A stretch of 34,591 nucleotides of DNA from an uncultured Treponema sp. (GTDB lineage Bacteria; Spirochaetota; Spirochaetia; Treponematales; Treponemataceae). The notes beneath the pieces are model-generated. The model saw nothing but the letters and a program-made list of their open reading frames with translations. It ran no database searches and was not told the DNA's origin. Position 1 is the first letter of the stretch. Each line of letters begins with the position of its first letter. The stretch is taken from the NCBI GenBank assembly GCA_946540605.1, contig CAMNIU010000145.1:1-34591 (forward strand), written 5' to 3'. Positions 1 through 34,591 of the stretch are shown piece by piece. The translations under genes were made by a program, and so were the position numbers.

Positions 1-120
1 AGGGGGCGGAGCCCCGCCCCTCGCTCCCAAGCAAGTCGCTCCACGAAGCGCCCCTGCAAGCAGGGCCGCTTCTCTCCGCTTTGTTGCTTGTCCGCTACCC
101 CACCCAGCGGGGCTCAAACG
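1..120. repeat. GC-rich intergenic hairpin region
   Basis: This GC-rich block contrasts with the AT-rich surroundings and lies beyond the 3' end of the PilZ gene. It holds a short hairpin near position 5 (GGGGCGGAGCCCCGCCCC). It also holds a long nested stem: AAGCAA pairs with TTGCTT, then GAAGCG with CGCTTC, then CCCTGC with GCAGGG around an AAGC loop. Two CTCC-containing strands form the internal loop. No U-tract follows on the minus strand, so it is not a standard terminator. I see no coding potential. It resembles in architecture, but not clearly in sequence, the long hairpins at 3109 and 13364. Confidence 0.5.
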
Positions 121-150
121 CCGCCCCGCAACGCCCGGCTATTACTAACC

Positions 151-1119
151 TTACAATAAATCCTCATCGAGATTGCCGGTATACTTTGTGTTTGCCGCTG
201 CACCTGCAGGAGCAGCATCAACTACCTCTTCAGCTTCGTCAAGTTCCGTAACAGGAATTAATTCATCATAATTCCTGTCTTGTATCGCAATCAGTTTTGA
301 ATATTCGTCAGGCTGTGAATAAGAAGCCGGATCTTTTTCTGCGTTTTCCATAATACTTTCCATCTGCCGGCCATACTTTTCAAAAATAAAATTCCTTATA
401 TAGATTTTTGTTTCTTCCGGATTTTCATTTGTCAGCATAAGAACAGACATTGCCGTTCCATCCGGATTAGACTGCGTATTAAAAACAATGCATGAACATA
501 TCATCGTCTTTCTTCCCACAGTGAGGCTAAGATTTCGAATTAAAGTGTTTTTCTGAAAAAGAGACATAAGTTCCTGTCTGTAGATAATGGCAAAGCCCGC
601 ACTGGAAAGATCCTTAATATTTACTGCATACAGCTTCCCTTCAGAATTCATATAACCGCTAACATCATTCAAACCGCGGGTATCAAGACGAAGAAATTTC
701 CGGCGCCCCTTGGCTCCATTCAAATCCAGAATTTTCATAAAGTTATTAAGAAAAGTTTCTGTCTTATCAAACTGATTAAACCCGCCCGGCAGCTTTATAT
801 TCATCAAAAATTTATCTTTATCTTCCCAGGTAGCAGAATTACTAAGTATCCCAAGATAAATGCCGCTTAGATCCTGAGACAGCTGAAAGCTTTTCATGAA
901 ATTAAACCAGGCAGAATAAGAAAAGCCCCCATCAATATTAATAAAGCACATGGATTCAGGAAATTTTGCAAGAACACTTTTTACTTTTTTTATATCCCTG
1001 AGAATATAAGCCTCATATTCATTCTGCCGAAGCTTTTCTATGAGATACTTATCAATTACATACGAAGGACTTATAAAAAAGACCTTACGCCCAAACAAGG
1101 GGTTTTCACGGGATTCCAT
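151..1119 (-). CDS. PilZ-domain c-di-GMP effector with receiver-like N-terminus
   Basis: This 322-residue soluble protein has no signal peptide or membrane segment. The C-terminal half carries both PilZ signature motifs: RxxxR at residues 140-144 (RKFLR) and DxSxxG at 170-175 (DLSSAG). It is therefore expected to bind cyclic di-GMP and change partner activity in the cytoplasm. Residues 10-130 look like a divergent response-regulator fold, but I cannot see the conserved Asp/Lys set, so phosphorylation is doubtful. The last 50 residues are acidic and Ala-rich and probably disordered. Its promoter lies only 14 nt upstream of the ATG and no Shine-Dalgarno is visible. An EAL phosphodiesterase in the same window (18825-20831) makes a c-di-GMP circuit plausible. 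The partner is unknown. Confidence 0.8.
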   Translation of the reverse strand: MESRENPLFGRKVFFISPSYVIDKYLIEKLRQNEYEAYILRDIKKVKSVLAKFPESMCFINIDGGFSYSAWFNFMKSFQLSQDLSGIYLGILSNSATWEDKDKFLMNIKLPGGFNQFDKTETFLNNFMKILDLNGAKGRRKFLRLDTRGLNDVSGYMNSEGKLYAVNIKDLSSAGFAIIYRQELMSLFQKNTLIRNLSLTVGRKTMICSCIVFNTQSNPDGTAMSVLMLTNENPEETKIYIRNFIFEKYGRQMESIMENAEKDPASYSQPDEYSKLIAIQDRNYDELIPVTELDEAEEVVDAAPAGAAANTKYTGNLDEDLL

Positions 1120-1133
1120 AATGCTAAGTTAAT

Positions 1134-1163
1134 ATTATAGCCTTGCCTTCAAAAATCCGTCAA
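1134..1163 (-). promoter_or_regulatory. sigma70-type promoter of the PilZ gene
   Basis: On the minus strand TTGACG (1158-1163) and TATAAT (1134-1139) are separated by 18 bp. The ATG follows 14 nt after the -10 box, leaving a leader of about 7 nt with no room for a Shine-Dalgarno. The -35 box abuts the U-tract of the upstream terminator. Confidence 0.65.
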
Positions 1164-1165
1164 AT

Positions 1166-1194
1166 AAAAAAAACTCCGGCTTTTAACCGGAGTC
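1166..1194 (-). terminator. intrinsic terminator after the AGCS symporter
   Basis: On the minus strand ACTCCGG pairs with CCGGAGT around a 7-nt loop, followed by eight U. It lies about 30 nt past the symporter stop codon. Confidence 0.85.
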
Positions 1195-1224
1195 TTAAAT
1201 CATTTGTCATTCCCAGGCAAGATT

Positions 1225-2643
1225 TTAGAGTTTAGGATACTTATCGAAATATGCCTTAGTTTCCTTAGCAACAAGTCCACTAAGAACAATCAGAGAAATA
1301 CAGTTTGGAATAGCCATCAAACCGTTAGTAATATCAGCAATTGTCCAAACAGCAGAAATTGTCATATAAGGACCAATAGCAACAGCAAGAATATAAAGCC
1401 AGCGGTAAACCTTAACTACAGCCATGTTTCCACCAGTCAAATATTCAAGACATTTTTCTGAGTAATAGTCCCAGCCAAGAATTGTTGTAAATGCAAAGAA
1501 AACAAGACAAAGCATAAGAAGGAACTGAACAGAAATATTGTCACCACCAAGAATTGCTGAGAAAGCCTGAGAAGTAAGGGCAGCACCAGTAGCACCGCTG
1601 TTCCATACATCACCACCAGCAAGAACGATAGAAAGACCAGTCATAGTACAGATGATAAGAGTATCAATTACAGTACCAGTCATATTTACGAGTCCTTGCT
1701 CAACAGGTTCATCAGTCTGAACGGCAGCAGCAGCGATTGGAGCAGAACCAAGCCCAGCCTCGTTAGAGAAGATACCACGGGCAATACCCTTCTGCATAGC
1801 AAGACGAATAATTGTTCCGGCAGCAGCACCAGCAATAGCCTTAACCCCAGTATCAACACCAAAAGCACCCTTGAAAATAAGAGCAAAGGCAGCTGGAACT
1901 TTAGTAGCGTTCATAATGATTACAGAAACACCAAGGAATACATAAATAATAGCCATTACAGGAACAACCTTTTCTGCAACCTTAGAAATACGCTTAAGAC
2001 CACCAATTACAACAAGAGCAGTAGCAATTGTAATGATTGCACCACCAATTACAGTAGCCCAGGTATAATCATTTCCAAAAAGAGAGAAAGCAATGTGAGC
2101 TTTATCAGCATCAAAAGCATTCTGAATAGCACCACAAATACCGTTTACCTGTGTGAAGGTACCAATACCAAAAAGACCTACAAGAGTTCCAAAAATAGCA
2201 AAGAGAATAGCAAGCCATTTCCAGTTCTTACCCATACCCTTTTCAATTACATAGAAAGGACCACCAAGAACGTGACCATCTTCTTTTACTTCACGATACT
2301 TAATAGAAAGCATACATTCAGCATACTTTGTAGCAGTACCAAGAAGAGCTGCAATCCACATCCAGAAGAGGGCACCAGGACCACCGGCAAGAATGGCAGT
2401 AGCAACACCTACAATGTTACCAGTACCAATTGTTGCAGAAAGAGCTGTACAAAGTGCAGAAAAGCCGGAAAGCTCACCTTTTCCTTCGTTTTCCTTAAAT
2501 ATGCTCTTAAAAGCACGACCAAGTTTTGTAAACTGAATACCGCGAGTCGCAATAGTCATTACGATACCGGTTACCAGGATAAGGGCAATTGTAGGGACTC
2601 CCCATACAATGTCATCGATTTTGTTAAGGATTTCTTCAAACAT
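1225..2643 (-). CDS. AGCS-family sodium:alanine/glycine symporter
   Basis: This 472-residue polytopic inner-membrane protein belongs to the alanine/glycine:cation symporter family, which couples Na+ entry to uptake of small neutral amino acids. The N-terminus (FEEILNKIDDIVWGVPTI) and the following GxxTxGxQ-like and SALCTALSATIGTGNIVGVA segments are family hallmarks. The latter, near residue 70, is the conserved first-helix region that binds sodium and substrate. About eleven hydrophobic stretches follow and the length is normal for the family. The upstream glycine riboswitch indicates that glycine is the sensed and probably a transported substrate. The gene appears monocistronic, with a terminator on each side. 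Its ribosome-binding region (AAAGGAT, about 10 nt before the ATG) lies just downstream of the riboswitch terminator. Confidence 0.93.
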   Translation of the reverse strand: MFEEILNKIDDIVWGVPTIALILVTGIVMTIATRGIQFTKLGRAFKSIFKENEGKGELSGFSALCTALSATIGTGNIVGVATAILAGGPGALFWMWIAALLGTATKYAECMLSIKYREVKEDGHVLGGPFYVIEKGMGKNWKWLAILFAIFGTLVGLFGIGTFTQVNGICGAIQNAFDADKAHIAFSLFGNDYTWATVIGGAIITIATALVVIGGLKRISKVAEKVVPVMAIIYVFLGVSVIIMNATKVPAAFALIFKGAFGVDTGVKAIAGAAAGTIIRLAMQKGIARGIFSNEAGLGSAPIAAAAVQTDEPVEQGLVNMTGTVIDTLIICTMTGLSIVLAGGDVWNSGATGAALTSQAFSAILGGDNISVQFLLMLCLVFFAFTTILGWDYYSEKCLEYLTGGNMAVVKVYRWLYILAVAIGPYMTISAVWTIADITNGLMAIPNCISLIVLSGLVAKETKAYFDKYPKL

Positions 2644-2660
2644 GATTTTGTTTATCCTTT

Positions 2661-2702
2661 AAAAAAAATTAAGAGCAGATTTGCTATAAGCAAAACCTGC
2701 TC
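2661..2702 (-). terminator. riboswitch-controlled intrinsic terminator
   Basis: On the minus strand a 12-13 bp stem (plus-strand arms 2673-2684 and 2690-2702, loop 2685-2689) is followed by eight U at 2668-2661. It lies between the glycine aptamer and the symporter ribosome-binding site. It is therefore the likely expression platform, terminating or reading through according to glycine. Confidence 0.8.
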
Positions 2703-2870
2703 TCCAAAGAGTAAACAGAACGTCTATAAATGACTCCGTCCTTGGTGCCTGAGATATCAGAACCCCGTTGCAAAAATATGCACACTGTTTTCCTAACCCT
2801 TCGGCGTCCTGCGGGAATGCAGGAACTCTCCAGAGAATCAACGCCGGCAAAACACGTTGTCGGGCTGACA
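2690..2870 (-). ncRNA. glycine riboswitch (gcvT class, apparently single aptamer)
   Basis: The minus strand carries the core blocks of the glycine aptamer in order: GGAGAG (2831-2826), CGCCGAAGGG (about 2806-2797) and CUCAGGCACCAAGGACGGAG (2753-2734). These match the consensus of the gcvT motif, where the CUCAGG/GGAC region forms the glycine pocket. Only one full aptamer is present. A second GGAGAG block occurs at 2704-2699 but merges at once into the terminator stem, so it may be the start of a degenerate second aptamer. The element lies in the leader of the AGCS symporter. Whether glycine turns the gene on or off cannot be read reliably from the sequence. Confidence 0.85.
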
Positions 2871-2938
2871 TATAATAGTTTATTATATTTTGATTTTTCT
2901 TTCAATTACCAAACTTAGGTGTAAAACAGTAAATATGA

Positions 2939-2971
2939 CAAAAAAAAAGAACTTCACGAGGAAGTTCTTTT
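2939..2971 (-). terminator. intrinsic terminator of tRNA-Cys
   Basis: On the minus strand AAAAGAACTTC pairs with GAAGTTCTTTT around a short loop and is followed by a long U-tract. It starts a few nt past the tRNA 3' end. Confidence 0.9.
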
Positions 2972-2974
2972 AGG

Positions 2975-3046
2975 AGGTGTGGATAGGAGTCGAACCTACC
3001 AATGATGGTTTTGCAGACCAGTCCCTTACCGCTTGGGTACCACACC
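2975..3046 (-). tRNA. tRNA-Cys (GCA)
   Basis: The minus strand folds as a cloverleaf. The acceptor stem is GGTGTGG/CCACACC with discriminator U. The D-arm is CCCAAGCGGTAAGGG, the anticodon loop is CTGCAAA with anticodon GCA, and the T-arm is GTAGG-TTCGACT-CCTAT. Anticodon GCA with discriminator U73 fits cysteine identity. The terminal CCA is not encoded (CCT follows), so it must be added post-transcriptionally. The outermost anticodon-stem pair is a C27-U43 mismatch by my alignment, where other bacterial tRNA-Cys have a G-U pair. Confidence 0.93.
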
Positions 3047-3063
3047 GAAAAAAATGTATGTTT

Positions 3064-3092
3064 AATATATAGAAGATAGAAAGCTTTGTCAA
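3064..3092 (-). promoter_or_regulatory. promoter of tRNA-Cys
   Basis: The minus strand has TTGACA (3092-3087), a 17-bp spacer and TATATT (3069-3064). The tRNA 5' end lies 17 nt past the -10 box, so the 5' leader is about 10 nt. This places the hairpin element at 3109-3203 outside the tRNA transcript. Confidence 0.8.
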
Positions 3093-3108
3093 TATGATTA
3101 GTGAAAAT

Positions 3109-3203
3109 ACCTGGGCTCCCGTTGAAAAGTTTCTTGGCCTGCGGGCGAGCTGGTTTTTGTGAACCTCGATGCAGTCCAATAAACTTTTCCACTCCGCCCA
3201 GGT
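3109..3203. repeat. long structured hairpin element, copy 2
   Basis: Nested complementary blocks run through this region. ACCTGGGC (3109-3116) pairs with GCCCAGGT (3196-3203). AAAAGTTT (3125-3132) pairs with AAACTTTT (3181-3188). TTGG (3134-3137) pairs with CCAA (3176-3179). CTGC (3139-3142) pairs with GCAG (3171-3174). CGAG (3146-3149) pairs with CTCG (3165-3168). The internal-loop sequences and the CTGCGGGYGAG...CTCRATGCAG core are shared with the element at 13364-13570, whose helices have different sequences. It lies between the end of the ECF operon and the tRNA-Cys promoter. No U-tract follows on either strand. Confidence 0.6.
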
Positions 3204-3249
3204 TAATTTATCTAACATCTCGTAACAAAACGTAGCCGGCTTCTATATA

Positions 3250-3738
3250 TTAAACATCCAGCTTTTTCTTTAACGCGGAGAGGACTTCGGTGACTTCGTT
3301 GGAATTGTCGAAGGTTAGAGTTCTGGGGCCGTGGGTGGTTTGGATTTTCAGGGTGTTTTGGGTAATACTGGTGTCTGGGGTTTCAACTCCTGTCAAATCT
3401 TCCATTTTGATTATGTCGGTGCCGCTGATTATCAGTTTTTCGTAGACGCCGTTTACTGGAAGAAGAGTGCTTTCTTTTATTGTGATAAAAAGCCCCAGCA
3501 CTGCACAGTATGGAATCACAAAACTCATTTTTCCAAAATCAAAAAGCATAGAAAGAATCAGAAGAACATAAGCAGTGGGAATTGCTATCATCTGAAGCTT
3601 TGATTTTCTTTTTGCGAGTGGAACAATTATTTCGCCGGTTTTTGTCATCAGCTTGTTTTTCCAGAATGGCATTATGACCGAAATTGCAAGCATCAATAAT
3701 CCTGGAATTACTGCGAAGAAAATAAATTTTAATTGCAT
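3250..3738 (-). CDS. small membrane protein of unknown function
   Basis: I do not recognise the family of this 162-residue protein. It has one hydrophobic segment at residues 5-25 and two more between about 50 and 90. A C-terminal soluble part (about 95-162) follows, predicted to be beta-rich with a final helix (VTEVLSALKKKLDV). The layout resembles small bacterial membrane proteins with a PH-like C-terminal domain, but I cannot claim that from sequence alone. Its ATG overlaps the end of the Nudix gene by 10 nt (ATGCAATTAA), so it is translationally coupled and is the last gene of the six-gene ECF/FecR operon. No terminator with a U-tract is seen after it, but the long hairpin at 3109-3203 follows. 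Confidence 0.75.
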   Translation of the reverse strand: MQLKFIFFAVIPGLLMLAISVIMPFWKNKLMTKTGEIIVPLAKRKSKLQMIAIPTAYVLLILSMLFDFGKMSFVIPYCAVLGLFITIKESTLLPVNGVYEKLIISGTDIIKMEDLTGVETPDTSITQNTLKIQTTHGPRTLTFDNSNEVTEVLSALKKKLDV

Positions 3739-4304
3739 TTTTTACCTGCCAGTTGTTTTAGTGTATATTTTGCGCTTTCGAATGCAAGCGGAATTTTTTC
3801 TATATCTTCTAAAGTCTCTACTTTGCAAGACTTAAAAGCGAGTACTTCACTTTCTTCTGCCTTGAGGCTTTTTATAAAATCATCAATTGTATCAAACTGC
3901 GAAGGAAGCTCTGCAACAAAAAAGATGTCGCAGGTTTTGTATTCGATGTTCTTATATTCATAGGTATTTGGAGCTGTACATAAAAACTCAGCACCTTCTA
4001 CAGGAACTCCAATTTCTTCCCGGCACTCGCGCACAACGGCTTCTTCGGCACTCTCGCCAAAATCTACAAAGCCACCCGGAAGAGCAAGAAAACCTTTGCG
4101 AGGGTCTTTAGCGCGGACTTCAAAAAGAACGTTATTTTGTCGGTCACGGATTACAACTCCAACAGCAGCGGCCACATTGCAATAAAGATCAAAACCACAC
4201 TCAGGACAAAGCCACTTGCGGTTTCCATGATTTTCGATTTTCTTACTGCCACACATCGGGCACATCTTAAAATCATTTTTGAGACCATTTATCTGTTTTG
4301 TCAT
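3729..4304 (-). CDS. Nudix hydrolase with N-terminal zinc ribbon
   Basis: This 191-residue protein hydrolyses a nucleoside diphosphate linked to another moiety. The zinc ribbon is formed by C15, C18, C33 and C36 (CPMCG...CPECG). The Nudix box spans G78-V100 and matches the consensus, including the REcrEEiG core that binds the catalytic Mg2+. Zinc-ribbon Nudix proteins include NADH pyrophosphatases (NudC) and ADP-ribose pyrophosphatases. This one is shorter than NudC, and its substrate cannot be fixed from sequence. The start overlaps the end of the ECF gene as ATGA, preceded by a good GAGGTG Shine-Dalgarno. Its position behind an ECF transporter may hint at processing or salvage of an imported cofactor, which is inference only. 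Confidence 0.88.
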   Translation of the reverse strand: MTKQINGLKNDFKMCPMCGSKKIENHGNRKWLCPECGFDLYCNVAAAVGVVIRDRQNNVLFEVRAKDPRKGFLALPGGFVDFGESAEEAVVRECREEIGVPVEGAEFLCTAPNTYEYKNIEYKTCDIFFVAELPSQFDTIDDFIKSLKAEESEVLAFKSCKVETLEDIEKIPLAFESAKYTLKQLAGKKCN

Positions 4305-6433
4305 TTAAAACACCTCATTGTAATTGCATCAGCAAGAGCCTCGGACCGTTTGATTGACTGAATTATCAGCGGAATAATTAATGGAATCACTGCCTTTATT
4401 TTTGCAAGCTTTCCTTTTACAGAACCAAGACCGCCACGGATTGTCTGAGTTTTTAAGATTGATACCGCCTCTTCTACCAGCAGCGGAATGAATCTGAAGA
4501 TGATTTCGATTATTAAAATGAAGTAGCGTACTGGAACATGGCACAGGCGGAGCGGAGTTAAAAGAATATTTAAGCCATCCATAAGATCATATTCAGGAGT
4601 TGAAACAAAAAAAGCGGAAATACAGGCAAGTGCCGCATCGGTTCGTAAAATTGTTGCAAGACAGAATAATAATTTTGATGGCGTTACTGTAAACCATTTC
4701 CATGTAGTAAATCGAACTTCATCAGGCAGAGCCGGATGAAATATCAGCTGGAAAATACTAAAGAATAAAAGGAACGGCAGAATTTTCAACCAGGCTGATA
4801 AGAGACGGCGCAACGGAAAACCTGAAACTTTACAATAAATACCGGCAATCACAATAGCTGCAGCACATAACCAGACTTGTCGGACTGCAAGTGAAAAGCT
4901 GAACAGTGCAAAGAACAAAAGGATTCTAAGCGCGGGCGAAAGTTTTTCTACTGGGGATTTTTTTGAATGGCGCGAACGTGACAATCCAAGGGAAAGATTT
5001 TTTAAGCCTGCAATTAAGCCCGCAGATGGAGAAGCTTCCATAACAGCATCTTCATCAGCTTCTGTCTTTTCCTGTAAAGCAGAAGTATTCAGAGAATCTC
5101 CTACAACACGTCCATCTTTTATTACAACTTCACGGTCTGCAAAGTCAGCTTCATCGCGCTTATGAGTGCTGAAAATTACTGTCTTTCCTTCGTCTGCAAG
5201 TCTTCTAAGCAGATTCATAACTTCTGTTCGAGAAGGACTATCCAAGCCTGCTGTTGGTTCATCAAACATAACAACATCAGCATCCAATGCAAGAATTCCC
5301 GCAATTGCAAGCCTGCGCTGTTCACCACCAGAAAGCTCAAATGTACGCCTCTCTCCAAATTTTTCAAAAGGTAAAGCAGCTTCATCCATACAGAACTTCA
5401 CCCTTTCAACAAGAGCTTTTCCGGCTAAGCCTCTGTTTCTTGCTCCAAAGGCAACATCATCAGAAGCAAAAGGTTCAAACAATGCAGTCTGTGCATTCTG
5501 CTGAGCAAGAACAGGCCATGGTTTTGCATAAAGCTTACCACTCTCCGGCTTCTGAAGCCCCGCACATACTTCAAGCAAGGTAGACTTACCTGCCCCGGAA
5601 GCCCCGGTAAGAGCAGTCAATGTTCCCTTATAAAAATCAAGATTTATATCAAAGATACCGTGACGATCCTGTTTGTTATGAACATAGTTCACATTACGAA
5701 GGCTTAGCGAAATATCTCGGCCAGTAAAAGGCTCACGAGCACATTTTGGCAAATCCTCTCCACAGATACGTTTGACATTTGTCTCATCAGACAAAAACGC
5801 CCGCTGTGTTCCATAAAAGAACACCTTGCCGTCTTCTATTCCAAGAACTGTATCTGCATCAGAAAGAGTTTCTAAATCGTGAGTAATCTGAATAATTGTA
5901 TTTCCGCATTTATGCCAGTAACGAATAAAATCCAGTATCTCAGTTCGGGAAACAGGATCCAGCATGGAAAAAGCTTCATCAAGAATCAAGATTTCCGGAC
6001 GCAGGGCAATTACGCCACTCAAGGCAACCTTTTGTGTCTGGCCAAGAGAAATGGCAGAAGTTGAAGAGCCCGCCCTGTCGAGCATATCGACTATATTTAA
6101 GGATTCAATAACGCGAAGTTCAACCTCGCCCGCCGGTAACCCGAGATTTTGAGGTCCAAAGCCAACATCACGGGAAATAATACTACTTACCAGCTGATCC
6201 TTAGGAGACTGAAAAATAATTCCAATTCTGTTATTTGGCTGAATTTCAACAGAGCCCGAATCAGGCTGTTCAAGCCCACAAATAAGCCGTGCAAGAGTAC
6301 TCTTGCCACAGCCGTTATAACCGACAATAGCAACATAAGAGCCCTTTTCGATGCAAAAAGAAACATCGGAAAGGGCCGCCTTATTATTCTGCGGATATTT
6401 AAAGTTTAGATTTTTAACTGTTATTACGCTCAA
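4301..6433 (-). CDS. ECF transporter energising module, fused EcfA-EcfA-EcfT
   Basis: A single 710-residue chain carries the two ATPases and the membrane scaffold that are normally three proteins. ATPase 1 has Walker A at 38-46 (GYNGCGKST), a variant signature SLGQTQK at 129-135, Walker B ILILDEA at 149-155 and H-loop His near 185. ATPase 2 has Walker A at 277-285 (GASGAGKST), signature LSGGEQ at 367-372, Walker B with DEPTAGLD at 391-398 and H424. Residues 500-710 are the hydrophobic EcfT part, ending in paired coupling-helix-like motifs (TIRGG and AITMRCF). It would power vitamin or cofactor uptake once joined to an S-component, which is not in this window. The start is TTG, set by an in-frame stop just upstream, and no clear Shine-Dalgarno is seen. 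Confidence 0.92.
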   Translation of the reverse strand: MSVITVKNLNFKYPQNNKAALSDVSFCIEKGSYVAIVGYNGCGKSTLARLICGLEQPDSGSVEIQPNNRIGIIFQSPKDQLVSSIISRDVGFGPQNLGLPAGEVELRVIESLNIVDMLDRAGSSTSAISLGQTQKVALSGVIALRPEILILDEAFSMLDPVSRTEILDFIRYWHKCGNTIIQITHDLETLSDADTVLGIEDGKVFFYGTQRAFLSDETNVKRICGEDLPKCAREPFTGRDISLSLRNVNYVHNKQDRHGIFDINLDFYKGTLTALTGASGAGKSTLLEVCAGLQKPESGKLYAKPWPVLAQQNAQTALFEPFASDDVAFGARNRGLAGKALVERVKFCMDEAALPFEKFGERRTFELSGGEQRRLAIAGILALDADVVMFDEPTAGLDSPSRTEVMNLLRRLADEGKTVIFSTHKRDEADFADREVVIKDGRVVGDSLNTSALQEKTEADEDAVMEASPSAGLIAGLKNLSLGLSRSRHSKKSPVEKLSPALRILLFFALFSFSLAVRQVWLCAAAIVIAGIYCKVSGFPLRRLLSAWLKILPFLLFFSIFQLIFHPALPDEVRFTTWKWFTVTPSKLLFCLATILRTDAALACISAFFVSTPEYDLMDGLNILLTPLRLCHVPVRYFILIIEIIFRFIPLLVEEAVSILKTQTIRGGLGSVKGKLAKIKAVIPLIIPLIIQSIKRSEALADAITMRCFK

Positions 6434-6446
6434 TTATCTAGTCACA

Positions 6447-7346
6447 TTATTCATCAAATTCAATATTTACAACTACTGTTCCAGTAGTAACCTGAGGCTT
6501 TGAATCCTCAGAAGCAACTACAGCTGGAGCTTCGTTTGTTTCAACTGTAGCAACAGCCTCTTTTTCTGAAGCTGTCTTTACTGCAGAAGTAACATTGCTT
6601 ACAGTTGTAACAACTGTATTTACAGGTACAGAAACCTCGCTTGTAACGGAAACCGTAACAGACTGATTAGCCTTTACAAGAATTCCATCATTTGTAGTTG
6701 GAGTTTCTGTAACAAGTGTTGTTGATTCTGTTGTTTCAGCAGGTGTTTCTGTTTCAGTTCCTGCATCAGCAACAGCAGCAGGAGTTTCTTCTGCAGTTTC
6801 TTCAGAACCTTCGCCCTCACCTTCTGCCTCTTCCTTTTTAGCAGAGCCAGATTTATTATCAATATAATTCTCAGGAGGAACATAAGCTGCTACGGCAACT
6901 GTTCCTTCAAAACAAATGATATTATTTGAATCATCAATAATCCAGTCAGTACCACGGCAAGACGCAACGGCAACTGCTGTATGAACCTGATAGTTTACAC
7001 GCTTACTGTCAACGTGTTTTACCTGAGAACGGGCAGAACCTGTTTTAAGGTAAACGTTTACATTGTCCTGCTTACCAGTAGTAGAAAGTTCTTCAAGAGT
7101 AATACGGGTAACAGGACCAAGATACATTACAGAATCCATCATCTTGATTTTTGCTTCAGACTGGAATCCTGTACTAATTGTTTCTGACTTAGCAACTGTA
7201 TCACCTTTCTGGAGGGCAACCCATTTTCCGTTACGCTGAACTTCTACCTTTCCACTTACAAAAGTAACTGTTGCATCAGCAGCAAACAAACTTGCACTAA
7301 AAACTGTCAGAACGGCTGCAACTAAAAGTCCCTTAAATCTTCTCAT
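6447..7346 (-). CDS. secreted FecR-domain protein
   Basis: The signal peptide (MRRFKGLLVAAVLTVFSASLFAA) is followed by a FecR-type beta-sandwich at about residues 25-150, including VTFVSGKVEVQ, GDTV and the CRGTDW segment. A Glu/Thr/Ala-rich, low-complexity and probably disordered region and a short Val-rich tail complete the protein. There is no transmembrane helix as in true FecR anti-sigma partners, so it is probably a periplasmic or surface structural protein. I chose the second ATG (299 residues). GGAGG directly abuts the first ATG (7352) but sits 6 nt before this one. It lies 18 nt from the barrel gene and 13 nt before the ECF gene, clearly within one operon. Confidence 0.82.
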   Translation of the reverse strand: MRRFKGLLVAAVLTVFSASLFAADATVTFVSGKVEVQRNGKWVALQKGDTVAKSETISTGFQSEAKIKMMDSVMYLGPVTRITLEELSTTGKQDNVNVYLKTGSARSQVKHVDSKRVNYQVHTAVAVASCRGTDWIIDDSNNIICFEGTVAVAAYVPPENYIDNKSGSAKKEEAEGEGEGSEETAEETPAAVADAGTETETPAETTESTTLVTETPTTNDGILVKANQSVTVSVTSEVSVPVNTVVTTVSNVTSAVKTASEKEAVATVETNEAPAVVASEDSKPQVTTGTVVVNIEFDE

Positions 7347-7364
7347 TTTCATCCTCCAAATAAA

Positions 7365-8528
7365 TTAGAATGCCAGAGATGCCTTTAATGTTGCGTAATA
7401 GACATTGCTCTTATTTTCTTTGATAGTATCTTTTACAACTTTATCAACTGCAATAAATGCTCCTAAATCACATCCAATCTGCAAATCACTAAATACATTG
7501 CAAATCATACTTGCAGTTACATCAACACCATGGAACTTCATTTCATCACTTGACTGAGGAATTACTCCAAGCACACCTTTACCAGTAACAGATGCCAGAA
7601 CATTACTCTTAGCATAAATGAATGATACTTTTGGAAGCACTCCACCTGCAAAAAGTGGATCTGTTGTTATGGTACGTGCTGTAATTGGAGTAAAATAATG
7701 CAGGGAATCTTTTTCAAAAGAAATGAATTCACCACCAACAACCATAATTGCGGTATTAGCAAGATAGAAGTTAAAATCAAGGCTGCCATCAATCATCAGA
7801 TTCTTAAAATCTGAAAGACCTGCTGTTCCCTTTAAAGTATAGGCACCAATAACTCCAATTGGACCATTCAACATAAGGGTACAATATGCATAATTTGTTT
7901 TATCTTCTGTGTTAACAGGAATAAAAGCTTCGCCCTGAATACCAAGTGTCTGAGTTTCAAAAAGTGTCTTATAAGTAAGATTTACCATTACAGGAACATA
8001 ACCTGCAGTAAGTGCGTAGAAATTTGCATCATTCTGAGGATTATTAAGCATTGTAACATTAAGTCTGTTCTGCAATCCTGTATAACCAGCATATGCACCA
8101 ACTCTGAATTTAAGAGCATCATAAGAAAGACTCAAACCGTCACTCTTCTGGGCAAATACATTTCCGGAAATATCAGAAATCATAAAACGTCCCAGGTCAA
8201 GGGCAATAATTCCTTTACCAACAGTCCATTTTCCGGCAAACTTAAAGAGGTCAAGATCGGCTATCATCTTTAAGTCACTTTGCTTTGCTTCAAAATTGCT
8301 TGTAAGCTTATATTTAAAAGAACCTTCTGCAACAAACTTCAAAGTACCTGTTGAATTAAACGGAGCATTTACAGAAAGATGTACTCCATTTGACTGCTCT
8401 AAAGTCAAAGCAGAAAAATCATCATTTGAACTTAATTTAGAAGTATTATCAACAACACCATTCCAGGTAAGTGCAAATACAGGAGCAAGAAGGCAGGCTA
8501 TAATGCCGCTAAGAATCAGTTTTTTCAT
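7365..8528 (-). CDS. outer-membrane beta-barrel protein
   Basis: This 387-residue protein has a signal peptide (MKKLILSGIIACLLAPVFA), then alternating polar and hydrophobic beta-strand patterns throughout, and a terminal aromatic residue (ATLKASLAF). This is the usual C-terminal signature of a BAM-inserted barrel. The family is not one I recognise. Its ATG shares one base with the stop of the upstream secreted gene (TAATG). Placement between a secreted protein, a FecR protein and an ECF module suggests a role in the same envelope or uptake process. A porin-like entry route for the ECF substrate is only a hypothesis. Confidence 0.78.
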   Translation of the reverse strand: MKKLILSGIIACLLAPVFALTWNGVVDNTSKLSSNDDFSALTLEQSNGVHLSVNAPFNSTGTLKFVAEGSFKYKLTSNFEAKQSDLKMIADLDLFKFAGKWTVGKGIIALDLGRFMISDISGNVFAQKSDGLSLSYDALKFRVGAYAGYTGLQNRLNVTMLNNPQNDANFYALTAGYVPVMVNLTYKTLFETQTLGIQGEAFIPVNTEDKTNYAYCTLMLNGPIGVIGAYTLKGTAGLSDFKNLMIDGSLDFNFYLANTAIMVVGGEFISFEKDSLHYFTPITARTITTDPLFAGGVLPKVSFIYAKSNVLASVTGKGVLGVIPQSSDEMKFHGVDVTASMICNVFSDLQIGCDLGAFIAVDKVVKDTIKENKSNVYYATLKASLAF

Positions 8529-9007
8529 TATTCTGCCTCCATTGAAACATTTTTCATATCAAAATCGCTGTATTTGTTTATGCAAGATGTATAGATACTC
8601 AGAGCCTTTTCTCCAGAAATATAATTAGAAGGATCAACATCTACACCAATAATTCCATCTGACTGAAACTGTCTGAATGCATATCTTGGAGAACCTTTTG
8701 TAAGACGATACATTAAACCGCCCTTTATATTCCAAAGCTTTGAATAGAGATAAGCCAAATCTACAGCCGGAACCGCAGCCTGAGAGTCTTCCAAAGACGG
8801 GATATATCCCTTTTCATACAAGGCAGTAACTGCATCCTCATACGAAGCAGAATCCTCAACGATATTCATCTGAACAGCTGTCAGATAACAAACCTGTCCG
8901 AAGGTTATCTCTTCGGTCTCCAGAATGTCCGTAATTACGTCTGCGGACTGCGCATAAGCTGATAAAACCAGAAAAAGCGCGAACAATAATGATACAATCT
9001 TTTTCAT
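8528..9007 (-). CDS. small secreted protein of unknown function
   Basis: The protein has about 159 residues from the chosen start and a clear signal peptide (MKKIVSLLFALFLVLSAYAQ). The mature part is acidic and mostly helical, with a YLYSKLWNIKGGLMYRL segment and a SPRYAFRQFQSDGII segment. I do not recognise a domain. I favour the ATG at 9007 over the longer one at 9028 for two reasons. It directly begins a signal peptide, and a TAGACA-N17-TAAAAT promoter ends 7 nt before it, predicting transcription to begin at the A of this ATG. No Shine-Dalgarno precedes any candidate. It is the first gene of the six-gene operon running down to 3250. Confidence 0.72.
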   Translation of the reverse strand: MKKIVSLLFALFLVLSAYAQSADVITDILETEEITFGQVCYLTAVQMNIVEDSASYEDAVTALYEKGYIPSLEDSQAAVPAVDLAYLYSKLWNIKGGLMYRLTKGSPRYAFRQFQSDGIIGVDVDPSNYISGEKALSIYTSCINKYSDFDMKNVSMEAE

Positions 9008-9014
9008 GGTAATC

Positions 9015-9059
9015 ATTTTACAGCACATTTTGACAGTTGTCTAGTTTTAACGCTATAAT
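9015..9059. promoter_or_regulatory. divergent, mutually overlapping promoters
   Basis: On the plus strand TTGACA (9030-9035), an 18-bp spacer and TATAAT (9054-9059) drive the LacI-type gene, whose ATG starts at 9068. On the minus strand TAGACA (9043-9038), a 17-bp spacer and TAAAAT (9020-9015) drive the operon whose ATG starts at 9007. The two -35 boxes face each other 2 bp apart, each inside the other promoter's spacer, so two polymerases cannot bind at once. Both promoters predict leaderless or nearly leaderless mRNAs. Confidence 0.65.
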
Positions 9060-9067
9060 GGAAATTA

Positions 9068-10099
9068 ATGATTACTTTAAAAGAAATAGCAGAAAAATGT
9101 TCTGTCTCAATTACAACAGTATCTAATATCCTCAACGGTAAGTCGAATGTTTCTGAAAAAACAAAACAGCGGGTTCTCGAAGTAGTCAAAGAAACTGGCT
9201 ACCGTCCTAATTACATGGCAAGAGGCCTGCGTGCCGCAAAAACAAATTCCGTAGGCATTATAATTGATGACCTTACAGAATTCAGTTCTACCGGAATCAT
9301 AGACGGTATTATGTCTTATTTTGATGAGCACAAATATAAGGCAATCCTCGAAAATCTGCGCTTTTATTCAAAATGGGGAACAAAGTGGTACCACAACAAG
9401 GGTTATGAAGATTCTGTTCAGCAGGCTATTGACGAGTTTGTTTCCATCAAGGTGGACGGAATTATTTACGTTGCCGGCCATGCAAGATGCATTTCGTGCA
9501 TTCCTGAAAATCTTGATATTCCGCTTGTAATTTCCTATGCCTTTACAGAACAGCCGGGCTTTTCTTCTGTAGAATTTGATGATATTCAGGCTGCCTGTGA
9601 CATGACAAATAACCTGATTAAAAATGGTCACAAAAAGATTGCCGTTATTGCAGGTTCTGAAAAAAATATTCATACTACACGCCGTCTCGAAGGCTACCAT
9701 AAGGCTTTGAGCGAAAATAATCTGGAAGATCCAGAACTTTTAAAATATGCAAACTGGGACAGACAGTCAGGCTATGAAGCTGCAAAAGAGTTGCTTTCCA
9801 ATTCAGACTGCACAGCCGTTTTCTGTTTTAATGATTTGATGGCGGCTGGTGTATACGACTATCTTGATGAAAAAGGCCTTATTCCCGGAAAAGACATTTC
9901 TGTAGCAGGTTTTGATAACCGTACAATGTCACAATTCTTAAAACCAGCCCTTACAACTGTAGAAATTCCGCTTTTTGAAATTGGCAGAAAATCTGCAGAG
10001 TTGATTCTGAATCAAATTGCATCACCTGATGATTTTGAAACTCAACGGAGTTTTGTTGAATGCAAAATTATCGAGCGTGATTCTGTAAAAGCAAAATAA
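9068..10099 (+). CDS. LacI-family transcriptional regulator
   Basis: This 343-residue protein has the LacI-type helix-turn-helix and hinge at residues 2-56 (TLKEIAEKCSVSITTVSNIL, then GYRPNYMARGL). A periplasmic-binding-protein-like effector domain follows from about residue 60 (NSVGIIIDDLTE, GHKKIAVIAGS, DLMAAGVYDYL, VAGFDN). It binds DNA as a dimer and responds to a small ligand, often a sugar, whose identity is not visible. Predicted transcription starts within 1-2 nt of the ATG and there is no Shine-Dalgarno, so translation is probably leaderless. It faces the ECF/FecR operon across a shared promoter region and is followed 26 nt later by an aminopeptidase, so it may control both. No clear LacI operator with a central CG was found. 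Confidence 0.9.
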   Translation: MITLKEIAEKCSVSITTVSNILNGKSNVSEKTKQRVLEVVKETGYRPNYMARGLRAAKTNSVGIIIDDLTEFSSTGIIDGIMSYFDEHKYKAILENLRFYSKWGTKWYHNKGYEDSVQQAIDEFVSIKVDGIIYVAGHARCISCIPENLDIPLVISYAFTEQPGFSSVEFDDIQAACDMTNNLIKNGHKKIAVIAGSEKNIHTTRRLEGYHKALSENNLEDPELLKYANWDRQSGYEAAKELLSNSDCTAVFCFNDLMAAGVYDYLDEKGLIPGKDISVAGFDNRTMSQFLKPALTTVEIPLFEIGRKSAELILNQIASPDDFETQRSFVECKIIERDSVKAK

Positions 10100-10125
10100 T
10101 ATCGAAAAATATAAAGGAGTCTCTT

Positions 10126-11481
10126 ATGAATGAACAACTTATAGTTGATTACAAAAACTTTTTAAACAACGGAAAAACTGAGCGTGAATGTGTTGAACAG
10201 ATTGTAAAGATGGCTCAGAAACACGGTTATAAAGATATTTCTAAGGTTAAAAATTTAAAACCTGGAGACAAGGTTTACATCACAAAAATGGATAAGGCCA
10301 TTGCTCTTTTTGAAATTGGTTTTGAGCCTATTGAAAAAGGAATGAACATTTTGTGTGCGCACATCGACTCTCCCCGCCTCGATGCAAAACAGAATCCGCT
10401 TTATGAAAAAGACTGCATTACTTATATGAACACACACTATTACGGCGGAATCAAAAAATATCAGTGGACAACCATTCCGCTTGCAATTCACGGTGTTGTG
10501 GTAAAAAAAGACGGCAAGACTGTAAAGGTTGTAATTGGTGAAAATCAGGATGAGCCTGTTTTCTGCATTTCTGATATTCTTCCTCACCTTGCACAGGAAC
10601 AGATGAAGGAAAAGGCCAGCGACTTTATTAAAGGCGAAGACCTGGATGTAATTCTTGGCTCAGTATCACCTGCTTCAAAGGACGAAAATCTTAGTAAGGA
10701 AGAAAAGAAGGATCTTAAAGAAAAGAGTAAAAAAACTGTTCTGGCACTTTTAAAAGAGATGTATGGTATCGAAGAAAAAGATTTTGAATCTGCTGAGCTC
10801 GAAATTGTTCCTGCAGGAAAAGCCCGCGATATGGGACTTGACCGTTCAATGATTCTTGGCTACGGACAGGATGACCGTTCCTGCGCTTATTCATCTGTTG
10901 CTGCTATGCTCGAAATGAGAGCCGGAAAACGCACAACCTGCTGTCTTTGTGTAGACAAAGAAGAAATTGGAAGCGTAGGTGCAACTGGTATGGCTTCTAA
11001 TCTTTTTGAAAATATGACTGCTGAAATTATTGCATTAACTGATACTCAGTACAGCGACCTTGTTTTGAGACGATGTCTTGCAAACAGCAACATGCTTTCA
11101 AGCGATGTAAATGCTGCATACGACCCAATGAATGCCGGACTTTACGACAAAGAAAATGCAAGTATGCTCGGAGGTGGAGTTACATTCCAGAAATATACAG
11201 GAAGCCGCGGAAAATCTGGTGCAAGCGATGCAAATCCTGAATTTATAGCAAAGGTTCGTGCCGCAATGTACGATGCAAATGTTACTTACCAGATGGCTGA
11301 GCTTGGAAAAGTTGATCAGGGCGGTGGTGGAACAATTGCCTACCACGCTGCAAAATATGGAATGAATGTATTGGATGGCGGCGTTGCAGTTTTGAGTATG
11401 CATGCGCCTTGGGAAATTACTAGCAAGGAAGATATCAGCCAGATGTATGAATGTTGTAAGGCGTTCCTGGGGTTAAATTAA
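10126..11481 (+). CDS. M18-family metallo-aminopeptidase
   Basis: This 451-residue cytosolic enzyme removes N-terminal residues from peptides. M18 di-metal ligand motifs are visible: CAHIDSPRLD (H79, D81), GYGQDDRSCAY (bridging Asp), CVDKEEIGS (catalytic Glu pair), and a C-terminal GVAVLSMHAPWE with the last His. The GGGGTIAYHAA loop is also typical. The length fits bacterial M18 enzymes. A strong Shine-Dalgarno (AAAGGAG) lies 8 nt before the ATG. It probably shares the LacI-type gene's transcript. A palindromic repeat starts two bases after its stop codon and no U-tract terminator is present. Confidence 0.92.
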   Translation: MNEQLIVDYKNFLNNGKTERECVEQIVKMAQKHGYKDISKVKNLKPGDKVYITKMDKAIALFEIGFEPIEKGMNILCAHIDSPRLDAKQNPLYEKDCITYMNTHYYGGIKKYQWTTIPLAIHGVVVKKDGKTVKVVIGENQDEPVFCISDILPHLAQEQMKEKASDFIKGEDLDVILGSVSPASKDENLSKEEKKDLKEKSKKTVLALLKEMYGIEEKDFESAELEIVPAGKARDMGLDRSMILGYGQDDRSCAYSSVAAMLEMRAGKRTTCCLCVDKEEIGSVGATGMASNLFENMTAEIIALTDTQYSDLVLRRCLANSNMLSSDVNAAYDPMNAGLYDKENASMLGGGVTFQKYTGSRGKSGASDANPEFIAKVRAAMYDANVTYQMAELGKVDQGGGGTIAYHAAKYGMNVLDGGVAVLSMHAPWEITSKEDISQMYECCKAFLGLN

Positions 11482-11483
11482 AA

Positions 11484-11626
11484 GACCCCGAAACAAGTTC
11501 GGGGTGACGGATTGCCACGTCGCTGGCGCTCCTCGCAATGACGAAACAAACAGAGTCATTGCGAGACAGAAGTTTCGTCATTACGAACAAAAAGACTCGT
11601 CATTGCGAGCGCAGCGAAGCAATCTA
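11484..11626. repeat. composite palindromic repeat cluster between convergent genes
   Basis: The cluster opens with a B-type half element at 11484-11508 (GACCCCGAAACAAG, then TTCGGGGTGAC). An A-long element follows at 11510-11542 (GATTGCCACG, then CTCGCAATGAC). A degenerate A copy lies around 11555-11585. The final element is A-short at 11599-11626 (GTCATTGCGAGCGCAGCGAA, then GCAATCTA). Its last base abuts the parB stop, so parB reads TAA followed in frame by the repeat's TAG. The elements can fold into a long hairpin separating M18 from parB. Confidence 0.8.
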
Positions 11627-12577
11627 TTATTTCTTAGACATCAAGACTTCGTAGATTCTATCGAAGTCTTTCTTGTTATCAAATCCAATGATGATTGAAC
11701 CTTTGTTGATGTCTCCTTTAAGGCTTACATCGCGGGTTCCAAAAATATTGCGGAGTTCCTGTTCAAAGGCAAGAACATCTGCGTCTTTTTTAACGGCTTT
11801 CTTTTCTTCTTTTTTAGATGCGGCGCGGCCACCACCATTGTATGTGTCAGCAAGAGCTTCTGCTTCGCGAACAGAAAGGCCGCTGCCTAAAATCTTACCA
11901 AACATAACGCGCATGTCGGCATCATTTTTTACCATAAGAAGGGCACGTGCATGACCGGAAGTAATCTGTCCGCTTACAAGAGCATGCTGAATATCTTCCG
12001 GCAGCTTCAAAAGGCGGATTGCATTTGCAACAGTAGCACGAGCTTTACCAACACGCTTTGCAACTTCTTCCTGATTAAGGTCGCCCATCTGAATAAGATT
12101 ATAATAAGCAGTTGCTTCTTCTATCGGGTTTAAGTCGGCACGCTGAATATTTTCAATGAGTGCCATTTCAAGCTTCTGCTGTTCATCGAACTTACGAAGT
12201 TGAACAGGAACCTTTGCAAGCCCTGCCATTTTTGCAGCACGGGTACGGCGTTCACCGGCAATGATGTAAAATTCACCATCACCAGCATCTTCTATAATAA
12301 TTGGCTGAAGGATTCCGTTTACTTTAATGGAATCACAAAGTTCATCAAGTTGTTTCTGATTAAACTCAATACGTGGCTGTTTTGGATTCGGCTTAAGAAG
12401 TACCGGGTCAATCCACATACTGCCATCTTCTTTCATTTCAATGGCAGCTGGAATTTTTGTCTTTTTGATTGTAGTAGTATGAAGACCACTACCTGTCGAA
12501 ACTGCAACTTCTTCTTGTGCTGCCGGATTTTCATTCAGCAGGGCACCAAGGCCTTTTCCCAATGCATTCTTAGCCAC
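11627..12577 (-). CDS. parB: chromosome partitioning protein ParB
   Basis: This 316-residue protein has the conserved N-terminal ALGKGLGALL. The ParB CTPase/clamp domain follows, with QPRIEF near residue 70 and the GERRTRAAKMAGL box near 110. A helix-turn-helix for parS recognition (NQEEVAKRVGKARATVANAIRLL) and a C-terminal dimerisation segment complete it. It loads at parS and spreads as a CTP-dependent clamp, working with ParA in origin segregation. The start is GTG, overlapping the parA stop by 8 nt with GAGGTGA as Shine-Dalgarno. No perfect parS palindrome was found in the window. Confidence 0.95.
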   Translation of the reverse strand: MAKNALGKGLGALLNENPAAQEEVAVSTGSGLHTTTIKKTKIPAAIEMKEDGSMWIDPVLLKPNPKQPRIEFNQKQLDELCDSIKVNGILQPIIIEDAGDGEFYIIAGERRTRAAKMAGLAKVPVQLRKFDEQQKLEMALIENIQRADLNPIEEATAYYNLIQMGDLNQEEVAKRVGKARATVANAIRLLKLPEDIQHALVSGQITSGHARALLMVKNDADMRVMFGKILGSGLSVREAEALADTYNGGGRAASKKEEKKAVKKDADVLAFEQELRNIFGTRDVSLKGDINKGSIIIGFDNKKDFDRIYEVLMSKK

Positions 12578-13325
12578 GGCGAATCACCTCTTCTGCAAGT
12601 TTAGCATAGCTGCGGGCACCCACACATTCAGGGTCATATTTACAAATTGGAAGTCCATGAGAAGGAGCTTCTGAAAGACGTACGTTACGTGGAATAATTG
12701 TATTGAAAACTACATCCTTAAAATATGACTTAACCTGCATTACAACGTCCTGTGCAAGACGGGTGCGGGAATCGTACATTGTAAAGAAAATACCGCCAAT
12801 CTTAAGGTCTGGATTAATGCTCTTCTGTACTTTCTGAATTGTCTGCAAAAGAAGAGTAATACCTTCAAGAGCAAAATATTCACACTGCATTGGAACAAGA
12901 ACTGAATCTGCTGCAGCAAGTCCGTTCAAAGTAAGAATACCAAGGGAAGGTGGACAGTCAATCAAAATATAATCATAAATAGCCTTAAGCGGTTCAATTG
13001 CATTCTTAAGATAGAATTCGCGATCTTCCTGATCTGCAAGCTCAATTGCAACACCTGAAAGGTCAAGAGAAGCACTGATTGCATCAAGATTTTCTACAGG
13101 AGTTTTTTTAACAGCTTTTGTTGCTTCAACCTGTTCAGCAAGCAATTCATAAACAGTAGGCTTGTCTTTAGAAACTCCTACACCGCTGGACATGTTTCCC
13201 TGTGAATCAAAATCAATAAGAAGGACTTTTTTACCGGCAAGAGCTATATATGCGCCGATATTGATTGCTGAGGTGGTTTTACCTACACCTCCTTTCTGAT
13301 TAACAAAAACAATACACTTTCCCAT
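12570..13325 (-). CDS. parA: chromosome partitioning ATPase ParA/Soj
   Basis: This 251-residue protein has the deviant Walker A motif KGGVGKTT at residues 10-17, DFDSQGN at about 39-45 (Walker A') and LIDCPPSLG as Walker B. It is a MinD/ParA-type dimerising ATPase that binds DNA non-specifically and moves ParB-parS complexes. It lacks the N-terminal HTH of plasmid ParA Ia proteins, as expected for the chromosomal Soj type. It forms a two-gene operon with parB. There is no evident Shine-Dalgarno. A TATACT box lies about 35 nt upstream of the ATG, but I could not find a convincing -35 partner. Confidence 0.95.
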   Translation of the reverse strand: MGKCIVFVNQKGGVGKTTSAINIGAYIALAGKKVLLIDFDSQGNMSSGVGVSKDKPTVYELLAEQVEATKAVKKTPVENLDAISASLDLSGVAIELADQEDREFYLKNAIEPLKAIYDYILIDCPPSLGILTLNGLAAADSVLVPMQCEYFALEGITLLLQTIQKVQKSINPDLKIGGIFFTMYDSRTRLAQDVVMQVKSYFKDVVFNTIIPRNVRLSEAPSHGLPICKYDPECVGARSYAKLAEEVIRRG

Positions 13326-13363
13326 ATAATTAAATGTATCATTTTTTATTAAAATAGTATACA

Positions 13364-13570
13364 GTAAAAATGTATCGAAAATTGAATAAAGAACGACATC
13401 TTGAAAATCTGTCTGGCTTCCGCTGTAAAAACCTGCAGACTGCGGGTGAGCCTCGGCGCTTCGCTCTGTATTTTATAGCCGAACTAGCTTTTTCGTATCG
13501 GCTCAATGCAGTCTGCAGTTTTTTCCCGCTCCGCCAGACAGATTTTCATATGACGTATGTGATACATTTT
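13364..13570. repeat. long structured hairpin element, copy 1
   Basis: This is a very long imperfect palindrome in the 350-bp divergent gap between parA and the methyltransferase. AAAATGTATC (13364-13373) pairs with GATACATTTT (13561-13570). GAAAATCTGTCTGGC (13403-13417) pairs perfectly with 13533-13547. CTGCAGACTGC (13433-13443) pairs perfectly with 13508-13518. TGAGCC (13447-13452) pairs with GGCTCA (13500-13505). TCGGC (13453-13457) pairs with GCCGA (13478-13482). It shares loop sequences and helix order with the element at 3109-3203. The outermost arm overlaps the region just upstream of parA. No credible gene lies here. Confidence 0.65.
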
Positions 13571-13599
13571 ATTTAATTAATATAACCGGAGGATGGAGC

Positions 13600-13674
13600 G
13601 TGACTCTGTGTCATTGTCAGTGGAACAAAGTTCTACGTCATTGCAAGCGCAGCGAAGCAATCCATTTTTATTAG
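13600..13674 (+). CDS. possible 24-codon leader ORF
   Basis: A strong GGAGG (13588-13592) is followed 7 nt later by GTG. This opens a 24-codon frame that runs through an A-short repeat and ends in TAG one base before the methyltransferase ATG. The methyltransferase has no Shine-Dalgarno of its own, so re-initiation from this small frame could drive it. Alternatively, the repeat may have inserted between an old ribosome-binding site and the gene. Real translation is uncertain. Confidence 0.3.
   Translation: MTLCHCQWNKVLRHCKRSEAIHFY
13637..13664 (+). repeat. A-short palindromic repeat
   Basis: A single copy (GTCATTGCAAGCGCAGCGAA, then GCAATCCA) lies 11 nt upstream of the methyltransferase start codon. 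It differs from the other A-short copies by one base in GCAAG versus GCGAG. It is unusual in being 5' rather than 3' of a gene. Confidence 0.8.
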
Positions 13675-13675
13675 A

Positions 13676-14842
13676 ATGATTTTAAGCGTAACCTTATCAA
13701 AACCTGTTAATAATATTGAAGAATCTCTTGGGAAGCCTTACACAAAAATTAAAATTCGTGCAGTGAATTCAGCTGGTGGAGCCTCGTATGCAGCGGAGAT
13801 GTTTACAAAGACCCAGGTTTTTCATAAGAAGTTTTCGGATAGTGAGCTGGATGATTTTTTAAAGCAGAACTCGGGAATCACTTTTAAAAACGTTGTTACG
13901 CGAACAGATTCTGAAGAAATCACACTGCTTACAAATAAAAAGGGAAAGACAACTGAACTAAGAAAAAAACTGAACACCACTACAGGAAAAACAGCTCCGC
14001 TTAAAATTTTACCAGAGGCCAAAAAGAAACAATATCTTCTTCCCGAAGGCACACCTGTTCCATTCCTTGTTTTGCTTGGAATTATGAATGATGAAGGCAA
14101 AGTGATTTCTTCCCGCTACGACAAGTTCCGTCAGATAAACCGTTTTCTGGAATTCATTGATGATATTCTGCCGGAGTTTTCTGATAAAACCTCTGACGGT
14201 GAGCCAATCCGCATAGCTGATTTTGGTTGTGGCAAATCTTACCTTACTTTTGCTGTTCATTATTTTCTCACCGAAATCCGTCATATAAAATGCGAAATTG
14301 AAGGCCTTGATTTAAAAGAAGAAGTAATCAATTACTGCAATGACATGGTAAAAAAGCTCAGTCTTCAGAATCTTATTTTCCACACTGGAAATATAGCTGA
14401 TTATTCCGGCACCCATAGCCCTGATATAGTAATCACCCTGCACGCCTGCGATACTGCAACAGACTTTGCCTTAAAATACGCAGTAGAACACGGAGCCCGG
14501 GCAATTTTAAGCGTACCTTGCTGTCAGCATCAGATAAATACCCAGCTGCAGATGCGGGGAAAGGCAGGAGGCGCAACAGGTGATGTTCCACCAGAATTCG
14601 AACCTCTTCTAAAATGGGGAATCATCCGCGAAAAATTCAGCTCCCTGGTAACTGATGCACTTCGCGGCGAGTGGTTGGAAGCTCAGGGCTTCAAGGTTCA
14701 GATGCTGGAATTTATTGATATGGAACACACTCCAAAGAATATTCTGATAAGAGCTATAAAAAAAGAAAATAATAGAAACTGTAAAACTAATGGATTGGAG
14801 TTAATAGACAAGCTCGGAATTAACCCGGAACTCTTCAAATAG
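13676..14842 (+). CDS. SAM-dependent methyltransferase, METTL25/PF13679-like
   Basis: This 388-residue protein has an N-terminal region of about 170 residues (LLPEGTPVPFLVLLGIMN near 120). A class I methyltransferase fold follows, with motif I IADFGCGKSYLTFAVHYFL near residue 180 and an acidic motif II in GLDLKEEVI. Motif IV-like ITLHACDTATD and SVPCCQHQIN come next. The D-GCGKSYL form and the HACD/PCC pair are typical of the PF13679 family, which includes METTL25. The substrate is unknown, with RNA likely by analogy. The stop codon TAG is the first triplet of a palindromic repeat. It converges on a HAD phosphatase gene. Confidence 0.82.
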   Translation: MILSVTLSKPVNNIEESLGKPYTKIKIRAVNSAGGASYAAEMFTKTQVFHKKFSDSELDDFLKQNSGITFKNVVTRTDSEEITLLTNKKGKTTELRKKLNTTTGKTAPLKILPEAKKKQYLLPEGTPVPFLVLLGIMNDEGKVISSRYDKFRQINRFLEFIDDILPEFSDKTSDGEPIRIADFGCGKSYLTFAVHYFLTEIRHIKCEIEGLDLKEEVINYCNDMVKKLSLQNLIFHTGNIADYSGTHSPDIVITLHACDTATDFALKYAVEHGARAILSVPCCQHQINTQLQMRGKAGGATGDVPPEFEPLLKWGIIREKFSSLVTDALRGEWLEAQGFKVQMLEFIDMEHTPKNILIRAIKKENNRNCKTNGLELIDKLGINPELFK

Positions 14843-14910
14843 ATTGCTTCGCTGCGCTCGCAATGACGATTATCTGTCATTGCGAGGAGTTTCAGAAACG
14901 AAGCAATCCA
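14840..14910. repeat. A-type palindromic repeat pair between convergent genes
   Basis: An A-short copy (TAGATTGCTTCGCTGCGCTC, then GCAATGAC) is followed by an 8-nt spacer and a divergent inverted copy (GTCATTGCGAGGAGTTTCAG, then AAACGAAGCAATCCA). The pair folds into one hairpin between the methyltransferase (plus) and HAD (minus) genes. The first three bases are the methyltransferase stop codon, and the other end is 6 nt from the HAD stop codon. Confidence 0.85.
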
Positions 14911-14916
14911 TATATT

Positions 14917-15738
14917 TTACAACACGTATTTTTTTATAAACTCGCCTACCCCATCATGGTTGTTATCAAAATCTGTAACGTGGTTTGCAATCTTTTTGAT
15001 TTCTTCAAGTCCGTTGCACATCGCAACTCCATGCCCTGCCATGCGAATCAAACTTTCATCATTCATGCTATCGCCAAAGCCCATTACTTTGTCCATACCA
15101 AAGCCAAGTTCAGTTGCAAGCCAGCTTACAGCCTCACCCTTTCCGCAATTTGGTGGAAGAATTTCGAGGAAGTAAGGTTTACTTGTAAAGATTACGGCAC
15201 GTTCACCAAACTCAGCTCTTAACTCCTTTTGCAAATCTAAAAGTTCTGAAGGCTCACCAGGTACTAACATTTTTGTAAAACCAGTTTTTAGGAACTCATC
15301 ATAATCTTCAACTGCAGCGCCTTTAAGTCCGCACAAATCAACATCGAGTTTTGTCCATTTGGTTTCTTCACGGTAATAAATTGTATCAGGGGTATAAACT
15401 TCACTGCGAAGTCCACGGGCTTCTGCAATTTCATTTGTACGAATCAAAATATCAGCTTCAACTTTGCGGCAGAAAATCTGCTGACGTTTATGTAAATCAA
15501 AAATTGAACAACCGTTTATTGCGATCAAAAAGCGACCTGCTTCCATGCCTGCAATCTCTAGTCTCCTAACGAACGGTAGTATGGCATCTTCTGCACGGCC
15601 AGAACACAAAACAATATAAATTCCACGGCGCGCACATTCTCTCAAAGCATCAACAGTTCCGTCTGTAATCTGGCGTTCATCATTCAAAAGGGTATCATCC
15701 AGATCAAGGGCAATCAGTTTTATATCAAATTTACTCAT
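14917..15738 (-). CDS. Cof-type HAD-superfamily phosphatase
   Basis: This 273-residue cytosolic protein has HAD motif I LIALDLDDTLLND at residues 7-19 with both catalytic Asp. Motif II is VLCSGR near 40, motif III is a Lys in the GKGEAVSWL segment, and motif IV is GFGDSMNDESLIRMAG near 222. The large C2 cap between motifs II and III is typical of the Cof/IIB subfamily. Members dephosphorylate sugar phosphates, pyridoxal phosphate or flavin intermediates, and the substrate is not predictable here. TTGTTT-N17-TATACT lies only 8 nt before the ATG with no Shine-Dalgarno, suggesting a leaderless mRNA. Confidence 0.9.
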   Translation of the reverse strand: MSKFDIKLIALDLDDTLLNDERQITDGTVDALRECARRGIYIVLCSGRAEDAILPFVRRLEIAGMEAGRFLIAINGCSIFDLHKRQQIFCRKVEADILIRTNEIAEARGLRSEVYTPDTIYYREETKWTKLDVDLCGLKGAAVEDYDEFLKTGFTKMLVPGEPSELLDLQKELRAEFGERAVIFTSKPYFLEILPPNCGKGEAVSWLATELGFGMDKVMGFGDSMNDESLIRMAGHGVAMCNGLEEIKKIANHVTDFDNNHDGVGEFIKKYVL

Positions 15739-15746
15739 AAGGCCAA

Positions 15747-15775
15747 AGTATATAGAAGAATTCAGGGAAAAACAA
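15747..15775 (-). promoter_or_regulatory. promoter of the HAD phosphatase gene
   Basis: The minus strand has TTGTTT (15775-15770), a 17-bp spacer and TATACT (15752-15747). Eight bases separate the -10 box from the ATG, so the leader is predicted to be 1-2 nt. Confidence 0.55.
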
Positions 15776-15854
15776 TAAATACAAAAAAATTTTCCATATT
15801 TTAAATTCCATGTTAAAATATAAATTCACGATACTAAGGAGAGGTAACAGAAAT

Positions 15855-17945
15855 ATGACAACCCCTAATGAGCTCCATTTACGAGCTGTAATTAATGTTG
15901 ACAAAGATAAGTGCTGCAACTGCCATCGCTGCATTGCTGTATGTCCGGTTAAACTTTGTAATGACGGTTCCGGAGACTTTGTTACTCTTAATCCGGATTT
16001 ATGTATTGGTTGTGGTTCATGTATTGAGGCCTGCACACACGGAGCAAGAACTGGAATAGATGACACAAAACAATTCTTTGCAGAATTAAAGAAAGGCACT
16101 CCTATAGTTGCAATTGTTGCTCCAGCTGTTGCCGTTAACTTTAGAGGAAAAGACCTTGAACTAAACGGATGGCTTAAATCAATTGGTGTAAAAGCTGTAT
16201 TTGACGTTTCTTTTGGTGCCGAATTAACTACAAAATCCTATGTTGAACAACTGACTAAAGAAAATCCAAAACTGATGATTTCTCAACCTTGTCCTGCTCT
16301 TGTTTCTTATATTGAAACTTATCGGCCAAATCTCATTCAGTATCTTGCCAAAGGTGACAGTCCAATGGCTCACACTGTTCAGTATATCCGCAATTATCAT
16401 CCGGAATATGCAAAACACCTTATTGCCGTAATTTCACCTTGCTTTGCAAAACGTCGTGAATTTGACGAAACTGACCGTGGAGATTTTAATGTTACGATGA
16501 GATCTCTGGATGCATATTTCGCTGAGAATCATATTAATCTGTCAAAATATCCAAAGACAGAATACGACAATCCTATGGCAGAAAGAGGAACTCTGTATTC
16601 TATACCGGGTGGACTTATGCGTACCGCAGCGCGCTTTGTTCCTGAAATAACCTCTATGACCCGTAAGATTGAAGGACATCCTCAAATTTTTGAATATCTT
16701 GAAAAACTGGATGAATCCTTGCAAAAAGGCCAGGAACCTTTCTACAAACTCATAGACTGCTTAAACTGCGAAAAAGGCTGTAACTGTGGCGGTGGTACAA
16801 CTAATCAGGGAATGCCACTTGATGAACTTGAAAGTTATGTTGAAAAACGTTCAAAAGAACGCTGTGAAAAATGGAACACCCTTAGTGATTTCAAGCGCAA
16901 AAAAGCTCTGAAAAAACTCAATGCCACAATTAATGCATACTGGAAACCGGGAATATACGACCGTGCATATCTGGACCGAAGCAGTGTATACAATTCACTT
17001 ATAAAACAACCAAATACAGATGAACTTAATGAGATTCTTTCAGAAATGGGTAAACACAGTCCACAGGATATGTATGACTGTGGTGCATGTGGTTATAAAT
17101 CGTGCAAACAGATGGCGACAGCAATCTTCAATGGTAAAAATAAACCGCAGAACTGTCACCATTATGTTCTTAAAACTGCAAATGAAAACCATGCAGAAGA
17201 ATTGAACAAAAAAGCTCGTGAAATCACGCTTGAAAGCGTTGCCATGCTTGAACAGACTCGCGGAAATGTAACTTCTCTTACAAACGTTACAAACAGAATG
17301 ATTCAGAATGTTTCTGATTCTTCTTCATCTATTGAACAGATGCTTAAGAACATTTCTTCAATCAACAAGATTATTGACAATAACTTTGTTATTGTAAACG
17401 AACTCGAAGATGCCACAAGCATTGGCCGTACAAACCTTCAGGAAGTTACTGCGCTGGTTGGTGATATCGAAAAAGAATCTAAACAGCTGGTTGAAATGAG
17501 TAAGGTAATCGGACAGATTTCAAGTCAGACAAACTTACTTGCTATGAATGCCGCAATCGAAGCTGCACATGCAGGTGACTTTGGAGCCGGATTCAGTGTT
17601 GTTGCTGATGAAATCCGTAAGCTTGCAGAAGATTCTGGCCGTCAGGCAAAACAGATTGGAGAAGTTCTTAAGTCAATTAAGCAGATGGTTGATACAGCCT
17701 ACTCTAAAGCAGGAACAGTTCAGACAGAATTTGATTCTGTAGTTTCTCTTGCAGGTCAAGTAAAAGATCAGGAACTTCAGGTAAAGAATTCCATGTCCGA
17801 ACAAAACGAAGGAAACTCTATGCTTCTTTCCTGTATCTCTCAGATGCGGGATGGAACTCACGCTGTTGAAGATGCAGCCAAAAACCTGCAGCGAGACACC
17901 GAAGAAATTATGGGCCGAATCTCAAAGATTGGTCAGCAATACTAA
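15855..17945 (+). CDS. soluble chemoreceptor with [FeFe]-hydrogenase-like sensor module
   Basis: This 696-residue protein starts at the ATG preceded by AAGGAGAGG, 10 nt upstream; a longer frame from 15810 has no such site. Two [4Fe-4S] ferredoxin motifs are at C20-C30 and C50-C60. An [FeFe]-hydrogenase large-subunit domain spans about 80-315. The four H-cluster Cys appear kept: C146 (SQPCP), C196 (SPCFAK), and C305 and C309 (CEKGC). The Cys that precedes the first ligand in catalytic enzymes (TSCCP) and relays protons is Pro145 here. A further FeS motif follows (C409, C412, C417, C434). An MCP signalling hairpin spans about 470-690, with its tip near 550-595 ([19 protein letters not shown]). 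There is no membrane segment. It is probably a cytoplasmic H2 or redox sensor feeding CheA/CheW. Confidence 0.9.
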
Positions 17946-17950
17946 AGCAA

Positions 17951-17981
17951 AAATCCCGAGTGTATCTCGGGATTTTTTTTT
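17951..17981 (+). terminator. intrinsic terminator of the hydrogenase-MCP gene
   Basis: AATCCCGAG pairs with CTCGGGATT around a 5-nt loop and is followed by nine T. It begins 5 nt after the stop codon. The convergent VanY gene ends within it, so it may also serve the minus strand weakly through a five-A run. Confidence 0.9.
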
Positions 17982-18822
17982 ACTCTGCCTTTTCCCAGGC
18001 ATTAATAAACTCTATCATAAACTGCTGAACATCAGAAAACCACTTTTTCTGGAATTGACAGGCTTCTACACCAATGTAACGAAAGTGCCAGCATTCCCAG
18101 CGATACCCAGTTACATCTTCATATCCTTTTGGAAAACTTAATGACCAGCCGTATTTTGCAGCGTTCGCATAAACCCATTTTCCGCCAGGAGTCTGATCAA
18201 AAGCATCATCTACCGGTGCAAAATCCAGTGCCATACCAAGCTGATGCTGGCTTGTTCCAGGTCTTGCACTTTCACGCTCTGCTTCTTCAAGTCCGTCTAC
18301 CCTCACCCAGTAATCAAAAAGATTTTTCTGATAGTCATACGAACGATAGGTTGAACTAACAGTAAGTGTTACACCATCAGCTTTTGCAGCCGCTGCCAGA
18401 ACTTTTAAAGCTTCAAAGGCTTCCGGACGAAGGCTCAGATTATTTTTATTGATTGCAAATAAATTATTTTTTTCAAGATGAATAAGACCTTTTGGTTCAT
18501 AATCAGCACTTACTTTGTGAGTTTTATCAATGAGATAAAATGGACTTAAATCTTCGGAAGAAAAATTACTGCGGGTTGCTAGAACGTTTTTCAAATCCTC
18601 CAGAAATTCTTCAGGATCACCATTTGGAATTGCTTCCTTACATCGCGGACTCATTGAAAGAAGAACGCGATTCAGTTTTTCTATTTCTGGATTAACAACC
18701 GGCTGCACCTTAGCTTCTGGTGTTTTATCTGCAGTCACGTTTTTTGATTTAGCACATGCACTAAAGTTTACTAAAACTAACACAGCAAGAATAATAAAAG
18801 ATTTACCAAAATTACGTTTCAT
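17980..18822 (-). CDS. VanY/M15-type D-alanyl-D-alanine carboxypeptidase lipoprotein
   Basis: About 280 residues run from the chosen ATG, which has GGAG 6 nt upstream; an ATG 12 nt earlier lies inside that Shine-Dalgarno context. The N-terminus is a lipoprotein-like signal (ILAVLVLVNFSAC) with a relaxed lipobox, as is common in spirochaetes. The M15B zinc-peptidase motifs are complete: VSSTYRSYDYQ, then TSQHQLGMALDF (His and Asp ligands), then YRWECWHFRYIG (catalytic Glu and third His ligand). It would trim the terminal D-Ala from peptidoglycan stem peptides at the cell envelope. It is the last gene of the operon, and its start sits next to the EAL gene's stop. Confidence 0.9.
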   Translation of the reverse strand: MKRNFGKSFIILAVLVLVNFSACAKSKNVTADKTPEAKVQPVVNPEIEKLNRVLLSMSPRCKEAIPNGDPEEFLEDLKNVLATRSNFSSEDLSPFYLIDKTHKVSADYEPKGLIHLEKNNLFAINKNNLSLRPEAFEALKVLAAAAKADGVTLTVSSTYRSYDYQKNLFDYWVRVDGLEEAERESARPGTSQHQLGMALDFAPVDDAFDQTPGGKWVYANAAKYGWSLSFPKGYEDVTGYRWECWHFRYIGVEACQFQKKWFSDVQQFMIEFINAWEKAE

Positions 18823-18824
18823 AA

Positions 18825-20831
18825 TTAACTCCATGCTTTTTGTTCAAACTCTGCAACCGGAAGCGGCTTTGAAAAATAGAAACCCTGAATCAAATCGCAA
18901 TCCTGCTTTGCAAGAAAGTCAACCTGTTCACGAGTTTCAATTCCTTCTGCTACAATTTCCATTCCAAGTTTCTTGGCAAGCGAAATTGTTTCACCAACAA
19001 TCAGGTTCGAACGTTTTATATCATCTACACTACGGAAGAATTCTGCATCAAGCTTAATGATATCCAACGGCAGTTCCTTCAAGGAATTAAGCGAAGAATA
19101 ACCAGCACCAAAATCATCCATAGAAACTTTAAAACCAAAATCTTTTAACTTACGAACGGTAGTTAGCAAAACTGACTTATCATCGAAGAAGGCACTTTCT
19201 GTCAGTTCAAGTTCGATATATTTATGAGGAACCTTAAACTTATCAACAATCGAACATATATGTTCTGCAAGGTTATCCTCAGCAAAATGTGCACGCGAAA
19301 CATTTACAGATATCGGAACCAGTTCTTTTCCTTGCTCAGCCCAGGCTGCCTGCAAATGAGCGACACTCTCCAGCATATAATCATCAAGCTGCAAAATAAA
19401 TCCATTCTTTTCAAAGAGAGGAATAAACTTTCCCGGAGAGATAAATCCCAATACAGGATGAATCCAGCGCACAAGAGCTTCTGCAGCCGAAAGTTTTTCT
19501 TCCTTTGTTGAATATTTTGGCTGCAGAAAAACCTGAAACTCATGATTTTCCAGAGCCTTTTCCATATCATCTTCTATACGTCGTTCCCATACCTGCTCTT
19601 CCTTCATTGAATCATCAAACCAGACAATTTCATCCTGCATTTTTAAGGTCTTAGGAACTGAGATTCCGGCACAGGTAAGAACAAGAGAAACATCTTCTGC
19701 TTTTCTTCGTACAGGACATATTCCTGCAGAAAAAGTAAGATGCTGCCCACCCTGACGTTCACGCAAAATATTCATTATATTTCTTACCCGAATATTCAGG
19801 GTATCTTCATTCTGATAATTCAAAAGAAGTGCGAAATCAGATTTTTCAACATGTGCCACAAGTTCTTTTTTTCCAAGCAGCTGCACCATATTACAATTTA
19901 ATTCTTCAAGAAGATTTTCACCCTGCTTAATTCCGTATGCAGTACAATAATTACGGTATTTTTCTAAACGAAGCTGCACTACAGCATAATTATTTTTTGA
20001 ACGTGAAATTTCTTTATTCGCTTTCTGAATAAAATAGTCCTTGTTATATCCACCTGTGACCGTATCAGTTGTAACAAGTTTATTTACCCGCATACGCTCA
20101 TGCACAAGGTTTATTACCTTTGAGATTTCATAAATTCCGGAGAAAACAAAAACAACTACAAGGAAGATTAATACAGTCAAAAGAAGATTCATCTGAAAAG
20201 TATTAATTCTATAAACATTTTTAAAACAGAGGTTTATTCCCGGAATATCAGTGCGATAAATTGAAATTGTATGCAGTTGCAGACTTTCTTTATTAGACCA
20301 TTCAATATATTTTCTGTCAGTCAGAAGACGTTTTACATCGAGCGAACGATACATATTCCTTGGGTTAAACAAAATCCCTCGCAGTTCCATTCCAACCTGA
20401 TGTCCAAAAAATTCAGAATCCAACACCTTATAAGAATTGTCTATAAAGTGTATCATTCCAATTGATTCAAACTGTCGTTTAGCTTCTTCATCAAAATAAA
20501 ATTCTAAAGATGGAAAATAAGAAACAAAATTATTTTTATCATCTATAACAATTTCGTTTATATCGCTGAAGGAATCTGCAAAAGCGGAAATCCTGCTTTC
20601 TATTTGTTCTCTGCTTTCCCGGCTCCAGTTTTTATTTACTGATTCAATTACTGTATTACAATCTTTGGACATATTAAGTACAAGCGTATTAATGATTCCA
20701 AAGATTGAAAGAACGCAGATGAATATTGTAAGTATAAAAATCACAAGCTCAGTTATAATCATTTCAAGCACAGCAGGCCAAATAGGAAGCTTCTGCAGGC
20801 GCTTTATTCTACGTTCCTTTTTCTTACTCAT
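18825..20831 (-). CDS. membrane EAL c-di-GMP phosphodiesterase with degenerate GGDEF
   Basis: This 668-residue protein has TM1 at about 22-50, an extracytoplasmic sensor region of about 160 residues, and TM2 at about 214-236. A GGDEF-fold domain (255-400) has its active-site loop reduced to VEKSDF (328-333), so it cannot make c-di-GMP. The C-terminal EAL domain (415-660) keeps the catalytic set: EAL 451-453, N510 in SVNVS, ELTES at 541-545, DDFG 572-575, K593 and AEGIET around 628-633. It should hydrolyse c-di-GMP in response to a periplasmic signal. The GGDEF relic may act as a GTP sensor. Its ATG overlaps the aminopeptidase stop as ATGA. Confidence 0.92.
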   Translation of the reverse strand: MSKKKERRIKRLQKLPIWPAVLEMIITELVIFILTIFICVLSIFGIINTLVLNMSKDCNTVIESVNKNWSRESREQIESRISAFADSFSDINEIVIDDKNNFVSYFPSLEFYFDEEAKRQFESIGMIHFIDNSYKVLDSEFFGHQVGMELRGILFNPRNMYRSLDVKRLLTDRKYIEWSNKESLQLHTISIYRTDIPGINLCFKNVYRINTFQMNLLLTVLIFLVVVFVFSGIYEISKVINLVHERMRVNKLVTTDTVTGGYNKDYFIQKANKEISRSKNNYAVVQLRLEKYRNYCTAYGIKQGENLLEELNCNMVQLLGKKELVAHVEKSDFALLLNYQNEDTLNIRVRNIMNILRERQGGQHLTFSAGICPVRRKAEDVSLVLTCAGISVPKTLKMQDEIVWFDDSMKEEQVWERRIEDDMEKALENHEFQVFLQPKYSTKEEKLSAAEALVRWIHPVLGFISPGKFIPLFEKNGFILQLDDYMLESVAHLQAAWAEQGKELVPISVNVSRAHFAEDNLAEHICSIVDKFKVPHKYIELELTESAFFDDKSVLLTTVRKLKDFGFKVSMDDFGAGYSSLNSLKELPLDIIKLDAEFFRSVDDIKRSNLIVGETISLAKKLGMEIVAEGIETREQVDFLAKQDCDLIQGFYFSKPLPVAEFEQKAWS

Positions 20832-21988
20832 AACAAGGCCCCATCCTGTAAGATTGTTCGTGTAGTACCATCTCCGTAAGTAAGCACAATTGTTGGTTCC
20901 CTAACTACTCCATCAAGATGAATCAATGAAGGTGCATCATTATCATAATTTTCACCGATTGCAAAATGACAGGTATGGAAGGCCTTTTCATCTTCAAGCA
21001 TATTACCTGTAATTGTTGCTGCAGGATTCAAACCGATTCCAAGTTCACCGATATTACGTGCATTCTTTTTATAAATTGCAGCCTGTCCCTGAGGAAGCTT
21101 ACCCTCCTTTTCAAGAACAAATGGTCTAAGCTCTGCTTCCATAATTGTTTTTAAGAGACGACGAGCTTCAGCTCCGCCAGTAATGTCAGTAACATAACCC
21201 TTTTCCACCTTACAGGTAATTGGAGTTTCTATAATTGAATCTCCATCAGAAAATGTCATTGAACCGTCATAAACAATTACACCTTCGCAACCATCACACT
21301 GCTGTTCCAAAATAGAACCATCAGCTGATTTTAACTGGCTTCCTCCAACCACTGGACTTATAAAAACTTCTCCTGCAGGAATATTTCCACCAGTTCCAGG
21401 TTTTGAAAAATCTCCATCATCAGAAAGAAGATTACGACCATTAACTGGAACTATGAGATTTGTACCACCAGGTGCAGTTACATGAACACTTACAGCATTC
21501 TTAAAAAGTTCTCCAAGTTTTACACAACGCTCCTGGAGTTCTTTGTAATCTATAGCAGCAGTGCGGTTCATCATATCTGGAGTAATTCCAGGAGTCCAGG
21601 CACCTCGCATTGTTTTTTTACCATCCATAAGATAATCAAATATATGTGTATATTTTTGACCATCTTCTGTTACATAAGGATTCGCAGTTGCTTTAGGATC
21701 CTTTCCGAGTTTTATATTTGAAATAGAAAAACAAACCTCCGGTTCTGCAGCAATTGCAGCCAATACTTCAGGATTTGCATTATCAAAACTGGTTTTATCT
21801 GGCTGATAAATAAGTGTTGTTACAGCACCACTCTCACAACTTGCTGAATATATATCCTGTGCAATTTCTGCAGTTGCAGGATTAGCAATGATAAGAACCC
21901 GTTCATTCTTTTTTACCTTTACCACATCCTGTACTACTACCTGTGCAGGAGTTCTATTTTTATCTTTTCTGGATAATTTAAATTCCAT
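20828..21988 (-). CDS. M29-like metallo-aminopeptidase
   Basis: This 386-residue cytosolic protein resembles the thermophilic aminopeptidase family M29 (AmpS/PepS). Candidate metal ligands occur in the family order: E207 in PAGEVF, E315 in GELGIGLNP, H338 and H341 in FHTCHFAIG, and H357 and D359 in IHLDG. The N-terminal Rossmann-like half (VLIIANPATAEIAQDIY) is also typical. It would release N-terminal amino acids from small peptides. A related fold is used by NicX-type dioxygenases, so peptide activity is likely but not certain. It starts 3 nt after rsmG, with AGGAAG at the end of that gene serving as Shine-Dalgarno. Confidence 0.82.
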   Translation of the reverse strand: MEFKLSRKDKNRTPAQVVVQDVVKVKKNERVLIIANPATAEIAQDIYSASCESGAVTTLIYQPDKTSFDNANPEVLAAIAAEPEVCFSISNIKLGKDPKATANPYVTEDGQKYTHIFDYLMDGKKTMRGAWTPGITPDMMNRTAAIDYKELQERCVKLGELFKNAVSVHVTAPGGTNLIVPVNGRNLLSDDGDFSKPGTGGNIPAGEVFISPVVGGSQLKSADGSILEQQCDGCEGVIVYDGSMTFSDGDSIIETPITCKVEKGYVTDITGGAEARRLLKTIMEAELRPFVLEKEGKLPQGQAAIYKKNARNIGELGIGLNPAATITGNMLEDEKAFHTCHFAIGENYDNDAPSLIHLDGVVREPTIVLTYGDGTTRTILQDGALL

Positions 21989-21991
21989 AAT

Positions 21992-22693
21992 TTACTTCCT
22001 TATAACAACAAGATTTCGTTCCGAATACTCAAGCCCCGGAACTTTAAGAGGCTGAACATCATAAGCTGGAACTAATGATGAAATTGCAGCCATCTCTTCT
22101 TTTATATTCTCCTGCTTTGCTTTGTAAGCACAAAGGTATCCTTTATCTTTAACAATTCTCAGCAGAGTTTTTGTCATTTTTTTATCAAGAGGACGGAATG
22201 CACGGAATGTTATGAGATCATAGACTTTTTCCGGAACCCGTTCTGCCTCGCTATTTACTACAGTTATGTTTTTTAAGCCAAGTATTGCAGCACAGTTTTC
22301 GAGGAAGGAACAGCGCTTTTCCATGCGCTCAACAAGTTCAAAACGTATATTTTCAAGTTTCTTATTGTCCTTTGCGCATACAAAAAAAGCAGCCGCAAGA
22401 GGAATACCTGGAAGACCGCCACCGCTACCAATATCGGCAATTACAACCTTTTGTGCAACTTCCGAACGTTCGTTAGTTATAACTTCGCATAAATTTTCAA
22501 TTTCTACAAAAGCAGCAAGCGAATCGAGAATATGCCTTACAACCAGTTCATCTCTGTCGCTCGTATTTGTCAGGTTATATGCAGAATTAAAAAGAATAAT
22601 TTCTTTGATATAAACTTCCATTTTTTCTGCAAGTTCAGCGCAGTATGCTTCTGGAATTCCACACTCTGCGAGCCCCTTTATCATATCTACCAT
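21992..22693 (-). CDS. rsmG: 16S rRNA (guanine527-N7)-methyltransferase RsmG
   Basis: The 233-residue protein matches RsmG (GidB) along its length. Near residue 28 the helical N-terminus has the LAEKMEVYIKEIILFNSAYNLT segment, followed by HILDSLA. SAM motif I is IADIGSGGGLPGIPLA near 82. Next come RFELVERMEKRCSFLE and LITFRAFRPLDK, and the C-terminal strand carries ERNLVVIRK. It methylates N7 of G527 in the 530 loop of 16S rRNA, and loss gives low-level streptomycin resistance in other bacteria. Although often next to parAB near oriC, here it lies about 9 kb from them inside a different operon. Confidence 0.94.
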   Translation of the reverse strand: MVDMIKGLAECGIPEAYCAELAEKMEVYIKEIILFNSAYNLTNTSDRDELVVRHILDSLAAFVEIENLCEVITNERSEVAQKVVIADIGSGGGLPGIPLAAAFFVCAKDNKKLENIRFELVERMEKRCSFLENCAAILGLKNITVVNSEAERVPEKVYDLITFRAFRPLDKKMTKTLLRIVKDKGYLCAYKAKQENIKEEMAAISSLVPAYDVQPLKVPGLEYSERNLVVIRK

Positions 22694-22707
22694 AACTTCA
22701 TTTACCC

Positions 22708-23601
22708 TTATTTGCTGTCTATATCCAGAAGAAGATCTGCATTTACAGAATCTCCTGAATAATGAATTACAACAAGATTACCTGTTTTTTCCGCTGTAAG
22801 ATTTTTTACTCCGGAAAGTTTATATACATAGGAGTTTTCATTTTTGTGGTCCTGCACCAGCGATGGCTGCACGCGATATGTTAAAGTAGAACCATTGGAT
22901 CCAATCGTCTTAAAAAGCATATAAAAAGTTTCAGTACGAACCTGCTGATTTACAAAATATCTTCTGTCACCGGTAAGTAAAAAACTTCCATCCGGTTCTG
23001 TATCGCTGAAGAAAACTTTTGTGAGAGAATCAGCAATATTATAACCATTGATTTTGAAACGAAGAATAGAAGGCTCACGCTTCTTAAAATTTTCAGAATC
23101 GGCTTTTACAGCATTTAATTCATTTTTCTCTTTTGCACTTGCATTCTGCTGTTGTTTTTTCAAATCATTAAGCCCATTCAAAACCTGCTGCAAAAGAACG
23201 TTTGTCGAAGAAGTTGTATTATAATTCGACATATTTGACGTTGTATCTAGAGAAGACAGATTACTGAAAAGTCCCGAATCATAAAGTGATGAAATGTCAT
23301 ATGCCGTCAGAATATTTCCTTTTGTCAGATTTGAAGCAAGTACACTTTCCGGGGTAATTGATTCTGTGAGTATAGTTTCTGTCTTTTCTTTCCCCGGCTC
23401 TGTAGTTGCTGTCTTGTTATTTTTATTATTCAGTCTTGTTGGAAAACTCGGTGTATAAAAATCTCCGCCGACAGTTGGCATAGACGGCATTTCCGGCATG
23501 TCAGGCATATCAAGAGACTGTGCAAAAACAAAAGCATTAAAGCTGCTCCACATCAAAACAATTGATGCAAGAACAGTCTTTTTTGATTTACATATTTGCA
23601 A
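22708..23601 (-). CDS. secreted protein with repeated Met-Pro motif, unknown family
   Basis: About 297 residues run from a TTG at 23601, chosen because GGAGG lies 6 nt upstream and because it begins a good signal peptide (QICKSKKTVLASIVLMWSSF, then NAFVFAQ). An upstream TTG at 23676 would overlap the previous gene by 89 nt. The mature N-terminus has MPDMPEMPSMP, repeated xMP units, and then a long Ser/Thr/Asn-rich linker. A coiled-coil stretch near 155-180 and a C-terminal beta-rich domain (about 180-297; FKINGYNIADSLTKVFF, YFVNQQVRTETFYMLF) follow. No known family is recognised. It overlaps the SprT-like gene end by 14 nt and so is translationally coupled. Confidence 0.72.
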   Translation of the reverse strand: MQICKSKKTVLASIVLMWSSFNAFVFAQSLDMPDMPEMPSMPTVGGDFYTPSFPTRLNNKNNKTATTEPGKEKTETILTESITPESVLASNLTKGNILTAYDISSLYDSGLFSNLSSLDTTSNMSNYNTTSSTNVLLQQVLNGLNDLKKQQQNASAKEKNELNAVKADSENFKKREPSILRFKINGYNIADSLTKVFFSDTEPDGSFLLTGDRRYFVNQQVRTETFYMLFKTIGSNGSTLTYRVQPSLVQDHKNENSYVYKLSGVKNLTAEKTGNLVVIHYSGDSVNADLLLDIDSK

Positions 23602-24400
23602 GACTTTCCTCCACGTATTCAAGACGTTGTGTAAGCTGAGCAATTGTTTTTTCAAGTCGAGACTTTTCTTTTTCAAGTTTTGTTTTAGGATCCGTACCTG
23701 CTGCCTGAGCAGATTTCTGCTTCATCATCTCGCGTACAGAAGAAGGACTCTTTCCACCAGCAAGGAATTCCTGTTCTACTTGAGCACGGTCATCCTTCTT
23801 TTTTACACTGGCAACTACTTTCATATTTTCAAAACCAATTGCCGGATTTACTTCTACAGCACCTACCTTGCGGATATCTTTTGCGGCATTGCGAGGCATG
23901 CAAAGTACACGGTCAATATAATCTTCATAGCGGATATCAGCTTCTTTACAAAGGTCAAAAGCACGTGCAAGTTTTTTGCCGAACTCCTGCATAAGCTGTC
24001 CGTTTTTAGCAAGATAGTTCTCTTTGATATCCAGAGTGAGAGCCTTAAGCTCCTCGTTATTTTCCCATCCAATTGAGTAATAACCTTTTTCCTCGGCAAT
24101 TTTCAAAAGCTCGCCAAACTTAGCCCAAAACTCCTGAGTGTGAACCTTGCAGGCTTTTCCGTAACTAGGGTCATTTTCCTGCTTTTCTATAGTACAAAGA
24201 TGATGGGTATATTCGTGAACTGCTGTATAAATCAGCATGTTATCAGATTTAAAATTCAGATTATGAAGATAGATTTCATGTGTATCCGGCTGATAAAATC
24301 CGTTTACACGCTTGCTTTCTTTACCTGTCTGGATTACTGTAAAGTCTATTTCGCTTGGAGCTATGTCCAGCAGGATTTCTTTAATTCTTTCGTTATTCAA
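23588..24400 (-). CDS. SprT-like zinc-metalloprotease-fold protein
   Basis: This 270-residue cytosolic protein carries HEYTHH at residues 62-67 (HExxH zinc site with Glu63 as candidate catalyst). A further His87 in VHTQEFW gives the H..EF pattern of SprT-like proteins. The middle is helical, and residues 225-268 form a clear coiled coil (TKLEKEKSRLEKTIAQLTQR). It may be an SprT-like peptidase, but no substrate can be inferred. The start is TTG, with AGAAGAGG about 8 nt upstream. It is the first gene of a compact run down to the VanY gene. Confidence 0.72.
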   Translation of the reverse strand: MNNERIKEILLDIAPSEIDFTVIQTGKESKRVNGFYQPDTHEIYLHNLNFKSDNMLIYTAVHEYTHHLCTIEKQENDPSYGKACKVHTQEFWAKFGELLKIAEEKGYYSIGWENNEELKALTLDIKENYLAKNGQLMQEFGKKLARAFDLCKEADIRYEDYIDRVLCMPRNAAKDIRKVGAVEVNPAIGFENMKVVASVKKKDDRAQVEQEFLAGGKSPSSVREMMKQKSAQAAGTDPKTKLEKEKSRLEKTIAQLTQRLEYVEESLANM

Positions 24401-24406
24401 TTCAAA

Positions 24407-24458
24407 AACCTCTTCTCCATTTTAACCGTATTTGAAGTATTGGGGAAGAGGTTTTTAT
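24407..24458. other. inverted repeat upstream of the SprT-like gene
   Basis: An AAACCTCTTCTCC arm and a GGGGAAGAGGTTT arm are separated by about 25 nt. The right arm ends against the A-type repeat pair at 24460. On the minus strand the downstream arm contains the AGAAGAGG Shine-Dalgarno of the SprT-like gene, so pairing could hide it. It could equally be a weak terminator after the barrel gene. Confidence 0.45.
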
Positions 24459-24459
24459 A

Positions 24460-24521
24460 TGGATTGCTTCGCTACGCTCGCAATGACGTCATTGCGAGGA
24501 GCGCAGCGACGTGGCAATCCA
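24460..24521. repeat. A-type palindromic repeat pair
   Basis: An A-short copy (TGGATTGCTTCGCTACGCTC, then GCAATGAC) and an A-long copy (GTCATTGCGAGGAGCGCAGC, then GACGTGGCAATCCA) meet head to head. The join is a perfect CAATGACGTCATTG centre. One end lies 1 nt from the stop codon of the outer-membrane protein gene. Confidence 0.88.
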
Positions 24522-24522
24522 T

Positions 24523-26301
24523 TTAGAACTGATAGCTTGCACCAAGACTTACGAAACTGTTCTTGTGCCATGCGTAGAATTCGCTGTCTTCGTCTGCACA
24601 GTGAATGTACATTCCGCTAGCTGTAAGTGTAAGGTTCTGATCCGGCTTAAATGCAAGCTTTGGCAGAACGACGAGGTCGCCGCGTTCAATTCCGTACATT
24701 ACAGTTACTTCCGGAGCAATTTTGTCATTTAAGAATGATGTAGTTACATTAGCAACAACTTTGTTATTTGAATAACCTTTTTTGTTGTAATCTACATCCA
24801 TTGTATTTTTATCGCATTCATCACCATGCAGAACAAAAGTACCGGTTTCCTGAACGTTCAGGTTTGCATTCCAGAACGGAAGGTCAATATCAAAACCGCC
24901 AAGCCATGCGATGGAATTATTGTGTACCCAAGGATTGCTTCCGTCTGTATCATCTGTAAGATTATAAGCAAACTCACCGCGTACATTGAAGTGCCAGATG
25001 ATTGAAGACATCTCAAGCCCAAAGGTCTGCTTTCTGTCGTATGCAAGGAACTTGTCAGATTCAGAAACTTCACCATTAGCAAGATATGTCTCAAGGAAGT
25101 TGTTCAATTTGCTTGCATTGAAAGATGGCTGCTTGTACCAGCCATAGTAATAACTCAAGCCCATATCAACCTGACCAAGTGTCCAGGTAGCGCGGCTACC
25201 AAACTGACTGTATTTAAGAGTCCAGAGGTCCGGGTAGATATTATCTGAAACTGATGTAACATTGTTTAATGCCAGCGTATATGCTGTATCAGCCGCAGTA
25301 AGTTTGTTCTGATAATCAGCCGCCTGTGCAGCTGCATTTTTGGCTGCTGCAGTATATTCAGCCGCAGCTTTTTCCTGAGCAGTTTTTTCTGCAGTACAGT
25401 GAACGATGGCCATTGTTGCCTGCTGAATCTGAGCCTCAAGCGCACTTGTGTCCTGACCGGCTTTTTTTGCAGCAATAATTCCTGCTTTTAGCTGTGCAAT
25501 CGCATTTGTATATTCAGTTATCTTATTACCATATTCAGTAGCCGCAGCTGATGCAGCAGCAGCCTGCAACTGAGAACTCTTTTCTATAGTTGTAGCTGCA
25601 GCAAGCCCTGTTCTTGCAGTTTCACAATCTGTAACAAGTTTCTTTACATACATTTCAGCAGAAGTTGTCGCAGCCCCAGTCAAAGCTGCAACCTGCGCAG
25701 GAGTCCAGCGGCCATCTGTTGCAAAACGGTCAACTGGCAAAAGCGGTGTATAAACGCCTTCAATATTCATGTTAGCAAATGGAAGACTATATACAGCACG
25801 AATCATTGGAGTGCTTATGCGACGGTCCAGATAATCTGGAATGATAAAATCTGAATAATCGTCTGCATTGAAATTGTCGAGAACGTGAAGTTTATCTCCC
25901 TTGCCCCAGACAACTTTCATTTTTCCAGCTTCAAGAGTCAAGTTTCCAAAATAACCACGAAGCACTGCTTCATCAATTACATCGGCCGGATGATTTTTAA
26001 TTGTGTCTTCATCAATCTTGAAATTGAGTTCTACATCAGATTTTGTTCCACTGTATTTTAAGTCGAGAGCAGCAGATGGAGTTGCTTCGATTTCTACTTT
26101 ATCAGCCTTAGCCTCATCAACATCTACATAAGCGCGGATTTCTGTATCCACACTTCCGTTTACTTCGAGTGCAGAAACAGCACCAGATGAAGACTCTCCA
26201 CCAAAATCACCGAAATCTCCAAAGCTGTCGAAGTCATCGGCATAAGCAGCAGCTCCCATCAAAAGAGCCGATGTCATAAGAATGTATTTATTAAGTTTCA
26301 T
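24523..26301 (-). CDS. outer-membrane beta-barrel of the RND export operon, with helical insertion
   Basis: This 592-residue protein has a signal peptide (MKLNKYILMTSALLMGAAAYA) followed at once by an Asp/Phe/Gly tract (DDFDSFGDFGDFGG, residues 22-35). Barrel-like strands run from about 45 to 195, with LEAGKMKVVWGKGDKLHVLD and PDYLDRRISTPMIRAVYSLP. The insertion at about 200-350 is Ala/Gln/Glu-rich and helical, probably a coiled coil. Strands resume to a terminal aromatic (VSLGASYQF). Apart from the insertion it resembles DUF1302-type porins that accompany RND exporters and LolA-like proteins. It is third in that operon. GAGGT lies 5 nt before the ATG. The Asp-Phe-Gly tract is also present in the RND protein of the same operon. 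Confidence 0.82.
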   Translation of the reverse strand: MKLNKYILMTSALLMGAAAYADDFDSFGDFGDFGGESSSGAVSALEVNGSVDTEIRAYVDVDEAKADKVEIEATPSAALDLKYSGTKSDVELNFKIDEDTIKNHPADVIDEAVLRGYFGNLTLEAGKMKVVWGKGDKLHVLDNFNADDYSDFIIPDYLDRRISTPMIRAVYSLPFANMNIEGVYTPLLPVDRFATDGRWTPAQVAALTGAATTSAEMYVKKLVTDCETARTGLAAATTIEKSSQLQAAAASAAATEYGNKITEYTNAIAQLKAGIIAAKKAGQDTSALEAQIQQATMAIVHCTAEKTAQEKAAAEYTAAAKNAAAQAADYQNKLTAADTAYTLALNNVTSVSDNIYPDLWTLKYSQFGSRATWTLGQVDMGLSYYYGWYKQPSFNASKLNNFLETYLANGEVSESDKFLAYDRKQTFGLEMSSIIWHFNVRGEFAYNLTDDTDGSNPWVHNNSIAWLGGFDIDLPFWNANLNVQETGTFVLHGDECDKNTMDVDYNKKGYSNNKVVANVTTSFLNDKIAPEVTVMYGIERGDLVVLPKLAFKPDQNLTLTASGMYIHCADEDSEFYAWHKNSFVSLGASYQF

Positions 26302-26318
26302 ATTAACCTCGAATTTTT

Positions 26319-26379
26319 GTCATGCTGAACTTGTTTCAGCATCTCTATTAAATAGATTCCGAAACAAGTTCGGAATGAC
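26319..26379. repeat. B-type palindromic repeat pair
   Basis: GTCATGCTGAACTTGTTTCA, then GCATCT, is separated by about 12 nt from AGATTCCGAAACAAGTTCGG, then AATGAC. Each half is itself a short hairpin with ACTTGTTT or AAACAAGT at its loop, and the two halves are inverted relative to each other. It lies in the leader of the outer-membrane protein gene, directly behind an A-type pair. The same unit recurs at 31585. Confidence 0.85.
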
Positions 26380-26386
26380 GTACTGT

Positions 26387-26460
26387 TGGATTGCTTCGCA
26401 CTACGTGCTCGCAATGACGTTTTTTTGTCATTGCGAGGAGCGTAGCGACGTGGCAATCTA
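26387..26460. repeat. A-type palindromic repeat pair
   Basis: An A-short variant with a CTACGTG insertion (TGGATTGCTTCG, then GCTCGCAATGAC) faces an A-long copy (GTCATTGCGAGGAGCGTAGC, then GACGTGGCAATCTA) across a T-rich spacer. Its outer end lies 2 nt from the stop codon of the LolA-like gene. Together with the B pair it fills almost the whole intercistronic gap. Confidence 0.87.
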
Positions 26461-26462
26461 CA

Positions 26463-27254
26463 TTATTTTCCTGTAGTCAAAAAGTTCTGTGTGAATACTC
26501 TGTCTGGAAGAGGCTTATCAACCTCAACCTTAAGAATCTTAAGAGTTGTGCTATGGCCTGTCTGAACGTTCTTGAGTTTGTTTTCCATTGGCATGTCGTA
26601 ACCGTCAATTTTCTGAATGTTCAAAACTTCGAGAACCTTTACAAGCTTGTCGTTCTTGTCGTACATCTCTGTGTGAATAGGATACATTGTCTCTTTATCA
26701 ACCCAAACCATGCGGTAGTTGTACTGAGTGCCTTTTTTGTCGAGAGGAACTTCTTTGATTACATAGCAGTCGTAAGACTTGCCACTCTCTACGGTAATTG
26801 ATTCCTCGCGAAGGTACTGGTGGTCGTCCTCTGAAACGTTGCGGGTTGAAAGATCATCATAAGTTGCATCTGAACCCATGAAAGATTTTGAACCTTCGCT
26901 AGAGTTTACACGGCGAACTGATTTCAAAGATGGCAGATAGATGAACTTGTCATCCGGCCCATTGTCATTTGTAATCTGAAGGAAGCGGGTATCCTTTACG
27001 TTAGCAGGTCCCTTAAAGTCCATTACAACGTAAGTCTTACCGTCGGCTTCTTTTCCGTACTCAATAATCTGGCGGTCTTCTTTTGAACCACTCTTGTCCT
27101 GCAGGCTCATAATTACCTGGCTGCGGGAAAATGCAGGTTTTTTGAAGTCTGCTACAGTTGTCATAATTTCAGTTCCCTTTGCATCGGCGAAAGCTGATCC
27201 AGCGAAAATTGTAAGTGCAGTCAAAACTGCGAATGTTTTAGTTAATTTCTTCAT
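26463..27254 (-). CDS. LolA-like periplasmic outer-membrane lipoprotein-sorting protein
   Basis: This 263-residue protein has a signal peptide (MKKLTKTFAVLTALTIFAGS, then AFA). The rest shows the LolA/LppX-like half-barrel pattern of the PF17131 type (QVIMSLQDKSGSKEDRQIIE, KFIYLPSLKSVRRV, SFMGSDATYDDLSTRNV). Such proteins are regularly encoded next to MMPL/RND exporters and are thought to carry a hydrophobic molecule, perhaps lipid, through the periplasm. The cargo here is unknown. AAGGAG lies 8 nt before the ATG. It sits between the RND and barrel genes, which supports a three-part envelope-spanning system. Confidence 0.88.
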   Translation of the reverse strand: MKKLTKTFAVLTALTIFAGSAFADAKGTEIMTTVADFKKPAFSRSQVIMSLQDKSGSKEDRQIIEYGKEADGKTYVVMDFKGPANVKDTRFLQITNDNGPDDKFIYLPSLKSVRRVNSSEGSKSFMGSDATYDDLSTRNVSEDDHQYLREESITVESGKSYDCYVIKEVPLDKKGTQYNYRMVWVDKETMYPIHTEMYDKNDKLVKVLEVLNIQKIDGYDMPMENKLKNVQTGHSTTLKILKVEVDKPLPDRVFTQNFLTTGK

Positions 27255-27281
27255 AATTGATTCTCCTTGTATATTTTGTTT

Positions 27282-27353
27282 CTCACAGAGCTCACAGAGA
27301 GCACAGAGGAAAAACTATATAATTTCTCTGTGTACTCCGTGTCCTCTGTGAGG
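27282..27353. repeat. CACAGAG direct and inverted repeat array
   Basis: Two arms of about 29 nt, each holding three CACAGAG or CTCTGTG units spaced 9-10 nt apart, are complementary across an AT-rich 12-nt centre. On the minus strand the element starts 4 nt after the RND stop codon and ends about 18 nt before the LolA Shine-Dalgarno. It occupies most of this intercistronic gap and could fold as a long hairpin. Confidence 0.8.
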
Positions 27354-27357
27354 AATT

Positions 27358-30195
27358 TTATTTTGCTTTTTTAGAAATGAATTTTGGTTCGAACACATTC
27401 AAAATTCCAGGAATGATTGTCATTGCGAGGTAGCTTGATGTGAACATTACGATTGCAACCAGTACACCGATGTAACGGAGTACGACGAACTTAGAGAAGC
27501 AGAGAACGAGGAAGCCAAGTCCTACTGCCAGTGCGTTTGTTACAATTCCGTGGCCACTCTTGCGGAAGGTCTCGCGGGTAACAATTTCCAGGTTGTCTGT
27601 TTTTGCACGCTCTTCCTTGTAGGTTGTAAGGAAGTGGATTGTGTAGTCTATGCCGACACCTACTGCAACAGATGCTATGATGCTTGTTACAAGATCAAGA
27701 TTGATTCCGGCAAAGCCCATTACCATGTAGTTCAAAAGAATTGCAAGGGCAAGAGGAACCGCACCAACAAGTCCGGCCCAGGCAGAACTAAAGGCAATTG
27801 TGATGATGATGAATACAGAGATGAGTGAAATCAAAAGGCTCTGAACCTGGCTTGATACAATCATCTTTGTCATTGTGTATTCCATTTCGCCGGCACCTGT
27901 TGCTTCGATTGTGTAGCCTTCAGGGAAGTGCTCTGCAGCAAAGTTCTTTGCAGCGGCGATGATGTCTCCTGTTTCTTCAGTTGAGTGATTGCGAAGCTGA
28001 CAGGTAACACGCATTACACGAGGGCTCATATCATCATCAACAAAGCGGTCGAGTGAGCCGCTGAGCAAGGTAAGATAACCGTTTACAACACCTGCAAGTT
28101 CTTCGCGGGTAGGAACAGGATACTTTGCAGGATCGTATGGAATCTCGTAGTAAGCCATTCCATTGTAATTGCACTCTTTTTCAAGTTCGGTAAGCATTTT
28201 TTCCGGTGTAGCATTTTTTGCTCCGGCGGCAACATAAGCGCGGTTGAGCATTGCAAGAACTTCTTCTGTTGTCATAGGCTGAGAAAGTTTCTGAGCGTAT
28301 TCAATGTTAGGATCAACCCAGTCTGTATCTGCAACGGCTGAAGTTGATGCTGTTTCTTCTGCAGAACCGAAATCTCCAAAATCATCGAATCCATCATCAG
28401 CAGCAAAGTCATCTCCAAAGTCACCAAAATCGCCGAAATCATCAAAACTGTCAAAATCATCAAAACCATCAGTGTTGGCAGTCTGTGGCAAAAGCATAGA
28501 GTCATCACCGGCAGCTGCGTCAGTACCTGCGACATCCGCATTCTCAGTACTTGGCACATGCCATACCTGATTTATTCGTTTTATGAAAGTTGTGAAAGAA
28601 ACAATCTTACCAATTCCATCATAATTTTCTGCAAGGTAAGTCTGCATATCATCAACAGCCTTCAAAATCTCAGGCTTTGTAAGGTCGCCCTTTTCCTGAC
28701 CGGAAATTGTAAAGTAAAGGCTGTTAGTTCCGGCAAAGTTTTTATCAATAGATTTTATATCCTGACGAAGTTCACAATTCTCCGGGAAGTAATTTACGAT
28801 TGCTGTATCAATCTTAAGCATGCGAAGGCCGGCATAAGAGATGCCCAGAATAACCAGAGTAAAAAGAACAAGACGAACACGGCTGCCACAGAAGAAGTGA
28901 TAGATGTTATAAAGTGTATTACCACTTGCATCTTTCATCTCCTTTCCACCAGCAAGCTGACGGGCACGTTCAAGACGACGCTCAACTTTTTCAGTAATGT
29001 GCTTCATCTTTTCGCGGCCAGCCTGAACCTTTTTAAAATCCTTAGTCAAAAGCAAAGCTGGAATAAAAGTGATAGAAAGAAGGAGAGCAATTCCAACGCC
29101 AATTGCAGTAAAAATTGCAAAACTGTGAAGTGGTTCAATTGGACTTGAAACAAGTGAAATAAAACCTACTATTGTAGTAATTCCGGCAAGGAGGACAGCC
29201 TTCATTACTTCTTTAAGTCCTGCAAAAATTGCTTCAACATATTTTTCACGGGTAAGCTCTCCTTCTACCCCATCAAGTGCAACATAATAATGTGTAAGAA
29301 CATGAATACCATAAGCAGAACCAACGGCAATCAAAGCAACAGGAATAACACTGGAAACCAGTGTAAAGGTAATTCCAAGTAATGCCATAAGCCCCATTGT
29401 CCAGGCTGCGGACATAACAACTGTAATCAAAGGAAGTAAGGTTCCATCCACAGTCTTAAAGCTGAAGAACAATGAAAGAAGAACTACAACAATTACAAGT
29501 GGAATCAAGGCAGCCAGGTCAGAAATCATAAAGCTTCGTGCACTTTCTGCAACTACAGGATCACCATAAATCTTATAAACCAATGGCTGTCCCTCGCACT
29601 CCTCTACAACTACCTGACGAACCTGTTCAAGAATCTTCTGCTGACGTTCAGCATCTGTAATTTTTGAAGTGGCCTTTTCTTCCGGTGTCATTGAATGAAT
29701 TGTAATCTGCATCTGAGTAGCAGTATTATCGTCGTTTACAATAACACGGTTATACATGTCACTCCATTCAGCAAGTCGAGCCTGCAGCTGTTCAATATCC
29801 GCTTCGGAACCAGTGTAAGAATCCGGGATAAGCTGGTTTGCAGAAATCGAGCCATCAGATTCACATACATAATCAATATGAGTAAGTGAATCTACACCTT
29901 CAACTTCATTGAGGTCCAGACAACGGTCTGTAATTTTTCTTACAACTTCAATGTTTTCCGGTGTGAGAATAGTACCTTTTTTTGATTCAAGGCTTACGCC
30001 AATAACAATCATGCTTCCAAATTCATCTTCAGTTTGAGTCAGTCGAGTATAAGAAGCATCTTTTTGTGGCAGGAATTGACGGATTGAATTATCAATTCCA
30101 AGTCCTGTAATAAAAAATCCGAAAACGCCAGTGAGAATCACGCAAATTGCAATGATTATCCACGGACGTTTGAAAAAAGCCCTAGCTGCTTTCAT
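27358..30195 (-). CDS. RND/MMPL-family exporter
   Basis: This 945-residue protein has the duplicated RND plan: TM1 at about 11-33, periplasmic loop 1, TM2-6 at about 225-390, a charged cytoplasmic linker, TM7 near 440-460, periplasmic loop 2, and TM8-12 at about 770-935. The second-half relay motif GIDYTIH near residue 850 keeps the Asp-Tyr pair of MMPL proteins. In the first half the matching motif is GSAYGIH near 291, with Ala for Asp. Loop 2 holds an Asp/Phe/Gly tract at about 573-610. It is a proton-driven exporter of a probably lipid-like substrate and the first gene of the operon. A good Shine-Dalgarno (AAGGAG) precedes the ATG. Confidence 0.9.
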   Translation of the reverse strand: MKAARAFFKRPWIIIAICVILTGVFGFFITGLGIDNSIRQFLPQKDASYTRLTQTEDEFGSMIVIGVSLESKKGTILTPENIEVVRKITDRCLDLNEVEGVDSLTHIDYVCESDGSISANQLIPDSYTGSEADIEQLQARLAEWSDMYNRVIVNDDNTATQMQITIHSMTPEEKATSKITDAERQQKILEQVRQVVVEECEGQPLVYKIYGDPVVAESARSFMISDLAALIPLVIVVVLLSLFFSFKTVDGTLLPLITVVMSAAWTMGLMALLGITFTLVSSVIPVALIAVGSAYGIHVLTHYYVALDGVEGELTREKYVEAIFAGLKEVMKAVLLAGITTIVGFISLVSSPIEPLHSFAIFTAIGVGIALLLSITFIPALLLTKDFKKVQAGREKMKHITEKVERRLERARQLAGGKEMKDASGNTLYNIYHFFCGSRVRLVLFTLVILGISYAGLRMLKIDTAIVNYFPENCELRQDIKSIDKNFAGTNSLYFTISGQEKGDLTKPEILKAVDDMQTYLAENYDGIGKIVSFTTFIKRINQVWHVPSTENADVAGTDAAAGDDSMLLPQTANTDGFDDFDSFDDFGDFGDFGDDFAADDGFDDFGDFGSAEETASTSAVADTDWVDPNIEYAQKLSQPMTTEEVLAMLNRAYVAAGAKNATPEKMLTELEKECNYNGMAYYEIPYDPAKYPVPTREELAGVVNGYLTLLSGSLDRFVDDDMSPRVMRVTCQLRNHSTEETGDIIAAAKNFAAEHFPEGYTIEATGAGEMEYTMTKMIVSSQVQSLLISLISVFIIITIAFSSAWAGLVGAVPLALAILLNYMVMGFAGINLDLVTSIIASVAVGVGIDYTIHFLTTYKEERAKTDNLEIVTRETFRKSGHGIVTNALAVGLGFLVLCFSKFVVLRYIGVLVAIVMFTSSYLAMTIIPGILNVFEPKFISKKAK

Positions 30196-30260
30196 ATAAA
30201 ATCTCCTTGTACCTGTTCTGCAATAACTGTATCAGCAGGACAGTTTGCTACTGTTCATTT

Positions 30261-30284
30261 GTTTAATTTCTTAAACGCTTAAAC
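30261..30284. promoter_or_regulatory. candidate operator 1 for the ArsR-type regulator
   Basis: GTTTAA and TTAAAC form an inverted repeat with a 4-bp spacer (30261-30276), and a further TTAAAC follows at 30279-30284. It lies just downstream of the predicted RND transcription start, a suitable place for repression. Confidence 0.4.
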
Positions 30285-30296
30285 ATTATAACCAAG

Positions 30297-30325
30297 AATA
30301 TAATAACAGATTGTTTTAAAGTCAA
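30297..30325 (-). promoter_or_regulatory. promoter of the RND export operon
   Basis: The minus strand has TTGACT (30325-30320), a 17-bp spacer and TATATT (30302-30297). The predicted leader is about 95 nt and contains candidate operator 1 and the AAGGAG Shine-Dalgarno. Confidence 0.65.
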
Positions 30326-30337
30326 TATTTTTTTTGA

Positions 30338-30365
30338 TTAAATGTTTAATTTTTTAATCATTTAA
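30338..30365. promoter_or_regulatory. candidate operator 2 for the ArsR-type regulator
   Basis: TTAAATG and CATTTAA flank a TTTAA-T-rich-TTAAT centre, giving an inverted repeat of about 28 bp between the two divergent promoters. It shares the TTTAA/TTAAA half-site with the inverted repeat at 30261. Being AT-rich, it could arise by chance. Confidence 0.35.
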
Positions 30366-30370
30366 TTATA

Positions 30371-30399
30371 TTGACAACTAAGATTTTTCATTTTATTCT
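30371..30399 (+). promoter_or_regulatory. promoter of the ArsR-type regulator
   Basis: TTGACA (30371-30376), a 17-bp spacer and TATTCT (30394-30399) end 6 nt before the ATG at 30406. Transcription is therefore predicted to start on the start codon. No Shine-Dalgarno is present. Confidence 0.55.
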
Positions 30400-30405
30400 T
30401 ATAAT

Positions 30406-30759
30406 ATGGTTGTTGATAAGAGTGAAATAAAAAAAACACTGAAGACATTTAACTCATGTGTTCCATTTTTCATTGCAATGAGCGATGAATATCGTCAGCA
30501 ATTAATTATGGATATTGCCGAAGCTGGCCGCGAGGGAATAAATGTTTCAAACCTCTCTGCAAAATCAAAGCTTTCTCGCCCTGCAATTTCGCATCACTTA
30601 AAAGTTCTTAAGGATTCAGGTTTAATTAAACCAAAGAAAATTGGAACCCAAATATTCTATCAGTTGAACCTTAGCGAAAATTTTAAGATAGTTTCTGAGT
30701 TGATTAATTCAATGGAAAATATTCTTTCGAAAATCAATGAAATTGAACCGGAAAAATAG
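30406..30759 (+). CDS. ArsR-type winged-helix regulator
   Basis: This 117-residue protein has a winged helix at about 25-100: SDEYRQQLIMDIAEAG, then VSNLSAKSKLSRPAISHHLK with the recognition helix, then a wing in KPKKIGTQIFYQL. It lacks the ELCVCDL-type metal site of classical ArsR/SmtB sensors, so a non-metal signal is more likely. It faces the RND/LolA/barrel operon and is the natural candidate to control it. The start appears leaderless. The stop codon TAG is the first triplet of an A-type palindromic repeat. Confidence 0.88.
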   Translation: MVVDKSEIKKTLKTFNSCVPFFIAMSDEYRQQLIMDIAEAGREGINVSNLSAKSKLSRPAISHHLKVLKDSGLIKPKKIGTQIFYQLNLSENFKIVSELINSMENILSKINEIEPEK

Positions 30760-30836
30760 ATTGCTTCGCTACGCTCGCAATGACAAATCGACATATCGTC
30801 ATTGCGAGGAGCCCGCTAGGGCGACGTGGCAATCTA
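30757..30836. repeat. A-type palindromic repeat pair supplying both flanking stop codons
   Basis: An A-short copy (TAGATTGCTTCGCTACGCTC, then GCAATGAC) and an A-long variant with a CCCGCTAGGG centre (GTCATTGCGAGGAGCCCGCT, then ending GTGGCAATCTA) are inverted around an 18-nt spacer. The first TAG is the stop codon of the ArsR-type gene. The last CTA, read on the minus strand, is the stop codon of rsmE. Confidence 0.9.
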
Positions 30837-31574
30837 TATTATTTTTAACCCGGAAAGTATTATCGCACCCGCCACGGTAGCAGCAGTTTCTGTACGCATA
30901 ATGCGTTCGCCCATTCCACAGCGGATATACCCCTTTGATTCAAGAAGCTGACGTTCTCTTTCTGTCCAACCGCGTTCACTACCAATAGCTGCAACCACAC
31001 GAGCGGAAGGCTTTAAAGCATCTGCAAGCCGCTCAGAAGGATTCACGTTATCCAAAGCAAGCTTAAGATATTCTTCTTCTGCACTCCCCTCAATTGAACT
31101 TAAACATTCATCAAGAGTTTTATACAGACACAATTCCGGTACATGAGTACTACCAGCCTGCACTGTTCCATCCAGAAGCATCTGATACGCCGTGCCGCGC
31201 TCCACAAGATTCGACTGCATATAAGATTTTTCGCCGAGGTCAGTTCCCGTTAAATGAACGCGGCAAACTCCCAAAGCAGCGATATCCCGCAAAAGGCGCT
31301 TAAGCTGAATAGGGCGTGGAAAACCAATAATCATTTCAAACGGAACAAGAGGTTTACCATCGCCAGCTGGAGCGAAGTCAAAGCTTATACCGGCCGTGTC
31401 GCCAGAGGTTGAAATCTCAACAATTGTAGCTACCCCACTCTGCCCGCCGATAATACCAGCAGCAAAAGTGTCTCCAGCTTTTTTATGCAGCACCTTGATA
31501 ATGTGCTGAGCACGTTCATCGCGTAATGGCAGAGGCTTTGAGATTTCATCTTGTGAAAATAAACAGATATTCAT
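30834..31574 (-). CDS. rsmE: 16S rRNA (uracil1498-N3)-methyltransferase RsmE
   Basis: About 246 residues run from the second ATG (MNICLFS). The ATG at 31589 lies in a repeat and would add five residues atypical of the family. The N-terminal PUA-like part (RDERAQHIIKVLHKKAGDTF) is followed by a SPOUT methyltransferase domain. The knot region is visible in FEMIIGFPRPIQLKRLLRDI, VVAAIGSERGWTERERQLLE and the final ERIMRTETAATVAGAIILSG. It methylates N3 of U1498 in helix 44 of 16S rRNA. The stop codon lies in a palindromic repeat. No clear Shine-Dalgarno is seen, because a B-type repeat fills the upstream gap. Confidence 0.93.
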   Translation of the reverse strand: MNICLFSQDEISKPLPLRDERAQHIIKVLHKKAGDTFAAGIIGGQSGVATIVEISTSGDTAGISFDFAPAGDGKPLVPFEMIIGFPRPIQLKRLLRDIAALGVCRVHLTGTDLGEKSYMQSNLVERGTAYQMLLDGTVQAGSTHVPELCLYKTLDECLSSIEGSAEEEYLKLALDNVNPSERLADALKPSARVVAAIGSERGWTERERQLLESKGYIRCGMGERIMRTETAATVAGAIILSGLKII

Positions 31575-31584
31575 AATAAAAAAT

Positions 31585-31645
31585 GTCATGCTGAACTTGT
31601 TTCAGCATCTTTATAATTTGGATCCCGAAACAAGTTCGGGATGAC
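31585..31645. repeat. B-type palindromic repeat pair
   Basis: The same two-half unit as at 26319: GTCATGCTGAACTTGTTTCA, then GCATCT, a short AT-rich spacer, and GGATCCCGAAACAAGTTCGG, then GATGAC. It fills the gap between the TPR gene stop (3 nt away) and the rsmE start. Confidence 0.87.
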
Positions 31646-31647
31646 GG

Positions 31648-33006
31648 TTAACTAAACATATTGATTCGTTTGAGGATCTTTACCAGATCATCTTTTTCAA
31701 TCAAATCAATTGGACGGCCGTCTATAAACTTATGGGCACTTTCCGAAAAGTTTCCCATAGTAATACATACACCATTATCACACTTAGTATCACGCAGCTT
31801 ACCATGAAACTCGCGGATGTTGATATCACCAATAACATTCTGAGTTCTGTAAAAACGGAACATCTGCTTGGCTTCCCACTTTGGAGTTTCTACCTCGCAG
31901 ACAATCTCGACACTTTCAGAAGCAACCTGAACATCTTCTACCTTTACAAACGAATCTTTGTAATAGGTAGAAATAAACTTACGGCATAGCGCAACAAAAT
32001 CGCTGGTTCCCGAAAGAAGATATGTCTGCAGGTTCTTATTCTGATTAAGTTCAGAATAACGGGCAACAAGAGCATCAACATCCTTATACTGAGGCTTAGC
32101 AGCCTGAATCTGACGCAGATATATAAGTCCCTTGGAAATATCATTCATTGCAATGCAGGTATTTGCAAGGCGATACTTAATCTGCAGCATAATCTGTTCT
32201 GGAATCACCGGCAGCCTTAAGGCAATTTCATAATCCTTTACAGCACTCGTATAATCTTTTACACGCTCATGCATCTTTCCAGCTTCAAGACAAGACTGTG
32301 CACCAAAATTTGGATCTGGACGCAGATGCATGAATACTTTAAGCGCTTTATCACCCATGCCACACTCAGTCATGGCAATAGCCATATCAAAAAGGATTTC
32401 CTTATTACCAGGATTCTCATCCAGCACACGCTTCAAAAATGGAAGACAGTCGCGGTATTTCTGAGACTTAAAAAGAGCCTGACCAAGAAGCCCGTTTACT
32501 TCATTGTTTTCAGGCTGCAAAACCTTAGCCTTCTTGAAACAGTAGATTGCCTTATCAAAAGTGTTAGCCTTCATAAGAGCACGGCCAAGATACATATTGC
32601 AGTCAAAATTATCAGGCACTTTTTTTACAGAAAGCAAAAGTGAACTGATTGCATCCTCATTTTTGTCCATATTGTAAGCTGCAATACCCATTTTGAGCGC
32701 ACATTTTGCAATATCAACTTCAGGATGCGCAGCAGAAATATCATACAAAGTTTTATAGATATTCCATACTTTCTCCCAATCCTTTTCGTCGTAATAAATG
32801 TTACCAACCATTTCCAGAGCTTGAACATTATGCGGGTCATGAGCAAGCTTTCGTTCAGCTTCTTTCAAGACAGCAGATTTACCTTTCTTCTGAATTTTCT
32901 GAGTAACATCTTTTTTGTCTTCTCTCCGCTTAATATTTCTTAAACCAACAATAAGCGAAACAAGAAGAAGTGCAACTATAACAGCGATTAAGATTGAAAT
33001 AATCAT
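31648..33006 (-). CDS. membrane-anchored TPR protein with Mrr-like C-terminal domain
   Basis: This 452-residue protein has an N-terminal membrane helix at about 2-24 (ISILIAVIVALLLVSLIVGL) and then a basic stretch. About eight tetratricopeptide units (roughly 50-330) follow, for example NFDCNMYLGRALMKANTFDK and NNEVNGLLGQALFKSQKYRD. The last 110 residues resemble an Mrr-type restriction-endonuclease-like fold. VEIVCEVETPKWEAKQMFRF sits where the catalytic strands would be, and GVCITMGNFSESAHKFIDGR, then PIDLIEKDDLVKIL, matches the Mrr tail. The usual D...QxK catalytic pattern is not seen, so it is probably non-catalytic. It likely scaffolds other proteins at the inner membrane. The aminotransferase gene ends 18 nt before its start. 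Confidence 0.75.
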   Translation of the reverse strand: MIISILIAVIVALLLVSLIVGLRNIKRREDKKDVTQKIQKKGKSAVLKEAERKLAHDPHNVQALEMVGNIYYDEKDWEKVWNIYKTLYDISAAHPEVDIAKCALKMGIAAYNMDKNEDAISSLLLSVKKVPDNFDCNMYLGRALMKANTFDKAIYCFKKAKVLQPENNEVNGLLGQALFKSQKYRDCLPFLKRVLDENPGNKEILFDMAIAMTECGMGDKALKVFMHLRPDPNFGAQSCLEAGKMHERVKDYTSAVKDYEIALRLPVIPEQIMLQIKYRLANTCIAMNDISKGLIYLRQIQAAKPQYKDVDALVARYSELNQNKNLQTYLLSGTSDFVALCRKFISTYYKDSFVKVEDVQVASESVEIVCEVETPKWEAKQMFRFYRTQNVIGDINIREFHGKLRDTKCDNGVCITMGNFSESAHKFIDGRPIDLIEKDDLVKILKRINMFS

Positions 33007-33024
33007 TCACTCTTTCCTTTATGT

Positions 33025-34197
33025 TTATTTGCCAATTTTTTCCTTTACAAGCAAAGCAAGACGTTCCATAGCAATCTTAATTTTATTGATATCAGTAGCG
33101 TAACAGCAGCGGATAAAACCTTCACCACCGTCGCCAAAACAGGTTCCTGGTACTACAGCTACATTATACTTTGAAATAGCCTCTGTCGCAAATTCTTCGG
33201 AAGTCATTCCTGTCGGGCGGATATCCGGGAACATATAAAAAGCTCCTTCCGGCTCAACACAAGGAAGCCCCATATCAATAAAGGCTTTATGCATGATGTT
33301 GCGGCGCTGCTGATAGCTTACGCGCATTTTTTCAACCTCATCCCAGCCGTGACGCAAACCTTCCGCAGCTGCATACTGACTGAAAATCGGCGGACAAATA
33401 GAAGAGTAAGCGTGAAGCTTACAGCACTGTACAAGCAGGTCGTGAGGAGCTGCAATATAACCGATACGCCAGCCAGTCATGGCAAAGGCCTTAGAAAAAC
33501 CGTTGAAAATGATTGCGTAGTCTTTCATGCCCGGGAACTCGCCGATTGATACATGCTTGTGTCCATCATAAATAAGCTCACAGTAAATCTCATCGCTCAA
33601 ACACCAGATCTGATGCTTCTTTACAACCTCGGCAATTTTTGCAAGCTCTTCAGCCGGAATAATGCGGCCGGTAGGGTTACTTGGTGAACAGAACATTACA
33701 GCCTTAGTCTTTTCAGTGCAGGCAGCTTCAATCTGTTCTGCAGTAGGATAAAAGCCGTTCACACTTGTATCCAGATGAACAACCTTAGCATTACAGAGAG
33801 TAGCCAGAGGCTGGTAAGAAACATAACAAGGCTCGCAGACAATAATCTCATCGCCCGGATTCAAAATTGAACGGAGCACAAGGTCCAGACCCTCGCTCGC
33901 CCCTATAGTCGGCAGAATCTCAGTTTTAGGATCGTAGTAAAGCTTATAGCGTTCAAGGTACTTAGCAATTTCCTCGCGAAGCTCAATCAAGCCCCAGTTT
34001 GAAGTATAAGAAGTGTGGCCTTTTTCCAGATGGTAAAAAGCCTCTTCCCTCATAATCCATGGAGTCGGAAAGTCAGGCTCACCGACACCCAGTGAAATAA
34101 TATCATCATGTCCAATGCAAAGCTCAAAAAACTTACGGATTCCAGATGGAGGAATTTCCATCATCTTTGAGCTGAATTTATCTTCTCGTGTATTCAA
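33025..34197 (-). CDS. class I/II PLP-dependent aminotransferase
   Basis: This 390-residue cytosolic enzyme transfers amino groups between an amino acid and a 2-oxo acid. Fold-type I motifs are in order: LGVGEPDFPTP near the N-terminus, GASEGLDLVLRSIL, the NPTGRIIP loop binding cofactor, SDEIYCELIYDG with the PLP-pyridine Asp, FNGFSKAFAMTGWRIGY with the Schiff-base Lys, and a C-terminal FIRCCYA with the carboxylate-binding Arg. It resembles aspartate/aromatic aminotransferases of the PatA type. The start is TTG, with GGAG 7 nt upstream. An Lrp/AsnC gene lies just upstream on the same strand, a common regulator-enzyme pairing. Confidence 0.92.
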   Translation of the reverse strand: MNTREDKFSSKMMEIPPSGIRKFFELCIGHDDIISLGVGEPDFPTPWIMREEAFYHLEKGHTSYTSNWGLIELREEIAKYLERYKLYYDPKTEILPTIGASEGLDLVLRSILNPGDEIIVCEPCYVSYQPLATLCNAKVVHLDTSVNGFYPTAEQIEAACTEKTKAVMFCSPSNPTGRIIPAEELAKIAEVVKKHQIWCLSDEIYCELIYDGHKHVSIGEFPGMKDYAIIFNGFSKAFAMTGWRIGYIAAPHDLLVQCCKLHAYSSICPPIFSQYAAAEGLRHGWDEVEKMRVSYQQRRNIMHKAFIDMGLPCVEPEGAFYMFPDIRPTGMTSEEFATEAISKYNVAVVPGTCFGDGGEGFIRCCYATDINKIKIAMERLALLVKEKIGK

Positions 34198-34220
34198 ATT
34201 AAAACTCCATAATAAAGTCC

Positions 34221-34289
34221 GTCATTGCGAGGAGCGGAGCGACGTGGCAATCCTCAAGTCATGGATTGCTTCGCTGCGCTCGCAATGAC
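34221..34289. repeat. A-type palindromic repeat pair, inverted order
   Basis: An A-long copy (GTCATTGCGAGGAGCGGAGC, then GACGTGGCAATCC) is followed by an 8-nt spacer and an A-short copy (TGGATTGCTTCGCTGCGCTC, then GCAATGAC). Here the GTCATTG ends point outward, the reverse of the other pairs. It lies in the gap between the Lrp/AsnC and aminotransferase genes. A small GTCAC...GTGAC hairpin (34296-34312) lies between it and the Lrp stop codon. Confidence 0.87.
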
Positions 34290-34321
34290 ATTCTTGTCAC
34301 GCGCGCTGTGACGCTTACTGC

Positions 34322-34591
34322 TTAAGCCTGTACACCCTCGCGGCGGTCTCTCTCATCCTCAACATAAACAATGTCGTTTTCTTTATAAGTCTTCAAAACA
34401 AAGTTTGTCTTAGTTGAGCGAACACCTTCGAGAGTAGAAAGCTTCTCGCTTACAAAAAGGGCAACATCTTTAAGGTTGTCCCCTTCAATCAAAACCTTAA
34501 GGTCATAACCGCCGCTCATAAGGTAAAGCGATTTAACCTGTGGAAAGCGGTAAATTCTATCCGCAATGGCATCAAAACCGTGCTCACGCTG
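34322..34591 (-). CDS. Lrp/AsnC-family regulator, C-terminal part (cut by window end)
   Basis: The frame is open to the window edge, giving at least 89 residues. The visible part is the RAM ligand-binding domain: DAIADRIYRFPQVKSLYLMS, GGYDLKVLIEGDNLKDVALF and LSTLEGVRSTKTNFVLKTYK. In this family the domain binds amino acids and sets the oligomer state. The N-terminal helix-turn-helix lies outside the window. It probably senses an amino acid and controls the downstream aminotransferase. Confidence 0.88.
   Translation of the reverse strand, partial: QREHGFDAIADRIYRFPQVKSLYLMSGGYDLKVLIEGDNLKDVALFVSEKLSTLEGVRSTKTNFVLKTYKENDIVYVEDERDRREGVQA

Follow-up and report, generated by a model that had tools for sequence, protein, structure and literature searches.

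Two long palindromes in the window, by which we mean the whole 34,591-nucleotide stretch of an uncultured Treponema sp. contig analyzed here, are members of a hitherto unnamed family: long hairpin repeats in the DNA of gut and rumen Treponema. We read the family as a dispersed MITE/REP-like DNA hairpin whose arms would be homogenized, and sometimes extended outward, by template switching during replication, and from sequence comparison we give this reading a probability of about 0.6. The paired arms change together in a manner that imitates the covariation of a conserved RNA, and DNA copying that rewrites one arm from the other is probably the cause. The scarcity of G.T pairs, the replacement of whole blocks on both arms, and the within-copy matching of non-functional flanks all point to such copying between arms.

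Both palindromes described in the first-pass annotation were located, with the common order of helices, loops, and core reported there. They fold far beyond shuffled sequences on the plus strand (z = -7.8 and -5.7) and on the minus strand (z = -8.3 and -4.7), with 0 of 200 dinucleotide shuffles as good in each case. Copy A, of the 139-nt subclass, occupies 13406-13544 on the plus strand in the orientation as modelled (148.5 bits with covariance model R1, of which it is a seed), between a ParA-type ATPase gene (12570-13325, minus strand; Pfam AAA_31, 1.4e-63) and a methyltransferase gene (13676-14842, plus strand; Pfam Methyltransf_32, 5.9e-39). Helix counting placed the arms of its perfect 16-bp outer stem at 13402-13417 (left, TGAAAATCTGTCTGGC) and 13533-13548 (right, GCCAGACAGATTTTCA), and alignment A4 placed the two sides of the conserved asymmetric internal loop at 13418-13421 (TTCC) and 13530-13532 (TCC). 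The inner conserved motif, read from the sequence and on its right side also from the alignment, lies at 13440-13450 (CTGCGGGTGAG) and 13502-13511 (CTCAATGCAG), all on the plus strand. The extent first proposed, 13364-13570, holds for the family copy at 13406-13544, whereas its outermost AAAATGTATC / GATACATTTT fall outside the shared element and are part of a locus-specific inverted copy of the region upstream of parA (13328-13341 against 13560-13573). The native upstream segment (13328-13341, plus strand) is also present at the empty site of a relative, G003, and its inverted copy across the hairpin (TGATACATTTTATT; 13560-13573, minus strand) is absent from that site. Copy B has a shorter apex and spans 3105-3207 (plus strand; 84.5 bits, also a model seed), with the outer-stem arms ACCTGGGC at 3109-3116 and GCCCAGGT at 3196-3203 (plus strand, helix count).

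The window gaps also hold a short repeat, GTCATTGCGAGCGCAGCGAAGCAATC, in both orientations (11597-11628, 13636-13667, 14838-14869, 24459-24511, 30754-30784, and 34221-34289), one of them standing between the methyltransferase gene and copy A. At 26318-26380 and 31584-31646 we identified two copies, 89% identical, of a third imperfect palindrome, GTCATGCTGAACTTGTTTCAGCATCT ... GGATGACG.

A covariance-model search returned many intergenic matches in the window's genome and its relatives, the outcome that the first-pass annotation had named as support. Model R1, built from 8 copies including A and B, identified 25 distinct family places at E < 2e-4 in the 85%-complete genome of the window, with 5 further rows representing the same places on the opposite strand and 1 row at E = 0.1; BLASTN with copy A recovered 6 further copies of the 139-nt subclass in the same genome. 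Elements range from 83 to 170 nt and fall into size classes of about 83, 103, 125, 139, and 168 nt, the apex differing between classes. The conserved unit comprises an outer stem of 14-18 bp, a fixed 4x3 TYCC/TCC loop, an inner stem, and a subclass-specific apex; nearly all copies show, in order, the outer stem, GC, the 4x3 loop, a GY/RC pair of pairs, and usually an AAAA/TTTT helix. The fixed asymmetric loop reads GCTYCCGYNG / CNRCTCCGC (1 copy, L036, was without the motif), and the adjoining helices are almost wholly different between copies and still paired. By a rough ORF-based assignment, copies occur in divergent, convergent, and tandem gaps alike. Transcription termination as a sole role was rejected, as divergent gaps are frequent by this same rough assignment.

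Helix sequences differ between copies while staying paired, as the first-pass annotation had observed, and this was evident in both sets of copies counted. Among the 8 copies, two-sided changes were found in 23 of 38 pairs, and 58 cells were changed on both sides; shuffles gave 19.4 +/- 3.4, and sliding the partners by 1-3 columns gave 7-15. The 61 matches (58 distinct rows, opposite-strand matches included) gave 701 two-sided cells against 201 +/- 12.5 in shuffles, and only about 17 one-sided cells. Covariation with fixed loops is standard evidence for functional RNA, and the first-pass annotation had proposed mainly a structured RNA made from one strand and conserved for its fold. The strong folding, the significant covariation, and the conserved internal loops agree with that proposal. 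However, G.T pairs are nearly absent. After opposite-strand and identical rows were dropped, the 51 remaining copies had 1680 Watson-Crick, 17 G.T, 34 A.C, and 91 other cells. G.T thus made up 1.0% of standard pairs, versus 20 of 272 (7.4%) in 13 tRNAs from the same loci, a yardstick taken from ARAGORN brackets, which display allowed pairs only; A.C amounted to 2.0% of the Watson-Crick count. Wobble should be tolerated on whichever strand is made into an RNA, and with 17 G.T and 34 A.C against 1680 Watson-Crick cells the G.U tolerance expected in the helices of a transcribed strand was not found. Two columns switch between pairs with zero intermediates: T-A in 24 copies and C-G in 27 at column 19/247, and A-T in 17 and G-C in 34 at column 45/222. 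The outer stems, counted separately within motif bounds for 50 of the 51 copies (L036, without the motif, being dropped), had 653 Watson-Crick, 4 G.T, 4 A.C, and 27 other cells. The sole figure leaning to a minus-strand RNA is the inner-helix excess of A.C over G.T (26 versus 6), since A.C would read as G.U on that strand.

The window's only Rfam matches were a tRNA (2975-3046) and a glycine riboswitch aptamer (2726-2843, minus strand), nothing else being returned at gathering scores; a permissive search of 8 element loci, with E up to 1, gave the same 2 matches and no known class covering the element, in agreement with the earlier impression that it matched no named RNA. The riboswitch adjoins a 472-aa ORF at 1225-2643. 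The scarce wobble and the lack of an Rfam match, together with the occurrence of copies in all 3 types of gap and a ParA/methyltransferase gap that is empty or short in most relatives (below), leave a conserved RNA very improbable. The claim that covariation around fixed loops must mean selection on RNA is not supported by these counts, by the block changes on both arms, or by the matching non-functional flanks; the cruciform or DNA alternative that had been given in brackets comes closer than the RNA reading.

Proteins can bind folded DNA, as integrases do on attC and TnpA-REP on REP, and a hairpin or cruciform kept by selection alone would need no template switching: compensatory point mutations would be selected because a protein binds the folded DNA. 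An internal loop that is sequence-specific across subclasses, the pairing of all helices, and wobble that is nearly useless on both strands, as in a DNA structure, are consistent with this explanation. Two-step selection should, however, leave many one-sided states, and about 17 were seen against 701 two-sided cells; nor does such selection predict inverted flanks beyond the stem, a matched length change on both arms, or multi-base blocks replaced on both arms between species, each of which we describe below. We therefore regard selection alone as unlikely.

The palindromy does not end with the stem. Past the perfect stem, and for about 100 bp outward, the two flanks of a copy are inverted versions of one another that are specific to the locus: when each left flank was compared with the reverse complement of the right flank, own pairs scored a mean of 17.9 and mismatched pairs 10.3 (sd 2.8), with 34 of 51 copies at p<0.05. 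The signal fell with distance, from 29 of 51 copies at 8-58 bp to 16 of 51 at 40-90 bp, 8 of 50 at 80-130 bp, 4 of 49 at 120-170 bp, and 0-2 further out, and at 4 shifted centres used as a control only 0-3 copies showed flank palindromy. Each gap type showed it separately (17 divergent, 9 convergent, and 19 tandem copies), with 30 of these 45 at p<0.05 after L037, L048, and L021 were dropped as near-duplicates along with copies without clear gene context. The clearest case in the window is copy B, where an inverted-repeat listing gave outer flanks at 3047-3075 (plus strand) and 3240-3268 (minus strand) that are about 90% complementary. At L012, a single instance among the 51 copies, the inverted copy enters the convergent right-hand gene and rewrites its end: the protein ends in QAAFIFANKPL* versus QAAFIKY* in G003, the novel tail, IFANKPL, having been copied in inverted form from the IFTNKPL of the left-hand gene. 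A bolder and quite tentative extension, which we think rather doubtful, is that the hairpin may be a local engine of inverted duplication. It would fold back and act as a primer for DNA synthesis along its own flank; on insertion, or in later rounds of replication, neighboring DNA would be overwritten with the inverted copy of the other side. Around its fixed recognition loop, each copy would in this way build up a palindrome of its own that is renewed continually. Equally tentatively, the overwritten DNA might include gene ends and promoters.

Comparison of orthologous loci provided further insights into how the arms change. The ParA/methyltransferase gap measured 40-110 bp in 20 of 27 measurable loci and was longer in 7 (30 loci were tried). 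With subclasses assigned by eye, it held copy A in G000, an 83-class copy in G112, and other subclasses in G015 and G019, and the G093 gap contained the remnant of a deleted element. We compared nine other loci with six relatives. In G003, the orthologues of L012, L016, L017, L024, and L033 were empty, with no matching palindrome; the orthologue of L027 held a simple terminator-like hairpin, and that of L023 had the same element. The outcome at the ninth locus, L031, falls outside the eight scored. Another palindromic repeat, CAAGCACAGCTTGCCTCTGAGCCGTTC ... (L125, L137), was found in G003 at the L026 site and in G077 at the L033 site.

These empty sites bear on the idea that the element inserts at the loop of a palindrome or intrinsic terminator already in place, so that the variable outer stem would be the target's own. 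Outer stems wholly different between copies are what this idea expects, and the A-tract/T-tract tips of several 83-nt copies do resemble bidirectional terminators. It is nonetheless extremely improbable: the empty G003 sites, at 5 of the 9 loci and in the parA gap, had no matching palindrome, many copies sit in divergent gaps, and in one genome, UBA1793 (G118), the outer stem is common to the copies and so travels with the element.

At the L023 locus, the element was found in one orientation in six species and inverted in a seventh (L144 in G015), the one case of the spacer inversion that template switching predicts (available text of PMC8604942). Within the six stems, own arms differed by 0, 0, 1, 0, 0, and 1 mismatches of 14, while a comparison of left arms between species gave a mean of 5.7 differences in 14. 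Multi-base changes were thus made in concert on both arms of orthologues, a further sign of template switching. Between L033 and L127, an A6/T6 tract stands against A8/T8, changed on both arms. The first-pass statement that the pattern was "not simple repeat copying" stands for copying between loci, but copying from arm to arm within one locus fits well.

Four of the relatives' loci (L134, L135, L147, and L162) held a second repeat family of the same design, with locus-unique, self-matching outer stems around a fixed mismatched motif, GGGACGCAGGCAAAA ... TTTTGCCGTCGCTGGGACCCGC. Its sites are, in other species, either empty or taken by the first family.

Copies that we take to be young occur in UBA1793, where the hairpin sits within a common unit with CGTACGTTTATT ends, terminal repeats shared by young copies as expected of a MITE. 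The paired ends lie about 250-510 bp apart, and by eye we noticed neither a target-site duplication at the unit ends nor a longer coding unit. Stems in the 16 copies are imperfect, with 226 Watson-Crick, 8 G.T, 5 A.C, and 17 other cells. Own arms of the 16-bp stem matched at 14.1 of 16 positions versus 12.7 for cross arms (0 of 20,000 permutations). No own-over-cross excess was seen in the flanks, 15-60 nt away. The mismatches in a common stem and the lack of a flank excess indicate that homogenization is not instantaneous; we read the UBA1793 copies as having had little time for it. An ordinary MITE whose long terminal inverted repeats simply decay would agree with this young unit of common arms and CGTACGTTTATT ends, and with a dispersed, intergenic element absent from orthologous sites of relatives. 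Independent decay of two shared arms would, however, leave own arms at least as different as those of other copies, and the opposite was seen, in UBA1793 for the 16-bp stem and in the window's genome group with own far above cross arms. On these sequence comparisons, simple decay is already contradicted by the own-versus-cross test, and we consider it distinctly improbable.

In the template-switching reading, a hairpin would form during replication, and DNA synthesis would switch to the opposite arm or to the nascent strand, so that one arm is rewritten from the other. Such a switch would repair mismatches in a single step and fix new mutations on both arms together; it could continue outward, overwriting one flank with the inverse of the other, and could invert the middle of the hairpin. 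We infer the switching events from their endpoints. Template switching explains why wobble is missing, why tract lengths and whole blocks change on both arms, why an element is inverted, and why the flanks are palindromic. Repeated switching should, however, also wipe out the conserved internal loop, and selection therefore has to be invoked: the persistence of this asymmetric loop lies outside the reach of template switching and calls for either DNA-level selection or a survivor effect disfavoring perfect palindromes. The sequence-specific loop may survive homogenization through its need in a DNA-level interaction, candidates being a mobilizing or binding protein or resistance to hairpin cleavage. 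Neither of two candidate factors was associated with the element in the genus. Y1 transposase, a possible mobilizer, was represented by Y1_Tnp in 13 of 59 genomes and 2 of the 11 element-positive ones (G000 and G014). For SbcD, whose loss might be permissive, a match over the cut-off was missing from 5 of 11 genomes with the element and 19 of 48 without it. Overall, 35 of the 59 genus members have such a match; G000, G003, G004, and G015 carry copies and are without one, G015 being 99% complete.

Of the 59 genomes sampled from the genus, 11 contained family copies. A phylum scan with a broader model, scoring 11 candidates per genome, found the family in at least 11 of 296 genomes and 2 of 138 genera. 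A pattern scan of 84,980 species genomes returned 47 stretches, of which 38 were labelled Treponema, Spirochaetaceae, or Spirochaetales, with Treponema bryantii NK4A124 among the carriers; the other 9, from other phyla, were all read, were without an outer stem, and were treated as chance. The same type of scan found no element in IMG/VR, and copy A had no match in the phage and plasmid collections queried. In the searchable literature on Treponema palindromic or hairpin repeats, spirochaete MITEs, and T. bryantii repeats, as far as the accessible texts extend, we found no description of the hairpin family.

Set against known kinds of repeats, the family is, in architecture and distribution, a MITE/REP-like dispersed hairpin with sequence-free, self-homogenizing arms. 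Like REP/REPIN elements with their RAYT (TnpA-REP) transposases (PMC3116915; see also PMC8266576), it consists of dispersed, intergenic, non-coding imperfect hairpins likely recognized as single-stranded DNA. REP/REPIN arms are sequence-conserved and the elements are 20-40 nt, in contrast to the free stems and 83-170 nt of the Treponema hairpin, and Y1_Tnp is absent from G003, G015, G019, G026, and other element carriers; membership in REP/REPIN was rejected on this Y1 transposase test. ERIC, NEMIS, and similar palindromic MITE-like repeats are intergenic imperfect palindromes of about 100-170 bp with conserved terminal sequences. Compared by description, the Treponema hairpin resembles them in size, intergenic site, and imperfect palindromy, but its outer stems are its least conserved part. 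Integron attC sites are structure-conserved, sequence-variable single-strand hairpins with conserved unpaired bases, having core sites RYYYAAC/GTTRRRY and a nearby IntI. The hairpin shares with attC the kept structure, variable sequence, and conserved unpaired bases; unlike attC, it shows no R/L core boxes of this motif by eye, and its copies are solitary in intergenic gaps and not placed between gene cassettes.

The closest process is quasi-palindrome template switching. Arm homogenization, multi-base changes, and spacer inversion between inverted-repeat arms are documented (PMC8604942), and switching has been put forward as a process that generates and preserves RNA hairpins (PMC8794818) and palindromes in general (PMC6649704), in the available portions of these reports. 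The hairpin family shares the homogenization, the multi-base compensatory changes, the spacer inversion, and the creation of inverted copies. The cases in those portions concern scattered short inverted repeats, coding palindromes, and RNA genes, unlike the dispersed family with a fixed asymmetric loop seen here (PMC8604942, PMC8794818, PMC6649704). Template switching itself is known; the repeat family and the scale of the process here appear undescribed in the searchable literature.

An RNA search would rate the hairpin family an excellent candidate, although it is without wobble and has palindromic flanks, which makes it a natural counter-example for RNA discovery pipelines and suggests a practical test, namely G.U against A.C counts together with flank palindromy. 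If template switching is the cause, Treponema would offer dozens of orthologous natural experiments on the repair, extension, and inversion of palindromes in bacterial chromosomes, and the family would show how a mobile repeat can rewrite adjacent gene ends.

Follow-up and report, generated by a model that had tools for sequence, protein, structure and literature searches.

Covarying aromatic tracts in an RND exporter and an outer-membrane barrel of one operon are candidate docking tags for a LolA-like carrier

Results

An exporter, a carrier and a barrel in one operon

The window, a 34,591-nucleotide stretch of DNA from an uncultured Treponema sp., carries three adjacent reverse-strand genes with no same-strand gene between them. 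The first encodes an RND/MMPL-family exporter of 945 aa (27358-30195, reverse strand), whose MMPL domain (PF03176, E 1.7e-41) scored 142.7 bits against a Pfam gathering score of 20.5. HAE3 (TIGR00921) was its best NCBIfam match, though at 251.6 bits the protein falls below the curated cut-off of 351.9 bits. The second gene (26463-27254, reverse strand) encodes a LolA-like periplasmic carrier of 263 aa that lies well above the PF17131 gathering score (E 1.1e-59; 201.7 versus 30 bits). Its AlphaFold2 model (pLDDT 89) found its best PDB match in Porphyromonas gingivalis LolA3 (9tp6, TM 0.82/0.90), followed by 3bk5 and 4z48, and the closest named relative judged by this protein is Treponema bryantii NK4A124 (LolA 97% identical). 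The third product, of 592 aa (24523-26301, reverse strand), was modelled by AlphaFold2 as an outer-membrane beta-barrel with porin-like Foldseek matches. It matched no Pfam family at E values up to 0.1, DUF1302 included, and resembles the DUF1302 outer-membrane protein solely in its barrel fold and gene position. No second periplasmic protein of the AmeC kind is encoded in the operon. An ArsR-type HTH protein (30406-30759, forward strand; PF01022, E 1.5e-8) is encoded divergently from the operon and is its candidate regulator.

Other features of the locus were recorded alongside. The barrel model contains a two-helix hairpin of ~150 residues (202-354), placed between strands with high confidence. 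Counting strands would put this hairpin on the outer face. Relatives differ widely in the length of their barrels. Downstream of the barrel gene and on the same strand lies an ORF (23588-24400) with an HEYTHH motif and a weak, below-cut-off match to the putative metallopeptidase family DUF6782. An intergenic repeat containing GTCATTGCGAGGAGC occurs at window positions 11528, 24488, 26427, 30798 and 34221, where it flanks several genes, and is present as 54 exact 15-mer copies in the genome, compared with 0 for a reversed-pattern control.

Both membrane proteins carry an Asp-Phe-Gly tract

The original prediction was that the exporter and the barrel protein two genes away share an Asp-Phe-Gly tract in the periplasm. 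Inspection of both ORFs confirmed this, with the LolA-like gene sitting between them. Exporter residues 577-610 (28366-28467, reverse strand) read GFDDFDSFDDFGDFGDFGDDFAADDGFDDFGDFG and were placed by hydropathy between TM7 (442-460) and TM8 (787-805), that is, in the second periplasmic loop; the underlying DNA is a tandem array with a 9-bp period (28416-28471). The barrel precursor begins with a predicted signal peptide (residues 1-21, 26239-26301, reverse strand; MKLNKYILMTSALLMGAAAYA), assigned from the sequence with its cleavage site placed by pattern alone. It ends in AYA and is followed at the mature N-terminus by DDFDSFGDFGDFGG (residues 22-35, 26197-26238, reverse strand). AlphaFold2 assigned a pLDDT <50 to residues 12-41, indicating a disordered tail, with the porin-like barrel thereafter. 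The tail consists of Asp, Phe, Gly and Ser and lacks His and Met, so it is not of the His/Met-rich metal-binding type.

Specificity of the tract within its own genome rests on pattern searches. A 17-base degenerate pattern coding for DFGDFG had four matches in the 3.06-Mb assembly (85% complete), all of them in the RND and barrel genes, which argues against chance. The looser pattern [DEG]F[DEG][DEG]F[DEG] returned isolated single motifs in other ORFs of the same 85%-complete assembly and no second tract. These searches thus gave no sign that the tract is common among unrelated secreted proteins, and genome-wide low complexity was rejected as its source. Across 98 relatives, a DFGDFGDF-coding pattern matched six times, each time in the RND gene of this operon family. 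Because our definition of the barrel tag was permissive, we applied a stricter motif control: at least two motifs were present within the first 30 mature residues of 63/85 family barrels, compared with 10/244 other signal-peptide proteins from the same loci.

The two tags are present or absent together

Co-occurrence was assessed in about 60 regions around LolA-like genes of relatives and in 80 named loci. The linked RND-barrel pairs of the tract type numbered 68. The tag was present in both proteins of 67 pairs and in neither protein of one (L045). No pair had it in one protein alone, the outcome that would have counted against the original prediction. Four loci were omitted from this count by hand. 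One of them (L166) has neither loop insert nor tail, and the other three (L053, L071 and L135) have both tags by eye, the automatic ORF ends, frames or tract choice being wrong. A further pair with both tags, from T. ruminis (L145), was missed automatically, its LolA and barrel ORFs having been displaced by an overlapping antisense ORF. Tagged pairs are spread over the spirochaetes and also occur in Halanaerobiales and Candidatus Mcinerneyibacterium. On average the exporter tracts hold 7.0 motifs and the barrel tails 4.0.

The same genomes encode a paralogous RND-LolA-barrel family with a shorter exporter (~790 aa), which lacks the loop insert and whose barrels begin untagged. The loop tract is likewise absent from the cassettes of Prevotella, Haliovirga, Ilyobacter, Thalassospira, Pseudoalteromonas and Photobacterium, and their barrels, where found, have no matching tail. 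These tag-free outgroup controls span Bacteroidota, Proteobacteria and Fusobacteriota. Since homologous cassettes exist without it, the tag is not required for the basic mechanism.

Tag type covaries between exporter and barrel

Where the exporter tract differs in type from that of the window, the barrel tail differs with it. The exporter motif DDWGSDFG is accompanied by DFDDWGSF in the barrel (L038), DDWGDSGDDWGD by QDDWGSD (L055) and LDSWG by DNWDSWD (L041). Families f3 and f5 have FGFG in exporter and barrel alike, and AFGFGTE is identical in the two proteins of L071. In T. ruminis (L145) the exporter has LPSFGDDSAVPSFGDDSSIPSFGDD and the barrel LPSFDTPSDNSIPGFGDESGSLPGFE (PSFGDD and PGFGDE types). 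TTSSFYS is paired with SDSFYSG in a Halanaerobiales MAG (L173), TSSFGEE with FGDDFGSS in Natroniella (L175) and TTSDFGN with SDFGSS in Ca. Mcinerneyibacterium (L182). The matched switches at DDWG (L038, L055), FGFG (f3/f5), L145, L071 and L182 are independent. The DDWG pattern is near chance level genome-wide, yet the operon holds 4/5 of its matches in one genome (G035) and 2/4 in another (G021).

Among 44 representatives (<80% RND identity), tag k-mer similarity was 0.169 for own pairs and 0.079 +/- 0.011 for shuffled pairs (0/5000). Label shuffling gave 0/5000 in the subset with at least 50% RND identity to the window and 9/5000 in the distant subset (<45%). Independent contrasts, for which the RND tree was inferred from sequences stripped of the tract, showed correlated change for Trp fraction (r = 0.57, sign-randomisation p 0.015), [FW][ST] (r = 0.52, p 0.0016), FGF (r = 0.42, p 0.022) and [FW]G (r = 0.37, p 0.0004); DF and GF, two of the eight features, were not significant. 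The longest shared peptide averaged 4.48 residues, compared with 3.53 for shuffled pairs (0/10000) and 3.32 when the residues of the tail were shuffled. Loss of the match in the latter case indicates that residue order counts in addition to composition.

These data bear on a second suggestion of the original prediction, that the tracts form a metal-binding strip. Binding of metal or protons, for example by a Ca2+ or copper strip, would suit the acidic residues that many tags carry, and barrels of the PcoB type have metal-binding disordered N-termini (PMC12509749). The tags show no His, Met or Cys pattern, however, and across the matched types the aromatic residue is what stays constant at the core. 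The acidic positions change (SDFGSS, DSFYSG, LPGF), leaving no conserved ligand set. We consider this role very improbable.

The match lies in the protein and not in the DNA

Nearly identical peptides within one operon might also be produced if the tract had been copied between the genes by duplication or gene conversion, an element spreading within the operon as the prediction had put it. The longest nucleotide run shared by the two tracts averaged 9.8, compared with 9.7 for random synonymous codons, and the simulated maximum was exceeded in only 1/44 operons. Since the two tracts resemble each other in their DNA no more than random synonymous codons would make them, the tract match is, to judge from the sequences, a product of selection on the protein and not of recent DNA copying. 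Such spread as an ongoing process is contradicted by these runs and we find it scarcely credible as an explanation; an ancient single copying event may have taken place.

Repeat number in the exporter tract differs between two near-identical RND copies in one genome (G003), and from this length difference repeat slippage probably supplies the variation in the tract. A short tandem array of variable repeat number is also what would be expected of convergent drift towards acidic Gly/Ser/Phe-rich disorder, shaped by genome composition or 9-bp slippage and serving no common partner. Against such drift, the pair match persisted under the contrasts and under within-clade shuffles and was lost with residue-shuffled tails. 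In addition, no further tract was found in the window's own genome and the same-genome paralogues have none. Drift of this kind therefore appears improbable.

Parallel and unlinked systems

T. ruminis has two tagged systems, of types DFDFG/DFGFG and PSFGDD, each internally matched. In its complete genome a P[SG]FGD-type pattern had nine matches. The second operon accounts for five of them, its RND gene having four and its barrel gene one; the remaining four correspond to the chance level. This arrangement is informative about a third periplasmic factor not encoded in the operon (a chaperone, BAM or a peptidoglycan-linked scaffold, for instance), which might read both tags given that linkage of the LolA gene is circumstantial as evidence for a receptor. 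A general factor would have to be specific for each of the two matched tag types that share this periplasm, and N-termini of this kind are rare in the remaining secreted proteins of these loci (the 10/244 above, versus 63/85 barrels). We regard such a factor as quite unlikely.

In several genomes a LolA-RND pair is separate from a second LolA-barrel pair. Both proteins keep their tags, with a looser correspondence between them. It held well in L134/L189, L142/L188 and G001 and in part in L129/L190 and G109, and it broke down in L164/L186. The out-of-operon prediction for L164, whose exporter has DDPFA repeats (found also in L243), was thus rejected, the unlinked barrel reading QDFDDWGSSDYSEP; this is the sole clear RND-barrel mismatch that we found. 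In the unlinked cases the exporter tract occupies a second site of the same loop, preceding a GKxVSFTTFIKR segment, which suggests that tract position within the periplasmic loop may be free. Tracts at this second site were seen in L044, L046, L048, L049, L051, L056, L129, L137, L138 and L164. The LolA gene remains linked where the RND or barrel gene is not.

The LolA-like carrier as candidate reader of both tags

The explanation that best fits a short aromatic peptide gained, lost and changed together in two different folds is a shared, system-specific partner. The LolA-like carrier is the natural candidate: its gene lies between theirs and keeps its linkage in the absence of either, no other component is soluble, and its fold is one that docks on partners at both membranes. 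We judge it an even call that the exporter tract and the barrel tail are matched disordered docking tags for one system-specific site, which would most likely lie on this carrier. The common docking tag of the original prediction thus holds up as a shared tag, given both-or-neither occurrence in all 68 pairs and the covariation of type, and the LolA-like protein is its plausible reader.

Residue conservation in the carrier was examined with this in mind. Arg90 is near-invariant (98%) in LolAs of the tagged clade, and neither the short-RND paralogues nor the outgroups have it. The tagged clade has other group-specific basic positions as well. Together these lend weak support to tag binding. As proof of binding the signature residues were rejected: Arg90 is retained in the tag-less L045 and L166 and hence marks the clade and not tag binding. 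Net charge is -3 for the window LolA, and the LolAs of the tagged clade, averaging +1.4, are slightly more basic. The surroundings of the opening of P. gingivalis LolA3 are mainly positive (PMC13103446), which would suit acidic tags.

The main rival to docking on the carrier is direct contact between the two tags, the exporter tract and the barrel tail binding each other through aromatic/Gly stickers, in the manner of FG-repeat or low-complexity cohesion. They would thereby span the periplasm or gather into a small condensate, which also covers the phase-separating strip of the original prediction. Like-with-like binding would also produce a covarying aromatic type, the exporter tracts are multivalent (7.0 motifs against 4.0 in the tails), and the FGFG and SSFY tag types resemble sticker sequences. 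However, just one or two short motifs are present in some barrels (L055, L067 and L173 among them), short disordered arms would have to bridge the periplasm, and the LolA gene stays with whichever partner is linked. On balance direct contact seems unlikely.

Discussion

If the tags dock the LolA-like carrier, the exporter would display several copies in its periplasmic loop and the barrel fewer copies where its mature chain begins, facing the periplasm from the outer membrane. The carrier, as the putative common receptor, would be captured at the exporter, take up hydrophobic cargo and be captured again at the barrel, with binding helping transfer. To go by the MMPL and LolA families alone, the cargo would be a lipid or another hydrophobe. 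Differing tag types may separate parallel systems that share one periplasm. Tentatively, and with somewhat less confidence than for docking itself, the tags could be viewed as an address code: the carrier would read one and the same aromatic peptide at the inner and the outer membrane, and routes running in parallel within a cell would be kept apart as the code diverges.

These observations bear on how LolA-fold carriers locate donor and acceptor in RND-driven export of hydrophobes. Inner- and outer-membrane proteins of different folds retain one common short linear motif, and the covarying pair serves as an evolutionary readout of binding partners, through which short peptides could be used to test the route. 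The tags also offer a means to pair unlinked exporters and barrels. In keeping with the original prediction, which knew of no such description, our search of the open literature turned up neither a matched tag pair nor a common handle for the two membranes.

The cassette type itself, with RND exporter, LolA-fold protein and barrel, is already known. AmeABCD of Castellaniella defragrans combines an HAE3 RND protein, a LolA-superfamily/DUF1329 protein and a DUF1302 barrel (PMC6394551). It resembles the window in uniting an inner-membrane MMPL/HAE3-type RND protein, a periplasmic LolA-fold protein and an outer-membrane barrel in one operon. It differs in having AmeC as a second periplasmic protein, in its barrel, that of the window being without a Pfam match, and in that the available part of the report describes no shared tag (PMC6394551). 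The HpnN hopanoid exporter and MmpL lipid exporters belong, like the window exporter, to the MMPL superfamily, and matched it weakly yet significantly in HMM and PDB comparisons; the window protein lies far below the HpnN family cut-off. Unlike the window system, HpnN reportedly works with no periplasmic or outer-membrane partner encoded alongside it, as summarized in PMC6394551.

The P. gingivalis LolA/LolB/LolA3 proteins provide the nearest comparison for the carrier, since among solved homologues LolA3 comes closest to the window LolA (33-34% identity). They share the LolA fold, and docking in the P. gingivalis pair is partner-specific (PMC13103446). In contrast to the proposed tags, LolA and LolB dock fold to fold, mouth to mouth, and no LolA3 partner was established in that study (PMC13103446).

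For the barrel tail, the closest parallel is PcoB/PcoA of Caulobacter. There the tail is His/Met-rich and binds copper, the system has two components, and an inner-membrane exporter with a matching tract is not described in the available part of the report (PMC12509749). Like the window barrel, PcoB is an outer-membrane barrel with a disordered N-terminal tail in the periplasm, and that tail serves an operon-mate, stabilizing PcoA and being proposed to dock it (PMC12509749). A disordered barrel tail in the service of a periplasmic partner thus has a precedent.
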